Assembly (NCBI GenBank): GCA_017468425.1
Contig: JAFUIO010000010.1
Coordinates: forward strand, 1-64,000
Length of the DNA: 64,000 nucleotides
Source of the DNA: Clostridia bacterium
GTDB lineage: Bacteria; Bacillota; Clostridia; Oscillospirales; Acutalibacteraceae
Reading direction: 5' to 3'
The notes beneath the pieces were generated by a model. That model worked only from the letters and a program-made list of their open reading frames with translations. It searched no databases and was not told where the DNA came from. Position 1 is the first letter of the stretch. Each line of letters starts with the position of its first letter. The translations under genes and the position numbers were made by a program. Positions 1-64,000 of this stretch are shown one piece after another.

Positions 1-2
1 AA

Positions 3-89
3 TACTGCAAAGGTCTGCGGTTGGAGCCTTTCGTAAACCGTCAAACGGTAGGAGGAATTCACCAATCCACAGCACCATTTACAGTGTAG
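3..89 (+). CDS. Possible C-terminal end of an upstream gene (partial)
   Basis: An open frame enters from the left edge and stops at a TAG at 87-89, giving 28 residues. They read like the end of a real protein, but no family is recognisable. A second frame is also open to 145, so the choice is weak. The 61-base gap to fucU would suit an upstream gene of the same deoxysugar operon, which is inference only. Confidence 0.3.
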   Translation, partial: YCKGLRLEPFVNRQTVGGIHQSTAPFTV

Positions 90-150
90 CATATTGTCCT
101 TGGAGAGGGACACTAAAAACTACTACTTTATTATACGAGGACTAATTACT

Positions 151-576
151 ATGCTTAAAAACATTCCTTCAATTTTACCTCCCGAGCTTCTTAAAATTCT
201 CATGGAAATGGGACACGGCGACGAACTTGTTATCGGTGACGGAAATTTCCCTGCAGCAGCTTGTGCACAGAGACTTGTACGCTGCGACGGACATTCAGTT
301 CCTGCAATTCTTGATGCAATTTTAAAACTTTTCCCTCTCGATACTTATGTTGATGCTCCCGTTGCACTCATGGATAACGGAGACAGCGAAAACAGACCTC
401 CTATCTGGGCTGAATACAAAGATATCGTAAAGAAAAACGAAGGCGATAAAGAATTTGAGCTTGTAGAACGTTTTGATTTCTACGACAGAGCAAAAAAAGC
501 ATACGCTATTGTTTCAACAGGTGAAACAGCAATTTATGCAAACGTTATTATCAAAAAAGGCGTTGTAATCGAATAA
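151..576 (+). CDS. fucU: RbsD/FucU-family sugar mutarotase, probably L-fucose mutarotase
   Basis: Cytoplasmic 141-residue protein of the RbsD/FucU family, which interconverts the anomers of a free sugar so that the next enzyme gets the right form. Near the N-terminus the motif GHGDELVIGDGNFPA (about residues 21-35) carries the conserved family histidine (His22) and aspartate. ATG 151 is chosen over an upstream TTG at 94 because GAGG lies about 10 bases before it and the family starts here (MLKNIP). It lies 27 bases before a rhamnulokinase-family gene, so it probably serves L-fucose or L-rhamnose catabolism. The exact sugar cannot be told from sequence alone. Confidence 0.88.
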   Translation: MLKNIPSILPPELLKILMEMGHGDELVIGDGNFPAAACAQRLVRCDGHSVPAILDAILKLFPLDTYVDAPVALMDNGDSENRPPIWAEYKDIVKKNEGDKEFELVERFDFYDRAKKAYAIVSTGETAIYANVIIKKGVVIE

Positions 577-603
577 TTTTACTTTTATCAGGAGTGATAT
601 ATT

Positions 604-2067
604 TTGAAAAGAGTTCTTGCTTTTGACTTCGGCGCATCAAGCGGCAGAGCGATTATAGGCAAATTTGAAAACGGAAAAATTGAGCTTGAAGAAGTTCATC
701 GTTTTTCAAACGACCCGGTAAGTGTAAACGGTACAACTTATTGGGATGTATTGAGACTTTTCTATGAAATAAAACAGGGTATTATCAAAGCAAAGCAGGC
801 AGGCGGTTTTGACAGCATCGGTATTGACACATGGGGCGTTGACTTCGGACTTCTTGATGAATTCGGATGTCTTCTTGAAAACCCCATTCATTACCGCGAT
901 ACAAGAACTGTCGGTATGATTGAAGAGGCAGAAAAATACATTTCAAAAAGAGAAATGTATGATATCACAGGTATTCAGTTTATGGAACTCAATACAATTT
1001 TCCAGCTTCTTGCACTTAAAAAAGAGCGTCCTCATATGTTAGAGAGGACAGATAAGATGCTCTTTATGCCTGACCTTTTTGCATATATGCTTACAGGCGA
1101 AAAAAATACAGAATATTCAATTGCCACAACTTCACAGATGATTGATCTGAATACAAATTCCTGGTCAGGTGAACTTCTTGATAAACTGGGAATCAGAAAA
1201 GACATTTTTGCTCCCATTGTAAAAAGCGGAACAAAAGTAGGATTTTTAAGTAAAGAAATCTGCGAAGAATGCGGTGTGGAAAGTGTGCCTGTAATTGCAG
1301 TGTGTGAACACGACACACAGTCAGCAATCAGTGCAGTACCTTGTCCGGAAGGTGAATTTGCATTCATCAGCAGCGGTACATGGTCACTTTTCGGAACAGA
1401 ACTTGAAAAACCTGTTGTAAATGATACAACTTATGAAATCAACGTTACAAATGAAGGCGGATATGATTTCTCAACAGGTTTCCTTAAAAATATTATCGGC
1501 TTGTGGCTTATTCAGGAAAGTCGCCGTCAATGGGCAAGAGAAGGCGAAAATTATTCTTATGCTGACCTTGAAAAATTAGCTCTTGCATCTGAACCCTTCA
1601 AATGCTTTATTGACCCCGATGCACCTGAATTTGTTCCTCACGGAAATCTTCCCGAAAGAGTTCGTGAATATTGCAGAAAAACAAATCAGTATGTTCCCGA
1701 AACCGTAGGCGAAATTATGCGTTGCATTTACGAAAGCCTTGCAATGAAGTACAGAGAAACTTTTGAAAAAATCAAAGAATGCACAGGCAAGGATTATCCT
1801 GTAATTCACGTTATCGGCGGCGGAACAAAAGATACTTTGCTTTGTCAGCTTACAGCAAATTCATGCGGCTGCGAAGTGAAAGCAGGTCCTATTGAAGCAA
1901 CAGTTCTCGGCAACCTTGCAGTTCAGCTTATTTCACACGGTGAAATCAAGGACATCAAGGAAGCAAGAGAAATTATCGCATCAAGCGAAAATGTTGTTAC
2001 ATATGTTCCTCAGGATGCTGATTTATGGTCAGAAAATTTTGAAAAATATTTGAAAGCAACAAAATAA
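604..2067 (+). CDS. rhaB: FGGY-family kinase, rhamnulokinase-like
   Basis: 487-residue cytoplasmic FGGY carbohydrate kinase that would phosphorylate L-rhamnulose (or L-fuculose) with ATP. DFGASSGR (residues 8-15) is the first phosphate-binding motif. GIDTWGVDFGLLD (73-85) and NPIHYRDTRT (93-102) are characteristic of rhamnulokinases. The C-terminal GGGTKD (about 404) is the adenosine-binding loop. Start is TTG 604 with AGGAGTG upstream. Full length for the family. It follows fucU in one operon, so the physiological substrate could be fuculose rather than rhamnulose. The operon ends at the strong terminator just downstream. Confidence 0.88.
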   Translation: MKRVLAFDFGASSGRAIIGKFENGKIELEEVHRFSNDPVSVNGTTYWDVLRLFYEIKQGIIKAKQAGGFDSIGIDTWGVDFGLLDEFGCLLENPIHYRDTRTVGMIEEAEKYISKREMYDITGIQFMELNTIFQLLALKKERPHMLERTDKMLFMPDLFAYMLTGEKNTEYSIATTSQMIDLNTNSWSGELLDKLGIRKDIFAPIVKSGTKVGFLSKEICEECGVESVPVIAVCEHDTQSAISAVPCPEGEFAFISSGTWSLFGTELEKPVVNDTTYEINVTNEGGYDFSTGFLKNIIGLWLIQESRRQWAREGENYSYADLEKLALASEPFKCFIDPDAPEFVPHGNLPERVREYCRKTNQYVPETVGEIMRCIYESLAMKYRETFEKIKECTGKDYPVIHVIGGGTKDTLLCQLTANSCGCEVKAGPIEATVLGNLAVQLISHGEIKDIKEAREIIASSENVVTYVPQDADLWSENFEKYLKATK

Positions 2068-2073
2068 AAAATC

Positions 2074-2121
2074 AAGTGTCTCACTTAAGGAAGATTAACC
2101 TTTAAGTGAGACACTTTTTAT
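2074..2121 (+). terminator. Rho-independent terminator after the rhaB-like gene
   Basis: A 15-base perfect stem (AAGTGTCTCACTTAA, 2074-2088, with its complement at 2102-2116) is followed by a T-rich tract. Confidence 0.9.
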
Positions 2122-2149
2122 AATTTTTTTGAGTACTTGAGGTAATTGT

Positions 2150-2203
2150 CTCCCCTTGAAAATGCAAGGGGAGATGTCCGAAGGAAAGAGGGGATTTTTC
2201 GTT
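2150..2203. repeat. Dispersed short repeat, copy A
   Basis: The segment starts with CTCCCCTTG-N6-CAAGGGGAG, a perfect 9-bp hairpin, then TGTC, a variable centre, and GGATTTTTCGTT. The same order recurs at 29220-29277. Both copies lie just beyond the end of a gene. Confidence 0.75.
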
Positions 2204-2209
2204 TAAAAT

Positions 2210-2680
2210 TCAGTTTAAAAGATAAATTGCAAAGTTTAAATACCCTGCAAAAGTTACCCATAAAAGATACGGTATCAGAAGAAGTCCTGCAGGTTTTGAG
2301 ATTCTGTAAAAGAGAATAATATTTGCAATTATCAATGCCCAGAGAGCAACAAGCCAGATAAACGCAAAAAGAAAATCTCCCCGATTGAAGAAAATTATTG
2401 ACCATAAAAAATTGAAGAAAAGTTGCACTCCGTAAATAATAAAAGCCGTTCTTTTTTCTTTCTGCGGAGCATTGCTTACAGTAACAAGATAAGCGGAAAT
2501 TCCCATAAGAGTGTAAAGAATTGTCCACACAACGGGGAAAAGCCAACCCGGCGGAGAAAGGGGCGGTTGATCGAGTGCACTGAAAGCTTCCATGCTGTTC
2601 ATTGTAAAAAGTGCAGAGAGTCCGCCTACAGCAAGGGGGATGAAAAGGTTGATAAGTAAAGGTTTCAGCCTGATTGTCAT
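2210..2680 (-). CDS. tspO: TspO/MBR-family membrane protein
   Basis: 156-residue integral membrane protein of the TspO/translocator family, with five predicted hydrophobic helices. Family traits are PPLSPPGWLFPVVWTILYTL after the first helix (Pro and Trp-rich loop), FNFLWSIIFF in the third helix region, and a hydrophobic C-terminus. TspO proteins bind porphyrins and related ligands in the membrane; the role in clostridia is unclear. The gene stands alone. Full length. Confidence 0.9.
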   Translation of the reverse strand: MTIRLKPLLINLFIPLAVGGLSALFTMNSMEAFSALDQPPLSPPGWLFPVVWTILYTLMGISAYLVTVSNAPQKEKRTAFIIYGVQLFFNFLWSIIFFNRGDFLFAFIWLVALWALIIANIILFYRISKPAGLLLIPYLLWVTFAGYLNFAIYLLN

Positions 2681-2782
2681 AAAATCACCTCGTAAATAAT
2701 ATACGAAGAAAAATCTTTATTATGCAAAGATTGTTTATAAAGAAGAAATCTCCGTATAAAACAGAGATTTCCCGTATGATTA

Positions 2783-3211
2783 TTATAAATCAGTTTGATT
2801 TTTCTGCATATTCATTTTACAAAGACCGTTTATGCTGTAAGCTTTTCCGTAATCAAAATGAATATTTATTTCGTTTGTTCCGCTTTGAAGTTCATATTCA
2901 GATTGTTGTATAAGTTTTTTTCCATGATAAATTGCAAACCGGATTTTCCTGTCATCATTCCAGGGAACGCTTTGAACAAGATTGAATACAGGTTCAGTAT
3001 TAATTTTCATACCAAACAACTCATCTATACTTATACAAAATAATTTTGCAATCTCAGGTAAAAGCATAATGTCGGGCGAAGTAATTTTTTGTTCCCATTT
3101 TGAAACTGCTTGTGTGGAAACATTAAGTTTTTTGGCGAAATCTTCTTGCGTCATTGCATTTAACCTTCTGTAATAAGCAATTCGCTCACCTACTGTATTT
3201 TTACTATTCAT
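2783..3211 (-). CDS. XRE-family helix-turn-helix regulator
   Basis: 142 residues. Residues 8-62 form a Cro/C1-type HTH (ERIAYYRRLNAMTQEDFAKK, then LNVSTQAVSKWE), and the rest is a C-terminal half with no recognised fold (about 65-142). The C-terminal part may be a ligand or dimerisation domain and lacks hydrophobic segments. Transcribed alone; target unknown. AGGAGTAAATATG-type ribosome site fits the ATG at 3211. Confidence 0.85.
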   Translation of the reverse strand: MNSKNTVGERIAYYRRLNAMTQEDFAKKLNVSTQAVSKWEQKITSPDIMLLPEIAKLFCISIDELFGMKINTEPVFNLVQSVPWNDDRKIRFAIYHGKKLIQQSEYELQSGTNEINIHFDYGKAYSINGLCKMNMQKNQTDL

Positions 3212-3384
3212 ATTTACTCCTTTCCAAATGTTAGTTATTTTTTGTTTTGCACGTGCTGATAATATTATAAATAAAACAATTTATATTTTAAAGAAATTAT
3301 TTGGAGAATAACTACCAGTATTGGTTGATATTATTTTTTATATTTTAAAATTAACGTGGTTTGCTTATTGAATAGTTAAGAAGT

Positions 3385-3415
3385 AAAAATCCCTGTTTTA
3401 AAAACAGGGATTTTT
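3385..3415. terminator. Bidirectional terminator next to tRNA-Arg
   Basis: Nearly perfect palindrome (AATCCCTGTTTT and AAAACAGGGATT) flanked by A-run and T-run, so it can end transcripts from either side. It lies immediately 3' of the minus-strand tRNA. Confidence 0.88.
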
Positions 3416-3491
3416 GGCCCGCCCGAGAGGATTCGAACCCCCGACCTTCAGAATCGGAATCTGCTGCACTATCCTGCTGTGCTACGGGCGG
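3415..3491 (-). tRNA. tRNA-Arg (anticodon CCG)
   Basis: On the minus strand the 7-bp acceptor stem CCGCCCG/CGGGCGG, a D-arm closed by GCAC/GTGC, the anticodon loop TTCCGAT (anticodon CCG, reads CGG) and the T-loop TTCGAAT are all present. Discriminator G and an encoded CCA (3415-3417) complete it. The anticodon stem has one end mismatch. Confidence 0.95.
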
Positions 3492-3591
3492 AAATATTTT
3501 ATGCTATATTTTATCACAAAAGTAAAACTTTTACAACTTAATATGGTGACAAAATAAATTTTTCGTGTTACACTAAAAATGAGGTGATAAT

Positions 3592-3846
3592 ATGATAACA
3601 GGAATACAATATTTTAATGATAATGTTTTATATATGATGAAAAAACATTATTGTCCTTTTTGTAACACTCGTTTAAAGAAAGTAAAAGTTTCCTGTATAG
3701 TGAACAGTGATTCACCCGAAGCAAAAGATTTTGATTTTACGGATCTTTGCGGTAATGTAAAATTTGTATGGAAAGAATTTGAATGTGAGCAATGCAAAAA
3801 GCATTTCACCGTAAAAGAAATGAAAAAATTCGAAAAAATGAGGTAA
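3592..3846 (+). CDS. Small zinc-ribbon-like protein
   Basis: 84 residues with two CxxC knuckles, CPFC (21-24) and CEQC (65-68), spaced like a zinc ribbon that binds one Zn2+. No other domain. GAGGTGAT lies 8 bases before ATG 3592, though an internal Met15-Met16 could also serve. It ends 4 bases before the Asp-box protein, so the two are probably cotranscribed, but no functional link is evident. Confidence 0.7.
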   Translation: MITGIQYFNDNVLYMMKKHYCPFCNTRLKKVKVSCIVNSDSPEAKDFDFTDLCGNVKFVWKEFECEQCKKHFTVKEMKKFEKMR

Positions 3847-3850
3847 CATT

Positions 3851-4900
3851 ATGAAAATTAAACTTATCGGCAAACCAAAAATTATTATGTCAAATCCTGA
3901 CAGTAAACATAACTATTTCGGATGGCCTACTGTGGCAAAACTCAAAGACGGCAAAATTGCAGTAGGTGCATCAGGCTTCCGTCTTGAGCACGTTTGCCCT
4001 TTCGGAAAAGCTGTAATTTCATATAGTTATGATAACGGCGAAACTTACACAAAACCCGCACCTGTTATTGACACACCTCTTGATGACAGAGATGCCGGAT
4101 TATGTCCTTTTGGCGATAACGGAGTTATTTTCACTTCATTCAATAACACTGCCGATATGCAGAGAGAATACAATAAAGAAAACGGGTATGTACAGAATTA
4201 CATAAACACAATTACGAAAGATGACGAAGAAAAATATTTAGGTTCAACCTTCCGTGTCAGTTACGATAACGGCATTACCTTCGGAAAAATTATGCATTCG
4301 CCAGTTACTTCTCCACACGGTCCGAAAGAGCTTCGTGACGGCACTGTTCTTTGGGTCGGAAATAATTTCTTCAATGTTGAAGCGGGACTTGAAGCTGTGA
4401 AACTTAATCCGGAAACCGGCGAAGCAGAGTACATTGGAAAAATTACAATTGATGATGAAAATATTTTCATCAATGAACCGAACATACTTGAACTTCCTGA
4501 CGGAAGACTTATCTGTCACACAAGAGCAGAGAACGATAAGGTGTTTACAATTTATCAGTGTTTTTCTTCCGATGGGGGCAGGACATGGACAAAGCCCGAA
4601 AGGCTTATCGGTGAAACTGACGGTGCACCGCCACATCTTTTCTTACATTCATCAGGTACACTTATCTGCACTTACGGCAGAAGAAAATACCCTTACGGTA
4701 TTATGGCAATGATAAGCACAGACAACGGCAAAACGTGGGAAAAAGATTTAAGAATTTATGAAAGCAGGTTTGACGAGGATGATTTAGGTTATCCTTCAAC
4801 TATAGAGCTTTCAGACGGCTCAATGCTTACAGTTTTCTATGCACCTGCAGCAGAAGACAGCCATTGTGAAATTTTCCAGCAGAAATGGATTCTGGAATAA
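3851..4900 (+). CDS. Sialidase-like (Asp-box/BNR) six-bladed propeller protein
   Basis: 349 residues with four Asp boxes (SxDxGxxW-type): SYDNGETY (59-66), SYDNGITF (137-144), SSDGGRTW (239-246) and STDNGKTW (289-296), the signature of sialidase-type beta-propellers. There is no signal peptide, so it acts inside the cell, perhaps on imported oligosaccharides. Arginines near 225 and 277 could belong to a carboxylate-binding triad, but I cannot assign the catalytic Tyr/Glu pair. Many BNR proteins of this size are not true neuraminidases; a glycoside hydrolase or lyase of the same fold is possible. Confidence 0.75.
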   Translation: MKIKLIGKPKIIMSNPDSKHNYFGWPTVAKLKDGKIAVGASGFRLEHVCPFGKAVISYSYDNGETYTKPAPVIDTPLDDRDAGLCPFGDNGVIFTSFNNTADMQREYNKENGYVQNYINTITKDDEEKYLGSTFRVSYDNGITFGKIMHSPVTSPHGPKELRDGTVLWVGNNFFNVEAGLEAVKLNPETGEAEYIGKITIDDENIFINEPNILELPDGRLICHTRAENDKVFTIYQCFSSDGGRTWTKPERLIGETDGAPPHLFLHSSGTLICTYGRRKYPYGIMAMISTDNGKTWEKDLRIYESRFDEDDLGYPSTIELSDGSMLTVFYAPAAEDSHCEIFQQKWILE

Positions 4901-4972
4901 ATTATTTGAAATAAAATTTTTATTAATTAGTATAATCAAAAATAAATAATAATTAAATACTCTCCTGTTTTA

Positions 4973-5001
4973 TTGACAGAGGCACAATATAATTGTAAAA
5001 T
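4973..5001 (+). promoter_or_regulatory. Sigma-A-type promoter of the 30-residue peptide gene
   Basis: TTGACA (4973-4978), 17-base spacer, TAAAAT (4996-5001), with a TG dinucleotide before the -10 box. Start of transcription would be near 5008, leaving about 54 bases of leader before the small ORF. Confidence 0.75.
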
Positions 5002-5061
5002 ATTCGTGAGAAGGAAACTTTTCAATTTTACCAAAAAACTGAAAACGAAAGGAGAAAAAAT

Positions 5062-5154
5062 ATGTTAGCGATTCTTGCAATGTTAAGTGATATTCCTCTT
5101 TATATTTCTGCAATCTTTGAAAAATTAGTTGAGGTTATCGGACAGTTGTTCTGA
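5062..5154 (+). CDS. Candidate 30-residue hydrophobic peptide
   Basis: An ATG preceded by AAAGGAGAAAA opens a 30-codon frame starting MLAILAMLSDIP and ending VEVIGQLF. The product is almost entirely hydrophobic with three acidic residues (Asp10, Glu20, Glu24) and one Lys, so it could form an amphipathic membrane helix. It has its own near-consensus promoter and a strong terminator nine bases after the stop, so the unit is complete and monocistronic. It matches no family I recognise; a small membrane regulator, secreted peptide or toxin-like peptide are options. Confidence 0.6.
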   Translation: MLAILAMLSDIPLYISAIFEKLVEVIGQLF

Positions 5155-5162
5155 TTCATCGT

Positions 5163-5194
5163 GCCGTCGGGAATAATCCCGACGGTATTTTTTG
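5163..5194 (+). terminator. Terminator of the small peptide gene
   Basis: CCGTCGGGA and TCCCGACGG form a GC-rich stem followed by TATTTTTTG. Confidence 0.88.
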
Positions 5195-5257
5195 TTTGAT
5201 TTATACGTGCTTATAGCATTATATTAATTCTTAAGACTGTTTTGAAAACAAGCTAAA

Positions 5258-5296
5258 AAGCATATACTTATAACATAGAAACAATGCTATATGCTT
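5258..5296. promoter_or_regulatory. Inverted repeat upstream of an XRE regulator gene
   Basis: AAGCATAT (5258-5265) and ATATGCTT (5289-5296) form an 8-bp inverted repeat that ends just before the ribosome site of the XRE gene at 5308. It could be an autoregulatory operator or an RNA hairpin. Confidence 0.4.
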
Positions 5297-5307
5297 TGAG
5301 GTGTAAT

Positions 5308-5628
5308 ATGGATAAAAAAGAATTGGGAAAGAAAATCCGTGAAGCACGTAATAAATGCGGAATGACTCAGGAAGCTCTTGCAGAAAAAGCAGATATCGGA
5401 GCAGTTTATCTCGGCGAAATAGAACGAGGTTTGAAAATGCCGAGTGTGTCTGTTTTTATTAAATTGATTGAAGCACTTAATATTTCTGCAGATTATATTT
5501 TAAGGGACGAAGTGTCGTCCGGCAAGGAATATGTTTTTGATGAGTTGACGGAGAAGTTATCAGGTCTGACACCAAAACAACGTAAAGCAGCTTCAGATAT
5601 ACTTGATGCATACATAAATAATTTATGA
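5308..5628 (+). CDS. XRE-family helix-turn-helix regulator
   Basis: 106 residues. The first 65 form a Cro/C1-type HTH (GMTQEALAEKADIGAVYLGE is the recognition region; EIERG follows). The tail (LTPKQRKAASDILDAYINNL) is a helical segment seen in many small clostridial XRE proteins and may mediate dimerisation. ATG 5308 is preferred to the upstream TTG at 5284 because GAGGTG lies 7 bases before it. An inverted repeat in the promoter region suggests autoregulation. Target unknown. Confidence 0.85.
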   Translation: MDKKELGKKIREARNKCGMTQEALAEKADIGAVYLGEIERGLKMPSVSVFIKLIEALNISADYILRDEVSSGKEYVFDELTEKLSGLTPKQRKAASDILDAYINNL

Positions 5629-5632
5629 TTAT

Positions 5633-5659
5633 GAGAGTTGGGTCTGCCAACTCTCTTTT
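5633..5659 (+). terminator. Terminator after the XRE gene
   Basis: GAGAGTTGG and CCAACTCTC stem with TTTT after it, starting 5 bases beyond the stop codon. Confidence 0.8.
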
Positions 5660-5752
5660 CGCAAAATTCGACAAAGTTCACTATATATTTATGATAATAT
5701 AATGCTGTAGCAGTTATTTAATGCTAATAATATTAAATATGTGGTGAGAAAT

Positions 5753-5944
5753 ATGGAAATGATAGGTCAGATAAAATACATCGATAAAATGGGAAGATTA
5801 GTAATACCGAACGATTTAAGGCGTTTTTGTGAAATAACAGAGCAGACGCCCGTTGAAATTTGTATGACTTCTGAAGGAATCCTGATAAGACCATTGGAAT
5901 ATGAGATAGTAAGAAAAAATTGTATTCAAAGAAGTAAAGTATAA
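5753..5944 (+). CDS. AbrB/SpoVT-family DNA-binding protein
   Basis: 63 residues with a swapped-hairpin AbrB domain: GQIKYIDKMGRLVIPNDLRR is the hallmark N-terminal stretch, followed by VEICMTSEGILIRP. Proteins of this family are dimeric or tetrameric transition-state or antitoxin-like regulators. It lacks a C-terminal effector domain. ATG 5753 is preferred to GTG 5741 because the GGTGAG ribosome site lies between them. Monocistronic, ended by the terminator at 5944. Confidence 0.85.
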   Translation: MEMIGQIKYIDKMGRLVIPNDLRRFCEITEQTPVEICMTSEGILIRPLEYEIVRKNCIQRSKV

Positions 5945-5977
5945 ACCGCAGAAATTTTTCTGCGGTTATTTTTTTAC
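5944..5977 (+). terminator. Terminator after the AbrB-like gene
   Basis: ACCGCAGAAA and TTTCTGCGGT form a stem overlapping the stop codon, followed by TTATTTTTTT. Confidence 0.88.
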
Positions 5978-6067
5978 CGCATAAATCATAAAAACGACCG
6001 TTGGCTTAAAAAATATTGAAAAAATAAATTTTGCAGAGTAATATAAATATGCAAGGAGGGAACATAA

Positions 6068-6499
6068 GTGAAATTCAAAATTTTTATCGATAAAAATCAC
6101 GAAGAAGAAGTTATAATTTATGCTCACGAAAAATCAGATTTAATAAAGGAAATTGAAGAGCTTGTATGCGAAAATAATTTTGATATTATCGGTTTTTCAG
6201 ACAAGGAAGGTGTGAAGCTTAACTTGAATGAGATTTATTGTTTCATAGTTGAAAGCAATAAAATTTACGCACTGTGCGAACAGAAAAAATTTCTTGTTAA
6301 AACAAGGCTTTACAAGCTTGAAGAAAACCTTCCTGAAAATTTCGTGAAAATAAATCAGTCCTGCATTGCAAATATAAGAAAAATTAAAAAGTTTGATGCA
6401 TCAATATCAGGCACACTGACAGTAACTTTCAAAAACAATTATGTAGACTATGTTTCAAGAAGAAACGTCAAAAAAGTCAAAGAAAGGTTGGGTATTTAA
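6068..6499 (+). CDS. LytTR-family DNA-binding regulator
   Basis: 143 residues with no receiver domain. The C-terminal two-thirds (about 45-143) is a LytTR DNA-binding domain; FVKINQSCIANIRKIKKF matches the conserved strand-helix that contacts DNA. The start is GTG 6068 after AAGGAGGG. The next gene, one base after the stop, encodes a DUF3021 membrane protein; LytTR plus DUF3021 is a recurrent pair in Firmicutes in which the membrane partner is thought to inhibit the regulator. Autoregulation is likely, but no direct repeats were confirmed. Confidence 0.87.
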   Translation: MKFKIFIDKNHEEEVIIYAHEKSDLIKEIEELVCENNFDIIGFSDKEGVKLNLNEIYCFIVESNKIYALCEQKKFLVKTRLYKLEENLPENFVKINQSCIANIRKIKKFDASISGTLTVTFKNNYVDYVSRRNVKKVKERLGI

Positions 6500-6500
6500 A

Positions 6501-6914
6501 ATGAATAAATATGTTAAAGAATTTTTTCACCGCGGATTAATTTTCGGCGGATTCGGACCGATAATTTTAGGAATTATTTATGTGATAATTTCAAAAATTG
6601 AAAACAATTTTTCTCTTAGTGCAACGGAAGTTTTTATTGCAATTATTTCAATTTATCTGCTTGCATTTCTGCAGGCAGGTGCAACTGTTTTCAATCAGAT
6701 TGAGCATTGGCCTTTGCCGAAATCTCTTTTATGTCATTTCTCGACGCTTTATTGTGCTTACATTTCCTGTTATCTGCTGAACACATGGATTCCTTTTAAA
6801 AAAGAAGTGATATTGATTTTTACGGGGATTTTTATAGTGGTGTATTTTGTTATCTGGGGAATAGTTGTTGTTTCAGTAAAAGCAGCAAGTAAAAAAATGA
6901 ATAAAAAGCTGTAA
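6501..6914 (+). CDS. DUF3021-family membrane protein
   Basis: 137 residues with four hydrophobic helices (about 13-33, 42-62, 75-95, 104-127) and a basic C-terminus. Length, topology and position directly after a LytTR regulator match DUF3021, a membrane partner thought to hold the regulator inactive until a membrane signal arrives. An alternative start at 6450 would overlap the LytTR gene; ATG 6501 is used because it has a ribosome site (AAAGGTTGGG) at normal distance. Confidence 0.8.
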   Translation: MNKYVKEFFHRGLIFGGFGPIILGIIYVIISKIENNFSLSATEVFIAIISIYLLAFLQAGATVFNQIEHWPLPKSLLCHFSTLYCAYISCYLLNTWIPFKKEVILIFTGIFIVVYFVIWGIVVVSVKAASKKMNKKL

Positions 6915-6928
6915 CTTAATTTATATAT

Positions 6929-6965
6929 AAAAAATCCTGATACCATTTAGGTATCAGGATTTTTT
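6929..6965. terminator. Bidirectional terminator between DUF3021 gene and upp
   Basis: AAAATCCTGATACC and GGTATCAGGATTTT form a long stem with A and T runs outside, serving both convergent operons. Confidence 0.9.
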
Positions 6966-6972
6966 GTTTAAA

Positions 6973-7614
6973 TTATTTGGTGCCGAAAAGTCTGTCGCCT
7001 GCATCGCCCAGACCGGGAAGAATATATCCGTGCTCGTTAAGGCATCTGTCAAGAGTAGAAACAAAGATGTGAACATCAGGATGAGCTTCTGCTACGCGTG
7101 AAACACCTTCCGGTGCACCGATAACAGCCATAAATTTGATGTTTTTACATCCGTGCTGTTTAAGTTTATCAATAGCATCGCAAGCACTGCCGCCTGTTGC
7201 AAGCATCGGGTCAATTACAAGAACAAGCTTTTCTTCAATATCTTTAGGAAGCTTGCAATAGTATTCCATGGGTTCAAGTGTTTCTTCATTTCTGCAAAGT
7301 CCGATATGACCAACTTTAGCAGAGGGGAAAAGCACATGGATTCCGTTTACCATACCAAGTCCTGCACGGAGAATAGGAACAATTACAATTGAATCGTCTT
7401 TTACAACATATTGTGTGCAGGTTTCAAGGGGTGTTTTAACTTCTTTTTCAGTTGTGGGCACACCCTCTTTAAGGCACTCAAAAGTCATAAGTGTTGTAAT
7501 TTCTTCAACAAGCTCGCGGAATTCTTTCATGCTTGTTTTTTCGTCACGGAGAATTGCGATTTTGTGATTTATAAGCGGATGGCTGAAAATTGTTACGTTG
7601 TCATAGTTTTTCAT
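6973..7614 (-). CDS. upp: Uracil phosphoribosyltransferase
   Basis: 213-residue cytoplasmic enzyme that makes UMP from uracil and PRPP. VIDPMLATGGSA is the PRPP-binding loop, PILRAGLGM the conserved phosphate loop, and the C-terminal PGLGDAGDRLFGTK the uracil-binding segment that ends nearly all Upp proteins. The start codon shares one base with the stop codon of uraA (TAATG), so translation is coupled. Full length with all key motifs. Confidence 0.97.
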   Translation of the reverse strand: MKNYDNVTIFSHPLINHKIAILRDEKTSMKEFRELVEEITTLMTFECLKEGVPTTEKEVKTPLETCTQYVVKDDSIVIVPILRAGLGMVNGIHVLFPSAKVGHIGLCRNEETLEPMEYYCKLPKDIEEKLVLVIDPMLATGGSACDAIDKLKQHGCKNIKFMAVIGAPEGVSRVAEAHPDVHIFVSTLDRCLNEHGYILPGLGDAGDRLFGTK

Positions 7615-9062
7615 TATTTTTTGCTCTCCTTGCCTTCAACGCGTGTGAGAATAGCGTTTGTGATAATACCTATAATAAGTGCTGTTGCAATTGAAGTAAT
7701 CTGGATTGTGTTTGTGATTGTACCATCTGCAGCAATAGCATAGGGAATCTGGATAACAAGTCCGCCGATACCTGAAATAAGGATTGATGCAACAACAAAG
7801 AGGTTTTTGTTTTCGTTCAGGTCAAGGTCTTTGAACATCTTAAGACCTGATACTGCTATAAAGCCGTAGAGTGTAAGACATACACCGCCCATTACGCAAG
7901 AGGGGATTGTCTGGAGAATTGCCATAAGGGGGCTGATGAATGAAAGCACGATGCACATAAAAGCAGTTGTTGTGATAGTAGCAACTGAAGCATTTCTTGT
8001 AATTGCAACGCAGCCAACGCTTTCGCCGTAAGTTGTGTTGGGGCAGATACCGAAAACTGTACCTGCAATAGAACCTACGCCGTCACCGAGAAGTGTTCTT
8101 TTAAGACCGGGTTCTTTGATGAGGTCGCGGTCGATAATTGAAGAAAGGTTCTTGTGGTCAGCAATATGTTCAGCAAAAACAACAAGTGCAACGGGAAGGA
8201 AAGCAATAACAACTTCTGCAATACCGCCTGCATTAAGAAGCTTTGCCTCAGGATTTGCTGCAAGAATTTCAGCAGAAATGTTACCTGATGTAAGTTCTTT
8301 TATGCTTTCGAAAATTGCAAGATGAGGATAATCAATAAATGCAGAAATACCTTTGAAAGTACCGTCAACTGCCATAAAGTTATCAATGATAGGCTGGAAG
8401 TTGATAATCATAAGATAATCGCTGCCTGTAGCTTTGCCGATAAGTGTGAAAACAGCTGCAACGGCATAGCCTGCAACAATACCGAGAATAAAGGGAATAA
8501 GGCGAGCCATTTTATGTTTTTTCTGTGTTGAGCAGACGATGATTACGATGAATGCAACAAGTCCGCAAAGGAGAGAAACAAGGTTGTTTGTTCCGTAAAG
8601 AGTTGATGCATTTGCTTTTGTAATATCACCCATTGCCGCACCTGCAAGAGAAAGACCGATAAGTGCAACTGTGGGTCCGATAATAACAGGAGGCATAAGC
8701 TTGTCCACCCATGCTGTGCCTGTGAAATGAATGATAAGTGCAATAAAAACATACACAAGGCCTGCAACAACAGAACCGAGAATAATTCCGCAGTAACCAT
8801 ATGCTACTGCAACGCCTAATGAACTGAGGAAAGCAAAGGAACTGCCAAGGAATACGGGGCTTTTGAATTTAGTAAAAAGCTGGTAAATCAATGTACCGAT
8901 ACCTGCACCGAGAATTGCAGCAGGAATCTGTGTAGGTAAACCGATAATCGTGGGCACAGCAATTGTTGCCGCAAGGATAGCAAGAACCTGCTGAAGCGCA
9001 AAAATAAGCATCTGCCCGAATTTTGGTTTGTCATGAATATCATAGACAAGTTTCTTTTCCAT
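7614..9062 (-). CDS. uraA: Uracil permease (NCS2 family)
   Basis: 482-residue membrane protein of the nucleobase:cation symporter-2 family with about 14 hydrophobic segments. The family motif NTTYGESVG is in the second half, and an N-terminal motif (FGQMLIFALQQVLAILAATI) is typical of uracil permeases. It imports uracil for Upp, encoded next in the operon. CGGAGGTCGG lies before ATG 9062. No pyrR or attenuator hairpin was seen in the 5' region. Confidence 0.95.
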   Translation of the reverse strand: MEKKLVYDIHDKPKFGQMLIFALQQVLAILAATIAVPTIIGLPTQIPAAILGAGIGTLIYQLFTKFKSPVFLGSSFAFLSSLGVAVAYGYCGIILGSVVAGLVYVFIALIIHFTGTAWVDKLMPPVIIGPTVALIGLSLAGAAMGDITKANASTLYGTNNLVSLLCGLVAFIVIIVCSTQKKHKMARLIPFILGIVAGYAVAAVFTLIGKATGSDYLMIINFQPIIDNFMAVDGTFKGISAFIDYPHLAIFESIKELTSGNISAEILAANPEAKLLNAGGIAEVVIAFLPVALVVFAEHIADHKNLSSIIDRDLIKEPGLKRTLLGDGVGSIAGTVFGICPNTTYGESVGCVAITRNASVATITTTAFMCIVLSFISPLMAILQTIPSCVMGGVCLTLYGFIAVSGLKMFKDLDLNENKNLFVVASILISGIGGLVIQIPYAIAADGTITNTIQITSIATALIIGIITNAILTRVEGKESKK

Positions 9063-9112
9063 TTTTCCGACCTCCGTAAAGTGTTTATAAGGTTTTTAAT
9101 CTTACAAATTTG

Positions 9113-9141
9113 ATTGTATCACAATTTTTTTTATTTTTCAA
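9113..9141 (-). promoter_or_regulatory. Promoter of uraA-upp
   Basis: On the minus strand, TTGAAA (9141-9136), 17 bases, TACAAT (9118-9113) with an extended TG. Confidence 0.7.
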
Positions 9142-9162
9142 ATATTATCGGCAATTTTTTCG

Positions 9163-9191
9163 GTGACAACACTATTTTTCTGTGATATAAT
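9163..9191 (+). promoter_or_regulatory. Promoter of the flavin reductase-like gene
   Basis: GTGACA (9163-9168), 17 bases, TATAAT (9186-9191) with an extended TG motif; AAAGGAGG follows before the ATG at 9218. Confidence 0.7.
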
Positions 9192-9217
9192 AAATTCATA
9201 TAAAAGGAGGTTATATT

Positions 9218-9775
9218 ATGCGTAAAAATTTCGGAGCAAAAACAGCAGTTTATCCTATGCCTGTTTTTATTGTGGCATCTTATGATGAAGATGGAAAACC
9301 TAATTGTATGAACGCAGCATGGGGCGGAATTTATGAAGAAAAACAGATAATGGTGTGCCTTGATGAAAACCATAAAACTACAAAGAATATAAAAGCAACA
9401 AAAGCTTTTACTGTTAATATTGCAGATGCATCCAATGTGGTTGCAGCAGATTTTGTGGGAATGGTTTCAGGGAATAAACTTGAAAATAAAATGGAAAAAG
9501 CGGGTTTTACAACTGTTAAATCAGAATTTGTAAATGCGCCTGTTATCAACGAGTTTCCTATGGCAGTTGAATGTAAACTGATTAAATTCAACGAAGACGG
9601 AATCTGCATTGGCGAAATAGTGAATGTAAGTGCAGATGAAAAAGTTCTGGGTGAAGACGGAGAAATTGCACCTGAAAAACTTGAAGCCATTACATTTGAC
9701 CCCATACACCATACTTATATAAAACTGGGCGAAAAAGTCGGAAATGCTTTTTCTGACGGAAAGAAAATGATGTAA
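9218..9775 (+). CDS. Flavin reductase-like (FMN-binding split-barrel) protein
   Basis: 185 residues. PVFIVASYDEDGKPNCMNAA and the following WGGIYEEKQIMVCLDENHKT fit the FMN-binding split barrel of the flavin reductase-like family, as does TFDPIHHTYIKLGEKVGNAF at the C-terminus. Such proteins bind FMN and reduce flavins, or act as small NAD(P)H-dependent reductases. AAAGGAGG precedes ATG 9218. The neighbouring GH92 gene, 42 bases downstream, is probably cotranscribed by chance of position. Confidence 0.88.
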   Translation: MRKNFGAKTAVYPMPVFIVASYDEDGKPNCMNAAWGGIYEEKQIMVCLDENHKTTKNIKATKAFTVNIADASNVVAADFVGMVSGNKLENKMEKAGFTTVKSEFVNAPVINEFPMAVECKLIKFNEDGICIGEIVNVSADEKVLGEDGEIAPEKLEAITFDPIHHTYIKLGEKVGNAFSDGKKMM

Positions 9776-9817
9776 ATTTTTTATAGAATATCAAAGGCAA
9801 AAAACAGGTGATTATTT

Positions 9818-12001
9818 ATGAAAAAAGCTTTATATACAGATACAATGATAGGCACTGTCGGTGACGGACAGATTGAAAAATCTCACGGTGGCGGAAAAAC
9901 ATATCCCGGTGCTTGTGTTCCCGGGGGAATGGTTCAGCTTTCGCCCGATACCGTAAGTGGCGGAGATAACGGAAGCGGCTATAACTATTGCCATAATACT
10001 ATTGAAGGATTCAGCTTTAACCATATGAGCGGTATCGGTTGGTACGGAGATCTGGGAAATCTTCAGGTTATGCCCGTAACAGAAGATACTGACCTTCGCA
10101 GCGGAAGTAACGAAGAAATACCTTTCAGAAAAGGTACAGTCGGCTGGAAATCTGAATTTTCTCACGATAACGAAAAAACACGTGCAGGATATTATTCTGT
10201 TATGCTTGACAGATATAAAATTTTTGCCGAAAGCACCACTTCCGAGCACGCAGGATTTTTAAGATTTACGTATCCTGAAAATGCAGAAAAGAAAATCATT
10301 ATTAATTTAAGCAGAAGAATCGGCGGCAAGGCAGATTTTCAGGAAGTTGAAATTTTAGGTGATAAAAAAATAGAAGGTCACATTAAATGCACTCCTGCAG
10401 GCGGCGGTTTCGGCCACGGACACGGCGGAATTTTCTATGATGTGTATTTTGTAATGGAATTTTCACATCCGTATATAAATAAAAGATTTTTTGAAAACGA
10501 AGAATTCACAGATGCCTGCAGTGGTAAGGATTTAGGTCTTTTCCTTGATTTTTCAAAGGAAATCGCTGAACCGATAACAGTAAAATGTGCTATTTCTTAT
10601 GTTGATATTGAAGGAGCAAGAAAGAATTTCTCTGCAGAGTGTGAAAAAGTTGACTTTGACACTATGTCGGAAAACGCTCTTGAAAAATGGGAAGAAGTAT
10701 TTTCCTGCATAAATGTTTCAGGCACAGATGAAACTGACCTTAAACTTTTTTATACATGCCTGTATCACGTGCTTTTAGATCCGCGTACAATGGCAGACGT
10801 TGACGGCAGATATAAAATCAATTATGAAATTTTCAGAGATTCTGATTATAAACAAAGAACTGTGTTCAGCGGTTGGGATGTTTACAGAAGTGAATTCCCC
10901 CTTCTGAGCATTATCCGCCCTGATATGGTACGCGATGAGATTAACTCACTTCTTAAAATTGCAGAAATCAATAATTCTTCATTTCCGCGATGGGAGTTGC
11001 TGGGCATAAATGCAGGTTGTATGGTGGGCGACCCGGGACTTATTGTTCTGGCGGATGCTGTTACCAAAGGAATTAATCCTTATGATATGGAAAAAGCGTA
11101 TAAAGTATCAAAAGCCTCGAGCCTTTGTGAAAAAGAGCTTGACGGAAAAGCTTTTAAATCCATAAGACCTGACTGCAAGGAATATCTTGATGATTGTTAT
11201 GTGCCTGAAAAATTAAGCGATACGCTTGAATATCTGCTGGCAGATTATACTATGGCGAAATTTGCTGAAATTATAGGAAAAACAGAAGATGCTGAATTCT
11301 TTATGAACAGGGCAAACCGCTATAACGAAAATTATAATGAAGCGTTGCAATTTATGGCACCGCGTAAGGAAAACGGAGAATTTGTTTTTGAAGAAGACCG
11401 TTATGATGATGACGGAACTGTGGAAAGTAATATTTTCCAGCAGTCCTGGTTTGTACCTTACGATGTAAAAGGTCTGAGCAGACTTTTCGGTGAAAAAAGA
11501 ACAATTGACCTTCTTGAAGAATTCTTTGAAAAAGCAGATCTGAAAAGTCTCTGGAATGATGATTATAATCATTCAAATGAACCTTGCCATAACATAACAC
11601 ATTATTTCAGCATTCTCGGACTTCCCGAAAGAACACAGTATTGGACAAGACGTGTTCAGAAAGAAGCATATCGCACAGGTGCATACGGTTTCTGCGGAAA
11701 CGAAGATGTAGGTCAGCTTTCTGCATGGTATGTGCTTTCTGCATTAGGCTTTGCACAGGTTTGTCCTGCTGACCCGAAATACTATTTAAACACACCGCTT
11801 TTCAAGGATATTGAAATTAAATTAGATAAAAATTTCCATTCATGTAAAGTTGCAGATACATTAAAAATTAAATGCGATAAAAATCCGTTGGATTTCCCGT
11901 ACATAAAATCCGTTAAGCTGAACGGAAAAGAAGTAACGGAATGTTTCCTGACTTATGAGGAAATCACAAGCGGCGGAGAAATAATTTTTGAGCTTAAATA
12001 A
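9818..12001 (+). CDS. GH92-family alpha-mannosidase
   Basis: 727-residue glycoside hydrolase of family 92, calcium-dependent exo-alpha-mannosidases that act on N-glycans or yeast mannan. MIGTVGDG near the N-terminus, the long N-terminal beta-sandwich, SNEPCHNITHYF (about 584-596) and GNEDVGQLSAWYVLSALGF (about 627-645) are all GH92 signatures that hold the calcium and general base residues. No signal peptide, so it works on imported oligosaccharides. Linkage specificity cannot be told. Complete length; its own terminator follows. Confidence 0.92.
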   Translation: MKKALYTDTMIGTVGDGQIEKSHGGGKTYPGACVPGGMVQLSPDTVSGGDNGSGYNYCHNTIEGFSFNHMSGIGWYGDLGNLQVMPVTEDTDLRSGSNEEIPFRKGTVGWKSEFSHDNEKTRAGYYSVMLDRYKIFAESTTSEHAGFLRFTYPENAEKKIIINLSRRIGGKADFQEVEILGDKKIEGHIKCTPAGGGFGHGHGGIFYDVYFVMEFSHPYINKRFFENEEFTDACSGKDLGLFLDFSKEIAEPITVKCAISYVDIEGARKNFSAECEKVDFDTMSENALEKWEEVFSCINVSGTDETDLKLFYTCLYHVLLDPRTMADVDGRYKINYEIFRDSDYKQRTVFSGWDVYRSEFPLLSIIRPDMVRDEINSLLKIAEINNSSFPRWELLGINAGCMVGDPGLIVLADAVTKGINPYDMEKAYKVSKASSLCEKELDGKAFKSIRPDCKEYLDDCYVPEKLSDTLEYLLADYTMAKFAEIIGKTEDAEFFMNRANRYNENYNEALQFMAPRKENGEFVFEEDRYDDDGTVESNIFQQSWFVPYDVKGLSRLFGEKRTIDLLEEFFEKADLKSLWNDDYNHSNEPCHNITHYFSILGLPERTQYWTRRVQKEAYRTGAYGFCGNEDVGQLSAWYVLSALGFAQVCPADPKYYLNTPLFKDIEIKLDKNFHSCKVADTLKIKCDKNPLDFPYIKSVKLNGKEVTECFLTYEEITSGGEIIFELK

Positions 12002-12005
12002 AAAG

Positions 12006-12042
12006 AAAAACTGATTCCGTTTCTGACGGAGTCAGTTTTTTT
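12006..12042 (+). terminator. Terminator after the GH92 gene
   Basis: ACTGATTCCGT and ACGGAGTCAGT imperfect stem with a run of seven T. Confidence 0.85.
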
Positions 12043-12054
12043 ATAAACAACCAA

Positions 12055-12090
12055 AAGATAAGTAAAGCACAAAAGTGAAATGCTTGTTTA
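12055..12090 (-). repeat. Degraded copy of the tRNA-Val terminator region
   Basis: Resembles the hairpin at 12289-12330 with several substitutions (for example AGTAAAGCACAAAAGTG versus AGTAAAGTACAAAAGTA). It forms the outer end of the duplicated tRNA-Val flank. Confidence 0.65.
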
Positions 12091-12129
12091 GCTGTTTCAT
12101 AAAATTCTGAACGCGAGAAATAAAACTAT

Positions 12130-12173
12130 AAAAAATAAGAGCCTCAACAACGCGACTTGCGTGTCGAGGCTCT
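12130..12173 (-). terminator. Minus-strand terminator-like hairpin
   Basis: AGAGCCTC (12138-12145) pairs with GAGGCTCT (12166-12173); on the minus strand a T-rich tract follows. It lies just beyond the duplicated tRNA-Val 3' end. Confidence 0.6.
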
Positions 12174-12177
12174 CGAC

Positions 12178-12199
12178 TGGTGGGAACAACAGGGCTCGA
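12178..12199 (-). repeat. Duplicate of the 3' end of tRNA-Val (22 bases)
   Basis: The 22 bases are identical to 12331-12352, the acceptor, CCA and T-arm part of the real tRNA-Val, then the match breaks abruptly. No complete tRNA can form here, so it is a fragment, like an att-type scar at a tRNA 3' end. Confidence 0.85.
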
Positions 12200-12270
12200 C
12201 GGTGCTCGCTACGCTTTGCCCCGTCAGGGCAACGATTATAATCGGCTTCGCCGATGCAGGTTCTCGCCCT
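12200..12270. repeat. GC-rich hairpin segment next to tRNA-Val copy
   Basis: Distinctly GC-rich compared with its surroundings. Contains the perfect hairpin ATCGGC-TTC-GCCGAT and the outer pair ACAGGGC/GCCCTGT. It shares the core GCTCGCTACG with the second GC-rich insert at 12519-12649. Confidence 0.6.
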
Positions 12271-12288
12271 GTGTTTAAGTTTCAGACA

Positions 12289-12330
12289 ACAAAAAAGACA
12301 AGTAAAGTACAAAAGTACAATACTTGTCTT
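12289..12330 (-). terminator. Terminator of the tRNA-Pro/tRNA-Val operon
   Basis: On the minus strand AAGACAAGTA and TACTTGTCTT pair around an inner GTAC/GTAC stem, followed by TTTT. It begins at the base after the tRNA-Val CCA end. Confidence 0.85.
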
Positions 12331-12406
12331 TGGTGGGAACAACAGGGCTCGAACCTGTGACCCTCTGCTTGTAAGGCAGATGCTCTCCCAGCTGAGCTAT
12401 GCTCCC
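12331..12406 (-). tRNA. tRNA-Val (anticodon TAC)
   Basis: 76 nt on the minus strand. Acceptor GGGAGCA, D-loop AGCTGGGA, anticodon loop CTTACAA (anticodon TAC), T-loop TTCGAGC, discriminator A and encoded CCA are all present. It lies 3 bases after tRNA-Pro on the transcript. Confidence 0.97.
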
Positions 12407-12409
12407 GTA

Positions 12410-12485
12410 TGGTCGGAGTGAAGAGGCTCGAACTCCCGACATCCTGCTCCCAAAGCAGGCGCGCTACCAACTGCGCTACACCCCG
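12410..12485 (-). tRNA. tRNA-Pro (anticodon TGG)
   Basis: 76 nt on the minus strand. Acceptor CGGGGTG/CACTCCG (one G-T pair), anticodon loop TTTGGGA (anticodon TGG), T-loop TTCGAGC, discriminator A and encoded CCA (12410-12412). Confidence 0.97.
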
Positions 12486-12518
12486 AACTTTGATATTAAA
12501 TTTTTAAAGTGAAAACCG

Positions 12519-12649
12519 GACTGTGCAAGTGCTTTGTCCGCCCGGCTTGCGGTGCCCAAAGCTCGCTACGGCTTGGAGCGCCTACGACCTTTGACCGCTG
12601 CGCTTCGTTATGCTCCCTTTTTCCGCCACCAGCGGCGGTCGCAACCTCA
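12519..12649. repeat. GC-rich insert between tRNA-Pro and its 5' fragment
   Basis: GC-rich stretch with short hairpins (for example CCGC-N5-GCGG) and the GCTCGCTACG core also found at 12200-12270. Overlapping open frames here are short and compositionally driven, so I call no gene. Confidence 0.55.
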
Positions 12650-12685
12650 CCCAAAGCAGGCGCAAACCCGCTGCGCTACACCCCG
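12650..12685 (-). pseudogene. tRNA-Pro 5'-half fragment
   Basis: Closely repeats the acceptor 5' strand, D-arm and part of the anticodon arm of tRNA-Pro (12449-12485), with differences in the D-arm; the flank beyond (GATATT) is repeated as well. The T-arm and 3' acceptor strand are absent, so it cannot make a tRNA. It lies between the operon promoter and the intact tRNA-Pro, so it should be transcribed. Confidence 0.8.
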
Positions 12686-12716
12686 AAATCTGATATTTAA
12701 TTCTGAACGCTCGTAT

Positions 12717-12745
12717 ATTATACATTAAAGTTGAAATATTGTCAA
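12717..12745 (-). promoter_or_regulatory. Consensus promoter of the tRNA operon
   Basis: On the minus strand, TTGACA (12745-12740), exactly 17 bases, TATAAT (12722-12717): a perfect match to the consensus. It drives the tRNA-Pro fragment, tRNA-Pro and tRNA-Val. Confidence 0.88.
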
Positions 12746-12832
12746 TCGGTTTTGTTGTTTTATTTATGTTGCAAAAATATATGTAAAATGATACAATAAC
12801 AAAAAGTAATAAATAATGAAAAGGAGGAGCAT

Positions 12833-13330
12833 ATGGATAAGCGTAAGGATTATATATCGTGGGATGAATATTTTATGGGTGTTGCAATGCTGGCTTCGCA
12901 GAGAAGTAAAGACCCCAACACACAGGTGGGTGCCTGCATTGTAGATAAAAACAATAAAATAGTATCAGTGGGATATAACGGCTTTCCCATAGGCTGTTGT
13001 GACGACGATTTCCCCTGGGACAGAGAGGGCGATGAATACAACACCAAATATCCCTATGTGTGTCACGCAGAGCTTAATGCAATTCTCAATCACAGAGGTT
13101 CAAGCCTTGAGGGATGTAAGGTTTATGTGCCGCTTTTCCCCTGCAACGAATGTGCAAAGGCAATTATCCAGAGCGGTATAAAAGAAGTGATATATATTTC
13201 TGATAAATATCACGATACTGTGGGAACAAGAGCGTCAAGAAGAATGCTCGATGCATCAGGAGTAAAATATCATAAGCTTGAAAGTTCAAGAGAAGAGCTT
13301 ATAGTTGATTTCAGAGAAGAAAACATCTGA
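12833..13330 (+). CDS. dCMP deaminase-family protein
   Basis: 165-residue zinc-dependent cytidine/deoxycytidylate deaminase. The active-site motifs are present: CHAE (77-80) with His78 and catalytic Glu80, and PCNEC (103-107) with Cys104 and Cys107 as zinc ligands. The early DPNTQVGACIVDKNN and GYNGFPIGC stretches are typical of dCMP deaminase (ComEB/Dcd type), which makes dUMP for thymidylate synthesis. AAGGAGGAGC precedes ATG 12833. Stands alone. Full length. Confidence 0.93.
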   Translation: MDKRKDYISWDEYFMGVAMLASQRSKDPNTQVGACIVDKNNKIVSVGYNGFPIGCCDDDFPWDREGDEYNTKYPYVCHAELNAILNHRGSSLEGCKVYVPLFPCNECAKAIIQSGIKEVIYISDKYHDTVGTRASRRMLDASGVKYHKLESSREELIVDFREENI

Positions 13331-13346
13331 ATTAACATATTTTCTA

Positions 13347-13375
13347 TTGACAAAATCTCTTTATTGTAGTAAATT
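13347..13375 (+). promoter_or_regulatory. Promoter of lipoprotein gene 1
   Basis: TTGACA (13347-13352), 17 bases, TAAATT (13370-13375). The surrounding bases resemble those before the paralogue at 61346, so the two genes may be co-regulated. Confidence 0.7.
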
Positions 13376-13433
13376 ATTATATGCAGATAAAGGAATTTTA
13401 TCTAAAATAAAAATCCGAAAGGGAGATAAAATT

Positions 13434-14441
13434 ATGAAAAAATTATTAGCAATGCTTATGGCAGCAGCAATGCTCGTATCATTCGCAGCATGTGGCGGCG
13501 ACAAAGCACCGGAAGAAACAACAGCTGCACCTGAAGCAACAACAGTTGAAAACGTTGCAGGTGATGTAGAAGAAACAGAAGCAGAAGTTGTTACAGAAGT
13601 TGTAACAGAAATCGTTACTAACGCAGACGGCGAAACAGAAATCGTAACAGAAATTGTTACTAAAGAAGCAGAAAAATCAACAAAAGACGATGCTAAGAAA
13701 ACAACTAAAGAAGACGCTAAGAAAACAACTAAAGAAGATGCTAAGAAAACAACTGAAGCTGAAAAAGTTGAAGATCCTTCAAGCTGGTCAAAAGCAGAAG
13801 TTCTTAAATACTATCAGGATGCAACAGCTAAAGTAGTTGCTCAGAAACCCGGTTATCAGAAGACAAGACAGGCTACAGACAACGGCTATAAAGCAGGTGC
13901 AGTTCTTTCAGCATTCAAGGGTGAAGTTTTCAAATTCCTTGGTATCGGTTCTGAAAATAAATTTGACGAAAAAGTTGCTAAAGGCACAAATACAAACGAC
14001 GACCAGTGCGGTGATTACCTCAGAAAGAGCACACTTACAGAAGGCGATGTATCACAAGCAAAAGCTGTAAAACAGGGCTCAAACTACGTTATCACAATTA
14101 ACGTAAAAGCAGGTACAAGCCAGACTGAAGGCGGCAAAAACACAAAAACAAATGCACCTATCGACAAATCAGGTATCTGTGCAGGTAACACAGACAGAGG
14201 CGGCTATGACCACAAAACAGCAGCTATCGTTTATGATGCACTTGATGATATCGCAAGCGGCCTTACAATGTATGAAAAATCAAACAACGGTAAAGTAGTT
14301 GCTACAATCGACGCTGCAACAGGCGAAATCCAGAAACTCGTTATCTCTTGGGATGCAAGTGCTGAAATTTCAAAAGTTTACGGTTCAGAAGCAACTCTTG
14401 CTGCATCAACAACAGTTACTTACTCAAACTTCGGTTGGTAA
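13434..14441 (+). CDS. Secreted lipoprotein with Thr/Lys/Glu repeat stalk (paralogue 1)
   Basis: 335 residues. A lipoprotein signal peptide ends in SFAAC with Cys20 as the lipid anchor. Residues about 25-115 are low-complexity: VVTEVVTEIV-type repeats, then three tandem copies of (K/D)DAKKTT (a 24-base DNA repeat near 13688-13757), probably an extended stalk through the wall. A globular C-terminal part (about 118-335) follows a W-S-x-x-E-[VI]-L-x-x-Y motif. The gene at 61346 encodes a relative with the same signal peptide, stalk and W-S motif. ATG 13434 has GGGAG upstream. Function not recognisable. Confidence 0.8.
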   Translation: MKKLLAMLMAAAMLVSFAACGGDKAPEETTAAPEATTVENVAGDVEETEAEVVTEVVTEIVTNADGETEIVTEIVTKEAEKSTKDDAKKTTKEDAKKTTKEDAKKTTEAEKVEDPSSWSKAEVLKYYQDATAKVVAQKPGYQKTRQATDNGYKAGAVLSAFKGEVFKFLGIGSENKFDEKVAKGTNTNDDQCGDYLRKSTLTEGDVSQAKAVKQGSNYVITINVKAGTSQTEGGKNTKTNAPIDKSGICAGNTDRGGYDHKTAAIVYDALDDIASGLTMYEKSNNGKVVATIDAATGEIQKLVISWDASAEISKVYGSEATLAASTTVTYSNFGW

Positions 14442-14466
14442 GCAAAACTGAAATTAATTAAAATTA

Positions 14467-14499
14467 AAGTCGGTTGAGATTTCTCAACCGACTTTTTTT
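14467..14499 (+). terminator. Terminator after lipoprotein gene 1
   Basis: AAGTCGGTTGAGA and TCTCAACCGACTT, perfect 13-bp stem, then seven T. Confidence 0.92.
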
Positions 14500-15004
14500 A
14501 TCGTCTTTCTGTAGATGCGGTGAAATATATTCCTACTTCATCGGAAATGAGAGAAAATTTATAGAATTCTTTTTCATAATGCAGATGAGTGTATTTCAGA
14601 AGTTTTGCTTTTCCCTCGAGTGACAGATTTTCAAAAATATCGTCAGTATTTCTGAAATTGGTGAAAGCGTTGACAGAGGATTCGATAATTTCTTTCATAA
14701 GAAGAAAATCTTTGTCGGATATGTATTTTTTATCTTTGTATACATATACTACGCTGACAGAGGTCAGAAGTGAGGTTTTTTCATTGGTACGGACAGTAAT
14801 CAGAAATTTATCGGAAAAAGTTATAGGAAAAAGAAGTTCACCGTTTTCTTCTTCTGCAACTAATGAAGAAGTGTCAATTTCAAAATTTTCACTGCGTTCT
14901 GAAAATCTTTCAGCAAACAGATAAACATCAATTAAATCCTTCTGCACACATCCTGAAAGAAGAAAGATTGAAACTAAAAGAAAAAGCGAAATAATTTTTT
15001 TCAA
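14498..15004 (-). CDS. Putative lipoprotein of unknown function
   Basis: 168 residues. Signal peptide ends in the lipobox LLSGC (Cys19 would be lipidated). The mature part is charged with no recognisable domain. It lies convergent to paralogue 1 and downstream of a phosphoesterase on the same strand, from which a terminator separates it. The start ATG lies within the A-run that follows that terminator, so the ribosome site is not clear. Confidence 0.7.
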   Translation of the reverse strand: MKKIISLFLLVSIFLLSGCVQKDLIDVYLFAERFSERSENFEIDTSSLVAEEENGELLFPITFSDKFLITVRTNEKTSLLTSVSVVYVYKDKKYISDKDFLLMKEIIESSVNAFTNFRNTDDIFENLSLEGKAKLLKYTHLHYEKEFYKFSLISDEVGIYFTASTERR

Positions 15005-15011
15005 AAAAACA

Positions 15012-15042
15012 CCCCCGTTCTGAAGTTTATTCAGAACGGGGG
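15012..15042 (-). terminator. Terminator after the phosphoesterase gene
   Basis: CCCCCGTTCTGAA and TTCAGAACGGGGG, perfect 13-bp stem; a T-run follows on the minus strand. Confidence 0.92.
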
Positions 15043-15054
15043 AATTATATTACT

Positions 15055-15960
15055 TTATCGGTTGCGAAGTTCTGTAACAAGAATCTGAGGACGATTGTTG
15101 ATTCTTAATGGGAAAGAACTGTTGCCCAGACCGCGGCTTACTATCATAGTTGTGTTTTCTTTTTTGTGAGAGCCTTCGCTGAATTCAGGGAAAAATCCCT
15201 GACCGGGAGAATAAATAGGACCGACGGGCGGAATTCTGAACTGTCCTCCGTGAGCATGACCGCAGAAAACAAGGTCATATCCGTTTTCTGCATAAGCATC
15301 AAACATTTCCGGTCTGTGCGAAAGCAGAATGTTGAAACCGTCAGTTTTTGTCTGTGAAAAATTTCTGAGCTTATCTTTGAAACTGTCTTTTAAAAGATTC
15401 AGGTCATCGCAGTCAAGATTTTTGGCAATAGCCTTTTCAAGTAAGCCATATTCAGCTGCAAATGAAGTAAAATCTGATATTCCGTTTATGAAAACAGAAG
15501 TGCCTCCTCGATTTATTTCAATTCCGTCGCAGTCGAGAACCTGCACGCCGTAGCTTTTGATTTCATTGAGAAAAATCTCTTTCAGTTCAGGCGAAAGCTC
15601 TTCGTGATTGCCTGTTACGTATAAAACCATTTCGATTTTTGTCAGTTTTTTTATTATATCAAGTGAATCAAAATACTGTCTTCTTCTTGAGTCAAAAGAG
15701 TCGCCGGTAATTACAATAATATCAGGCTTGTTTCTCTTAACAATTTTAATTAATTCATCTGCCTCGTATCCGTAAACACAGTTGTGCATATCCGAAAGAT
15801 GAATAATTCTGAAACCGTCGAATTCTTCAGGGAGTTTTTCAGATCTGTACACATATCCGTTTAACTCCAGAGTATGATTTTGTGTGTTGGCAATATCAAA
15901 AATTGTTTTACCGAAAAAGTCCAAAAAGCCTTTTGGTGAAAACTTTATTTTTTTAGACAT
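15055..15960 (-). CDS. Calcineurin-like metallophosphoesterase (YkuE-like)
   Basis: 301 residues. Five metallophosphatase blocks are visible: HLSDMHN (54-60), ITGDSFDSR, GNHEE, LSHRPEMFD and CGHAHGGQ, which hold two metal ions. The combination with GPIYSPGQGF is close to YkuE/YaeI-type phosphodiester-pyrophosphatases, some of which cleave lipid-linked substrates. No transmembrane helix is obvious. Substrate unknown. ATG 15960 lies downstream of a GGCGGTG ribosome site. Confidence 0.88.
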   Translation of the reverse strand: MSKKIKFSPKGFLDFFGKTIFDIANTQNHTLELNGYVYRSEKLPEEFDGFRIIHLSDMHNCVYGYEADELIKIVKRNKPDIIVITGDSFDSRRRQYFDSLDIIKKLTKIEMVLYVTGNHEELSPELKEIFLNEIKSYGVQVLDCDGIEINRGGTSVFINGISDFTSFAAEYGLLEKAIAKNLDCDDLNLLKDSFKDKLRNFSQTKTDGFNILLSHRPEMFDAYAENGYDLVFCGHAHGGQFRIPPVGPIYSPGQGFFPEFSEGSHKKENTTMIVSRGLGNSSFPLRINNRPQILVTELRNR

Positions 15961-16088
15961 TTAATCACCGCCTTATATGTATTATAATACAGAGAATAAA
16001 AATATTCAATTAATATTTTTTTAAGATATATTATTGAAAAATTTTCCTGTTTGTGTCATAATATACACATATTTCGGAGGTGTTTAAT

Positions 16089-17297
16089 TTGTACAGAAAT
16101 AATAAGGTTTTTTGCAGAGCTTATCAGTTTTTTCTGAGAATCGGAAGTATGGTTCTTGATTGGTCTGAGCCTGAACTTCTTAAAGGAGAAAACAGCGTTC
16201 TGAAAATTTCAGATATACTTAAAAGCAAAAATATAAAAAGTGTACTTCTCGTAACAGATAACGGACTCAGAAATCTGGGACTTATTGATGGTCTTGTAAA
16301 TAAACTTGAAGAAGATAAAATCAATGTAGCGGTTTTCAGCGATGTTCAGCCTAACCCTACAATCGAAAATGTAGAAAACGCAAAAGATTTTTATTTTGAA
16401 AATAAATGCCAGGCAATTATTGCTTTCGGCGGTGGTTCACCGATGGACTGTGCAAAAGGTGCCGGTGCAAGAATCTCCAACCCCACAAGGTCTATTAACT
16501 CAATGAGAGGTTTGTTCCATGTAAGAAAAAGACCGCCTTTGCTTATTGCGGTACCCACAACAGCAGGTACAGGCTCTGAAACAACTATTGCTGCGGTTAT
16601 CACAGACTCGGAAACTCACGAAAAATCAGCAATAAATTCCACAAAAATCCGTCCTCTTTATGCAGCTCTCGACCCTGTTCTGACAACAGGTCTTCCGCAG
16701 AAAATCACATCAACAACAGGCCTTGATGCTCTTACACACGCTGTTGAAGCATACATAGGCGGAAGTAATACCTCAGGTACAAGAAGAAATGCAGAAAAAG
16801 CAGTGAAGCTTATTTTTGAAAACCTTGAAACAGCATATAACGACGGAAAAAATCTTGAAGCACGAAACAATATGCTTTTAGGTTCTTTCTGTGCAGGCGT
16901 TGCTTTTACAAGAGCATATGTGGGTTACGTTCACTGCATCGCCCATCAGCTCGGCGGATTTTACGGTGTGCCCCATGGTCTTGCAAATGCAGTAATTCTT
17001 CCTTATGTGCTTGAATATTACGGCGAAAAAGCTCATAAGTCTCTTGCACGTCTGGCAGGTTTTGCAGGTATCGGCAAAGATTTAAAAACAGATAAAGAAA
17101 AAGCCGAAGCATTTATTGCTGAAATCAAAGCAATGGAAAGAAGAATGGAAATTCCTGAAAAGTTCGAGCAGATTAAGGAAGAAGATATTCCCGTAATCGT
17201 TGAACGTGCATTGAAAGAAGGCAATCCCCTTTATCCTGTTCCGAAAATTATGACTCCGGAAGATTGCGAAAAAGTTGTCAGGAGTTTAATGGCTTAA
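16089..17297 (+). CDS. Iron-containing alcohol dehydrogenase
   Basis: 402-residue group III NAD(P)-dependent dehydrogenase. GGGSPMDCAK binds the nucleotide; metal ligands are in DALTHAVEAY and HCIAHQLGGFYGVPHG (H-x3-H and H-x9-H). Typical of butanol dehydrogenase or aldehyde/alcohol dehydrogenase enzymes that reoxidise NADH in fermentation. The start is TTG 16089: the CGGAGG site (16075-16080) directly precedes it, whereas an upstream GTG would lie inside that site. Full length. Substrate cannot be specified. Confidence 0.9.
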   Translation: MYRNNKVFCRAYQFFLRIGSMVLDWSEPELLKGENSVLKISDILKSKNIKSVLLVTDNGLRNLGLIDGLVNKLEEDKINVAVFSDVQPNPTIENVENAKDFYFENKCQAIIAFGGGSPMDCAKGAGARISNPTRSINSMRGLFHVRKRPPLLIAVPTTAGTGSETTIAAVITDSETHEKSAINSTKIRPLYAALDPVLTTGLPQKITSTTGLDALTHAVEAYIGGSNTSGTRRNAEKAVKLIFENLETAYNDGKNLEARNNMLLGSFCAGVAFTRAYVGYVHCIAHQLGGFYGVPHGLANAVILPYVLEYYGEKAHKSLARLAGFAGIGKDLKTDKEKAEAFIAEIKAMERRMEIPEKFEQIKEEDIPVIVERALKEGNPLYPVPKIMTPEDCEKVVRSLMA

Positions 17298-18516
17298 ATG
17301 ACGGAAAAGCGGATTTTATCCGTTCTCTTTCATAAAGATTAAGGGTCGAAGCTCTTATAAGAATATCTGCTCCGAATTTTTCCCGCAAAAGGTCAACCTG
17401 AGTGTCCAGCTTTTCAAGTTTATCAAGCTGTTCATAGTTTTCATCAAAGCACAGCTGATAGGAGGATTTATCCCCCACAAGGTCGCCTGCAAAAACAGTA
17501 ACTGCCCTTACAGGAAGATGGAAGAGATAGTTATTTTTAATTAATTCCATAGCATTTTTATGAAGAACGTCTGCAGCTCTTGCAGGCGTTTTTAATTTTT
17601 TCTGAAACTCTTTTACGATAAGCTGATTGTCTTTGACGGCAACACGAACTGTTGTGGCAAAGAATCCGTGTTTTCGCAAAGAGTGAGAAACTTTTTCGCT
17701 CAGTGAGATAACAACAGGAGAAATTTCATCACATGAATATAAATCTCTTTTGCAGGTTATTCCTCTGCTTACACTTTTTACGGGCGGAACTTCGCTTTCG
17801 CGCAGAACAGGTGAAAAATCCAGGCCGTTTGCATAATTTCTTAAAGTGATTCCGCTTTTTCCGAAAATACGCTTCATTATTTCTTCAGGTGTATTTGCAA
17901 TATCGCCTATAGTTTTAATTCCCATAGCCCTGAATTGTTTTGATGTCTGCCTGCCTACCCCCAAAAGGTCGTAACAGGGTAGCTTCCAGACCTTGGTTTT
18001 CAGGTCTTTTTCTTCAATCAATGTAACTGCGTCAGGTTTTTTTATATCGCTGGCAAGCTTCGCTAAAATTTTATTAAAGCTGACGCCTACAGAAATGGTA
18101 AGTCCGATTTCTTTTTTGATGCGTTCTCGGATTTCCTCAGCAATTTTAATTTTGTCGCCGAAAAGCAAAAGGCTTCCTGTTATATCAAGCCAGCATTCAT
18201 CTATTCCGAAAGGCTCCACCATATCTGTGTATTCATCATATATGCTTTTCACCCGTTTTGAAAATTCAATGTATTTATCGTAATGGGGAGAAACACACAC
18301 AAGGTCCGGGCATTTAAGTCTGGCTTCCCATATTGCTTCTCCTGTTTTCACTCCGTAACTTTTTGCATTTTCGTTTTTAGCAAGTACAATTCCGTGACGC
18401 TCCTCAACGCTGCCGCAGACTGCCACATTTTTTCCGCGTAACATAGGGTCAAGATAACATTCAACGGATGCAAAAAAATTATTCAGGTCACAGTGCAAGA
18501 TAACTCTTTCTGTCAA
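17278..18516 (-). CDS. dinB: DNA polymerase IV
   Basis: 412-residue Y-family translesion DNA polymerase. HCDLNNFFASVE (8-19) holds the first catalytic Asp, and GIDECWLDIT the second Asp-Glu pair; the thumb and little-finger domains follow (LLGVGRQTSKQFRAMGIKTI is the helix-hairpin-helix region). The start is TTG 18516 after GGTGGTG, because upstream residues have no family match and fall in the promoter. Two LexA boxes overlap the promoter, so it is SOS-induced. It overlaps the end of the dehydrogenase gene on the other strand by 20 bases. Confidence 0.93.
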   Translation of the reverse strand: MTERVILHCDLNNFFASVECYLDPMLRGKNVAVCGSVEERHGIVLAKNENAKSYGVKTGEAIWEARLKCPDLVCVSPHYDKYIEFSKRVKSIYDEYTDMVEPFGIDECWLDITGSLLLFGDKIKIAEEIRERIKKEIGLTISVGVSFNKILAKLASDIKKPDAVTLIEEKDLKTKVWKLPCYDLLGVGRQTSKQFRAMGIKTIGDIANTPEEIMKRIFGKSGITLRNYANGLDFSPVLRESEVPPVKSVSRGITCKRDLYSCDEISPVVISLSEKVSHSLRKHGFFATTVRVAVKDNQLIVKEFQKKLKTPARAADVLHKNAMELIKNNYLFHLPVRAVTVFAGDLVGDKSSYQLCFDENYEQLDKLEKLDTQVDLLREKFGADILIRASTLNLYERERIKSAFPSFKPLNS

Positions 18517-18532
18517 AATATTCACCACCAAA

Positions 18533-18578
18533 CGAACATTTGTTCTTATATAATAGAACATTTGTTCGAATTTGTCAA
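18533..18578 (-). promoter_or_regulatory. dinB promoter with two LexA boxes
   Basis: Boxes CGAACATTTGTTCT (18533-18546) and AGAACATTTGTTCG (18555-18568) match the Firmicutes LexA site CGAAC-N4-GTTCG. The promoter is TTGACA (18578-18573), 17 bases, TATTAT (18555-18550), so one box fills the spacer and the other lies over the start. Confidence 0.92.
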
Positions 18579-18784
18579 GAGGTAATTTTTTGTCGGAAAA
18601 AGTTTTAAACAAAGGTTTTAAACATAAAAAAGTCAACAGAATCAGGCTTGAGGAAAATTTTTCAACAGAGTTTTTAACATTTTCCACACACTTTTCCACA
18701 CTTATATTAAATATTTTTTATAAGAATATTTTGAAAAAATTTGCAGAAAATAGTTTTAATTATTGTAGGAAAGAGAGTGTTTTT

Positions 18785-19054
18785 ATGATAAAAGGAGTTA
18801 ATCATCAGGTAGTGGAAGTTGCAAAACCAGGGTGCGAATATTTTGAAAAAGTTTTATTTTTTGTAAAACCCGAATATGCATCTTTAAGCGAAAGAAAGAT
18901 AAATGAAAAAGCAAATCATATTGCTCTCAGTACAGGAAGTCCTCCGAAAGTGAGAAAGGGCAGAAAAAGAGTTTATTCGGTTTTTTCTCCGCTTATCTGG
19001 GCGCTCTTCGGTGCGGTGGCAAGTGCAATAGTTATTAAATGTTTCGGTATTTAA
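18785..19054 (+). CDS. Small tail-anchored membrane protein of unknown function
   Basis: 89 residues. Residues 1-65 are soluble and charged; about 66-86 form one hydrophobic helix (SPLIWALFGAVASAIVIKCF), so it is probably anchored in the membrane by its C-terminus with the basic stretch (KVRKGRKRVY) on the cytoplasmic side. ATG 18785 is used, since upstream in-frame residues fall in the dinB promoter region; AAAGAGAG precedes. Conserved in clostridia in my recollection but without a function. Confidence 0.7.
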   Translation: MIKGVNHQVVEVAKPGCEYFEKVLFFVKPEYASLSERKINEKANHIALSTGSPPKVRKGRKRVYSVFSPLIWALFGAVASAIVIKCFGI

Positions 19055-19062
19055 AAAACAGA

Positions 19063-19116
19063 TTGAAAAATCCCTGCTTTTGTGTTACAATCAATAACAC
19101 AACATAAAGGCAGGGA
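19063..19116 (+). promoter_or_regulatory. Promoter inside a long inverted repeat
   Basis: TTGAAA (19063-19068), 17 bases, TACAAT (19086-19091). A nearly perfect inverted repeat (TCCCTGC and GCAGGGA ends, TGTGTTA and TAACACA inner arms, 19071-19116) covers the -10 box and ends at the ribosome site of the small gene at 19122. It could be an operator or an RNA hairpin sealing the ribosome site. Confidence 0.55.
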
Positions 19117-19121
19117 TTATT

Positions 19122-19295
19122 TTGGATAAGCAGTTAATAAACTCAACCCGCACAGGTTTGCTGGCAGGTCTTCTTATTGCCGTTACCATTGCAAACTTTT
19201 TTGATTATGATATGCTCTGGTCGTGTGCAATCGGTCTGGTAGGCGGTGCTTTAATCGGTCTGGTAATCGGACTTATAAAACGTGCAAGAAAGTAA
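19122..19295 (+). CDS. Small two-helix membrane protein
   Basis: 57 residues from TTG 19122 with GGCAGGGA upstream. The sequence has two hydrophobic spans (TGLLAGLLIAVTIANFF and SCAIGLVGGALIGLVIGLI) separated by a short DYDMLW loop and ends in a basic tail (KRARK). Membrane protein with no recognised family. It may share a transcript with the phosphatase gene 15 bases downstream. Confidence 0.7.
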   Translation: MDKQLINSTRTGLLAGLLIAVTIANFFDYDMLWSCAIGLVGGALIGLVIGLIKRARK

Positions 19296-19310
19296 AATGA
19301 GGCAGAAAAT

Positions 19311-20102
19311 ATGTTGAACAAAAAGAAATTATTTTTATTCGATATCGATGGCACAATAGCTGTTGACAACACAATTTATGACGGAACTTCTGAACTGATT
19401 GAGCATATAAATTCAATCGGCGGAAAGGCAGTTTATATTACAAACAATTCAACAAAAAGCCGTCAGGACTATATTGAAAAATTTAAAAAGTGGAACATAG
19501 AAACAGACGAAAGTAATTTTATTACAGCATCTTTTGCAGCTTGTAAATATTTAAAAGAAAACCATGCTGATGATAAAATTTTTGTGTGCGGAACAAAATC
19601 TTTTGTAAAAGAACTCCGCGATTACGGCCTTAACGTAACAGAAGAAAACGACGATGATATAAAGTGCGTTATCGTAGGCTTTGATAATGAGTTTACCTAT
19701 CAGAAGGGTGCTCTTACATGTGAAATTCTGCTTACAAAAGATGTAACATATCTTGCAACCAATCCTGATTTGTGTTGCCCTACTGCATTCGGAAGTATTC
19801 CTGATTGCGGAGCAATATGTGCACTTCTTGAATGTGCAGTTAAAAAACAGCCTTATTATGTAGGTAAACCAAACAGAGAAATTGTTGATGTGTGCCGCGA
19901 AATGACAGGCTTCAGCATTGACGAAACAATAGTTGTCGGTGACAGACTTTATACAGACATTGCCTGCGGAATCAATGCAGGAGTGGAAACGGCAGTTGTT
20001 TTCACAGGAGAGGCAAAAAAAGAAGATTTAAAAGATACGGAATTCAGACCCACATATGAATTTGAAAACATAAGAGAATTTTTAAATGCAGTGAAAGCAT
20101 AA
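19311..20102 (+). CDS. HAD-superfamily phosphatase (NagD-like, class IIA)
   Basis: 263 residues. FDIDGTIA (10-17) is motif I with the nucleophile Asp; YITNNSTKS is motif II; GKPN and VVGDRLYTDIACG are motifs III and IV. The arrangement, with a cap between motifs II and III, is that of NagD/4-nitrophenylphosphatase enzymes that dephosphorylate small phosphates such as nucleotides or sugar phosphates. Physiological substrate unknown. A small membrane protein lies immediately upstream. Confidence 0.88.
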   Translation: MLNKKKLFLFDIDGTIAVDNTIYDGTSELIEHINSIGGKAVYITNNSTKSRQDYIEKFKKWNIETDESNFITASFAACKYLKENHADDKIFVCGTKSFVKELRDYGLNVTEENDDDIKCVIVGFDNEFTYQKGALTCEILLTKDVTYLATNPDLCCPTAFGSIPDCGAICALLECAVKKQPYYVGKPNREIVDVCREMTGFSIDETIVVGDRLYTDIACGINAGVETAVVFTGEAKKEDLKDTEFRPTYEFENIREFLNAVKA

Positions 20103-20133
20103 AATAACCGGGCAAATTGCCCGGTTATTTTTT
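20103..20133. terminator. Bidirectional terminator between HAD and methyltransferase genes
   Basis: AATAACCGGGCAA and TTGCCCGGTTATT, perfect stem, with A and T runs; the 3' end overlaps the methyltransferase stop. Confidence 0.9.
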
Positions 20134-21108
20134 CATAGTCACAACAGAAAAAGTTAAGTTTTCTTTTATTTCAAAATCCTTTCTTCTTTCAAATTGTAAC
20201 CCATATTTTTCACAAGTTTTCACGGTACTTTCAACATCAGCATAAAGGCGACAATTTTTTAAAAGCTCAACAGTTTCTTCTTCGGTAAAACCGAAAGGCT
20301 GCAGGATTTTTGACTGGCGCATAAATGCATTTACTCTTGAGGTGAAAACGAGTACACCGTCTTTTTTCAATACACGTGTAATTTCTGAAATTGTTTTTTC
20401 GTTTTCGCGTGATTCATCAAAACCACAGTAAGTACATACAGCATCAAAGCTGTCGTCTTTAAATGGCAGATACCAGAAATTTGCACACACAGGAAGAATA
20501 GTATCTTTACATTTTAAATATTTACCGATACCGATTGCATTTCCAAGGCAGTGAAAACCGATATCAACAGTAAAAAGCAGTGTATCTTTACTTTTCTGAA
20601 TGGCAACTGCCGCTGTACCGCCGCCTGCACCGGTTGCAAGTTCAAGAACAGAACCGGGATTATTCTTTAAGGTTTCTTCTGCAAAATACGGATAAGGAGT
20701 AAAAAGCCCCGTTGCATTTATTTTTGTTTTTGTCCGTTTTTTGCCGGTTCTTTTTGTTGAAAGTTTTCTGAAATCCTTTAGTGTTTCTTTTTCAATATTG
20801 TCGCTGTGAAGTATCCATTTTTCTGTGTTATCGTTGATATAAGAATTAAAAGCATCCGTTATTCCTTTTTTGTCCTTCAATAACATTTTTATATATCTGA
20901 TATAAGTTTCTGAAACATCAGATGGTCGTTCCCCAAAGTTAATTTCTTTATACATTTTTTCAATTTCTTCAGGAAACTGCCATAGTATAACTTCAATTAA
21001 TTCTCTGTGCCAATCAGCTTTTGTCTTTTCAGGGAGAATCACAGGAATATTTTTGACATATTTTACAGGTAAATTTGTTGATATAAAATCGGAATAAATT
21101 TTATTCAT
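20125..21108 (-). CDS. Class I SAM-dependent methyltransferase
   Basis: 327 residues. ELATGAGGGT (155-164) is the SAM-binding loop, followed by VDIGFHCLG (motif II) and SFDAVCTYCGFDE (motif IV); EITRVLKKDGVLVFTSR is the typical post-II strand. An N-terminal region (1-130) of unknown function precedes the Rossmann domain. It looks like a small-molecule or protein methyltransferase of the UbiE-like group. TTGATT-17-TATATT upstream may be its promoter. The substrate cannot be read from sequence. Confidence 0.82.
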   Translation of the reverse strand: MNKIYSDFISTNLPVKYVKNIPVILPEKTKADWHRELIEVILWQFPEEIEKMYKEINFGERPSDVSETYIRYIKMLLKDKKGITDAFNSYINDNTEKWILHSDNIEKETLKDFRKLSTKRTGKKRTKTKINATGLFTPYPYFAEETLKNNPGSVLELATGAGGGTAAVAIQKSKDTLLFTVDIGFHCLGNAIGIGKYLKCKDTILPVCANFWYLPFKDDSFDAVCTYCGFDESRENEKTISEITRVLKKDGVLVFTSRVNAFMRQSKILQPFGFTEEETVELLKNCRLYADVESTVKTCEKYGLQFERRKDFEIKENLTFSVVTMKK

Positions 21109-21203
21109 TATATCACGTCCTTTGCTTTAAATATAAAGCAATGAATGAGAGAAATCAAGTCTTGTAATTAACGGAAAATTATGATATAATTATTATAGAA
21201 AAT

Positions 21204-21239
21204 AAACACCGAGGAAGCGTTGAAATTCCTCGGTGTTTT
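21204..21239 (-). terminator. Terminator after the GH51 gene
   Basis: AAACACCGAGGAA and TTCCTCGGTGTTT stem; T-rich tract on the minus strand. Confidence 0.85.
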
Positions 21240-21246
21240 GCTATTT

Positions 21247-23961
21247 TTATTTTGTCTGAAGTCTGATGACTGTTACTGAATATTGCGGTGCGGTGAAGTT
21301 GAAATTATCGCTGAATCCGTCTGAAGAAAATTCCTCCATAATGCAATCTTCTTGTGCACCTAAAATGTTGTCGTTACCGAGACTGTCGCCTTTAACCTGA
21401 TAAATTTTTGCAGTGCTTTTAATATTTTCTGCACCGCTGATATTACAAGCAAAGGTTTTATCTGTGTCTGTTACGTTAACAAGTTTGATAATAATATCGC
21501 CTGTTTCATCTGTGCTTACAACCTGGTGTGCTTCTGCCTCGGAATCGGAGCCTGTTATGTAATCTACATAAAGTTCATCGTCAACATAGCATTTGACATT
21601 TCTGCCGTTTACCACAACTTTAAGCTCGTAAGTTTTTCCGATTTCTGCAGTAAAAGGTTTTACAGTGCCCATTATCTGACCTGTTTTTACTCCGTTTTCA
21701 ATCTGCTGAAGGCAGGAAACCGTGTTGCCCCAACCGCCCAGATTCCAGAAGAAATTGTTATTCTTATCCTGTACGGCAAAAGGAATAATAAATCCTTCTT
21801 CGCCGTCAAGCTTTGTGGCTTCAACAGTGTAAGTGTAGTTTGTCCAGTCATCTTTACCGAAATATGCTGCGTTGCCAGTGTCGGAATATTTCATATCGGT
21901 TGTGGGATGAACAAGTTTTCCGTTTCTGATTCTGAAATCACTGTCGTTTACATCTTCCCAATTCCACCAGAAATCAGGTATTGAAAAATTATCTTTTCCG
22001 AGCACTTCTCCTGTTTCGTTATTGATAATTTTCACGTTGTCAAACTCTGCGGAAGTGTACCACGTGCCTACACCAACTCTGCCTGATAAATTTTTCTGTT
22101 CAATCAGAGCACCGTCGAGAGTAGAATCATAAAGATGTGTACCCTGGTTAAGAGAGAAAATTTTCTGCATATAATAGTTGATTGAACCTGTAACCTGATG
22201 ATTGTTGAACCAGATTAAATCAGGTGACCAATGTGTTGCAGTAAGGTTGCCGAAAAGAGGCGCATAAGCCGCCATTCTTACAATGTCACCGTTTCTTTCA
22301 AGACCTGTCATATATGCAGCTTCCGCCAATGCTGCACGCAGAGTGTTTGACCTTGCCGCGTATTCACCGAGGAAAACTTTGATTCCGCCGCCGTAAATTG
22401 TGTCGGTCATTTCGTCAGATGAACGTTTGTAATTTTCCTCATCATAGTAATCAGTGTTTTTAAGGAACCATTCAGGCTCTTTATAATAATGCTGGTCCGT
22501 TGCACCTGCAAAATCATCTATTGTTTTATCGGGATTTTTTTCGAGCCATTCCTTTGCATATTCATAAGAGGGAAGATAGTTTGCTCCTCCCGTTGCATCA
22601 AAAGCACCTGAAGAATAAATCAGTTCAAGGTCTTTGTACAGCTCAGGATTTTCTGCTTTTGCTTTGTTGAAAGATTCAAGGAAAGCAGTGTATCTTTCAA
22701 AATAAATTTCGCCTTCGTTTTCGTTGCCGATGCAGATATATTTTAATTCAAAAGGTTCTTTGTGCCCGAGAGAAACTCTCACTTTACCCCATTTTGTGTT
22801 TTCGTCGTCTCTGCAGAATTCAACAAGGTCGTGCATATCCTGAACATATTGTTTAAACAAGTCGGAGTCCATATCGATTCCGCCTTTGCCTCTCATCTGA
22901 CAGTAAAGACCGCAGTTGAGAACAGGTACACCGAGTGCGCCGATATCTTCTGCAAGTTGGAAATATTCGTAAAAACCGAGACCGTAACTCATAAATGAGG
23001 GTTGCGGGTCATCAGTAGCGGCTATATTTGTCCACAGATTTATGCCCTGCTTTCTTGCAGCAACATCACCGTATTTTCCGTTGAATTCCAACGGCTCACC
23101 GTTTTCATCAACACCGATTGAATCTTTCCAGCTGAATGCAGTTTCTTCATCGTAGCCTTCAATTACGCAGCCGCCGGGGAAACGCAAAAAGCGGGGTTTC
23201 AATTCTTCCAGCATTTTGCCTAAATCATTTCTCATTCCGTTTTCGCGGTTTTTAAAAGTATTTTCAGGGAAAAGTGAAATCATATCAAGGGAAGCTTCAC
23301 CTTCAACAAGCACCTGAAGTGTAACGCCTGAAAAAGCATCAACATCTGATGAAAGCTCAAGGTTGTATTTTGCCCATTCGTTTGTGATGTTTTCAATTTT
23401 TCCGCTTGAAATAATTGTGCCGTTTACGCAGAGATTTACTGTGATATTGCCTTCACCTTTTGCATAAAGAGAAAGATTATATTTTTCATCTTTTGCAACA
23501 CTCAGTCCGTCAAGAAAACCTCTGTTTTCAATGCCTGCAGGAAAAGAAGATTTTATAATTATGTAGTTTGTATTATTGGCATTGAGTGAATTTTCTTTGT
23601 CGTTTATTTTGACTTCAATTTCAGCATTGCCCACTTTGTTCCAGCCGTAAAGCTGGTCGTTTTCTGCAATTTCAGTATATTCAAAAGAACGGTTTACAAT
23701 TTTTTCTGCATAAAGTCCGCCGTCAGCAGCAAAGTTTATATCTTCAAAGAAAATGCCGAAAAGCAAATCGCTGATTGCCTTTGATTTTTCTGACGCATCA
23801 ATGTCAAGAGTGTAATCTGCAGAAATTTTATCGTAATCTGTAACAGAATTTTCTTCAGGTCTTTCAGGCTCCTGCGGTGTCTGGGTTGCACAGAAAGACA
23901 TGAAAAAAGTGAGAATTGCCGCGGTGATTTTTTTGAAAAAAGATGTTATTTTATACTTCAT
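21247..23961 (-). CDS. Secreted GH51-family alpha-L-arabinofuranosidase
   Basis: 904 residues with a signal peptide (KKITAAILTFFMSFCA). The catalytic domain carries the GH51 acid/base motif GNENEGE (around 410) and the nucleophile region FLGEYAAR (around 529), and SPDLIWFNNHQVTGSINYYMQ in between. A lectin-like beta-sandwich insert (about 635-800, FWWNWEDVNDSDFR, NNFFWNLGGWGN) splits the end of the barrel, so it is larger than usual cytosolic GH51 enzymes. It removes arabinose side chains from arabinan or arabinoxylan outside the cell. A cca gene lies just upstream. Confidence 0.88.
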   Translation of the reverse strand: MKYKITSFFKKITAAILTFFMSFCATQTPQEPERPEENSVTDYDKISADYTLDIDASEKSKAISDLLFGIFFEDINFAADGGLYAEKIVNRSFEYTEIAENDQLYGWNKVGNAEIEVKINDKENSLNANNTNYIIIKSSFPAGIENRGFLDGLSVAKDEKYNLSLYAKGEGNITVNLCVNGTIISSGKIENITNEWAKYNLELSSDVDAFSGVTLQVLVEGEASLDMISLFPENTFKNRENGMRNDLGKMLEELKPRFLRFPGGCVIEGYDEETAFSWKDSIGVDENGEPLEFNGKYGDVAARKQGINLWTNIAATDDPQPSFMSYGLGFYEYFQLAEDIGALGVPVLNCGLYCQMRGKGGIDMDSDLFKQYVQDMHDLVEFCRDDENTKWGKVRVSLGHKEPFELKYICIGNENEGEIYFERYTAFLESFNKAKAENPELYKDLELIYSSGAFDATGGANYLPSYEYAKEWLEKNPDKTIDDFAGATDQHYYKEPEWFLKNTDYYDEENYKRSSDEMTDTIYGGGIKVFLGEYAARSNTLRAALAEAAYMTGLERNGDIVRMAAYAPLFGNLTATHWSPDLIWFNNHQVTGSINYYMQKIFSLNQGTHLYDSTLDGALIEQKNLSGRVGVGTWYTSAEFDNVKIINNETGEVLGKDNFSIPDFWWNWEDVNDSDFRIRNGKLVHPTTDMKYSDTGNAAYFGKDDWTNYTYTVEATKLDGEEGFIIPFAVQDKNNNFFWNLGGWGNTVSCLQQIENGVKTGQIMGTVKPFTAEIGKTYELKVVVNGRNVKCYVDDELYVDYITGSDSEAEAHQVVSTDETGDIIIKLVNVTDTDKTFACNISGAENIKSTAKIYQVKGDSLGNDNILGAQEDCIMEEFSSDGFSDNFNFTAPQYSVTVIRLQTK

Positions 23962-23964
23962 TTT

Positions 23965-25296
23965 TTAATCTCCTTTATTCAGAAATTTGAGTAAATCTTC
24001 TTTTGAATTTTTTATCTCATTCTTAATAACTTTATCAAGAAGTTTTTCTAAAGTTTTGCCGATTTCTTTTCCCCTGAATCCCAGAGGAATCAAATCGTTT
24101 CCGTTGACTTTCAAATCTGAAATTTCAAGGCAGGGGTTTTCGTCTTCAAGCTCTCTGAGTTTTTCAATGTAACTATCACAATCGGAAATTCTGTCCGACA
24201 TTTCAGGTGTCTGTGCAAGAATATCTGCGCGTGAAACTTTGTCGAGCAGATACAAAAAGGGAAAACCGTATTTTGCTGCGTGTTTTTTTACATTCTGAGG
24301 AGCGTTATACATTCTGTCATCGTGGTGGAAAATAAGCTTTGTAACAACAGAAATTGTTTTGTTATCGTAACGCAGTCTTTTGAGAATTTCAAAAGCCATA
24401 TCGGCGCTTACCTTTGCGTGGCCTTTGAAATGGTCCTGGCCTTTCTCGTCAGTAGTTTTCATCTGCGGTTTTCCGATATCGTGCAGAAGCATACAGAGCC
24501 TTACGTATTTATTTTTTTCAGAAACTGCAACACTTTTTACAATGTGTCCCCACACGTCATAAATATGGTAAGGGCAGTTTTGTTTTACTCCTGAAGTTTT
24601 TTCAAGCTCGGGAATAATTTCAAAAATAACATCTGAAAATTCGTGAAGAATTCTTTCCGCATCTTTGCCGAGAAGAAGTTTTTCAAGTTCAATCCGTATT
24701 CTTTCAGCAGCGATGTTTTTAAGAAGATGTTTGTTTCTTTTAATACTTTCGGCAGTTTTTTCTTCAATTTCAAAACCGAGAGTTGCAGAGAATCTTATTG
24801 CTCTCATAATTCTCAAAGCATCTTCGTTGAATCTTTTATCAGGGTCACCAACACAGCGGATAATTTTATTTTTTATATCTTCCATTCCGCCGAAAAGGTC
24901 AACAATTCCGCTTCTTTCATTGTAAGCCATAGCGTTTACTGTGAAATCGCGACGTGATAAATCGTTTTCAATATTACGTGTGAAATTCACGCTGTCAGGG
25001 CGGCGGTTGTCGGTATATTCTCCGTCAATGCGGAAGGTTGTGATTTCAAGAGGTTGTTTGTCAATCAATACAGTAATTGTGCCGTGTTTTATTCCGGTTG
25101 GAATTGTGCGGAAATTTTTGAAAGCTTCCAGAGTTTCTTCGGGTGTGGCAGAAGTTGTCATATCCCAATCGTCAGCCTTTTTCCCCATAATGCTGTCGCG
25201 GACGCAACCGCCCACAACGAAAGCTTCAAAACCGTTATCGTTAAGAACTTTCATTGCAGTTTTTGCATATTCGGGAAGTCTGATTTCGCGATTCAT
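23965..25296 (-). CDS. cca: CCA tRNA nucleotidyltransferase (class II)
   Basis: 443 residues. The poly(A)-polymerase head has VVGGCVRD (27-34) and DDWDMTT (42-48) with the metal-binding Asp pair; a CRRDFTVNA-type motif appears as SRRDFTVNAMAYN. An HD domain (MLLHDIGKP) follows, so it is the HD-type enzyme. It repairs or adds the 3' CCA. The start is ATG 25296 after AGGTGAAAAT. Three tRNA genes in this window already encode CCA, so here the role is mainly repair. Confidence 0.92.
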   Translation of the reverse strand: MNREIRLPEYAKTAMKVLNDNGFEAFVVGGCVRDSIMGKKADDWDMTTSATPEETLEAFKNFRTIPTGIKHGTITVLIDKQPLEITTFRIDGEYTDNRRPDSVNFTRNIENDLSRRDFTVNAMAYNERSGIVDLFGGMEDIKNKIIRCVGDPDKRFNEDALRIMRAIRFSATLGFEIEEKTAESIKRNKHLLKNIAAERIRIELEKLLLGKDAERILHEFSDVIFEIIPELEKTSGVKQNCPYHIYDVWGHIVKSVAVSEKNKYVRLCMLLHDIGKPQMKTTDEKGQDHFKGHAKVSADMAFEILKRLRYDNKTISVVTKLIFHHDDRMYNAPQNVKKHAAKYGFPFLYLLDKVSRADILAQTPEMSDRISDCDSYIEKLRELEDENPCLEISDLKVNGNDLIPLGFRGKEIGKTLEKLLDKVIKNEIKNSKEDLLKFLNKGD

Positions 25297-25324
25297 ATTT
25301 TCACCTGACATAAATTGTTTTCTC

Positions 25325-25359
25325 TTTACAATTTTACCACTTGATAGTATAATTATCAA
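25325..25359. promoter_or_regulatory. Overlapping divergent promoters for cca and the ArsC-like gene
   Basis: Plus strand: TTTACA (25325-25330), 17 bases, TATAAT (25348-25353). Minus strand: TTGATA (25359-25354), 17 bases, TAAAAT (25336-25331). Their -10 and -35 boxes interlock in 35 bp. The inverted repeat CTTGATA-N7-TATCAAG (25340-25360) lies over both. Confidence 0.72.
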
Positions 25360-25385
25360 GGAAAATATTTTAAGAGGTGACGCAA

Positions 25386-25730
25386 ATGAACATACAGATT
25401 TACGGCAAGCCCAAATGTTTTGATACAAAGAAAGCGGAAAGATATTTTAAAGAGCGCAGAATCAAAGTGCAGATGATTGATATTTCAAAATATCCTATGA
25501 GTCAGGGTGAATTCAGAAATATTAAAAACGCACTTAAAATGAGCCTTGATGAAATGATAGATGAAAAGTCAAAATTATACGAAACTCTTTTCATAAAATA
25601 TCTTGCAAATGAAAGCGATAAAGAAGAAAAGATTTTTGAAAATCAGGCAATTTTCAAAACACCTATTGTAAGAAACGGAAAACAGGCAACAATCGGCTAT
25701 CAGCCTGATGTGTGGAAAAATTGGGAGTAA
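25386..25730 (+). CDS. ArsC/Spx-family protein
   Basis: 114 residues, thioredoxin-like fold. IYGKPKCFDTKKAERYFKE holds the active-site cysteine (Cys11), and KTPIVRNGKQATIGYQPDVW is the family C-terminus. Either a YffB/ArsC-like reductase or a Spx-type regulator; the CxxC of Spx is absent (only one Cys), which favours a reductase-type member. ATG 25386 is preferred to GTG 25377 because the GAGGTG ribosome site lies 5 bases before it. It is followed closely by a membrane protein gene. Confidence 0.85.
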   Translation: MNIQIYGKPKCFDTKKAERYFKERRIKVQMIDISKYPMSQGEFRNIKNALKMSLDEMIDEKSKLYETLFIKYLANESDKEEKIFENQAIFKTPIVRNGKQATIGYQPDVWKNWE

Positions 25731-25732
25731 AA

Positions 25733-26302
25733 ATGAAAAGAACAACTAAAAAAGAGATTTTCAAAAGCAATTTGATTTTTGTTATTTTGGGGTTGTTGAG
25801 TATAGTTTGTTCAATTATTCTTTTCAGAGGAACTGCTGTTTATATAGAACCGCCCGAATATGATAACTTAAACATCAAAAAAGTTACTGTATCAGAATTG
25901 GAAACGCATTTGTATTATAGTCATAAGACTCATATTGAAACTCATTATTTTCTGCTTACTCAGGATAACGAAAGTTTTCACATCGACGGAAAATTGTCAT
26001 CAGGAGATATAAAAGATGTTTTAAAACAGGGAACAGAAGCAGAAGTAAAATGGTACAAAGACGCAGACGAATTGTACATAATAAAAGAATTAACTGTTGA
26101 CGGAGAAAAAATTGTTGAATACACGGAAGATAATTACCGTGTATATAAAATTTCAGGCATAGTATTAGCTGTGATTTTCTTTTCAGTGGGTATTATATTA
26201 TTGTTGATTTACAGATATCTGGTGAAAATCAGTATTGAAAAAATGAAAAAGCGGGAAATGCGAATAGAAAAGAAATACGGAAATAAAAATAAGAAAGCAT
26301 AA
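25733..26302 (+). CDS. Membrane protein with two helices, unknown function
   Basis: 189 residues. Hydrophobic helices near the N-terminus (about 14-33) and near 142-164 flank a soluble domain (about 40-140), and the C-terminus is very basic (KKMKKREMRIEKKYGNK). Extracytoplasmic loop of ~100 residues resembles DUF3592-type proteins, but the match is too weak to name. ATG 25733 follows GGGAGTAAA and lies two bases after the stop of the ArsC-like gene, so they are cotranscribed. Confidence 0.6.
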   Translation: MKRTTKKEIFKSNLIFVILGLLSIVCSIILFRGTAVYIEPPEYDNLNIKKVTVSELETHLYYSHKTHIETHYFLLTQDNESFHIDGKLSSGDIKDVLKQGTEAEVKWYKDADELYIIKELTVDGEKIVEYTEDNYRVYKISGIVLAVIFFSVGIILLLIYRYLVKISIEKMKKREMRIEKKYGNKNKKA

Positions 26303-26307
26303 AAACC

Positions 26308-26348
26308 GCCCGGAATTCTTAAATTTAAGAATTTCGGGCAACTTTTTT
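26308..26348 (+). terminator. Terminator after the membrane protein gene
   Basis: GCCCGGAATTCTTAAA and its imperfect complement form a 16-bp stem, then ACTTTTTT. Confidence 0.85.
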
Positions 26349-26354
26349 GCATTA

Positions 26355-27668
26355 TTATTTCAGATTATGCTTTTTGCGTGAGCATAGAATATACCCTGTG
26401 ATTATTGTTAACGACGAGACAATGACGGCGACTAAAATAGTTGCAGGGAGAATATCTTCAGCAAGATACCATTTTACCTGTGTGGGGTGGAATCTGATTG
26501 ACAATTCTTTGTCCTCAAAAGAAATTTTTGGTTTATTCGTAACTTCGTTGGAAAGATATTCATAAATATTTTCAGCCGTTATTACATTTTGTTCAATAAA
26601 CGCTTTCATTTCTTCATCTGTGTCAAATTCTTTATATTCCCAGTCAAATTCATAAAAATCTGTCATAATCAATTCGCCGTTTTCTTCTGATATGGCTATT
26701 TCAAAGCCTTGTATATCAATTGCGTTTTCTTCAGCATAATTCAGATAATAGATTTCATTGCCGTTTAATATGTGATTTTTCAACTTGTTATAATTGGTTT
26801 GGGCGTTGTTGTCTGTATAATAATTATAGTTTGCAAGTTTGAAATCATAGGCAGAAGATGTTGTAAAAGTTTCGACGTATACGGAGAAAAACGGAAAAAT
26901 AAAACAACTAACATAAACAACTGCCGTAATAATTGATACGGTCTTTACAACTTTTTGGCGATAAGAAATATATTCTTTTCTCAGTGTTGCATCAAAGCAG
27001 AATTTTTTTGCAATTGCTTTGTACACAAACAGAGATACAATAAATATAACAAAAGCAACGGATAAAATCCACGGCAAGAATAATCCGCAAATCAGATTAA
27101 CTATAATTGTAAGCAGAGAAAAAAGATTAAACGCAAAAGTAGAAATTAAAAATATTGTAGTTTTCTTCAGGCTTTTCTGTTTTATATCATCTGAGACTGG
27201 AGTATCGTAATCAAAAAGTACATTTTTGTAATTCATAAATGCTACAATTTCCAGTATTGCAGAAGCACCGAATAGTATTAAAGAAAAAATAATTCCTATT
27301 GCCATATGCGAAAGGAACAAAGAAATAAGCAAACCACAAGCACAGATGACCAAAGACACAGAAGACAATGTATAGTATTTATCAGATGAAGTTTTAAAAA
27401 GATATAATGCTTGTTTTTCCGATTTTTTATTGTCTGAGCTCTCTTCTTTATCGGTGTTGTGTTTTTCTCCTTTTAAAAGTTCATCAACAGTAACGGAATA
27501 AATTTCTGCAATAGCAGGAAGCATCGTAATTTCAGGATACCCCTCGTCACATTCCCATTTGCTCACGGTTTTATTGGAAACATTAAGTTTATCTGCCACT
27601 TGTTGTTGGGTAAGACCATTGGCTTTTCGTAAAGCAGCCATAAAAGAACCCATAGTTTTCTTTTCCAT
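26355..27668 (-). CDS. XRE-family regulator with membrane domain
   Basis: 437 residues. An N-terminal XRE helix-turn-helix (about 7-62, GLTQQQVADKLNVSNKTVSK) is joined to at least six hydrophobic helices between 100 and 275, an extracytoplasmic region of about 115 residues (285-400), and a last helix near 410-430. A DNA-binding protein fixed to the membrane could sense an external signal. AGGAGTGATTTT precedes the ATG. Convergent with the previous gene, sharing the intergenic terminator. Confidence 0.82.
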   Translation of the reverse strand: MEKKTMGSFMAALRKANGLTQQQVADKLNVSNKTVSKWECDEGYPEITMLPAIAEIYSVTVDELLKGEKHNTDKEESSDNKKSEKQALYLFKTSSDKYYTLSSVSLVICACGLLISLFLSHMAIGIIFSLILFGASAILEIVAFMNYKNVLFDYDTPVSDDIKQKSLKKTTIFLISTFAFNLFSLLTIIVNLICGLFLPWILSVAFVIFIVSLFVYKAIAKKFCFDATLRKEYISYRQKVVKTVSIITAVVYVSCFIFPFFSVYVETFTTSSAYDFKLANYNYYTDNNAQTNYNKLKNHILNGNEIYYLNYAEENAIDIQGFEIAISEENGELIMTDFYEFDWEYKEFDTDEEMKAFIEQNVITAENIYEYLSNEVTNKPKISFEDKELSIRFHPTQVKWYLAEDILPATILVAVIVSSLTIITGYILCSRKKHNLK

Positions 27669-27840
27669 AAAATCACTCCTTTGTTTTTCTGCCTATATTC
27701 TCCGATAAACAGAGAAAAAATGCAACACCTTTTCAGTAGATTTTATCTGCGAATCGTGGAATTTAAAAAGTTATATATTTTTAACGTATAAAAATTCCGA
27801 CGGCCATTCCTGAATGAGATGAAGAATCTCCTCTGATAAA

Positions 27841-27882
27841 ACAAAACACCTGCTGATTGTTAATTTAATCGGTAGGTGTTTT
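27841..27882 (-). terminator. Terminator overlapping the end of the XRE gene
   Basis: On the minus strand AAAACACCT and AGGTGTTTT arms pair across the stop codon; GTTTT follows. Confidence 0.75.
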
Positions 27883-28104
27883 CTGTATTTCCTCTTCAAT
27901 TAATTTCATAAGCTCGCCTGCACTGACATCCATAGCATCGGCAATTTTAAAGAAAGTATCAAGAGTGGGCTTTCTCGCCCCTCTTTCAATGGCACTCAGA
28001 TGTGTTCTGCCGATATCGGCAAGACCGCTTACAACTTCCTGCGACAGTTTTTTTTCTTCACGGTAGTTTTTTATAACTTTTCCTACAATAATCGGGTCAA
28101 GCAT
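27865..28104 (-). CDS. Small XRE-family repressor facing the PPC-repeat gene
   Basis: 79 residues, almost only a Cro/C1-type HTH (KLSQEVVSGLADIGRTHLSA with EIERGARKP-like ending at AIERGARKP). It lies divergent from the secreted-protein gene at 28245, with a 140-bp intergenic region containing a perfect 12-bp inverted repeat. That layout suggests it binds the repeat and controls both genes. AAGGAGATGAG precedes the ATG. Confidence 0.85.
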   Translation of the reverse strand: MLDPIIVGKVIKNYREEKKLSQEVVSGLADIGRTHLSAIERGARKPTLDTFFKIADAMDVSAGELMKLIEEEIQKTPTD

Positions 28105-28152
28105 ATTCTCATCTCCTTAATTTTATTGTAAGCGGAAAACAGTAAAATATTG

Positions 28153-28218
28153 AACACAAATGTTGACAAATGAAAACATTTGTGTTACTATAACTCTGAA
28201 ATGAACACATTTGTATTC
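28153..28218 (+). promoter_or_regulatory. Promoter with palindromic operators before the PPC-repeat gene
   Basis: AACACAAATGTT (28153-28164) and AACATTTGTGTT (28175-28186) form a perfect inverted repeat of 12 bp with a 10-bp spacer, overlapping TTGACA (28163-28168), 17 bases, TACTAT (28186-28191). A third related site GAACACATTTGTATTC (28203-28218) lies downstream of the start. The opposite-strand promoter of the XRE gene also falls here. Confidence 0.85.
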
Positions 28219-28244
28219 ATAATTATCTTAAGGAGGAAATTATA

Positions 28245-29204
28245 ATGAAAAAAATTTCAAAAGTCATCTCAATTTTCATGGCTGCAGTTCTGGCACTTTC
28301 TGTTTTTGCAGTAAGCACATCAGCTATTGCCACAGAACTTACAGCAGGTAACACAAAAGAAACAGCAACAAACATCCCCTCATTCGGCACGGAGTACACA
28401 AGTACTTTAAGCAAAGCAGGCGAGCAAGACTGGTTTAAATTTACAACACTTTCAGAAGATGCATATTATACAATCGCACTGGAGAATTATAATATTCCTG
28501 GTCATGGTGTCGGTGAGTTTGGTGCAACCTTGTATGTTTACGATGAGTATAACAAACAAATCGTCTATAATAACTCTCAAAACAGACCGAATTCAACAGT
28601 TCAATTAGAAAAAAATATGACATATTATATAAAGGTTGTGGCGGCTTCTGGAAATCCTACTTCTACAGGAAACTATGAAATACTTATATCTTATAAATTA
28701 GATCCTGTTTCCAACGTTAGAGAAGAAGCAACAAAAATCAACATAAACAATGATTATACCCACTCTTTAGACGGAACAGGTGACACTGATTGGTTTAAGT
28801 TTACAACACTTTCAGAAGATGCGTATTATACGATTGCATTAGAGAATTATAATATTCCCGGTCATGGTGTTGGTGAGTTTGGTGTAAACTTGTATGTTTA
28901 TGATGAGTACAACAAACAAATCGTCTACAATAACTCTCAAAACAGACCGAATTCAACAGTTCAATTAGAAAAAAATATGACATATTATATAAAGGTTGTG
29001 GCGGCCTCTGGAAATCCTACTTCTACAGGTAACTATGGTTTTTCAATCAAATGTGATACAGCTGTTGAACCCGATGAATCAACGAAACCTGAAAACCCAG
29101 GCGATAACACTAATGGTACAGGCTTCGATTTCATGTCAATCCTGACTGCAATCTGGAACTTCTTTGTAGGAATTTTCAATTTTATTATCGGTCTTTTTGC
29201 ATAA
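28245..29204 (+). CDS. Secreted protein with two near-identical PPC-like domains and hydrophobic tail
   Basis: 319 residues. Signal peptide MKKISKVISIFMAAVLALSV. Two beta-sandwich domains of the bacterial pre-peptidase C-terminal (PPC) type (about 36-150 and 157-272) contain DWFKFTT and long identical stretches, the second being a 360-bp duplication of the first at DNA level (28441 versus 28801). A Pro-rich linker (EPDESTKPENPGDNTNG) leads to a C-terminal hydrophobic segment (about 295-319), probably a membrane or sorting anchor. It lies behind an operator shared with the XRE gene. Function unknown; adhesion is a guess. Confidence 0.72.
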   Translation: MKKISKVISIFMAAVLALSVFAVSTSAIATELTAGNTKETATNIPSFGTEYTSTLSKAGEQDWFKFTTLSEDAYYTIALENYNIPGHGVGEFGATLYVYDEYNKQIVYNNSQNRPNSTVQLEKNMTYYIKVVAASGNPTSTGNYEILISYKLDPVSNVREEATKININNDYTHSLDGTGDTDWFKFTTLSEDAYYTIALENYNIPGHGVGEFGVNLYVYDEYNKQIVYNNSQNRPNSTVQLEKNMTYYIKVVAASGNPTSTGNYGFSIKCDTAVEPDESTKPENPGDNTNGTGFDFMSILTAIWNFFVGIFNFIIGLFA

Positions 29205-29219
29205 TTAATTGTTAATCGC

Positions 29220-29277
29220 CTCCCCTTGACAAATGCAAGGGGAGGTGTCTGCATTAGCAGACTGTGGATTTTTCGTT
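29220..29277. repeat. Dispersed short repeat, copy B
   Basis: Begins CTCCCCTTG-N7-CAAGGGGAG, then TGTC, a second small stem around GTCTGC-N5-GCAGAC, and GGATTTTTCGTT. Copy A is at 2150-2203; both conserve the hairpin and the last 12 bases. Confidence 0.78.
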
Positions 29278-29281
29278 GAAA

Positions 29282-29317
29282 AAGCACCTTACAGGTTTCC
29301 CTGTAAGGTGCTTAATT
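29282..29317. terminator. Bidirectional terminator between PPC-repeat gene and nifJ
   Basis: AAGCACCTTACAGG and CCTGTAAGGTGCTT, perfect 14-bp stem, flanked by AAAA and TTAATTTAT. Confidence 0.88.
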
Positions 29318-29346
29318 TATTTTATGCTATTTAATTTTGTTTAAAA

Positions 29347-32300
29347 TTATTCAGCATCGGGAGCATAGAGAGCCTGAAGACGAACGAGGTGATCGTATCT
29401 CTTCATTGCTGTTTCTTCTGCAAGTGAGAAGAGTTTAGCAGCTCTATCCGGGAATGCATTAAGAAGAGAAGCATAACGGCTTTCACTCTTAATGAAGTCC
29501 TGATAACCAGGTGTGGGTTCTTTGCTGTCAAGGATGAAGGGATTCTTGCCTTCTTCTTTGAGTGCGGGGTTGTATCTGAAGAGGTTCCAGTAACCGCAGT
29601 CAACAGCTTTCTTCATTTCTGACTGGCAGTTCATCATACCGCCGCCTTTGATACCGTGCATTTCGCAAGGAGCGTAGCAGATGATGATTGAAGGACCGTT
29701 GTAAGCTTCAGCTTCACGGATAGCTTTGAGAGTCTGGTTATTGTCAGCGCCCATAGCGATCTGTGCAACGTAAACGTAGCCGTAGCTCATAGCGATTTCA
29801 GAAAGGCTCTTCTTAGCAACTGCTTTACCGGAAGCTGCGAACTGTGCAACCTGACCGATGTTAGAAGCTTTAGAAGCCTGACCGCCTGTATTTGAGTAAA
29901 CTTCTGTATCGAATACCATGATGTTTACGTCTTCGTGAGCAGCAAGAACATGGTCAACACCGCCGAAGCCGATGTCGTATGCCCAACCGTCACCACCGAA
30001 GATCCATACAGATTTCTTAGAAAGGAAGTCTTTGTTTGCAAGGATTGATGAGCAGAGTTCGCAACCGTCAACTTTTTCAAGTTCTGCTACGAGAGCATCT
30101 GTAGCTGCGCCGTTCTTTTCACCGTCGTTTGCTGTTGCAAGGTAAGCTTCTGCAGCTGCTTTGAGTTCTGCTGATGCTTTGTCTGATGCAGCAATTTCTT
30201 CAACCTTAGCGATGAGGCTGTCACGGATTGCTTTCTGGCCGAGGAACATACCGTAGCCGTGTTCTGCGTTATCTTCGAAGAGTGAGTTAGCCCATGCAGG
30301 ACCCTGACCCTTAGCATTTGTTGTGTAGGGAGATGTTGCTGCGGGACCACCCCAGATTGATGAACAACCTGTTGCGTTAGAAATATACATTCTGTCGCCG
30401 AAGAGCTGTGTTACGAGACGAGCATAAGCTGTTTCTGCACAACCTGCGCATGAGCCTGAGAACTCGAGGAGAGGTTTCTTGTACTGGCTTGCTACAACGT
30501 TCATATTAGCAGTTGTTTCTGCTTTTTCTGTAACGTTAGCTACGCAGTAATCAAATACCTGCTGCTGGTCTTCCTGGCTTTCGCGAGCAACCATTTTAAG
30601 TGAATTTGTGGGACATACACCGATACATACGCCGCAACCCATACAATCCATGGGAGAAACAGCAAGTGTGTATGTGTAGTTTGTTTTAACAACGGGCTTG
30701 GGAGCTTTCTTCATGTTTGCGGGAGCAGCTGCAACTTCTTCTTCACTGAGAGCGAAGGGACGGATTGTAGCGTGAGGACAAACATAAGCACATTTATTAC
30801 ATTTAGCACATTTTTCGGGATCCCATTCAGGAACGAGAACAGCAACGCCACGTTTTTCGTAAGCAGCTGCACCGTGTTCGAATGTACCGTCAGCGTGATC
30901 CATGAATGCTGAAACAGGAAGAGAGTCACCGTTCATGAGACCAACGGGTTTCATGATGTTGTCAACCATCTTAACGAGTTTAGCTTCGCCTTCTGATGCT
31001 TCTGCTGCTGCATCATCTGTTGCATCTGCCCATGCAGCGGGAACATCGATTTTTGCGAATGCTGAAACACCTGCGTCGATAGCGTTGTGGTTCATGTCAA
31101 CAACGTCCTGACCTTTTTTGAGGTAAGATCTTGTTGCAGCGTCTTTCATGTACTGAACAGCTTCTTCGATGGGCATAACCTTTGCAAGAGCAAAGAATGC
31201 AGCCTGAAGGATTGTGTTTGTACGTTTACCCATACCGATTTTAGCAGCAAGGTCAATAGCGTTAACAGTGTAAAGCTGAATGTTGTTCTTTGCAATGTAA
31301 CGTTTTGCTTCTGCAGGCATGTGTTTGTCGAGTTCTTCTGCTGACCACTGGCAGTTGATAAGGAATACACCGCCGGGTTTAACGTCGTTAACCATCTTGT
31401 AACCCTTGATTACGTATGAGGGGTTGTGGCAAGCAACGAAGTCAGCTTTGTTGATATAATAGGGGCTCTTGATGGGTTTGTCACCGAAACGAAGGTGAGA
31501 AACTGTGATACCGCCTGTTTTCTTTGAGTCATACTGGAAGTAAGCCTGAACATACTTGTCTGTATGGTCACCGATGATTTTGATTGAGTTCTTGTTAGCA
31601 CCAACAGTACCGTCACCGCCGAGACCCCAGAACTTGCATTCGATTGTACCTTCTGCAGCTGTGTTGGGAGCTTCTTTTTCTTCAAGAGAAAGGTGTGTAA
31701 CGTCGTCGTTGATACCGATTGTGAACTGTTTCTTTGAATCTGCTTTAGCAAGTTCATCATATACAGCGAAGATGCTTGAGGGAGGTGTGTCTTTTGAACC
31801 GAGACCGTAACGGCCGCCGATTACCTGAGCCTGACGACCCTGAGCAGCAAGAGCAGCAACAACATCAAGGAAGAGAGGTTCACCGAGTGAGCCGGGTTCC
31901 TTTGTTCTGTCAAGAACTGCAATCTTCTTAACTGTTGAGGGGATAGCTTCAACAAGTTTTTCAGCTGAGAAAGGTCTGTAAAGACGAACTTTAACAAGAC
32001 CAACTTTTTCGCCTTTAGCTGTAAGGTAGTCGATAACTTCTTCAGCAACGTCACAGATTGAACCCATAGCAACGATGATGTTTTCTGCATCGGGAGCACC
32101 GTAGTAGTTGAAGAGTTTGTAATCTGTACCGAGTTTTGCGTTAACTTTGTTCATGTATTCTTCTACGATGCCGGGAACAGCTTCATAGTATTCGTTACAT
32201 GCTTCACGATGCTGGAAGAAGATGTCACCATTTTCGTGAGAACCACGCATTACGGGGTGTTCGGGATTGAGAGCACGTTTACGGAATGCGTTAACAGCAT

Positions 32301-32892
32301 CCATATCGCACATTTCTTTAAGATCTTCATAGTCCCAGATAGAAATCTTCTGGAGTTCATGAGATGTACGGAAACCGTCGAAGAAGTTGATGAAGGGAAC
32401 GCGGCTCTTGATTGTTGCAAGGTGAGCAACAGCACCGAGGTCCATAACTTCCTGTGTGTTAGTTTCTGCAAGCATTGCGAAACCTGTCTGACGGCAAGCA
32501 TATACGTCTGAATGGTCGCCGAAGATGTTAAGTGCGTGAGAAGCTACGCAACGAGCTGAAACATGGAAAACTGAGGGTAAAAGTTCACCGGCAATCTTAT
32601 ACATGTTGGGGATCATGAGAAGAAGACCCTGAGAAGCAGTATAAGTTGTTGTGAGTGCACCTGCGTTAAGTGAACCGTGAACTGTACCTGCAGCACCTGC
32701 TTCAGACTGCATTTCTGCAACCTTTACTGTTGTGCCGAAGATGTTTTTCTGACCCTGTGCAGACCACTGGTCAACGTAGTCAGCCATGGGGCTTGAGGGA
32801 GTGATGGGGTAAATACCGGCAACTTCTGTGAAAGCATATGACACATAAGCAGCAGCATTATTACCGTCCATTGTCTTGGTTTTTCTTGCCAT
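29347..32892 (-). CDS. nifJ: Pyruvate:ferredoxin (flavodoxin) oxidoreductase
   Basis: 1181-residue fused PFOR that oxidises pyruvate to acetyl-CoA and CO2 and reduces ferredoxin. The domain order is usual: pyruvate-binding and transketolase-like domains, ferredoxin-type clusters CAKCNKCAYVCP and CMGCGVCIGVCP (about 690-770), then CAGCAETAY and the C-terminal TPP domain with FGGDGWAYDIGFGG and GGQASKASNIG. It feeds Rnf (encoded at 55-60 kb) with reduced ferredoxin. ATG is preceded by AGGAGGAAATTC. Full length. Confidence 0.97.
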   Translation of the reverse strand: MARKTKTMDGNNAAAYVSYAFTEVAGIYPITPSSPMADYVDQWSAQGQKNIFGTTVKVAEMQSEAGAAGTVHGSLNAGALTTTYTASQGLLLMIPNMYKIAGELLPSVFHVSARCVASHALNIFGDHSDVYACRQTGFAMLAETNTQEVMDLGAVAHLATIKSRVPFINFFDGFRTSHELQKISIWDYEDLKEMCDMDAVNAFRKRALNPEHPVMRGSHENGDIFFQHREACNEYYEAVPGIVEEYMNKVNAKLGTDYKLFNYYGAPDAENIIVAMGSICDVAEEVIDYLTAKGEKVGLVKVRLYRPFSAEKLVEAIPSTVKKIAVLDRTKEPGSLGEPLFLDVVAALAAQGRQAQVIGGRYGLGSKDTPPSSIFAVYDELAKADSKKQFTIGINDDVTHLSLEEKEAPNTAAEGTIECKFWGLGGDGTVGANKNSIKIIGDHTDKYVQAYFQYDSKKTGGITVSHLRFGDKPIKSPYYINKADFVACHNPSYVIKGYKMVNDVKPGGVFLINCQWSAEELDKHMPAEAKRYIAKNNIQLYTVNAIDLAAKIGMGKRTNTILQAAFFALAKVMPIEEAVQYMKDAATRSYLKKGQDVVDMNHNAIDAGVSAFAKIDVPAAWADATDDAAAEASEGEAKLVKMVDNIMKPVGLMNGDSLPVSAFMDHADGTFEHGAAAYEKRGVAVLVPEWDPEKCAKCNKCAYVCPHATIRPFALSEEEVAAAPANMKKAPKPVVKTNYTYTLAVSPMDCMGCGVCIGVCPTNSLKMVARESQEDQQQVFDYCVANVTEKAETTANMNVVASQYKKPLLEFSGSCAGCAETAYARLVTQLFGDRMYISNATGCSSIWGGPAATSPYTTNAKGQGPAWANSLFEDNAEHGYGMFLGQKAIRDSLIAKVEEIAASDKASAELKAAAEAYLATANDGEKNGAATDALVAELEKVDGCELCSSILANKDFLSKKSVWIFGGDGWAYDIGFGGVDHVLAAHEDVNIMVFDTEVYSNTGGQASKASNIGQVAQFAASGKAVAKKSLSEIAMSYGYVYVAQIAMGADNNQTLKAIREAEAYNGPSIIICYAPCEMHGIKGGGMMNCQSEMKKAVDCGYWNLFRYNPALKEEGKNPFILDSKEPTPGYQDFIKSESRYASLLNAFPDRAAKLFSLAEETAMKRYDHLVRLQALYAPDAE

Positions 32893-32964
32893 TATGAATT
32901 TCCTCCTTATTAAAATGGAAAATTAATAACTATAAAGATATACATATATAATATACCAAACGCA

Positions 32965-32993
32965 ATTATAACACTTTTCTACAAAAAAGTAAA
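32965..32993 (-). promoter_or_regulatory. Promoter of nifJ
   Basis: On the minus strand, TTTACT (32993-32988), 17 bases, TATAAT (32970-32965). Upstream, TATATTG and CAATATA form an inverted repeat near 33030-33055 which could be an operator; the rest of the gap up to 33090 shows nothing else. Confidence 0.6.
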
Positions 32994-33095
32994 TAAGAAA
33001 ATCAAGCATAAATCGATATAATTTTTGGATATATTGACAAGTTTTTGACAATATAATTCGCAAAAAGAAAATAAAACCTTTTTGCTTTTGTCGTG

Positions 33096-33124
33096 TTGAC
33101 TAATCAGCGAGAAAATTGTATTAT
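33096..33124 (+). promoter_or_regulatory. Promoter of the pyruvyl transferase-FrhB operon
   Basis: TTGACT (33096-33101), 17 bases, TATTAT (33119-33124), about 30-40 bases before the first gene. Confidence 0.7.
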
Positions 33125-33163
33125 TAGACTGTATAACACATTCAGTAAAGGAACGTGGGAATT

Positions 33164-35494
33164 TTGAAAAAACGAGTGGGAATTGCAACACTGCACACCG
33201 CCATTAACTACGGCGTGTATCTTCAGGCATATGCTATGCAGAGAAAGGTTGAAGACTTCGGTTACGATGCAGAAATTATCCATTATGTAAAACGCACGGA
33301 AACATCGTCTTCATCTTCAAAAACTTCAAAGATAAAAAGGCTTCTTCTGCACCCTGTACAGACAAAAAAGATAATCGACAACAAGGTTATGAAATCAGGG
33401 GCAGATTTTGCGAAGAGAAGTTTTTCTTTTTCAAAATTTGCGTCAAAAAATTTCCGTCTTACAAGGCTCTGCAACGATATGGCAGATGCTGAGGAAATCG
33501 GCAGAAGATATGATGCCTGTGTATGCGGAAGCGACCAGATATGGAACCCTGTCCATACAGACTGTAACCCTTATTATTTCCTGCAGTTTATTCCTCCTGA
33601 AAAAAGAATTGCCTATGCCCCCAGCGTGGCGTGTGAAGAAATACCCGAAAAATATCTTGAAAATTTCAGAAACTATATTTCGTCATTTTCTTCAATTTCC
33701 GTAAGAGAATCTTCAGGCGCTTCTCTTGTTGAAAAAATTACGGGAAGAAAATGCGAAAACACAGTAGACCCCACTTTGCTTTACGATAAAGATTTCTGGA
33801 ATAATTTTGCGCTACCGGAAAGATTGGTTGAAGAACCGTATATTTTCTGTTACTTCCTGGGCGGTACTCAGGTGCATAAAAAAGCCATAGAAAAAATCGA
33901 GAAAGAAACAGGCAAAAAGGTTGTTCTTTCTCCCTTTGATTATGAGATAAATAACCTTAAAAAAGGCGAAAAAATCTATGCGGATATTGCAGAATTTTTA
34001 AGCCTTGTGAGAGATGCAGATTTTGTGCTTACAGATTCATTCCACGGTATGGCTTTTTCAGTTAATTTCAGAAAAAGCTTTGCAGTTGTGAAAAGAGCAG
34101 ACATTGATTTAGGCAAGCACACAAGAGTAAACGATTTTCTTACAAAAATCGGCCTTGCAGACAGAATTCTCACAGAAGAAAATCTGAATGAATTCAGCTT
34201 CTCTGAAGTTGACTATAAAGAAAGCGGAAAAATTCTTGAGGAATGGATAAAATTATCTTCAGATTATTTTGAAAACGCACTTAAAAAAGTTCTCGATAAA
34301 AATGAAACGGATAAAAAGAAAAACATTTCACTTCTTCCTGCAGACAGCTGCTACGGATGCAGTGCCTGCGCAAAAATCTGCCCTGAAAATGCAATAGAAA
34401 TGAAGAAAGATTTTCTGGGATATCTGCACGCTGAAATTGACGAAAGCAAGTGTATAAATTGCGGACTCTGCCTGAAAAAATGTGAAGTTATCAAAGAGAA
34501 TGTATCGCGTTGTGATGACTTTGAAACAGACTGCTTTATTGCATGGATGAGAGATGAAGAAAAAATTGTAAAGAGTTCTTCGGGCGGTATGTTTTACGCT
34601 CTTGCGGAAAAGGCAATTGAAGAAAATTCATATGTTGCAGGTGCAGTTTATACAGATGATTTCAAAGGAGTAAAAACAATCGTAACAAATGATATTGAAG
34701 AAGTTAAAAAAATGCGCGGCTCAAAATATTTCCAGAGTGACAAAGGAAATGTTTTTGCAGAAGTGAAAAACCTTCTCGATAAAAATGAAAAAGTTTTCTT
34801 TTCAGGTTCACCTTGTGAATGTGCGGCAATAAGAACTTTCCTTGGTAAGGAATATGAAAATCTTACAACTATGAGCTATATCTGCCACGGGCCGTCTGCT
34901 CCTGAAGTTCTGAAGAAATATATTGAAGAAATTGAAGAAGAAAACTCAGGTAAAGTTACATTCTTCACAACAAGATATAAAAAGGACGGTAAGCATCTGC
35001 CCCTTTATCTCAAAGCAGATTTTGAAAACGGAAACGAAAAGCTGGAAGAATATGCACCGTCACATCTTGCAAGAATTTTCATGAGCGGATGTGCTATGAG
35101 AAATTCTTGTCTTAACTGTAAATTCAAGAGCCTTCCGCCGTTTTCGGATATTTATGTAGGCGATGCAGGAGGAAAATATTATCCTGTTGACAAATATAAT
35201 GTTTCAGGCGCATCGTGCGTTTTTGTTTCAAGCGAAAAAGGAAAAACTGCACTTGAAAATATAAAAGACAAGCTTTATGTTGTTGATGCAGATATTGATA
35301 AATTGATTCAGAGCCGAAACAATATTCTGTTTGCATCAAAAGCACCCACTTATAAAAAAGCAGAAGAATTCAGAAAGAATTTAGAAAAGCTGGGCGTGCA
35401 GAAAACTGCAGACAAAATGTTTCCGAGGCCGTCAAAGAAAAAATTGATGATAGGAAAAATAAAAGCAGTTGTAAAAAGGGTAATTATGAAATGA
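33164..35494 (+). CDS. Fusion of polysaccharide pyruvyl transferase and FrhB-type iron-sulfur domain
   Basis: 776 residues. Residues 1-375 match polysaccharide pyruvyl transferase (CVCGSDQIWNP, SVRESSGASLVEK, DSFHGMAFSV). A two-cluster ferredoxin segment follows (CYGCSACAKICP and CINCGLCLKKCEV, about 390-440), then the coenzyme F420 hydrogenase/dehydrogenase beta (FrhB) fold (SSSGGMFYALAEKAI, FSGSPCECAAI, CHGPSAP, DIYVGDAGG). Such fusions occur in clostridia and Bacteroides near surface polysaccharide genes, with redox function unproven. Here the neighbours are GH43 and a sugar symporter. TTG 33164 (or GTG 33155) starts it. The GH43 gene overlaps by ATGA. Confidence 0.85.
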   Translation: MKKRVGIATLHTAINYGVYLQAYAMQRKVEDFGYDAEIIHYVKRTETSSSSSKTSKIKRLLLHPVQTKKIIDNKVMKSGADFAKRSFSFSKFASKNFRLTRLCNDMADAEEIGRRYDACVCGSDQIWNPVHTDCNPYYFLQFIPPEKRIAYAPSVACEEIPEKYLENFRNYISSFSSISVRESSGASLVEKITGRKCENTVDPTLLYDKDFWNNFALPERLVEEPYIFCYFLGGTQVHKKAIEKIEKETGKKVVLSPFDYEINNLKKGEKIYADIAEFLSLVRDADFVLTDSFHGMAFSVNFRKSFAVVKRADIDLGKHTRVNDFLTKIGLADRILTEENLNEFSFSEVDYKESGKILEEWIKLSSDYFENALKKVLDKNETDKKKNISLLPADSCYGCSACAKICPENAIEMKKDFLGYLHAEIDESKCINCGLCLKKCEVIKENVSRCDDFETDCFIAWMRDEEKIVKSSSGGMFYALAEKAIEENSYVAGAVYTDDFKGVKTIVTNDIEEVKKMRGSKYFQSDKGNVFAEVKNLLDKNEKVFFSGSPCECAAIRTFLGKEYENLTTMSYICHGPSAPEVLKKYIEEIEEENSGKVTFFTTRYKKDGKHLPLYLKADFENGNEKLEEYAPSHLARIFMSGCAMRNSCLNCKFKSLPPFSDIYVGDAGGKYYPVDKYNVSGASCVFVSSEKGKTALENIKDKLYVVDADIDKLIQSRNNILFASKAPTYKKAEEFRKNLEKLGVQKTADKMFPRPSKKKLMIGKIKAVVKRVIMK

Positions 35495-36471
35495 GTAAAA
35501 AAACTGAAATTTTTATACAGGACCGTGCAGACCCTTTTGTGACAAAAGGCAGTGACGGATGGTACTATTTTACAGCGTCGTATCCTATGTACGGAAAAAA
35601 TGATACAGAGGGTTACGACAGAATAATTCTGCGCCGTGCAGAAACTATTGACGGACTTGCAGAAGCAGAAGAAAAAGTTATATGGGATGAAAAAAATTCA
35701 GACACATCTTTCCGCTTTATATGGGCACCTGAAATTCACGAAATAAACGGAAAATGGTATGTGTTTTTTGCTGCAAGCGGCAGTGAAAACAATGTGTGGG
35801 ATATTAATTGCCACGCAATAATGTGCGAAGGAAAAGACCCGTATAACGATGCCTGGCAGGATAAAGGTAAATTTTCTGCCTGCGAGGGAGACGATTTTCC
35901 TTTTACGGGATTTTCACTTGATATGACTTATTTTGAATGCAATTCAAAGCACTATGTTTCGTGGGCACAGAATGGCGGAAATTCAAATGTGTATCTTGCA
36001 ACTGTTGACCCTGAAAAGCCGTGGAAAACAACGTGCAGGCATATGTTGCTGACAAAGCCTGAATACGACTGGGAAAGAGTTAACATTCCCGTTAACGAAG
36101 GTCCTGCAGTTATGATACACGGCGGTAAAATTTTTCTTGCTTTTTCGGCTTCTGCAACAGGACCTGAATACTGCGTAGGTCTTATGTATGCAGATGAAAA
36201 AGCAGATTTAATGAATAAAGACAGCTGGACAAAGCTTGAAAAACCCCTTCTTATTTCCGAAGACCTTGACGGTGAATACGGACCGGGACATAATTCCTTT
36301 GTAAAAGATGAAAACGGAGACTGGATTTTTGTTTATCATTCAAGGGATGAAAAATGCTTCAGCGGTGAGTGCGGATTTTCTCACGAAGACCCGCTTTATG
36401 ACCCTTGCAGAAGTGCAAGAAAAAGAAAAGTATTGTGGGATGAAAACGGTTACCCCCTATTGAACGGATGA
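35491..36471 (+). CDS. GH43-family glycosidase
   Basis: 326 residues of the five-bladed propeller GH43. QDRADPFV at 10-17 holds the catalytic base Asp14, a central GFSLDMTYF supplies the pKa-modulating Asp, and GPGHNSFVKDENGDWIFVYHS is the conserved C-terminal block. GH43 enzymes are arabinofuranosidases or xylosidases. No signal peptide, so it works inside on imported oligosaccharides. The start overlaps the previous stop (ATGA). Confidence 0.9.
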   Translation: MSKKTEIFIQDRADPFVTKGSDGWYYFTASYPMYGKNDTEGYDRIILRRAETIDGLAEAEEKVIWDEKNSDTSFRFIWAPEIHEINGKWYVFFAASGSENNVWDINCHAIMCEGKDPYNDAWQDKGKFSACEGDDFPFTGFSLDMTYFECNSKHYVSWAQNGGNSNVYLATVDPEKPWKTTCRHMLLTKPEYDWERVNIPVNEGPAVMIHGGKIFLAFSASATGPEYCVGLMYADEKADLMNKDSWTKLEKPLLISEDLDGEYGPGHNSFVKDENGDWIFVYHSRDEKCFSGECGFSHEDPLYDPCRSARKRKVLWDENGYPLLNG

Positions 36472-36953
36472 GTGTGATGTTCAGAAATCTGACAAGAAAA
36501 AACAAAGAAATATCTGCAGCAGAATGTATAAATCTTCTTAAAAATGAAAAAAGAGGTGTTTTATCGGTACAGGGTGATAACGGATACCCTTATGGTACAC
36601 CGATGAATCATTTTTATGATGAAGAAAACGGCAGAATTTATTTTCATTGCGGTAAAACAGGCCACAGGCTCGATTCATTGAAGCGGGACAATAAAGTTTC
36701 ATTCTGTGTTCATAACAATGGTGTTTCCGTAAACGGCAGTTGGGTGCTTGAAGTAAAAAGTGTTGTTGTTTTCGGAAAAATTCAGCTTGTGGAAGATGCG
36801 GAAATAATTGAATCTGTCTGCCGCAAACTGAGTTATAAATTCACATCGGACAGCAGATATATAGAAAATGAAATTAAAAATTACGCACACGAAACTCTTG
36901 TTCTGGAACTGATACCTGAGCATATCTGCGGAAAATCAGTAACAGAATCATAA
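36468..36953 (+). CDS. Pyridoxamine 5'-phosphate oxidase-like (NimA-type) FMN protein
   Basis: 161 residues. KRGVLSVQGDNGYPYGTPMNHFYDEENGRIYFHCGKTGHRLDSL fits the FMN-binding split barrel of nitroimidazole-resistance-like proteins. It should bind FMN or haem and may act in detoxification. ATG 36468 overlaps the GH43 stop (ATGA); an internal start at 36477 (MFRNLTRKN) is equally likely because many relatives begin MFR. Third gene of the operon. Confidence 0.85.
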   Translation: MSVMFRNLTRKNKEISAAECINLLKNEKRGVLSVQGDNGYPYGTPMNHFYDEENGRIYFHCGKTGHRLDSLKRDNKVSFCVHNNGVSVNGSWVLEVKSVVVFGKIQLVEDAEIIESVCRKLSYKFTSDSRYIENEIKNYAHETLVLELIPEHICGKSVTES

Positions 36954-36968
36954 TCGGAGGTGGAAATT

Positions 36969-38615
36969 TTGGGAGAAAAAATCAAAAAGCTGGTAGGTGT
37001 TGAAGGCGATTTCAGAACTACGATTCTGCCTATGATAAACTATAGCTATGCCAATATGTATATGGGCGGTGCAGGTTACATTATCGGAATGTATTTCACC
37101 GTTTTCCTTACAGACGTTGTAAACCTTTCTCTTAACCAGGCAGGTATTGTTGTAATGCTTGCAACCATATGGGATGCAATAACCGACCCCGTTATGGGAA
37201 TAATCACCGACCGTACGCGTGCAAAAACAGGTAAACACAGACGCTATCTTCTGTGGGGTATTCCCGTAATGGCAGTGTCTTATACACTTATGTGGAACTC
37301 TTTCGGACTTAACGGTGCGGAAGATCCCACAAAAACAATGGTGTATTTTATCCTTGTTTATATGCTTTATAAAACGGCATACACAATAATCGGTGTGCCT
37401 CACACAGCGATGCTTCCCGAGCTTGCACCTGAATATAATTTAAGAACACAGTATAATTCCGTAGGCTATCTCTTTAATTCTGCAGGTATGGTACCGGCTT
37501 TCGGAATTGTTGTTGCAATTTTAGCGATTTTCGGTTCAAACGATAACCTTACATCAGAATCAAAGAAACCGTTCCTCGTAATAGGAATTGTGCTTTCAGT
37601 TTTCTTCTCTGTTGCAGTGTTTCTTACATATTCAAAAACAAGAGAAAAAAGTTCTATTGATAATAAAAACGAAAAACTCGACATACCGTATATTATCAGA
37701 GAATATGTTCTTGTTTTCAAAAACAAATCTTTCAGGCAGTATTTCTTTATGAGCCTTGCTTATCAGTTTTCAACAGGCTTCTATGCAAACTCAAAAGTTT
37801 ACTACATAAAATATCTTGCAAATCAGTACAGCACTTATGCTCTTTTCAATGCAGTTGCAGGTGTTGCGGAAGCAGGTGCTTTCCCCCTTAACTACGCCCT
37901 TACAATGAAACACGGCAAGAAAAAATGCGGAAACATTGTAACACCTTTGATGGTGGCAGGCTTGGCAATCGGTCTTATTATGCAGCCGGGTGGTTCTTTT
38001 TTATGGATAGCGCTGATGATGTTGAGTATGATTCTTTATCCCTTCGGTATGTCTGGTCTGGGTTTTGTTTCAACAAATATTTTTCCCGACCTTACAGACG
38101 TTGACGAGCTTATTACAGGCAGAAGACGTGAAGGTGTTATTTCAACCTTCAGCACACTTATAAAGAAAAGTATAAGCGGTGTTATGGCAGCACTTGTAGG
38201 CTTTACTCTCCAGGGTTTTGGTCTTGTAACGGGTGACAAAGTTTCAACTTATGAAAAAACAACAGGTTTGCTTTTCACACAGACCGACAGTGCAGTTTTA
38301 GGTGTAAGAATCTGTGTTGCGGTTATTCCCATTATTGCGGCAATAATTGCACTTGTTCTTCTTAAAAACTTCAAGATGACAAAAGACGACCACACAATGA
38401 TACGTGCAGCCGTTGCAACAAAGAAAAAATACGGCAGCGTATCTCTTACGGAAGAAGAGAAAAAACGTTGTGAATTGATTTCAGGTCAGAAGCTTGAAAA
38501 CACCTGGCTCGGTCAGAATAATACGGAAGAACATTTTCTTGATAAAAACGAAAAGGGCGAATATCTTATTCTTCTTGAATTAAAAACGGAAAAGGAGAAA
38601 CTGAACAATGATTGA
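36969..38615 (+). CDS. GPH-family sugar:cation symporter
   Basis: 548-residue membrane protein of the glycoside-pentoside-hexuronide family with about 12 helices. The N-terminal NYSYANMYMGGAGY, the loop DAITDPVMGIITDRTRAKTGKHRRY (in full form at about 65-92) and DLTDVDELITGRRREG match the family. A charged C-terminal tail (about 480-548) extends beyond the last helix, as in IIA-lacking variants. It likely imports the oligosaccharides handled by the GH43 protein. TTG 36969 follows CGGAGG; full length. Confidence 0.9.
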   Translation: MGEKIKKLVGVEGDFRTTILPMINYSYANMYMGGAGYIIGMYFTVFLTDVVNLSLNQAGIVVMLATIWDAITDPVMGIITDRTRAKTGKHRRYLLWGIPVMAVSYTLMWNSFGLNGAEDPTKTMVYFILVYMLYKTAYTIIGVPHTAMLPELAPEYNLRTQYNSVGYLFNSAGMVPAFGIVVAILAIFGSNDNLTSESKKPFLVIGIVLSVFFSVAVFLTYSKTREKSSIDNKNEKLDIPYIIREYVLVFKNKSFRQYFFMSLAYQFSTGFYANSKVYYIKYLANQYSTYALFNAVAGVAEAGAFPLNYALTMKHGKKKCGNIVTPLMVAGLAIGLIMQPGGSFLWIALMMLSMILYPFGMSGLGFVSTNIFPDLTDVDELITGRRREGVISTFSTLIKKSISGVMAALVGFTLQGFGLVTGDKVSTYEKTTGLLFTQTDSAVLGVRICVAVIPIIAAIIALVLLKNFKMTKDDHTMIRAAVATKKKYGSVSLTEEEKKRCELISGQKLENTWLGQNNTEEHFLDKNEKGEYLILLELKTEKEKLNND

Positions 38616-39093
38616 TATTACAAAAAGAGCTCCCGATAAAAAAGAAAAAACTGCAAAGAATGAATTTCTTGAAGCACTTTTCTATCTCATTCAATGGACA
38701 TGGGGACTTCCCGTTAATTTAGTCGGCGGTATAGCATTTTTAATCTGCACTAAAATCAAAAAACGCCGTTGGCAGCGTTTCGGATATTCTTACATTGTTT
38801 ATCTTCCCTGGAAAGCAGGCGGATTATCTTTAGGACTTTTTATTTTTATGAAAGATGTTCCGAAAAATAAAAAGTGGACTTATAACACACGTATTCACGA
38901 ATACGGCCACACCTGGCAGTGCTTACTTTTAGGTCCGCTTTATTATATCGTAATTGCACTTCCCTCAATGATATGGTGTAATTTATTTGCAAACTACAGA
39001 AAGAAAAATAATGTTTCTTACTATAAAGTTTATTGCGAAAGCTGGGCAAATGCCTGGGGACAGAAATTCAGCAGAATGCCTATGGATATCTGA
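38608..39093 (+). CDS. Membrane protein with a HEXXH motif
   Basis: 161 residues. Hydrophobic segments at about 24-48, 64-80 and 105-130; the HEYGH motif (97-101) fits the zinc-binding HEXXH of metalloproteases, followed by TWQCLLLGPLYY. I do not recognise the family, but a membrane-bound zinc protein is plausible. It overlaps the symporter gene by 8 bases and so is the last gene of the operon. Confidence 0.65.
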   Translation: MIDITKRAPDKKEKTAKNEFLEALFYLIQWTWGLPVNLVGGIAFLICTKIKKRRWQRFGYSYIVYLPWKAGGLSLGLFIFMKDVPKNKKWTYNTRIHEYGHTWQCLLLGPLYYIVIALPSMIWCNLFANYRKKNNVSYYKVYCESWANAWGQKFSRMPMDI

Positions 39094-39109
39094 ATACAAA
39101 GCTGAAAAC

Positions 39110-39150
39110 AAACCTGATGATTTTCCTCTTAGAAAATTATCAGGTTTTAA
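39110..39150 (+). terminator. Terminator of the pyruvyl transferase operon
   Basis: AAACCTGATGATTTTC pairs with GAAAATTATCAGGTTT with one bulge; TTAATC follows, so it is of moderate strength. Confidence 0.65.
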
Positions 39151-39212
39151 TCTTCTGTGCAGAACATAATTATTAAGAAATAAACAAAATTATTAAGAAT
39201 GTTGCACAATTG

Positions 39213-39241
39213 TTTACAATATATGAAGTTTATGGTATTAT
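39213..39241 (+). promoter_or_regulatory. Promoter of the GH3-type synthetase gene
   Basis: TTTACA (39213-39218), 17 bases, TATTAT (39236-39241). Confidence 0.7.
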
Positions 39242-39276
39242 ACAGATTACAAGTTTATGAATAGGATGTGAACGTT

Positions 39277-40995
39277 ATGGCGATTTCAGACTTTGGCGTT
39301 TTTTTAGGTGATTTATCAATATGGCATGTTAATCAGGCAACAAAAGACCCGATGAAAGAACAGCGTAAAACTCTTAATAAAATTTTAAGAAGAAATAAAA
39401 ACAGTGCTCTCGGCAAAAAACTCGGTTTAGGTGAAATTAAAACAATTGAAGAATTTCAGAAAAAAGTCCCCCTTTCAACCTATGCTGATTATGAACCTTA
39501 TGTTGAAAGCATGATTAAAAATAAAGGCACTAATCCTATGTTTTCGGGTCCTAACATCCGTTATTGTTCTTCTTCCGGAAGTGTAGGTAAGCCCAAGATT
39601 CTTCCGAAGTCAGCCAAAGACCTGTGGAATATGCAGTGTATCGGTTTTTCATGTTCTGTTGCAACAGCTTACCATCATCTCAAAAAGATGGGTATAAAAA
39701 TGCCGGCTCAGATGGGTCCCCTTGTGCTTATTCTTACAGGACATCCTCTTGAAGACGGAAAACAATGCAACGGTGCGGGACAGGTTCCTCTTACATATCT
39801 TAAACCTATTACAAGATTTTTCTGTACTTCTCCTACATCCCTTCTTTATCCCGAACATGAGGAGCTTATTGATACATCATACCTTCAGCTTCGTTTTGCT
39901 CTTGAAAACAGAAAAGTAAGTTATCTTGGTTCTCTTGTTGTTACATTGCTCACAACAATGTTTGATTACCTTGAAGAAAACTGGGAAATGCTTTGCGATG
40001 ATATTGAAAAAGGTATTATCAACCCAAATGTAAAAATCACACCCGAACTTTATAAAGAATATTCCAAAAAACTTAAACCTAATCCCAAAAGAGCAGCAGA
40101 ACTCCGCCGTGAGTTTGAAAAGGGTTTTGATACTCCTATTGCAACACGTATCTGGCCGAAACTTGCATGGGCATATGGTATGATCGGCTCAACCCTTAAA
40201 GTTTATGTGGACAAGCTCCGTAAATCTATCGGCGATATTCCCTTGCACAATATGGGTTATGCAGCAGCAGAAGGTTTCTTCTCAATGGCAACAGAACTTG
40301 ATGTTCACGATGGTGTGTTGCTTCCTTATTGTCTTTTCTTTGAGTTTATTCCCGTTAACGATGATGAAGAAGACCCTGATGAGAATGCTACTCCGTTGCT
40401 TATTTCTGACCTTGAAATCGGCAAGAAATATGAAGTTGTTGTTACTAACTTTTCCGGACTTTACAGATACAGAATGGAAGATGTTGTTACAGTTACAAGA
40501 ATGTATAACAACACACCTCAGATTGAGTTCCTTTACAGACGTAACCTGGGTATGAACCTTGCAAATGAAAAAACAACAACTGAAATGGTTGATGCAGTTG
40601 TGAGAGAATTATCTGAAGAAATGGATAATGAATTTACAGGGCACAGCCTTTACGCAGACCATTCAACAAATCCGCCCCGCTACTGTATGCTTATTGAACC
40701 TGAAAAGCCGGTAAGCGAAGAAGACAGACAGAAGTATATTAAGTTGGTTGACGATAAGTTCAGCGAATTCAATGAAAAATATTTCAAATATCGTCGTTGG
40801 GGTATGATCAACACTCCCGAAGTTCTTTTCCTTAAAGAAAAAACATATTGGGAATACAGAGAATACCTCCGTTCTCAGGGAAAAGTTCTTAATCAGATTA
40901 AACCTGTTACTATTATCAACACACCGGAGAGAGAGCAGTTCTTCTTTTCTCACGTTGAAACAGATACTGTTCTTCCTGTGGAAATAAAGAAATAA
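39277..40995 (+). CDS. GH3-superfamily acyl-acid-amido synthetase
   Basis: 572-residue adenylating enzyme of the GH3 (auxin-responsive GH3) superfamily, which joins amino acids or amines to acyl acids with ATP. SSSGSVGKPK (98-107) is the first ATP motif, YAAAEGFFS (328-336) the second, and VVTNFSGLYRYRMEDVV (about 387-403) the third; they align with plant GH3 motifs. Overall length also fits. Bacterial members are little studied. ATG 39277 is used with AGGATG upstream. It stands in its own transcript between the sugar operon and a MATE gene. Acyl and amine substrates cannot be read from sequence. Confidence 0.9.
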   Translation: MAISDFGVFLGDLSIWHVNQATKDPMKEQRKTLNKILRRNKNSALGKKLGLGEIKTIEEFQKKVPLSTYADYEPYVESMIKNKGTNPMFSGPNIRYCSSSGSVGKPKILPKSAKDLWNMQCIGFSCSVATAYHHLKKMGIKMPAQMGPLVLILTGHPLEDGKQCNGAGQVPLTYLKPITRFFCTSPTSLLYPEHEELIDTSYLQLRFALENRKVSYLGSLVVTLLTTMFDYLEENWEMLCDDIEKGIINPNVKITPELYKEYSKKLKPNPKRAAELRREFEKGFDTPIATRIWPKLAWAYGMIGSTLKVYVDKLRKSIGDIPLHNMGYAAAEGFFSMATELDVHDGVLLPYCLFFEFIPVNDDEEDPDENATPLLISDLEIGKKYEVVVTNFSGLYRYRMEDVVTVTRMYNNTPQIEFLYRRNLGMNLANEKTTTEMVDAVVRELSEEMDNEFTGHSLYADHSTNPPRYCMLIEPEKPVSEEDRQKYIKLVDDKFSEFNEKYFKYRRWGMINTPEVLFLKEKTYWEYREYLRSQGKVLNQIKPVTIINTPEREQFFFSHVETDTVLPVEIKK

Positions 40996-41085
40996 AAGGG
41001 ATTTTTATGAAACAGATACTCTTGAAATAGTACCGATGACAGTTGAAAACGAAAATACAACTGTCAGATGAAAACCTGCAACGTA

Positions 41086-41114
41086 TTGCATTTGCAATTT
41101 GTTTATGATATAAT
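41086..41114 (+). promoter_or_regulatory. Promoter of the MATE gene and its leader
   Basis: TTGCAT (41086-41091), 17 bases, TATAAT (41109-41114) with an extended TG. Confidence 0.7.
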
Positions 41115-41207
41115 CCTTCTGCTGGCTCGGAGGGCAAAGCATTCGTAAGAAATGTTGTGCCGGATAAGGCTCAGGTTGAAATACCTGTTTCTTATCCGGC
41201 ATTTTTT
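41115..41207 (+). promoter_or_regulatory. Candidate guanidine-IV (mepA-motif) riboswitch with terminator
   Basis: The leader starts CCTTCTGCTGGCTCGGAGGG. An aptamer-like stem CTGGC/GCCGG (41122-41126 with 41159-41163) shares bases with the 5' arm of a strong terminator (TGCCGGATAAG, 41158-41168, and CTTATCCGGCA, 41191-41201, plus TTTTTT). Formation of the aptamer would break the terminator. The gene is a MepA-type MATE transporter, the known target of the guanidine-IV riboswitch in Clostridia. Motif assignment is from memory of that class and not verified by search. Confidence 0.65.
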
Positions 41208-41225
41208 GTTGTCAGGAGGATTTAC

Positions 41226-42554
41226 ATGGAAATTAAACTTTCAGACCATTTTAATTACAGACGGCTTTTCAGATTTGTTTTTCCGTCAATAATTATGATG
41301 ATTTTCACTTCAATTTACGGAGTTGTAGACGGCTTTTTTGTATCAAACTTTGTCGGCAAAACAGAATTTGCTGCAGTAAATCTCATTATACCTTTCCCCA
41401 TGCTTTTAAGTGCAGTCGGTTTTATGGTCGGCACAGGCGGCAGCGCTCTTGTTTCAATGAAGCTGGGTCAGGGCAGAAAAGAAGAAGCAAACGAAATTTT
41501 TTCAATGCTGATTAAAGTTCTCTTTTTTACGGGAATTGTTTTCAGCGTTTTAGGAATTATTTTCACCAGGGAAATTGCCATTCTTTTAGGTGCAACGGAG
41601 AATCTGATTGAACCTTGCGTAACTTACGGACGTATTCTTCTTGTTGCCCTTACACCGTTTATGCTTCAGAATACTTTTCAGAGCTTTCTTGTAACGGCAG
41701 AAAAGCCGAAATTCGGTCTTGTTATAACTGTCCTTGCAGGGCTTACAAACATTGTTCTTGATTTTATAATGATAGGCATTTTGAAATGGGGAGTGGTAGG
41801 TGCTGCACTTGCAACAGGAATCAGCCAGTTTGTGGGAGCAATTATTCCCGTGGTTTATTTTCTGAAAAAAAACGACAGTGAGCTGAAATTTGTAAAATCA
41901 AAAATAGATTTCAGGGCTTTATGGAGAACATGTGCAAACGGTTCATCTGAAATGATGACAAATCTTTCACTGTCACTTGTGAATATGCTTTATAATATCC
42001 AGCTTATGAAATATGCAGGTGAAAACGGTGTTGCGGCTTACGGAGTTATAATGTACGTAAACTTTATTTTCATCTCCGTGTATATCGGCTATTCTATCGG
42101 CACAGCGCCGATAGTGGGATATAATTACGGCGCTGCAAACAAAAAAGAAATGAGAAATGTTTTAAATAAAAGCATTATTTTCAACATTGTTTCAGGTGTT
42201 CTGATGTGTGCTGCAGCAATTCTTTTGTCAGGTTTGCTTGCAAAGCTTTTTGTAGGCTATGATGAAGAACTTTTCAGTATGACAAAAAGGGGATTTTCCC
42301 TTTACAGCCTTTCTTTTATAGTAATGGGAATCAACATCTATGCTTCATCGTTTTTCACGGCACTCAACAACGGTCTTGTTTCTGCACTTATTTCATTTTT
42401 GCGCACATTGCTTTTTCAGGTTGCGGCAGTGTTTTTATTACCCCTTGCTTTCGGACTTGACGGAATATGGCTTTCAATTGTTGCAGCGGAGCTTACGGCG
42501 TTGATTGTGTCAGTTATTTTCTTCTTGACCAATAAAAACAAGTACGGATATTAA
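41226..42554 (+). CDS. MepA-type MATE efflux transporter
   Basis: 442 residues, about 12 hydrophobic helices in two halves. N-terminal half FRFVFPSIIMMIFTSIYGVVDGFFVSN is the MATE repeat and is echoed in FALDGIWLSIVAAEL-type C-terminal regions. MATE proteins export cationic compounds by cation antiport. The proposed guanidine-IV riboswitch ahead of it suggests guanidine-related cations as inducer. ATG 41226 follows AGGAGGA. An in-frame extension upstream runs through the terminator and is not coding. Confidence 0.9.
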   Translation: MEIKLSDHFNYRRLFRFVFPSIIMMIFTSIYGVVDGFFVSNFVGKTEFAAVNLIIPFPMLLSAVGFMVGTGGSALVSMKLGQGRKEEANEIFSMLIKVLFFTGIVFSVLGIIFTREIAILLGATENLIEPCVTYGRILLVALTPFMLQNTFQSFLVTAEKPKFGLVITVLAGLTNIVLDFIMIGILKWGVVGAALATGISQFVGAIIPVVYFLKKNDSELKFVKSKIDFRALWRTCANGSSEMMTNLSLSLVNMLYNIQLMKYAGENGVAAYGVIMYVNFIFISVYIGYSIGTAPIVGYNYGAANKKEMRNVLNKSIIFNIVSGVLMCAAAILLSGLLAKLFVGYDEELFSMTKRGFSLYSLSFIVMGINIYASSFFTALNNGLVSALISFLRTLLFQVAAVFLLPLAFGLDGIWLSIVAAELTALIVSVIFFLTNKNKYGY

Positions 42555-42619
42555 TTGATTTTTTTCTTGATATTTCCGATAGTTTCTGATATTATCATAG
42601 TAAAAAGGAGGCAATAGCC

Positions 42620-44260
42620 ATGCAGGAATTTTTAAAATCTATATATATTCTTATTACCGCAATATCTGTTTTCTTTACATCAGCTTTTTACCCGGCAACA
42701 ATTCAGCCTGAAGGTGAAAACACTTTTTCATCTTATCTTGAATATCCGGAAGAAGTTGTTGTATCTCTTGAAGATGTTGGTCTGACCGCAGAAAAGCTTA
42801 TCGACCGTGCATCTGCAGAGCTTCCCGAATATGTTCAGTCAGGCGGATATGATGACATAGCAGGTGTTTTCAAATCGCCTTACTATAAGGTGCGCATCAG
42901 CAACAGGGAAATTCCCGTTTATGCCTCTATGGTTTTCAACCGTGCAGATGATACGGGAGATATTCACTCTTTTTCAGAGGTTTATGTAGAACCGGACAGT
43001 GAATTTTCTTTTAATATCGAGCTTCAGGGTACATCTGTAAAGCTTCACAACGCAATTGTTCTGCCCGAATATATGGGTGTCGGTGCGGAATGTAAAGACG
43101 GTATTGTCAGGGCAAGCATAAATAAACCGGGCATTTACACCTTCCTTGTAAACGGTGCACAGCAGCATTACGGTTATACTCTGTTTGTGCGTGAAGAAAT
43201 CGACGAGGATGCAGAAATTGCAGAGTATGTTGAAGAATACGGAGAAGATAACGTTATTGTTCTTGAAAAAGGTGTATATGAATATGACTATGTCAATTTT
43301 GTTTCACAGAACAATCTGGTAATCTATCTCAGAGAAGGTGCTTATGTCAAAGCAAATCACCTCTACGATATTGATTGCGCTGAGGATGAGAACAAATATT
43401 TTGAGCCTGATGCTCCTCAGCACAATACTATCGGACTTACAAGGTATCCGTTTCTGAATTTCCATAACTGCAATAATATCACTCTTACAGGCAGAGGCGT
43501 AATTGATATGACTTCCCTTGACAGACGCGAACGCCGCGGAGTGGTTTTTACAGACTGTAACAACATCAACGTAAGCGGAATCAAAATCATCAACTCACCC
43601 GAATGGTCTTTAATTACTTACTGTTGCCGCGATGTATCGGTTGATGAGGTTGACATACTGGGATTCAGAGGCAATGCAGACGGCTTTGCAATATGCAACA
43701 CGGAAAATGCGGTAATTGACAGCTGCTTTGCAAGAACTGCGGATGATGAATTTGAAGTAAAAGCTCTCGGCGGTAAAATGGGAAGTAATAATATTACTTT
43801 TCAGAACTGTATTGCATGGGGCGGTTATGCACGATGCTTCGGTATAACAGGAGAAGTATGCAAAAGCATCACAAACGTTACATTCCGCGACAGTGCAGTA
43901 ATTTACCGTGACGGAGTATGGGATAACGACAGAATAGGTTCTCTTGTTGTGGTTGCAGAACAATGCGACGGAAGTATTGACGGTGTTTTGTTTGAAAACA
44001 TTGAAATTTTCCGCGACGAGGGACGTCCTATCCTTGTAAAAGTTTATGAAGAAGAAAGAGAAAACTTTGAAATAAAAAATGTTGTGTACAGAAACATTTC
44101 CTATACATCATACCTGCCTTCTAAAATTGACGGCAATGAAAGCGACACAAACACGGTAGATGTAAAACTTGAAAATATAACTGCAGCCGGTTATCCTGTT
44201 ACGAAAGCGGGAATATTCCTTGAAAAAGGTAAAAACAGCAATGTGACTTTTGTAAAATAA
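42620..44260 (+). CDS. Secreted beta-helix glycosidase (GH28/GH49-like)
   Basis: 546 residues with a signal peptide (FLKSIYILITAISVFFTSAF). Residues 30-200 are an N-terminal beta domain; from about 215 on repeated strands (NNLVIYLREGAYVKA, NNITLTGRGVIDM, CNNINVSGIKIINSP) form a right-handed parallel beta-helix. NADGF and TADDEFEVKA correspond to NTDG and DD motifs of GH28, but the GHG and RIK motifs are not evident, so GH49-like or lyase activity remains possible. AAAGGAGG precedes ATG 42620. Confidence 0.78.
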   Translation: MQEFLKSIYILITAISVFFTSAFYPATIQPEGENTFSSYLEYPEEVVVSLEDVGLTAEKLIDRASAELPEYVQSGGYDDIAGVFKSPYYKVRISNREIPVYASMVFNRADDTGDIHSFSEVYVEPDSEFSFNIELQGTSVKLHNAIVLPEYMGVGAECKDGIVRASINKPGIYTFLVNGAQQHYGYTLFVREEIDEDAEIAEYVEEYGEDNVIVLEKGVYEYDYVNFVSQNNLVIYLREGAYVKANHLYDIDCAEDENKYFEPDAPQHNTIGLTRYPFLNFHNCNNITLTGRGVIDMTSLDRRERRGVVFTDCNNINVSGIKIINSPEWSLITYCCRDVSVDEVDILGFRGNADGFAICNTENAVIDSCFARTADDEFEVKALGGKMGSNNITFQNCIAWGGYARCFGITGEVCKSITNVTFRDSAVIYRDGVWDNDRIGSLVVVAEQCDGSIDGVLFENIEIFRDEGRPILVKVYEEERENFEIKNVVYRNISYTSYLPSKIDGNESDTNTVDVKLENITAAGYPVTKAGIFLEKGKNSNVTFVK

Positions 44261-44312
44261 AAAACAAATGTAACGATAAGTCAGCTATATATAAATTTAT
44301 AAAAAAGAACAT

Positions 44313-44348
44313 AAAAAACGGGAGTCACACTCTGACTCCCGTTTTTTA
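44313..44348. terminator. Bidirectional terminator between beta-helix gene and glyS
   Basis: AAAAAACGGGAGTCA and TGACTCCCGTTTTTT, perfect 15-bp stem. Confidence 0.9.
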
Positions 44349-44352
44349 TCGC

Positions 44353-45732
44353 TTAAAATTTGATTTTTTCTTCAATGTATGCTGCAACTTCGTCGATGGG
44401 AAGTCTTACCTGTTCCATTGAATCTCTTTCTCTTACTGTTACACAGTTGTCTTCAAGTGAATCAAAGTCGAATGTGATACAGTAGGGAGTACCGATTTCG
44501 TCTTCACGGCGGTATCTTTTACCGATTGAACCTGTTTCGTCAAAGTCTGTCATAAAGTGCTTGTTGAGTTTTTCGTAAACCTTAAGAGCATCTTCTGTAA
44601 GCTTCTTTGAAAGAGGAAGAACTGCTGCCTTGTAAGGAGCAACTGCAGGATTAAGGTGAAGAACAACACGTGTATCGTTCTTTTCTGCATCGAGAACTTC
44701 TTCGTCATATGCTTCGCAGAGAAGTGCAAGAACAGTTCTGTCAAGGCCGTATGTTGATTCGATGATATAGGGAATATATCTCTCGTTTGTTTCGGGGTCA
44801 AGGTAGTCGATTCTCTGACCGCTGTACTCCTGGTGTCTTGTAAGGTCGAAGTCTGTTCTGTTGTGTGTGCCGTTCACTTCGCCCCATCCGAAGGGGAAGA
44901 GGAATTCGATGTCACAAGCAGCTTTTGCATAGTGAGCAAGCTTTTCGTGGTCGTGATAACGGAGATTTTCTTCTTTGATACCAAGGTCTTTATAGTACTG
45001 CATACCGTATTCCTTGAAGTAATCGTAAAGCTCGTTATCTGTGCCTTCTTTACAGAAGGTCTGGAATTCCATCTGTTCGAATTCAATTGTTCTGAAAGTG
45101 AAGTTACCGGGAGTGATTTCGTTTCTGAAAGCTTTACCGATCTGACCGATGCTGAAGGGAAGCTTTGCTCTCATCGTACGCTGTACATTGAGGAAGTTTA
45201 CGTATTCACCCTGTGCATTTTCGGGACGGAGGTAAATAACGCTCTTTGAATCGTTTGTAACACCGCGGAATGTCTGGAACATAAGGTTGAATTCGCGGAT
45301 ATCTGTAAAGTTGTGTTTGCCGCAGTTGGGGCAGGGAATTGAATGAGCTTTGATATACTCAAACATTTCTTCTTTAGTCATACCGTCAGCATGAGCGTTT
45401 TCATCGAAATCATCGATAAGGTTATCAGCTCTGTGACGCATTTTACATTCCTTACAGTCAAGAAGCGGGTCAGAGAAGCTTGCAACGTGGCCGCTTGCTT
45501 CCCATACTCTGGGATGCATAAGGATGTCAGCATCAACCTCGTAGCTGTTTTTTCTTTCCTGGATAAATCTTTTTCTCCATGTGTCTTTTACGTTGTTTTT
45601 AAGTCTTGCACCGAGAGGGCCGTAGTCCCAGGTGTTTGCAAGTCCGCCGTAAATTTCACTGCCGGGAAAGATGAAACCTCTGCCTTTGCAGAGAGCAACA
45701 ATTTTTTCCATTGTTTTTTCAGTGTTTTTCAT
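44353..45732 (-). CDS. glyS: Glycyl-tRNA synthetase (homodimeric type)
   Basis: 459-residue class II synthetase of the archaeal/eukaryal-like homodimeric kind found in many Gram-positives. [22 protein letters not shown] (about 19-40), [12 protein letters not shown] and [23 protein letters not shown] are class II motifs; the C-terminal anticodon-binding domain follows [10 protein letters not shown] and [11 protein letters not shown]. Charges tRNA-Gly in the cytoplasm. Cotranscribed downstream of a small phosphoesterase gene; no T-box precedes it. Confidence 0.95.
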
Positions 45733-45765
45733 AATCTATCTACTCCTTAAATATTAAACGGAATT

Positions 45766-46479
45766 TTAAACGGTCTGGATAATATCGCCTGTAATCGAAT
45801 TTTCAGTAAGCATATTGATAACTTTCTGGTACACGCCTATATGAGTGGAAGAAATATATTTATCTATATGCATACTTCCGAAGAACCAGCAACGGAATTC
45901 GCATGACTGGCTTAATTCTTCAAGGTAAGTGTTAAGACCTGTAACACGTGCAGAATCTGTATCCTGCAAAAGAAGAAGTCCTTTGATTTTAGCGGGAGGT
46001 TCGTGAGAAAGAATAAAGTCTACGCAGAAATCTCTTTCCTGCAGTCTTTTTGCACCGTCTATAAGCTCCTGCCTTACCGGTGTTTCATCGCTTGACCAGG
46101 TATCTTTTTCATATCTTAAATCTATATCAGGGCTTTCGCCGCCGCCCATAACAAAAATGCTTTTTCCTTCAAATTCGTAAATCTGTCCGCGCTGAAGATA
46201 GTAGATGTTGTTGCTTATCTTTCTTGCAAGACCGCCTTTGTAAGTGCCTAATTTATAATTTTTCAGAAGGTCGAAATTTTCATGTGTGCCGTCAATAAAG
46301 CATATTGTGTATTTTTTTGACGATAATTTTTTAAGATTTCTTTTTTCCTGAGGGCTGTTGTCCCAGATAAATCCGAAATCACCGCACACAAAGAGAGTAT
46401 CGCCCTTTTTCAGCTTTTTAAGTTCTTTTGCGGAAAAACGGTTAATGTTGCCGTGGGTATCTCCTGTTACATAAAGCAA
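45766..46479 (-). CDS. Small metallophosphoesterase
   Basis: 237 residues. YVTGDTHGN (3-11), CGDFGFIWD, FIDGTHENFD and the later ILSHEPP and FFGSMHID motifs match calcineurin-like phosphoesterases. GSMHID replaces the usual GHxH, so one metal ligand His is changed. Substrate unknown. It is the first gene of an operon with glyS, 33 bases apart. AGGAGGTTTG precedes the ATG. Confidence 0.85.
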   Translation of the reverse strand: MLYVTGDTHGNINRFSAKELKKLKKGDTLFVCGDFGFIWDNSPQEKRNLKKLSSKKYTICFIDGTHENFDLLKNYKLGTYKGGLARKISNNIYYLQRGQIYEFEGKSIFVMGGGESPDIDLRYEKDTWSSDETPVRQELIDGAKRLQERDFCVDFILSHEPPAKIKGLLLLQDTDSARVTGLNTYLEELSQSCEFRCWFFGSMHIDKYISSTHIGVYQKVINMLTENSITGDIIQTV

Positions 46480-46521
46480 GCGTCAAACCTCCTTTACAAT
46501 TGTAAAATAATTCAAAACATC

Positions 46522-46550
46522 TTGATATACGCAAAAAATTAATATATAAT
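46522..46550 (+). promoter_or_regulatory. Promoter of the D,D-carboxypeptidase gene
   Basis: TTGATA (46522-46527), 17 bases, TATAAT (46545-46550). Confidence 0.75.
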
Positions 46551-46583
46551 AATGTATTATACAACAATATGGGTGAAATGTCT

Positions 46584-47900
46584 ATGAAAAAAATAGTAAT
46601 TTTTTTATTAACTTCAATATTTTTTCTGTCTATATTAACACCATTGACGTGTTATGCAGAGTATAATGACGCTCTTGACCTGCGTGCAGACGTTGCGTGT
46701 ATGATATGTACAGACAATGATGAAGCGATTTTCAACAAGAACTATAATAAAAAGGTTGCTCCTGCCAGCCTTACAAAAATTATGACTGCGCTTATTGCTC
46801 TTGAGCATACTGAGGATGTCAATGAGAAAGTTGTGGTTCCTCAGGCTGCACTTGATGCTCTTATAGGCACCGATTCTTCAACGGCAGGTCTGCTTGCAGG
46901 CGAAAAGGTTACAATGTATGACCTTCTTAATTGCCTTATGGTAAAAAGTGCAAATGAGGCAGCTATTGTAATTGCTGAGCACGTGGGCGGTTCAATCGGT
47001 AATTTTATAAAGATGATGAATGACCGTGCAAAGGAATTGGGTTGCACAAACACAAACTATGTAAATGTTCATGGTCTTGATGAGAAAGGCCAGTATACAA
47101 CAGCGCACGATCTTTACTTAATCTGCAAAGAGGCAATGAAAAATCCGACTTTCGAAAAAATCGTAGGTCAGACAAGTTATACAATGCCGAAAACAAATAA
47201 AAATGCACAGAGAATTCTTCCTGCAACCAATCTGATGATAAACCCCAATCATCACGATTGTTATCTGCCTTATGTAAACGGAATAAAAACAGGTACAACA
47301 GACCTTGCAGGCAGATGTATTATAACCCAGGCGAACAAAAACGGCTATAATTATATCGCGATTATTATGGGCGCAGATGCCAAGGATGCAAAAGCAGATG
47401 AAATTGCAGAAAATATTGCATTTATCGAATGCAAAAAAATGATTGAATGGACATTTTCAAACATAAAATATAAGGTTGTTGCTGAGGAGAATGAGATAAT
47501 TACAGTAGTCGATGTCAAGTATTCATGGACAGCAGACAGTCTTGAGCTTGTGCCTTCTGCTGATGTTGCAGCACTTGTACCCGCAAACCTTGATTCATCA
47601 AGCGTATATATCCAGCCTGATTCAGATACTCCCGAAACAATCAAGGCACCTGTAAGAAAAGGCGAAAAAGTGGGAACGGCAACAGTTTTTTATGCAGGTA
47701 AGGAAATTGCAAAAACTGACCTTGTTGCATCTAAAAATGTGAGCAGAAGTATTATACTTACAATAGCCGGATTTTTCTCCTCTGCATGGGAAAGCACAGT
47801 GGGTAAAATTATTATTATATTGCTTCTTCTTCTTTCAGCAGCATACGCAGGAATAAATGTTTATATCAACAGTAAAAATCCTAAAAGGAAAAGACGGTAA
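46584..47900 (+). CDS. D-alanyl-D-alanine carboxypeptidase (PBP5/DacF-like)
   Basis: 438 residues with a signal peptide (KKIVIFLLTSIFFLSILTPL). The three serine-peptidase motifs are in order: SLTK (62-65), SAN (122-124) and KTG (about 235-237). The C-terminal part is a beta domain (YSWTADSLELVPSADVAALV) and ends in a hydrophobic anchor (about 400-425) with a basic tail, so it is membrane-bound and trims pentapeptide side chains of peptidoglycan. ATG 46584 is used; the upstream ATG at 46569 has the ribosome site between the two. Confidence 0.9.
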   Translation: MKKIVIFLLTSIFFLSILTPLTCYAEYNDALDLRADVACMICTDNDEAIFNKNYNKKVAPASLTKIMTALIALEHTEDVNEKVVVPQAALDALIGTDSSTAGLLAGEKVTMYDLLNCLMVKSANEAAIVIAEHVGGSIGNFIKMMNDRAKELGCTNTNYVNVHGLDEKGQYTTAHDLYLICKEAMKNPTFEKIVGQTSYTMPKTNKNAQRILPATNLMINPNHHDCYLPYVNGIKTGTTDLAGRCIITQANKNGYNYIAIIMGADAKDAKADEIAENIAFIECKKMIEWTFSNIKYKVVAEENEIITVVDVKYSWTADSLELVPSADVAALVPANLDSSSVYIQPDSDTPETIKAPVRKGEKVGTATVFYAGKEIAKTDLVASKNVSRSIILTIAGFFSSAWESTVGKIIIILLLLLSAAYAGINVYINSKNPKRKRR

Positions 47901-48003
47901 ATCCACATAAATTTTAATAAATAATATATTGAAAATTTTTATTATGTGTGTTATTATTCCATTGTGGAGTAATATTCATAAAAATGAAAAGGAGATTTTC
48001 ACA

Positions 48004-50082
48004 ATGAATAAGAAAGTACTTAAAGTCATTTCTGTTGTTATGGCGATTATGATGGTTGTTTCAACCTTCTCTTTTGTTTATGCGGCAGACAGCAAACAGA
48101 CAAAAGGAATCGAAGATATTGTCAACACAGATGATGCTACAATGTCAAGCATTGAAACGCTCATCAATGACTATGTCAAAGGGTACAACGAACGTCATTC
48201 TCAGCCTGAAAATCAGTGGATGATTACACTCAACGGCAACCAGTATGACCTTCTCTCTATCCCCGGTGCAGCAGATGCTATCGGTAACATCAAAAGCACA
48301 CAGCAGCTCAAATATGTTTTCTTGCAGTATCTTGAAATCCTTGCTCATGAAATTCTCGGTCTTCTTGCAGATACAATGCCGGATCCTGATTATTTCAAGG
48401 ATGAGAAGGATTATAAGAGCGAAAACTTCTATTCAGGTACAGACAAATTCCTTGATGAACCTGCAGAAGGCGCAAAATGGAAGCTCGGTTATGCTAACGC
48501 AAGCCTTGTTCCCGATGACTGGGAAACAAAAGATTACTATCTCGGCGGTTACATCGATATCAATAATGGATTCTCAAACAATGTTGAATCAATCGTTGAT
48601 GATATGAAAGTAAGAACCGTTGCTCTTGATGACTCATCAGGCAGAGGCGTTTCAATCTTCGCTACAATCGACTCAATCGGCGTTTCAAACGCTTATATCA
48701 GACAGATCCGTGCAGAAATTGCTAAGATTGCAGCAGAAAAGAACATTAAGCTTGCAAGCGTTAACGTTGCTGCAACTCACTCACACAGCGGTATCGATAC
48801 ACAGGGTCTCTGGACAAATCTTTTCCCGAAACTCCTCGGCAACCTTTTCAAAGGCTGGACAGGTCTCGGCACACTTGAAAAAGGTGTTGATGAAGACTAT
48901 ATGAAAATTGTTGTTGAAAGAACAGCAAAGGCAATGGGCGTAGCTCTCGATGATATGAAACCCGGTACAATGACATATTCAAAGAAGGATATCGGCGACG
49001 GCTACTTCAACAACAAAAACCGCCCCTCAGCAACTGCTAAGGACAACACAGTAACACGTCTTGTTTTCACACCCGATGATGTTAATGCAACACCCACAAT
49101 CATTGCTAACATGGCAGGTCATCCCGACGTTGCAGGTCTTCCTACAGATGACGGTAAGGGCACGGGCCGTGAGCTTTGCGGTGAATATGTTTACTATATC
49201 GAAAAATATCTTAACGAATATTCAGATGATTCTGTAGCAGTAAATGAAGGTAAGGAAGGCTACAACTTCTACTTCATCAACGGCGCAATTGCAGGTATTT
49301 ATATGGGCAGAGGCCCTTCAGGTGACGGTTATCCCAACGTACACAGATATGAGGAATCAATCCGTTACGGTACAGAAATCGGCAGAATTCTTCTTGCTCT
49401 TAACTTGACAGAGGAAGAAATCGTTGCTAACGATAAGATTTCAGGTGATTCAATCATCAAAGAGGAAATCGAGAAATATGGTCTCCAGGACAGCTACACA
49501 ATCTGGTATAAAGGTTGGACATCTGTTGAAGAAACAGAGGTAGAACCTATCCTTAACGTAAGAATCAAGGAAATCAGAATTCCCGTTACAAACAACTTTA
49601 TCAAGCTCGCAGGCAGAGCAAACCTTGTTACATATAACATCCTCAGAACAGAAAAGGGTACTTACGAGGTTGTTTCAGAAACAGGTTACATTGAAATCGG
49701 CAAGCAGATGAAGGCAGTTACGGCTCCCGGTGAAATCGTACAGGATATCATCTACGGTGGCGGTTCAATTACAGCAGAAGGCTCATTCTCATGTCAGGAC
49801 TTCCAGTACAAATCAGTATGCGAAATCTTCGGCGACAAGGAGCTTACGGCATTCGGTCTCTGCAACGATGCTCTCGGTTATATTGTTCCTGATAACGACT
49901 ATTCACTTATCAGCTATCACGAACTTATTTCTCTCGGCAGATATGCAGCATCTTCTATTGTAGGCGCACTCAGCGAAATTGCTGCAGAAGTTAACGGTAC
50001 TGTAAAACCTGATACACCTGCAACTCCCGACACTCCCGTAACTCCCGATACTCCCGCAACTCCTGAAACACCCGCAGCATAA
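48004..50082 (+). CDS. Secreted neutral/alkaline ceramidase-like protein
   Basis: 692 residues with signal peptide (MNKKVLKVISVVMAIMMVVS). ATHSHSG (about 259-265) with the His pair and GHPDV (about 375) resemble the zinc-binding motifs of the neutral ceramidase family. The loop that normally carries the nucleophilic serine (GD-S/T-x-x-N type) is INGAIAGIYM here, so the canonical serine is not visible and function may differ. The tail PATPDTPVTPDTPATPETP is a Pro-Thr linker with no domain after it. It starts a three-gene operon with cohesin-like proteins. AAAGGAGAT precedes ATG 48004. Confidence 0.75.
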   Translation: MNKKVLKVISVVMAIMMVVSTFSFVYAADSKQTKGIEDIVNTDDATMSSIETLINDYVKGYNERHSQPENQWMITLNGNQYDLLSIPGAADAIGNIKSTQQLKYVFLQYLEILAHEILGLLADTMPDPDYFKDEKDYKSENFYSGTDKFLDEPAEGAKWKLGYANASLVPDDWETKDYYLGGYIDINNGFSNNVESIVDDMKVRTVALDDSSGRGVSIFATIDSIGVSNAYIRQIRAEIAKIAAEKNIKLASVNVAATHSHSGIDTQGLWTNLFPKLLGNLFKGWTGLGTLEKGVDEDYMKIVVERTAKAMGVALDDMKPGTMTYSKKDIGDGYFNNKNRPSATAKDNTVTRLVFTPDDVNATPTIIANMAGHPDVAGLPTDDGKGTGRELCGEYVYYIEKYLNEYSDDSVAVNEGKEGYNFYFINGAIAGIYMGRGPSGDGYPNVHRYEESIRYGTEIGRILLALNLTEEEIVANDKISGDSIIKEEIEKYGLQDSYTIWYKGWTSVEETEVEPILNVRIKEIRIPVTNNFIKLAGRANLVTYNILRTEKGTYEVVSETGYIEIGKQMKAVTAPGEIVQDIIYGGGSITAEGSFSCQDFQYKSVCEIFGDKELTAFGLCNDALGYIVPDNDYSLISYHELISLGRYAASSIVGALSEIAAEVNGTVKPDTPATPDTPVTPDTPATPETPAA

Positions 50083-50114
50083 TTATAACAAATTTTATAT
50101 AAGATGTGGTTATT

Positions 50115-51851
50115 ATGAAAAAAAGCAATTTTGCTTTCAGACTTATAAGTCTGGCAATGGCTATTGTTCTGATTTTCGGCACATTCGGTTCATCTGTCTA
50201 TGCGGCAGATGAATCGGATTATGTTGCTGAATTCAGAATAGAAACCGACAAAGCTTCTGCAAAAAAAGATGATGATGTTACGGTAAGTGTTTATCTTAAA
50301 ACCAATTACTACATTTTTGCAGCCAGTCTTGTCGTAATATATGATTATCAGAAACTCACTTTACAGAACACAAGCGATACTCCTTCATCTTTTCTTACCT
50401 TTGAAGGACCTATGGCAGATGCTTACCTTGTAAATGGTAACTGGCAGAATACAGAGCATCTTTTCTCAAAAAGAAACTCAAATACTGAATTCTGGTCAGG
50501 TGAAGAAGCAATGAGTAAATACAAGACTGTATTTGCTTCATGGGCAGGAGATTCTTCTCTTTCCGAGCTTCTTATGCTTGAAAATGAAGAAAAAATCATT
50601 AGTTTCACGGTTAAAGCAAACGAGGACATTGATGATTTTTCAGAACTTCTTTTTATAAGCAAAGATTTCCTTAAAACTGCAACAGCCCCGCAGGGTTATC
50701 TCTTTGTGGGACGTTCAGAAACAAGTGAAGTTGATATAAGCAAAGTAATTCAGTACGGACAGACAATTATTTATAACGGTGTTGACCCCACAGCACATGA
50801 ACATGTTTCAGGTGAATGGGAAGTAATAACACCTGCAACCTGTCTGACCGATGGTTACCGTACAAAAAAATGTACTGTATGCGGCAATAAGCTTGCAGAA
50901 GAAGTTCTGTACAGAACAGGACATAAGTATGTAGCGGAAGAAACTGCACCAACCTGCACAGACCAGGGTTATACAACATATACCTGCTCATACTGCAGTG
51001 ATTCTTTTGTGGCAGATTATATAACTGCTCCCGGACATTCAGAAGTAACTGATGAAGCGGTTCCCCCGGATTGTGAAAATACTGGTCTGACAGAAGGCAG
51101 TCATTGCGAAGTATGCGGTGAAGTTTTTGCTGAGCAGGAAATTATTGACGCTCTGGGCCATACAGCAGGTGAGGCGGTTATCGAAAACAAAGCTGATGCA
51201 GATTGCATTAACGACGGTTCATATGATGCAGTAGTTTACTGTACAGTATGTGATAAAGAACTGTCCCGCGAAAAGATTGTTGTTGATGCTCCCGGTCACA
51301 CACCTGCAGAAGCTGTGGAAGAAAACAGAGTGGAAGCAACGTATGAACAGGCAGGCTCATACGATTCAGTAGTTTACTGTACTGTATGCGGAGAAGAACT
51401 GTTCCGCGAAACAAAAGAAATTCCGCAGCTCCAAGGTTACTTCAGAGCAGCAGAAGGTTCAGCAACAGTTCTCGATAAAGAACTCGGGCTTATCTATGGC
51501 CTTGATGTGGGTCTTACAGACCTTGAAGGTTATGTGGAGTATTCATCAGACGTTTCATACGAAACTCCTTACGGAATCGGCACAGGTAATGTTCTTACAA
51601 CTTACCGTGGCGGCGAAGAATGGGAAATTTACACAATTATCATCTTCGGTGATCTGAATTCTGACGGAGTTATTGATATTTACGATTCTTCAATCCTTGC
51701 TGCAATGGTAAACGGTGATATGGAAACTGAAGAAGGCGATGCAATTGTTTTTGCAGCAGACCTTAATAACGATACAGCAATAGATATTTACGACCTCGCA
51801 ATTCTCAACTCCGTTGTTAACGGCGAAACAGAAATATCACAAACAAAATAA
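50115..51851 (+). CDS. Secreted adaptor with cohesin-like domain, Cys/His repeats and dockerin
   Basis: 578 residues. Signal peptide, then a cohesin-like beta-sandwich (about 35-220; VTVSVYLKTNYYIFAASLVVIYD, KTVFASWAG). Four or five repeats with C-x2-C and GH patterns follow (for example PTCTDQGYTTYTCSYC, 230-430). A type I dockerin ends the protein with two Ca-loops, DLNSDGVIDIYD and DLNNDTAIDIYD. It is a paralogue of the next gene in its first domain. It would sit between an anchored cohesin and other partners, as inference. 32 bases after the ceramidase-like gene. Confidence 0.7.
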   Translation: MKKSNFAFRLISLAMAIVLIFGTFGSSVYAADESDYVAEFRIETDKASAKKDDDVTVSVYLKTNYYIFAASLVVIYDYQKLTLQNTSDTPSSFLTFEGPMADAYLVNGNWQNTEHLFSKRNSNTEFWSGEEAMSKYKTVFASWAGDSSLSELLMLENEEKIISFTVKANEDIDDFSELLFISKDFLKTATAPQGYLFVGRSETSEVDISKVIQYGQTIIYNGVDPTAHEHVSGEWEVITPATCLTDGYRTKKCTVCGNKLAEEVLYRTGHKYVAEETAPTCTDQGYTTYTCSYCSDSFVADYITAPGHSEVTDEAVPPDCENTGLTEGSHCEVCGEVFAEQEIIDALGHTAGEAVIENKADADCINDGSYDAVVYCTVCDKELSREKIVVDAPGHTPAEAVEENRVEATYEQAGSYDSVVYCTVCGEELFRETKEIPQLQGYFRAAEGSATVLDKELGLIYGLDVGLTDLEGYVEYSSDVSYETPYGIGTGNVLTTYRGGEEWEIYTIIIFGDLNSDGVIDIYDSSILAAMVNGDMETEEGDAIVFAADLNNDTAIDIYDLAILNSVVNGETEISQTK

Positions 51852-51867
51852 CAAGGAGTGATTACGG

Positions 51868-52878
51868 ATGAAAAGAAATTTTTGTAAAGTAATTTCCGTT
51901 TTAATGATGATGGTAATGCTTCTTTCAACAGGAGTTGTTGCTATTTCATCTTCAGCCGCTTCAGAGGCTGATTACAAAGCAACATTCAGCATCAAAACAG
52001 ATAAAACTTCTGTCAAAGCAGGAGAAAACGTTAAAGTAAGTGTTAAACTTAAAACAAACTATTATATTTTTTCAATGCAGATACCTGTGATTTATGATGG
52101 TGAAGCGTTGAAAATGCAGAACACAAGCCCCACAAGCCTCAAATCATTCCTTACTTTCGAAGGCAGAATGGCTTCAGCTTATCAGACAAACGGTAACTGG
52201 AAATCTCCTGCAAACTTTTATACAGACCGTAACTCAAACACAGCATACTGGTCACAGAAGAGTGTAATGGATAAATACAAGATTGCTTTTGCTACATGGT
52301 CTGCAAACTCACAGCTCAACGGCGGCAAACTTGTAAAGCTTGAAAATGAAGAAACCGTTGTATCTTTCACTCTCAAAGCAAATAAAGATATAAGCAATAT
52401 TGATGGTCTTATCTTCCTTCACAAAGATTTTATCAAAACAACTACTTTTGCAGGCGGTTTATGGTTCTGCGGAAGAAGTAAGACAGAAAAAGTTGATGTT
52501 AACAATTTTGTTGCAGCAGGTCAGACTCTGGCTTTCACAGGTAAAGTTTCGAATATGGGCGGAAGCGGCAGTTCAGATGGCGGTAATAAAGTTGAAGAAG
52601 GTGCAGTTGTAATCAACTATAAAGCAACGAAGTGCCTTGAAGAAGAGCTTAACGCAACTATTCTCAAGGATTACAAGCTTAAATGGACTTCTGCAGATGA
52701 ATCAATCGTAACAGTTGACGAAGATGGTAACATCTACGGTGCTAAAGCCGGTGAAACAACAGTTACAGTTAAATCAACAGACGGTAAATTCACAAAAACA
52801 TTTGATGTTCAGGTAACATATTCCGTATTACAGTGGATAATTATTATTGTTCTTTTCGGTTGGCTCTGGTACATCTAA
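51868..52878 (+). CDS. Cohesin-like protein with Big2 domain and hydrophobic C-terminus
   Basis: 336 residues. Signal peptide; cohesin-like domain (about 35-225) similar to the first domain of the previous gene (LKTNYYIFSMQIPVIYD, FLTFEGRMASAYQTNGNW, KYKIAFATWS). A bacterial Ig-like (Big2) domain follows (about 250-318: ADESIVTVDEDGNIYGAKAG, TTVTVKS). The last 17 residues (LQWIIIIVLFGWLWYI) are hydrophobic, probably a membrane or sorting tail. It could be the anchoring member of the operon. It starts 16 bases after the previous stop. Confidence 0.72.
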   Translation: MKRNFCKVISVLMMMVMLLSTGVVAISSSAASEADYKATFSIKTDKTSVKAGENVKVSVKLKTNYYIFSMQIPVIYDGEALKMQNTSPTSLKSFLTFEGRMASAYQTNGNWKSPANFYTDRNSNTAYWSQKSVMDKYKIAFATWSANSQLNGGKLVKLENEETVVSFTLKANKDISNIDGLIFLHKDFIKTTTFAGGLWFCGRSKTEKVDVNNFVAAGQTLAFTGKVSNMGGSGSSDGGNKVEEGAVVINYKATKCLEEELNATILKDYKLKWTSADESIVTVDEDGNIYGAKAGETTVTVKSTDGKFTKTFDVQVTYSVLQWIIIIVLFGWLWYI

Positions 52879-52891
52879 AATAAGTAATAAT

Positions 52892-52929
52892 AAAACTCGT
52901 AAGGAATTGATTTTCCTTACGAGTTTTTT
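52892..52929. terminator. Terminator of the ceramidase-like/cohesin-like operon
   Basis: AAAACTCGTAAGGA and TCCTTACGAGTTTT stem followed by TTTG; A-rich on the other side, so it can work both ways. Confidence 0.87.
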
Positions 52930-52939
52930 GTGCGTAAAA

Positions 52940-53383
52940 TTATTGCAGAAAAGGTTTCATTCTCTGAAAATTTTCTTCTTCTGTTTTAATAAGTTTTTCG
53001 CCGAGTGATACAGTTTCTTTGTCGGCATTTTTATATTTGCGTAAAGCCTTTGACATATCTATAACTCCCATAGAGTTGCCCTGCATCATCATTTCTGCGA
53101 TGTGGCTCGAAGTTTTATCAACAAGCGTATTCATCTGCACGCTTGACCATAAACCAACCTGAGCCATAGGACCTTTTTCTTTAGGGATATTATCGTTTTC
53201 AAGCAGTGCATTTGCCGCCTCGGATGCAATTTCATTGTATTCCTGAAGTTGAATCCGTAGTTGTGTTAAAAGATTCGTGTCCTCAGTTTTTTCGCAAACA
53301 TAAGTTATAGAGTTTGAGCCCATCTGTGCATTCTGGTAAATTTTGTTGAGAAATTCTTTGTTATCTGTTGTTGAAGTATTCAT
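52940..53383 (-). CDS. Helical protein of unknown function
   Basis: 147 residues, mostly alpha-helical with many Gln, Asn, Glu and Met. LLTQLRIQLQEYNEIASEAA and SSHIAEMMMQGNSMGVIDMSK suggest a four-helix ferritin-like bundle, but no metal-ligand motif is clear. No signal peptide or membrane segment. Stands alone, facing the apbE/rnf operon. GGAGAGAATTG precedes the ATG. Confidence 0.65.
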   Translation of the reverse strand: MNTSTTDNKEFLNKIYQNAQMGSNSITYVCEKTEDTNLLTQLRIQLQEYNEIASEAANALLENDNIPKEKGPMAQVGLWSSVQMNTLVDKTSSHIAEMMMQGNSMGVIDMSKALRKYKNADKETVSLGEKLIKTEEENFQRMKPFLQ

Positions 53384-53464
53384 TCAATTCTCTCCTTTCG
53401 TTTTAGTGTTCCGTAATTGGTTAATTTTATTAGATTGTTAAAAGTTTAATTAATGGAAAAAGCA

Positions 53465-53493
53465 TTGAAAAGAAATTAAAAATATAGTAAAAT
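53465..53493 (+). promoter_or_regulatory. Promoter of the apbE-rnf operon
   Basis: TTGAAA (53465-53470), 17 bases, TAAAAT (53488-53493); GGGGAGGTG ribosome site follows before GTG 53523. Confidence 0.7.
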
Positions 53494-53522
53494 ATAATCA
53501 ATTATGGGGAGGTGCGGCAAAA

Positions 53523-54536
53523 GTGCAGAAGAAAAAATCAGGTATCGCAGTTGCAGTTGTTCTGGCCGCAGTTATTCTCATTGTTGTTATATATGATTTT
53601 TCAGCTAAAAAGAAAATTTTTGAAGATACAGATTTTGCAATGGGTGCCGTAATAAGCCAGAAAATCGAGGCTTCCGGCGGCGAAAAAATCGCAGAAGAAA
53701 TCGTTGAAAAAATCAAGGATGTTGAAAATAATATTTCATGGAGAATTGAATCTTCAGAAATTGCAGAGCTTAACAAGAATAAAAAAGCAACTCTTTCAGA
53801 TGAAACGGTGAAATATCTGAAAGAACTTCTTGATGTATGTGAAAAAAGCAACGGTCAGGTCGACCTGACTGTCGGTAATCTTGTAAATGCGTGGAATATC
53901 GGCTCGGAAAATTTCAGAGTGCCTGAAGAAAACGAATTAGAAACAATTCTTGAAAGCGTTGATTATAAAAAAGTAAAAATTGAAAACAATCTTGTTTCCG
54001 TAGGTGCGAATCAGTCAATTGATTTAGGCTTTGCGGGAAAAGGTATTGCCTGTGATGAAGCAAAAGAAATCCTTCAGAAACATAAAGCCGAAAAAGGTAT
54101 AATCAGCGTAGGCGGAAGCCTGTGCCTTTACGGTGAAGGTGTTTTCAATGTGGGAATCAGGAATCCTCTCGGTGATGTTAACGATTATATGGCTGTGCTG
54201 AATATTGAAGAAAGCTTTGTTTCCACTTCAGGCAATTACGAAAGATTTTCAGAAAAAGACGGAAAGAAATATCACCATATTTTATCAACCGAAACAGGTT
54301 ATCCCACAGACAATAATCTTCTCTCAGTTACAATAGTATGTCAGTCGGGGCTTCTCAGCGATGCACTTTCAACAGCTTGTTATTGCGTCGGATATGAAAA
54401 CAGTCTGCCCCTTCTTGAAATTTATAACGCCGAAGCCGTATTTATTTTTGATGATAATACGGTAAAAATTACAGACGGATTAAAAGAAAAAATTGAAATA
54501 AAAAATGACGGGTTTGAATTATGGAAAGAAAATTAA
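53523..54536 (+). CDS. apbE: FAD:protein FMN transferase
   Basis: 337 residues. An N-terminal membrane anchor (about 7-26) precedes the ApbE domain. DLGFAGKGIACDEA and GIISVGGSLCLYG, followed by HHILSTETGYP and SVTIVCQSGLLSDALSTAC, are conserved blocks binding FAD and Mg2+. ApbE transfers FMN from FAD onto Thr residues of RnfG and RnfD, encoded later in the same operon. GTG start. Confidence 0.92.
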   Translation: MQKKKSGIAVAVVLAAVILIVVIYDFSAKKKIFEDTDFAMGAVISQKIEASGGEKIAEEIVEKIKDVENNISWRIESSEIAELNKNKKATLSDETVKYLKELLDVCEKSNGQVDLTVGNLVNAWNIGSENFRVPEENELETILESVDYKKVKIENNLVSVGANQSIDLGFAGKGIACDEAKEILQKHKAEKGIISVGGSLCLYGEGVFNVGIRNPLGDVNDYMAVLNIEESFVSTSGNYERFSEKDGKKYHHILSTETGYPTDNNLLSVTIVCQSGLLSDALSTACYCVGYENSLPLLEIYNAEAVFIFDDNTVKITDGLKEKIEIKNDGFELWKEN

Positions 54537-54898
54537 TCACAAAAACCGATTTGCTGATTATAGCAGCCGTTGTTGTTTTAATAGTTATCAGTTTTGTTGT
54601 TAAAAACTTTTCAGGTGAAAATCTTGTTGCCGAAATTTATTTTGACGGCAAAGTAATCGAAAGCGTAAATTTATCGCAGAAAGAAGAAAAAGAAATTGTT
54701 ACCGGAAGTAATGGCGAAACAGTAATAAAAGCAAAAGACGGAAAAATATTTTTCACCTCTTCCTGTTGCCCTGATAAAGTTTGCGTTAAAAGCGGTAAAC
54801 TTGAAAAAAACGGTGATTTTGCATCATGCCTTCCTGAAAAAGTTGTCGTTAAAGTCAGAGGCGAAAAAAATGATAACATTGATGCAATAGTTTATTGA
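54521..54898 (+). CDS. NusG domain II-like membrane protein
   Basis: 125 residues. A membrane helix (about 11-29) is followed by a NusG-domain-II-like beta domain (about 35-122) with the paired cysteines FFTSSCCPDKVCVKSG and SCLPEKVVVKVRG. It is common between apbE and rnf genes in clostridia, with function unknown; a role in Rnf assembly is inferred from position only. It overlaps the end of apbE by 16 bases. Confidence 0.8.
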   Translation: MERKLITKTDLLIIAAVVVLIVISFVVKNFSGENLVAEIYFDGKVIESVNLSQKEEKEIVTGSNGETVIKAKDGKIFFTSSCCPDKVCVKSGKLEKNGDFASCLPEKVVVKVRGEKNDNIDAIVY

Positions 54899-54915
54899 TA
54901 GGACAGATTTTATTT

Positions 54916-55437
54916 ATGAAAACAAAAACACAGAAAATTGCATTAATCGGTGTTTTGTCTGCTCAGGCACTGGCACTTGCGTTTCTTGAAAACCTTCTGC
55001 CGGCACTGCCGTTTTTACCTCCGGGAGTAAAATTAGGGCTTTCAAATATCGTAACAATGTTCTGTGCAGGTTCTCTGGGATTCGCTCCTGCCTTTTTTGT
55101 AACAGTTATAAAATCGCTTTTTGTTTTCCTTACAAGAGGTGCCACGGCTTTTTTTATGAGCCTGGGCGGAGGACTTTTAAGTACACTTGCAATGTGTCTT
55201 ATGGTAAAATCTGTGAAGAACAAATCAGGCTACATCGGTGTGGCGGTTGTGTCTGCAATCTGTCATAATCTGGGACAACTTGCAGTATCAATAATTATCA
55301 CGAAAACTACGGCAATGATTTCTTATGCACCTGTGCTTCTTATAAGCGCAGTTGTAATGGGTTTCATTACAGGCACAGTGCTTAAGTTTGTAATGCCGTT
55401 GCTTATAAAACAATCAAAATATTTTAAATGTTTATGA
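54916..55437 (+). CDS. Gx transporter/heptaprenyl-diphosphate-synthase component I-like membrane protein
   Basis: 173 residues with five or six helices. FLPPGVKLGLSNIVTMFC and CHNLGQLAVS are the hallmarks of the Gx transporter family (also named heptaprenyl diphosphate synthase component I). In rnf operons of clostridia it is a usual neighbour and may import a flavin precursor, which is unproven. ATG 54916 is used; a TTG at 54895 is the alternative. Confidence 0.85.
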   Translation: MKTKTQKIALIGVLSAQALALAFLENLLPALPFLPPGVKLGLSNIVTMFCAGSLGFAPAFFVTVIKSLFVFLTRGATAFFMSLGGGLLSTLAMCLMVKSVKNKSGYIGVAVVSAICHNLGQLAVSIIITKTTAMISYAPVLLISAVVMGFITGTVLKFVMPLLIKQSKYFKCL

Positions 55438-55475
55438 TGAAAGTTTTTTAGTCAGACAGCAAATTATCATTTGTC

Positions 55476-55505
55476 AGGCGTGACGGGTTATTTTCCCGTC
55501 TGCCT
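55476..55505 (+). promoter_or_regulatory. Leader hairpin before rnfC
   Basis: AGGC-GT-GACGGG pairs with CCCGTC-T-GCCT around TTATTTT. No T-run follows, so it is not a terminator; it could stabilise the mRNA between the apbE group and the rnf group. Confidence 0.5.
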
Positions 55506-55526
55506 AATAGAGAAAGGGATGGTCCA

Positions 55527-56873
55527 ATGAGTTTTAAAAGACCTGAAGGCGTTTTAAAAGCGGTCAAGCAGGTAAGGGGCGGTGTACACGTTTCCCATCA
55601 CAAAAACACTGCAGAATTGCCGGTGGTGAGAATCAATCCTCCGCAGAAAATTGTTCTGCCTATGCAGCAGCATATCGGTGCTCCTTGCGAGCCTGTTGTT
55701 AAAGTGGGCGACATTGTAAGCGTAGGTCAGGTAGTCGGTGATACAGATAAATTTGTATCAGCACCTATTCACTCATCAGTATCAGGTAAGGTTGTGGCAG
55801 TAGGTGATGTGAATCTGCCCAGCGGTGTTGTAACAAAAGGTGTTACAATTGAATCTGACGGTGAAATGCGCCAGTATGAGGGAATTAAACCTCCCGTTGT
55901 GGAAACACGAGAAGATTTTGTCAAGGCTGTCAGAGAATCAGGCCTTGTAGGTCTTGGCGGTGCAGGTTTCCCCACACACGTGAAACTTGCTTTCCCTAAA
56001 GAAAAGAATATCGATACACTTGTTATCAACGCTGCGGAATGTGAGCCTTATATCACAGTTGACTACCGTGAATGTCTTGAAAATTCAAAGAACATAATCA
56101 GCGGTATTCAGCTTATGCAGAAATGGCTTGAAATCCCCAATGTAATAATCGCTATTGAAGACAATAAACCTCAGGCTTTCAAAGCATTGCAGGATATTGC
56201 AGGTGAGTTCAAGGTTAAGGATAACGTAAAGCTTATGACTCTCAAATCTGTTTATCCCCAGGGTGCTGAAAAGATGATGGTTCAGTCCGCAACAGGCAGA
56301 CGCGTACCTCCCGGAAAACTTCCTGCAGACGTAGGATGCCTTGTTATGAACGTTGCATCTGCAGCATTCATCGGCAGATATATGAGAACAGGACGTCCTC
56401 TTGTAAGCCGTTCAATGACTGTTGACGGTTCAGCAATAAAAGAGCCTAAGAACGTGCGTGTTCCTATCGGTACAAGTATTTCAGAAATTATCGAATTCTG
56501 TGGCGGCTTCAAAGAAGAACCTGAAAAAATTCTTTCAGGCGGACCGATGATGGGTATGGCAGTTTTCTCAACAGACGTACCTATGATTAAGAGTAACAAC
56601 GCAATTCTTGCTTTTGCAAAAGGTGATGCAGAGCTTAAGAAAGAACGCGATTGTATCCGTTGCGGCAGATGTGCACAGGCTTGTCCTATGAGCCTTATGC
56701 CTACTCTTATTGAAAGATACGCAAAAATCGGCGATGTTGAAAGGCTCAACAAAATCGGAATCAACGTATGTATGGAATGCGGCAGCTGTGCTTATTCCTG
56801 CCCTGCAGGTAAGCCCCTCGTTCAGTATATGCGTCTTGCAAAATCAGTTGTAAGGGAGGCGGCAAAGAAATGA
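55527..56873 (+). CDS. rnfC: Electron transport complex subunit RnfC
   Basis: 448-residue peripheral Rnf subunit which meets NADH. It has the glycine-rich NADH/FMN-binding loops (GLGGAGFPTHVK) and two 4Fe-4S motifs, CIRCGRCAQACP and CMECGSCAYSCP (about 377-420). It begins the six-gene rnfCDGEAB set and its stop overlaps rnfD (ATGA). Electrons from reduced ferredoxin are passed to NAD+ with Na+ or H+ export. Confidence 0.97.
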   Translation: MSFKRPEGVLKAVKQVRGGVHVSHHKNTAELPVVRINPPQKIVLPMQQHIGAPCEPVVKVGDIVSVGQVVGDTDKFVSAPIHSSVSGKVVAVGDVNLPSGVVTKGVTIESDGEMRQYEGIKPPVVETREDFVKAVRESGLVGLGGAGFPTHVKLAFPKEKNIDTLVINAAECEPYITVDYRECLENSKNIISGIQLMQKWLEIPNVIIAIEDNKPQAFKALQDIAGEFKVKDNVKLMTLKSVYPQGAEKMMVQSATGRRVPPGKLPADVGCLVMNVASAAFIGRYMRTGRPLVSRSMTVDGSAIKEPKNVRVPIGTSISEIIEFCGGFKEEPEKILSGGPMMGMAVFSTDVPMIKSNNAILAFAKGDAELKKERDCIRCGRCAQACPMSLMPTLIERYAKIGDVERLNKIGINVCMECGSCAYSCPAGKPLVQYMRLAKSVVREAAKK

Positions 56874-57880
56874 TTCTTGATAAAAAACTTTCGGTCAGTG
56901 CCTCGCCGCATGACCATTCAAAAGATACGGTTACAAGAATTATGCTTGACGTTGTAATTGCCCTTGTGCCGTCACTTATTGCAGCAGTTTTCCTTTTCGG
57001 ACCGCAGACACTTATTGTTTCTGCCGTATCGGTAGGTACCTGTGTGGTTGCAGAATATTTCTCACGTATAGTTATGAAACGCCACCAGACAGTAGGCGAC
57101 CTGAGTGCAGTGGTAACAGGCTTGCTTATTGCTTTCAACGTGCCCACATCAATGCCCTTGTGGATGGTAATGCTCGGTGACGTGTTTGCAATAGTAGTTG
57201 TTAAGCAGATGTTCGGCGGTATCGGTATGAACTTTGTAAACCCTGCTCTTGCAACAAGAATTATGCTTATTGCATCTTTCCCCACAAAAATGGCAGAATG
57301 GAATGCTCCGTTCACATGGAAAAATGAAGTTATGACAACAGCATCTCCTCTTGCTGAAATCAAAAATATCTACAGAAGCGGAGCTATCAGCAATGCTTCT
57401 TTTGAAGGAAAAGACCTGCCTTCTCTTCTTGATATGTTCCTCGGTAAAAGAGCAGGTTCGCTCGGTGAAGTCTGTGCAATCGCACTTATCATCGGTCTTA
57501 TTTACCTTCTCGCAAGAAAAGTTATCAAAATAACAATCCCCCTTGCTTACGTAGGTTCATTCGCTGTGATTATGTTTATTGCAGGCGGATTCAATCTTAC
57601 TTTCCTTGCATATCACATTCTTTCAGGCGGTCTGCTTCTCGGTGCAATCTTTATGGCAACTGACTACACAACATCTCCCATCAACTTCAAGGGTCAGATT
57701 ATTTTCGGTGTAGGCTGCGGTGTTATAACTGCACTTATAAGACTTTTCGGAAATCTTCCTGAAGGTGTATCTTTTGCAATTATCCTTATGAACATACTTG
57801 TTCCTCACATTGAACATCTTACAACACCGAAGCCGTTCGGTACTGTAAAGGAAAAGAAAGTAAAGGAGGCCAAAGAATAA
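56870..57880 (+). CDS. rnfD: Electron transport complex subunit RnfD
   Basis: 336-residue membrane subunit with nine or ten helices. NFVNPALATRIMLI and the FMN-site region MATDYTTSPINFKG (about 262-275), where a Thr is the likely flavinylation point of ApbE, are present. Starts in the ATGA overlap with rnfC and meets rnfG at 57880. Confidence 0.95.
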   Translation: MILDKKLSVSASPHDHSKDTVTRIMLDVVIALVPSLIAAVFLFGPQTLIVSAVSVGTCVVAEYFSRIVMKRHQTVGDLSAVVTGLLIAFNVPTSMPLWMVMLGDVFAIVVVKQMFGGIGMNFVNPALATRIMLIASFPTKMAEWNAPFTWKNEVMTTASPLAEIKNIYRSGAISNASFEGKDLPSLLDMFLGKRAGSLGEVCAIALIIGLIYLLARKVIKITIPLAYVGSFAVIMFIAGGFNLTFLAYHILSGGLLLGAIFMATDYTTSPINFKGQIIFGVGCGVITALIRLFGNLPEGVSFAIILMNILVPHIEHLTTPKPFGTVKEKKVKEAKE

Positions 57881-58446
57881 TGAAAAAATTCAGTTTCAAA
57901 GAAGTTGGCGTTCCTGCAATAGTTCTTTTTCTGATTGCAGCAATCTGTACTGCAATTCTTGCAGTTACAAATGATGTGACATTGCCGAAAATCAACGAAA
58001 ACAACCGTCAGGCTGAAATCAAATCAAGACAGATTGTTATCAGCACTGCAGACAGTTTTTCAGACGAAAAAACTGCAGGAGACAAAACATATGTGGAAGC
58101 ACTCGATAAAGACGGCAACGTAATCGGCTATGTTTTCACAACATCTTCAGCCAAAGGTTACGGCGGCGAAATTAAAATAATGACAGGCGTATCTGCTGAC
58201 GGCAAGGTAACAGGCATTGAAATTCTTTCAATTGAAGAAACTGCAGGTCTCGGTATGAACGCAAAAAAAGATACTTTCAAAAATCAATATGTTGGTTCAT
58301 CAGGTTTGTTCAATGTTGTAAAATCAAACCCGGGTGAAAACGAAATCCAGGCTCTTACAGGCGCCACAATTACTTCAAGTGCGGTAACTGAAGCAGTAAA
58401 TGAAGCTCTGGAAATTTATAAAACAGTGACAGGAGGCGGTAAATAA
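57880..58446 (+). CDS. rnfG: Electron transport complex subunit RnfG
   Basis: 188 residues. One N-terminal membrane helix (about 10-30), then an extracytoplasmic domain with the flavinylation motif LTGATITS (159-166); Thr165 would receive FMN from ApbE. GVSADGKVTGIEILSIEETAGLG is the usual core. Overlaps neighbours by one base at both ends. Confidence 0.95.
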   Translation: MKKFSFKEVGVPAIVLFLIAAICTAILAVTNDVTLPKINENNRQAEIKSRQIVISTADSFSDEKTAGDKTYVEALDKDGNVIGYVFTTSSAKGYGGEIKIMTGVSADGKVTGIEILSIEETAGLGMNAKKDTFKNQYVGSSGLFNVVKSNPGENEIQALTGATITSSAVTEAVNEALEIYKTVTGGGK

Positions 58447-59162
58447 TGGCAGAGAAGAAAAGATCTCTCGGTAAAGAGCTTACCAAAGGTTTTCTTGACG
58501 AAAACCCCGTTCTTCGTCTTGTTTTAGGTACTTGTCCCACTCTTGCAGTTTCAACTTCTGTTGAAAGTGCAGTCGGTATGGGTCTTGCGGCAACAATCGT
58601 TCTTATCTGTTCAAATATTGCGATTTCTGCTTTGAGAAAAGTTATTCCCTCAAAAGTCAGAATTCCCGCATATGTTGTTGTTATTGCATCTTTCGTTACA
58701 ATTGTGCAGATGCTCGTTAAAGCTTTTGCACCGTCACTTGATGAACAGCTTGGTGTTTATCTTCCCCTTATTGTTGTTAACTGTATCATTCTTGGCCGTG
58801 CAGAAGCATTTGCAGGTAAAAACAATGTTCTGGCTTCGGCAGTTGACGGTCTGGGAATGGGTATAGGCTTCACCATTGCCTTGTTTACAATGGGCTTTAT
58901 ACGTGAATTTTTCGGAACAGGAACAATCACAATCAGCCTTATCAACAACGGTAAAGAATTGTGGACACCTCTTTTCGGAGAAAATCCCATTCTTATCTTT
59001 ATCCTTGCTCCCGGCGGTTTCTTTGTGTTCGGTATGCTTATTATGCTTGCCAACAAAATCGCAGAGAAAAAAGGCAAACCAAAGGCACAGCTTCACTCTT
59101 GTAAAGCGTGTCCCATGTTTGCAACATGCACATCTTCTGAAAAGGAGGACTGTGAAAGATGA
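58446..59162 (+). CDS. rnfE: Electron transport complex subunit RnfE
   Basis: 238-residue membrane subunit with six helices, paired with RnfA around a shared 2Fe-2S site. NPVLRLVLGTCPTLAVS and GRAEAFAGKN are family motifs. The C-terminal 25 residues carry four Cys (SCKACPMFATCTSSEKEDC), an extension beyond the last helix. The function of this tail is unknown; a metal or disulfide site is possible. Confidence 0.95.
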   Translation: MAEKKRSLGKELTKGFLDENPVLRLVLGTCPTLAVSTSVESAVGMGLAATIVLICSNIAISALRKVIPSKVRIPAYVVVIASFVTIVQMLVKAFAPSLDEQLGVYLPLIVVNCIILGRAEAFAGKNNVLASAVDGLGMGIGFTIALFTMGFIREFFGTGTITISLINNGKELWTPLFGENPILIFILAPGGFFVFGMLIMLANKIAEKKGKPKAQLHSCKACPMFATCTSSEKEDCER

Positions 59163-59746
59163 AAATTTTCTTTTCAATTTTGCTTACGGCAATACTGACA
59201 CAGAACTTCGTTCTTGCTAAATTCCTCGGTATCTGCCCTTTCCTCGGTGTTTCAAAGAAAACAAAAACAGCAACAGGTATGTCACTTGCAGTTATTTTCG
59301 TTATGGTTCTTTCAACTGCAGTTACTTACCCCATAAACACACTTCTTGTTAATAACGACCTTGAATATCTGCAGACAATTGTTTTCATTCTTGTTATTGC
59401 AGCTCTTGTTCAGCTCGTTGAAATCGTTCTTAAAAAATATATGCCCCCTCTTTATAATTCTCTGGGCATTTATCTTCCGCTTATCACCACAAACTGTGCA
59501 GTTTTAGGTGTTGTTCTTCTCAATATTGACAACGGCTACGGCTTTGCAGAGTCTATGGTTAACTCTCTCGGTGCAGGCATAGGTTTCCTTGTTGCTATGG
59601 TTATGTTTGCAGGTGTACGCGAAAGAATGGAATCAAGCGACGTTCCCGAAAGTTTAAAAGGTCTGCCCATAACTCTTGTTGCGGCATCCCTTGTTTCAAT
59701 GTCATTCCTGGGCTTTGCAGGCCTTGTGGAAAATCTTTTCGCTTAA
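59159..59746 (+). CDS. rnfA: Electron transport complex subunit RnfA
   Basis: 195-residue membrane subunit with six helices. NFVLAKFLGICPFLGVSKK is the conserved start, and ITTNCAVLGVVL the second cysteine motif; both hold the half-sites of the intramembrane 2Fe-2S cluster with RnfE. It overlaps the end of rnfE by 4 bases (ATGA). Confidence 0.97.
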   Translation: MKIFFSILLTAILTQNFVLAKFLGICPFLGVSKKTKTATGMSLAVIFVMVLSTAVTYPINTLLVNNDLEYLQTIVFILVIAALVQLVEIVLKKYMPPLYNSLGIYLPLITTNCAVLGVVLLNIDNGYGFAESMVNSLGAGIGFLVAMVMFAGVRERMESSDVPESLKGLPITLVAASLVSMSFLGFAGLVENLFA

Positions 59747-59759
59747 AGGAGGCAACAGA

Positions 59760-60566
59760 ATGAGTCCTATAGTTTTAGCAGTTATTATTGTTGCCGCAAT
59801 AGGCATTATTGCAGGTCTCGGCCTTGCTGTTGCTTCAATAGTTATGGCGGTGCCCGTTGATGAAACTGCGGAAAAAATCAGAGAATGTCTTCCCGGTGCT
59901 AACTGCGGTGCATGCGGATTTTCAGGTTGTGACGGTTACGCTGCAGCACTTTCAAAAGGTGAAACTACAGAAACTAATCTCTGCTCACCCGGCGGCAGTG
60001 AAGTATCAGCACAGATAGCAGAAATCACAGGTCTTACAGCAGGAAGTATTGAACCTAAGGCAGCGATTGTTCTTTGTCAGGGTAGTTGCGGAAACTGTGA
60101 TACAAAGCTTGAATATGAAGGCGTTCACAGTTGCTCAATGGCTCAGCAGCTTTTCGGCGGTCCGAAAAAATGTCAGTACGGATGTATCGGTTTTGGTGAC
60201 TGTATCAATGTCTGTCCTTATGATGCAATCAAAATCTGTGACGGCGTTGCAAGAATTGACCCCACAATGTGCCGCGCATGCGGAATATGTATCAAAGCAT
60301 GTCCGAAGCACCTTATTGAGCTTCTGCCTGTTCACCAGCGCAAAGCAGCGGTTCTTTGCAAGAACGGCGATAAAGGCGCGATGACAAGAAAAGAGTGTAA
60401 AACAGGCTGTATCGGCTGTATGAAATGTGCAAAAACATGCGAATTCGGAGCAGTTACGGTTGAAGGCAACAAAGCTCACGTTGATTACGATAAATGTACA
60501 GGCTGCGGCAAGTGTACAGAAGTTTGTCCTGTTAAGTGTATTACACTCATAAACCTTGGTGAATAA
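59760..60566 (+). CDS. rnfB: Electron transport complex subunit RnfB
   Basis: 268-residue ferredoxin-binding subunit. One membrane helix (3-28), then a 4Fe-4S domain CLPGANCGACGFSGC (about 43-57) and four further ferredoxin-type motifs (CQYGCIGFGDCINVC, CRACGICIKACP, CKTGCIGCMKCAKTC, CTGCGKCTEVCP). It accepts electrons from reduced ferredoxin made by PFOR. ATG 59760 follows AAAGGAGG. Last rnf gene; a phosphatase gene follows at once. Confidence 0.96.
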   Translation: MSPIVLAVIIVAAIGIIAGLGLAVASIVMAVPVDETAEKIRECLPGANCGACGFSGCDGYAAALSKGETTETNLCSPGGSEVSAQIAEITGLTAGSIEPKAAIVLCQGSCGNCDTKLEYEGVHSCSMAQQLFGGPKKCQYGCIGFGDCINVCPYDAIKICDGVARIDPTMCRACGICIKACPKHLIELLPVHQRKAAVLCKNGDKGAMTRKECKTGCIGCMKCAKTCEFGAVTVEGNKAHVDYDKCTGCGKCTEVCPVKCITLINLGE

Positions 60567-60567
60567 A

Positions 60568-61212
60568 ATGTATAAGCTTGTTATTTTTGACCTGGACGGA
60601 ACACTTCTTGATACCCTTGAAGATTTAAAAGACGGTGCAAACGCGATGCTTAAGAGTAAAGGGTATCCTGAAAGAAGTGTTGAGGAAATACGGCAGTTTT
60701 TAGGAAACGGAATGAAAAATCTTGTTGAAAGATGTCTGCCTTATAAGGTTTCTGAAGAAGAGTTTCAGGCTTGCTATGAGCTTTTCAGAACTTTGTACAG
60801 TGCAAATATGCAGAACAAGACAAAACCTTATGAAGGTGTTATTTCCTGCCTTGAAAAACTGAAAGAAAAAGGCATAAAAAGCGTTGTGGTATCCAACAAA
60901 AACGACGATGCAGTGAAAAAACTCTGTTCAGATTATTTCGGGAAGCTTATTTTTGCTGCGTATGGCAGAAAAGATGAAATTCCCGCAAAGCCTGACCCGA
61001 CAATGGTAAATATTGCATTGAAGGAAATGAATGTCTGCAAGGATGAATGCATTTTTGTGGGAGATTCAGACACAGATATTTTAACTGCGCGTAATGCGGG
61101 AATAAAATCTGTAGGTGTATTATGGGGATTCAGAAATGAGAAAATTCTCCGAACTGCCGGTGCCGATTGTATAATTGGTAAGCCCGATGATCTTTTTGCT
61201 ACTATATCGTGA
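60568..61212 (+). CDS. HAD-family phosphatase (phosphoglycolate phosphatase-like)
   Basis: 214 residues. FDLDGTLLDT (7-16) is motif I with the nucleophile Asp, VVSNK is motif II, KPDPTMV motif III and VGDSDTDILTARNAG motif IV, with the alpha-helical cap of the Gph/PGMB group after motif I. Removes phosphate from a small metabolite; the name is only by family. It starts directly after rnfB (AUAA spacing) and is probably cotranscribed with the rnf operon. Confidence 0.88.
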   Translation: MYKLVIFDLDGTLLDTLEDLKDGANAMLKSKGYPERSVEEIRQFLGNGMKNLVERCLPYKVSEEEFQACYELFRTLYSANMQNKTKPYEGVISCLEKLKEKGIKSVVVSNKNDDAVKKLCSDYFGKLIFAAYGRKDEIPAKPDPTMVNIALKEMNVCKDECIFVGDSDTDILTARNAGIKSVGVLWGFRNEKILRTAGADCIIGKPDDLFATIS

Positions 61213-61271
61213 CAAATGTCGGAAAACAAAGTTTTTTTAATAATTTTTATACTTTTATAATTGATATTCTA

Positions 61272-61300
61272 TTGACAAAAAGTCGATTTTATAGTAGATT
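61272..61300 (+). promoter_or_regulatory. Promoter of lipoprotein gene 2
   Basis: TTGACA (61272-61277), 17 bases, TAGATT (61295-61300), matching the layout before paralogue 1. Confidence 0.65.
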
Positions 61301-61345
61301 TATATTGTTGTAATGACAAAAAATTTGAAAGGGGATTAAAATCCG

Positions 61346-62302
61346 ATGAAAAAGTTATTAGCAATGCTCATGGCAGCAGCAATGCTTGTTTCTTTCGCAG
61401 CTTGCGGCGGCAACAAAGAAGAAGAAACAACAGTAGCTCCTGAAGCAACAACAGTTGAAAACGTTGCAGGTGACGTAGAAAACGAAGCTGAAGAAGAAAC
61501 AGCAGAACCTGAAACAGAAATCGTAACAGAAGTTGTTACTAATGCAGACGGCGAAACAGAAATTGTTACAGAAGTTGTTACAAAAGAAGCAACAACTAAA
61601 AAAGGCGAAACAACAAAGAAAGCTGAAAAAACAACAGCTAAGAAAGAAGAAGCTAAAAAAACAACAGCTAAAAAAGAAGAAGGACCCAAACCTGTTTCTC
61701 AGTGGTCAGATCAGGAAATCCTTGATTTCTATAACAAAGCAGTAGTTGCTACAGACAAAAAAGCTCCCAAGGGTCAGTCAAAGATGGTTCTCGGTTACGG
61801 CGGTAAGATCACAGCAGACGGCGGTCTCGGCAATGTTCTTGATATCGTTTCTCCTATCATCGACAAAACTCTTAAGAAAAACTCATCTGAAACATCTAAC
61901 ATTCCCGGTTACGGCGAAATCAAGATGAGCGACATCAAATCAATCAAAGCAACAGAAAAAGGCGGCAAAATTGTTGTTGATATCGTAGGTAAAGAACAGA
62001 CAGACGGTCCTGTAGCTGATGGAGCAGACGGTCCTGTTGGTCGCGTTATCGGTACTCTCGGTAACATCGACGGTGCTCTTAATGAACTCGGCGCTGAAAT
62101 TTCAAGAGGTAAAGATACAGTTACTCTTACATACACAGATGTAACAGTTAACGCTACAATCAATCCTGACACAGGTATCATCGAAGGCGGTAAATGGCAT
62201 TATCTCGTTAACATCCTTGTTAAAGATGCTGATATCAAACTCGTTGTTAAACTTGGCGTTAAAAACCTTAAAGCAGCTGTTGACTACACAGTTACTTTCT
62301 GA
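61346..62302 (+). CDS. Secreted lipoprotein with repeat stalk (paralogue 2)
   Basis: 318 residues. Signal peptide MKKLLAMLMAAAMLVSFAAC is the same as that of the gene at 13434, with Cys20 as lipid anchor. The stalk (about 25-115) has TEIVTEVVTNADGETEIV and (A)KKEEAKKTT repeats, then WSDQEILDFYNKAVV and a globular domain (about 120-318) rich in Gly, Asp and Thr. The first 100 residues are near-identical in plan but the C-terminal domains differ, so the two paralogues have separate binding functions. Role unknown. Confidence 0.78.
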   Translation: MKKLLAMLMAAAMLVSFAACGGNKEEETTVAPEATTVENVAGDVENEAEEETAEPETEIVTEVVTNADGETEIVTEVVTKEATTKKGETTKKAEKTTAKKEEAKKTTAKKEEGPKPVSQWSDQEILDFYNKAVVATDKKAPKGQSKMVLGYGGKITADGGLGNVLDIVSPIIDKTLKKNSSETSNIPGYGEIKMSDIKSIKATEKGGKIVVDIVGKEQTDGPVADGADGPVGRVIGTLGNIDGALNELGAEISRGKDTVTLTYTDVTVNATINPDTGIIEGGKWHYLVNILVKDADIKLVVKLGVKNLKAAVDYTVTF

Positions 62303-62320
62303 TTTGAATTTACAGAAAAT

Positions 62321-62353
62321 GGGCGTATCGCATAAAGCGGTACGCCTTTTTTT
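62321..62353 (+). terminator. Terminator after lipoprotein gene 2
   Basis: GGCGTATCGC and GCGGTACGCC imperfect stem, then seven T. Confidence 0.85.
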
Positions 62354-62490
62354 GTCAAAAAAGCACATATAACTGTTAAGAAATATTAACAAATTGAAAA
62401 AAGACTTGATTTTTTGTAATTTTTTTGTTACCATTATATAACACGGAAAAATGAAAATTATGCATTAATTTTACGGAAGGCGGAATTATC

Positions 62491-63591
62491 GTGAATAATC
62501 TGAAGCGATATCTGAGCGTTATATTAGCAATAGTAACAATTATGCTTGGTATATGTGCTGTAAGTCCTGTTGCAGCGGCAAAAGGAGATATAAACGGAGA
62601 CGGAAGTGTAACTGTAAGTGATGCTATGCTTTTGTTTAACCACGTTTCAGGTAAAAAGTCACTCGGCTCAGACGGAAAATCAAGAGCTGATGTAAACTCT
62701 GACGGTTCAATTACCGTTGCAGATGCTATGAAAGTTTATAACATTATTCTCGGCAAAGACAGCGGTTCATCATCAGGTTCTTCTTCTAAAAAAGGCGAGT
62801 TTAAAATTACAACCTACGGTTGGGGTCATGACGTTGGTATGAGCCAGAACGGTGCAAACCTTTATGCTAAAAATGACGGCATGAATTACAAACAGATTCT
62901 TGCACATTACTATCCCGGCACAAAGCTTGTAACTGACGACACAACAGCACCTAAAACAGTAACATACAATTCAGTTGAATATTCAATGAGAAACTACCTT
63001 GCAAGTGCTCTTTATATGGAAATGGGTCCCTCAATGCACAAAGAGGCACTTAAAGCACAGTGTGTGGCGATTTATACTTTCGGTAAATATCACAGCAACT
63101 TCGGCAAGAATTTCAACGGTAACGACCACGCAATGAAGAGTAATGTTGCTTCTGCACCGCAGAGCGATATAATCTTTGCAGTTGTTGATGAGGTTATGGG
63201 ACAGTACCTTACATATAACGGAAAGCCCTGTCTTACTGTATATTCCGCAACTTCTGCAGGCACAACTGCAAAATGCAGTGATATCTGGTATCAGGACCTT
63301 CCTTATCTTACAAGAGTTCCCAGTAAGTATGACAGTACAGTTTCAGGTTATAAAAAGACAATTACTTACACAAAGGATGAAATGAAAACAAAACTTGAAA
63401 GTAAGTTTGGTGTAACTCTTTCAGGTACACCTGAAAACTGGGTTGAAATTATTTCACACGACAGTGCTGTAAACTCAAAAATCGGACATGCCCTGACTGT
63501 TTCCATCGACGGAAAGAAAACAATAAAGGGTGCAGATTTTTATGTTAAAATGGGTCTCAGGTCACCTTGCTACACAGTTGAATATGTTTAA
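62491..63591 (+). CDS. Secreted dockerin-SpoIID-like protein with permuted motif order
   Basis: 366 residues with a signal peptide. A type I dockerin comes first (about 31-90; GDINGDGSVTVSD, ADVNSDGSITVAD), then a short Ser/Gly linker. The SpoIID/LytB-like part has GWGHDVGMSQNGA (about 110-122) and ILAHYYPGT, which are normally at the end of SpoIID, before the catalytic-Glu block MEMGPSMHKEALKAQCVA (about 174-191), and ends with ADFYVKMGLRSPCYTVEY. The order is thus changed. SpoIID proteins cut glycan strands of peptidoglycan. GTG 62491 follows GGAAGGCGGA. Confidence 0.8.
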   Translation: MNNLKRYLSVILAIVTIMLGICAVSPVAAAKGDINGDGSVTVSDAMLLFNHVSGKKSLGSDGKSRADVNSDGSITVADAMKVYNIILGKDSGSSSGSSSKKGEFKITTYGWGHDVGMSQNGANLYAKNDGMNYKQILAHYYPGTKLVTDDTTAPKTVTYNSVEYSMRNYLASALYMEMGPSMHKEALKAQCVAIYTFGKYHSNFGKNFNGNDHAMKSNVASAPQSDIIFAVVDEVMGQYLTYNGKPCLTVYSATSAGTTAKCSDIWYQDLPYLTRVPSKYDSTVSGYKKTITYTKDEMKTKLESKFGVTLSGTPENWVEIISHDSAVNSKIGHALTVSIDGKKTIKGADFYVKMGLRSPCYTVEYV

Positions 63592-63596
63592 AACAA

Positions 63597-63633
63597 AAAA
63601 CCTGTTTTCATTTAAGGAAACAGGTTTTTTTTT
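63597..63633 (+). terminator. Terminator after the dockerin-SpoIID gene
   Basis: AACCTGTTTTC and GGAAACAGGTT stem with one mismatch, then eight T. Confidence 0.88.
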
Positions 63634-63703
63634 GCATTTTTTATTGAAAAAAATGAGCAAATGTGATACTATAACAGAAACAATGTAAAAGGAGATGAAA
63701 AAT

Positions 63704-64000
63704 ATGGCACAGCTTAAAATGTATTGGAAAAGACAGAAGCCTGACCCGATCAAACTTCCCGAAGGTTTTACTGTTGTTAATTATAAAGATGAAAGCGATA
63801 TCCCCGCGTGGATTGAAATTTGCAAAAACGGTCTTGTAGGTGAAGACGCTACCGAAGAAAACTTCAGAGGCGCAATATTTGAATGTGACGACCTTGTTCC
63901 CGAAAAAGACCTTTTCTTTATTGATTACAATGGTGAACACGTTGCAACAACTGCAGTAATTTACCACCCCGATAAAAACATGGGACACGTGCATATGGTA
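63704..64000 (+). CDS. GNAT-family acetyltransferase (partial, runs off the window)
   Basis: 99 codons from ATG 63704 to the window edge; AAAGGAGATG precedes. FTVVNYKDESDIPAWIEICKNGL and DLFFIDYNGEHVATTAVIYHPDKNMGHVHMV are the first and central strands of a GNAT N-acetyltransferase; the CoA-binding R/QxxGxG/A loop would lie beyond the edge. Substrate unknown. Confidence 0.75.
   Translation, partial: MAQLKMYWKRQKPDPIKLPEGFTVVNYKDESDIPAWIEICKNGLVGEDATEENFRGAIFECDDLVPEKDLFFIDYNGEHVATTAVIYHPDKNMGHVHMV

Follow-up and report, generated by a model that had tools for sequence, protein, structure and literature searches.

On the plus strand of a 64,000-nucleotide window of a Clostridia genome (the window being the whole stretch of DNA that was analysed), a row of three genes occupies positions 48004-52878 in the list of open reading frames; we refer to them as g1, g2 and g3. 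The reading that we prefer, and that we hold with middling confidence, is that g2 and g3 encode an adaptor and an anchor of the cohesin-dockerin network of the genus, that this network probably serves to hold surface proteins and not enzymes of fibre degradation, and that g1 encodes a protein of predicted ceramidase fold that has no dockerin. The genus that hosts the network likely consists of gut bacteria.

The gaps between the genes are 32 bases (g1-g2) and 16 bases (g2-g3), and each product begins with a stretch that resembles a signal peptide by eye; these are the reading frames and gaps of the original prediction, which had described three signal-peptide genes in a row. A promoter-like site (TTGAAA-17-TATTAT, with TG ahead of the second hexamer; 47929-47957, plus strand) ends 46 bases before g1, but it is weak evidence because such sites were no commoner in the scan than in shuffled sequences (28 found versus a mean of 24.4). 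Downstream, a 15-pair terminator-like hairpin (52892-52927, unstranded) starts 13 bases after g3, and hairpins of this type are more numerous than in shuffles (12 versus 5.8). The order g1-g2-g3 is kept in five of the seven genomes of the genus, among them the window genome (G000; 2.0 Mb, 41 contigs, 84% complete), and all five genomes with the trio also keep the upstream neighbour of g1, a D-Ala-D-Ala carboxypeptidase gene according to Pfam. No match to g1 at 1e-100 was found in the genus genomes G102 and G103, and each of these two has subfamily cohesins, as detected with a profile of these domains (A4). That the trio forms one three-gene unit is supported.

The g2 gene (50115-51851, plus strand, as are all domains given below) encodes 578 amino acids from its ATG at 50115, with an in-frame alternative GTG at 50106 and a stop codon ending at 51851. 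Its product, a predicted monovalent adaptor from the ORF and Pfam, comprises (i) a cohesin domain (50211-50771), 50% identical to the corresponding region of g3 and aligned with it in A4, (ii) Cys/His repeats (50781-51425, extent by eye), (iii) an X-like module (51435-51641), also present in a protein encoded at C1:40598 in the same genome, and (iv) a dockerin (51648-51812) identified with Pfam and by its visible loops. Both calcium-loop repeats are present, with Ile-Tyr at positions 10-11 of each loop and with Thr instead of the usual Gly in the second. The cohesin-like sandwich, the Cys/His repeats and the two-loop dockerin expected in g2 were therefore all recovered, the dockerin (Dockerin type I, PF00404) scoring 22.9 bits, which equals the Pfam cut-off, and 26.9 bits in the genome search. 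In each of the five genomes with the operon, g2 has the one cohesin and one dockerin of a monovalent adaptor scaffoldin, export being judged by eye. The Cys/His repeats are absent from the shorter g2 orthologues in L085 and L088; they show similarity to repeats in the IgA protease structure 9qa6 (E 0.00097).

The g3 gene (51868-52878, plus strand; ATG at 51868, stop codon ending at 52878, 336 amino acids) encodes a predicted monovalent anchor, as suggested by its reading frame, Pfam and the predicted fold. It consists of a cohesin domain (51964-52533; predicted fold and A4 profile), a Big_2 domain (52606-52800; 33.7 bits with Pfam) and a hydrophobic C-terminal tail of 19 residues that ends in FGWLWYI (52819-52875), all on the plus strand. 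The related cohesin-like sandwich, Big2 domain and hydrophobic end foreseen for g3 are thus in place, the tail helix being predicted at low confidence. The g3 cohesin scores below the cut-off of the Pfam Cohesin family (PF00963; 19.4 versus 24.1 bits). Its predicted fold is a cohesin sandwich, and the A4 profile picks up classical cohesins (C26 and C1). Structure prediction had been proposed as a check, and here predicted fold and sequence homology both give cohesin, which confirms that the g2 and g3 domains are cohesins; as such they would bind dockerins. We infer that the two domains arose by duplication.

The tail helix of g3 (residues 320-335) is modelled in blocks of mean pLDDT 66 and 53, and the tail has neither a basic end nor an LPxTG motif. 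For these reasons, we only infer that g3 would sit at the surface or in the membrane by its tail. A C-terminal tail of the approximate form QWIIxIxLFGWxWY, preceded by Big_2-like or other modules, is shared by g3, L007, L018, L093, L094 and L095. Tails of this type end other proteins of the window genome and proteins of a few related genera, relatives being found by protein search in G014, G048, G063 and G087. At the DNA level, the FGWxWY pattern has seven matches in G000 and one match in each of four of the 290 other genomes of the class, about the same level as the reversed control (one match in each of five genomes). The tail was therefore rejected as a class-wide signal and looks like a lineage feature. 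A text search with the motif retrieved no paper on it, and the shared tail is possibly an undescribed anchoring or sorting signal. One of these proteins, L007 (C16, ~105.8-106.25 kb of G000; 137 amino acids), comprises only a signal-like stretch, a Big_2-like part and the tail; its gene lies just downstream of a gene for a dockerin protein, and a similar protein of 147 amino acids (L096) is encoded in G014.

The A4 profile has matches in all seven genomes of the genus, at 3-11 places each, a few of which are classical cohesins. Of 100 genomes drawn from the family, 13 had a match at 1e-4, G000 included (12 of the 99 others), and the matches outside G000 were weak (best 9.7e-11) and mostly partial. 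Dockerin_1 was found in 78 of the same 100 genomes; by hand count, 25 of the 100 have exactly one Dockerin_1 match.

We then consider what the dockerins carry. The genome-wide scan suggested in the original prediction yielded 18 dockerin matches in G000, and all 18 ORFs were searched with Pfam (matches listed to 1e-3; one ORF over 2114 of its 2880 residues). In G101, which is 98% complete, there are 27 matches, and 26 ORFs were scanned (matches listed to 1e-5; one ORF cut at 258 amino acids, g2 itself left out). Among Pfam-recognisable domains, no polysaccharide-degrading enzyme was found in the 18 ORFs of G000, and no cellulose-, starch- or mucin-degrading enzyme in the 26 of G101, where there is one GH25 lysozyme; the composition that defines a cellulosome, an amylosome or a mucinolysome is hence not seen in either genome at this level of recognition, at which divergent glycan-active modules may escape, as many dockerin proteins have large regions devoid of any Pfam domain; in many of them, the dockerin is all that Pfam recognises. 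The modules found on the G000 dockerin proteins include Big_2, Big_3, FIVAR, GLUG, BspA-type LRR and Listeria-Bacteroides repeats, as well as DUF4474, CHAP, SpoIID and cohesins, and in G101, besides the GH25 lysozyme, the enzymes recognised are SpoIID and a papain-family protease that also bears a lectin-like domain. In both genomes, the recognised cargo is mainly adhesin-like, wall-lytic or protease. Within the window, the gene at 62491-63591 encodes a SpoIID/LytB-domain protein with a strong N-terminal dockerin (49.8 bits) and has a counterpart in G101 (L112); this dockerin would dock a peptidoglycan enzyme.

The original prediction had proposed that the g3 cohesin locks onto the g2 dockerin. 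A dedicated pair of this kind, in which the g2 cohesin would hold a further partner, possibly g1, is in our opinion unlikely, despite a genomic context that speaks for it: the genes adjoin, their products have adaptor and anchor architectures, and the arrangement is the one kept in five of the seven genomes. There is also a precedent in Ruminococcus flavefaciens, in which the ScaB scaffoldin binds through its dockerin to the cohesin of ScaE, a surface protein (excerpt of PMC5934362). However, the class of the g2 dockerin shifts without a matching change in the g3 cohesin. It is Ile-Tyr behind an X-like module in the window, G105 and G101 (with Val-Tyr in the second loop in G101), a Thr-Tyr variant in G104 and a different class, ending in LW, in G100. 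Between G100 and G104, the g3 cohesins are 82% identical and the g2 dockerins 22% identical; between the window and G105, the g2 dockerins are 83% and the g3 cohesins 65% identical. Across the five genomes, no covariation of the g2 dockerin with the g3 cohesin is seen (r -0.18, reached or exceeded in 49 of 120 permutations), but the dockerin does covary with the cohesin of g2 itself (r 0.78; 6 of 120). In 19 g2-like proteins, the residues at the recognition positions, which we take from type I dockerins to be positions 10-11, agree between the two loops in 16 and 13 proteins respectively, more often than in shuffles, which ignore relatedness; with 5 genomes and 19 proteins that are related and not independent, the covariation test and the loop-symmetry test carry little weight. 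In addition, seven proteins of G101, g2 included, have the Ile-Tyr class, and g1 has no dockerin. Because the dockerin class varies with no corresponding change in the g3 cohesin and is carried by six other proteins in G101, g3 is unlikely, on these sequence comparisons, to be the dedicated partner of the g2 dockerin. In G000, the C1:40598 protein is identical to g2 at 103 of 136 residues of the X-module and dockerin. A classical cohesin (C1:35.7k) was considered as the Ile-Tyr partner by phyletic profile and set aside, since its close relatives occur in the same five of seven genomes as the operon and the profile is not discriminating. The surrounding region of G000 (L021; C1, 33.9-47.5 kb) has four dockerin genes clustered with two genes for classical cohesins, and the Ile-Tyr X-dockerin of one of the four is nearly that of g2.

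We give a similarly low probability to the possibility that the subfamily domains have the cohesin fold without being dockerin receptors and use a conserved segment to bind a glycan or a wall polymer; g3 would then be a membrane protein that binds the wall, and g2 would supply a wall-binding module borne by a dockerin. The segment in question lies in the g3 cohesin (residues 98-136, TNGNWKSPxxFYTxRNSNTxYWSQ; 52159-52275, plus strand, bounds from the model strands). It is common to g2, g3 and a PASTA-cohesin protein, whereas variable dockerin-binding faces would be expected for specific pairs, and a non-cellulosomal archaeal cohesin (2xdh) is among the fold matches. Whether the segment is enriched in conserved residues depends on where it is bounded: 27 of 53 residues are invariant or nearly so for 94-146, versus 36 of 143 elsewhere (p 0.001), but the narrower bounds 98-136 give 17 of 39 versus 46 of 157, which is not significant (p 0.12). 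Moreover, four subfamily domains of G000 paralogues (in C23, C15 and twice in C2) are above the Pfam Cohesin cut-off, and the same genome has its 18 dockerin matches, both of which argue against this reading. The PASTA-cohesin protein (L033; C23, ~52.4-54.1 kb of G000) has an N-terminal hydrophobic stretch, PASTA repeats and a subfamily cohesin at its end, and P0066 and P0067 resemble it; we note in passing that it would tie the cohesin network to peptidoglycan.

The g1 gene (48004-50082, plus strand; ATG at 48004, stop codon ending at 50082, 692 amino acids) encodes a predicted secreted metalloenzyme of neutral-ceramidase fold with a Pro/Thr-rich C-terminal end. It had been called ceramidase-like, and predicted fold and profile match confirm this, though the Pfam score taken by itself does not reach the cut-off (15.4 versus 32.1 bits). 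The model matches human and Pseudomonas aeruginosa neutral ceramidases (4wgk and 2zws), from which g1 differs by an identity of 14-16%; a profile of the broader g1 family (A5) matches a PDB neutral ceramidase by sequence, and the profile of the g1 family (A2) had no sequence match in the PDB. H259/H261, H373, E577 and Y626, presumably the zinc ligands, are invariant in A5 and aligned to 4wgk, the Glu/Tyr part of the alignment having a negative score. The A5-4wgk alignment stops before the serine-nucleophile site. Using what we take to be the neutral ceramidase motif with the serine nucleophile, the likely position is Tyr433 in g1 and is Tyr in the 28 rows of A2; a distant paralogue (L091) has Ser there, and five others have Asn, Thr, Ile or Asp. 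The serine nucleophile of neutral ceramidase is thus probably replaced in g1, judging by the sequence. Five further loci of the g1 family (C1, C30, C6, C33 and C31) in the small G000 genome indicate that the family is expanded there, and named relatives were found in an Oscillospiraceae MAG and in a Clostridia MAG from deer rectum.

The idea that g1 is displayed through the scaffold was not supported. No dockerin was found in g1 in any of the five genomes with the operon, two of the five g1 proteins lack the Pro/Thr-rich end, and by eye neither g2 nor g3 lies beside g1 relatives at 18 loci (17 from other genera, in 14 genomes, and one G000 paralogue); g1 was therefore rejected as a scaffold client. 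At two of the 17 loci of other genera, the gene that directly follows the g1 relative on the same strand encodes a dockerin protein, of 939 amino acids with LRR and fn3 modules in G060 (L058, C183) and of 251 amino acids in G056 (L074, C7), which may point to a weak recurrent link between g1 relatives and dockerin genes. In G014, a lysozyme-like protein with Big_2 and the shared C-terminal tail is encoded at that place, directly after the g1 relative on the same strand.

For the adaptor and anchor reading, we propose that the C-terminal helix of g3 would hold it in the membrane, Big_2 would serve as a spacer and the cohesin would face outward, where it would catch dockerin-bearing surface proteins, g2 not exclusively. 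The Ile-Tyr-class dockerin of g2 would plug into whichever cohesin serves that class, leaving g2's own cohesin open to a further client. Because of their apparent duplication and common conserved segment, the g2 and g3 cohesins probably recognise similar ligands. The g1 product, likely co-expressed, would be untethered and act near the surface, on the amide bond of a lipid or a comparable bond.

The closest architectures are ScaC and ScaE of R. flavefaciens, a one-cohesin adaptor with a dockerin and a cohesin-bearing surface protein (excerpt of PMC5934362). That species, too, has several dockerin groups, with distinct specificities, and its group 4 dockerins are also found on LRR proteins and transglutaminase-like proteins, to which the authors ascribed a possible role in cell-surface structuring (excerpts of PMC5934362 and PMC2930009). 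However, many R. flavefaciens dockerin proteins have fibre-degrading modules (excerpt of PMC4081043), whereas the GH25 lysozyme is the only polysaccharide-degrading cargo recognised here, and Ruminococcus anchoring scaffoldins are often sortase-linked (excerpt of PMC11557425), whereas g3 has Big_2 and a hydrophobic tail. The original prediction of a scaffold outside cellulose degradation stands, but such a scaffold is not unusual in itself, as the amylosome and the mucinolysome (the latter in an excerpt of PMC12997984) exist. In the gut, the Limousia mucinolysome has mucin-active enzymes on dockerins (same excerpt) and the Ruminococcus bromii amylosome starch-active ones; neither type was recognised here. 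The rarer feature looks to be that hardly any polysaccharide-degrading cargo can be recognised in the system.

The best-known role of cohesin-dockerin pairs is to gather polysaccharide-degrading enzymes. What is new here is the cohesin subfamily, the different anchor and the near absence of recognisable glycan-degrading cargo in two genomes of the genus. A genome of this genus encodes at most about ten subfamily cohesins and 27 dockerins. More tentatively, and with somewhat less assurance than for the adaptor and anchor reading, a whole gut genus may build its cell surface by cohesin-dockerin plugs: swappable adhesin-like and wall-remodelling proteins would clip, directly or via g2-type adaptors, onto g3-type membrane anchors with a new cohesin subclass and an undescribed tail. 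This would make the surface-structuring suggestion for some cohesin-dockerin modules, as worded in the excerpt of PMC2930009, testable, and the genus is a possible source of new orthogonal cohesin-dockerin pairs and possibly of a new surface anchor.
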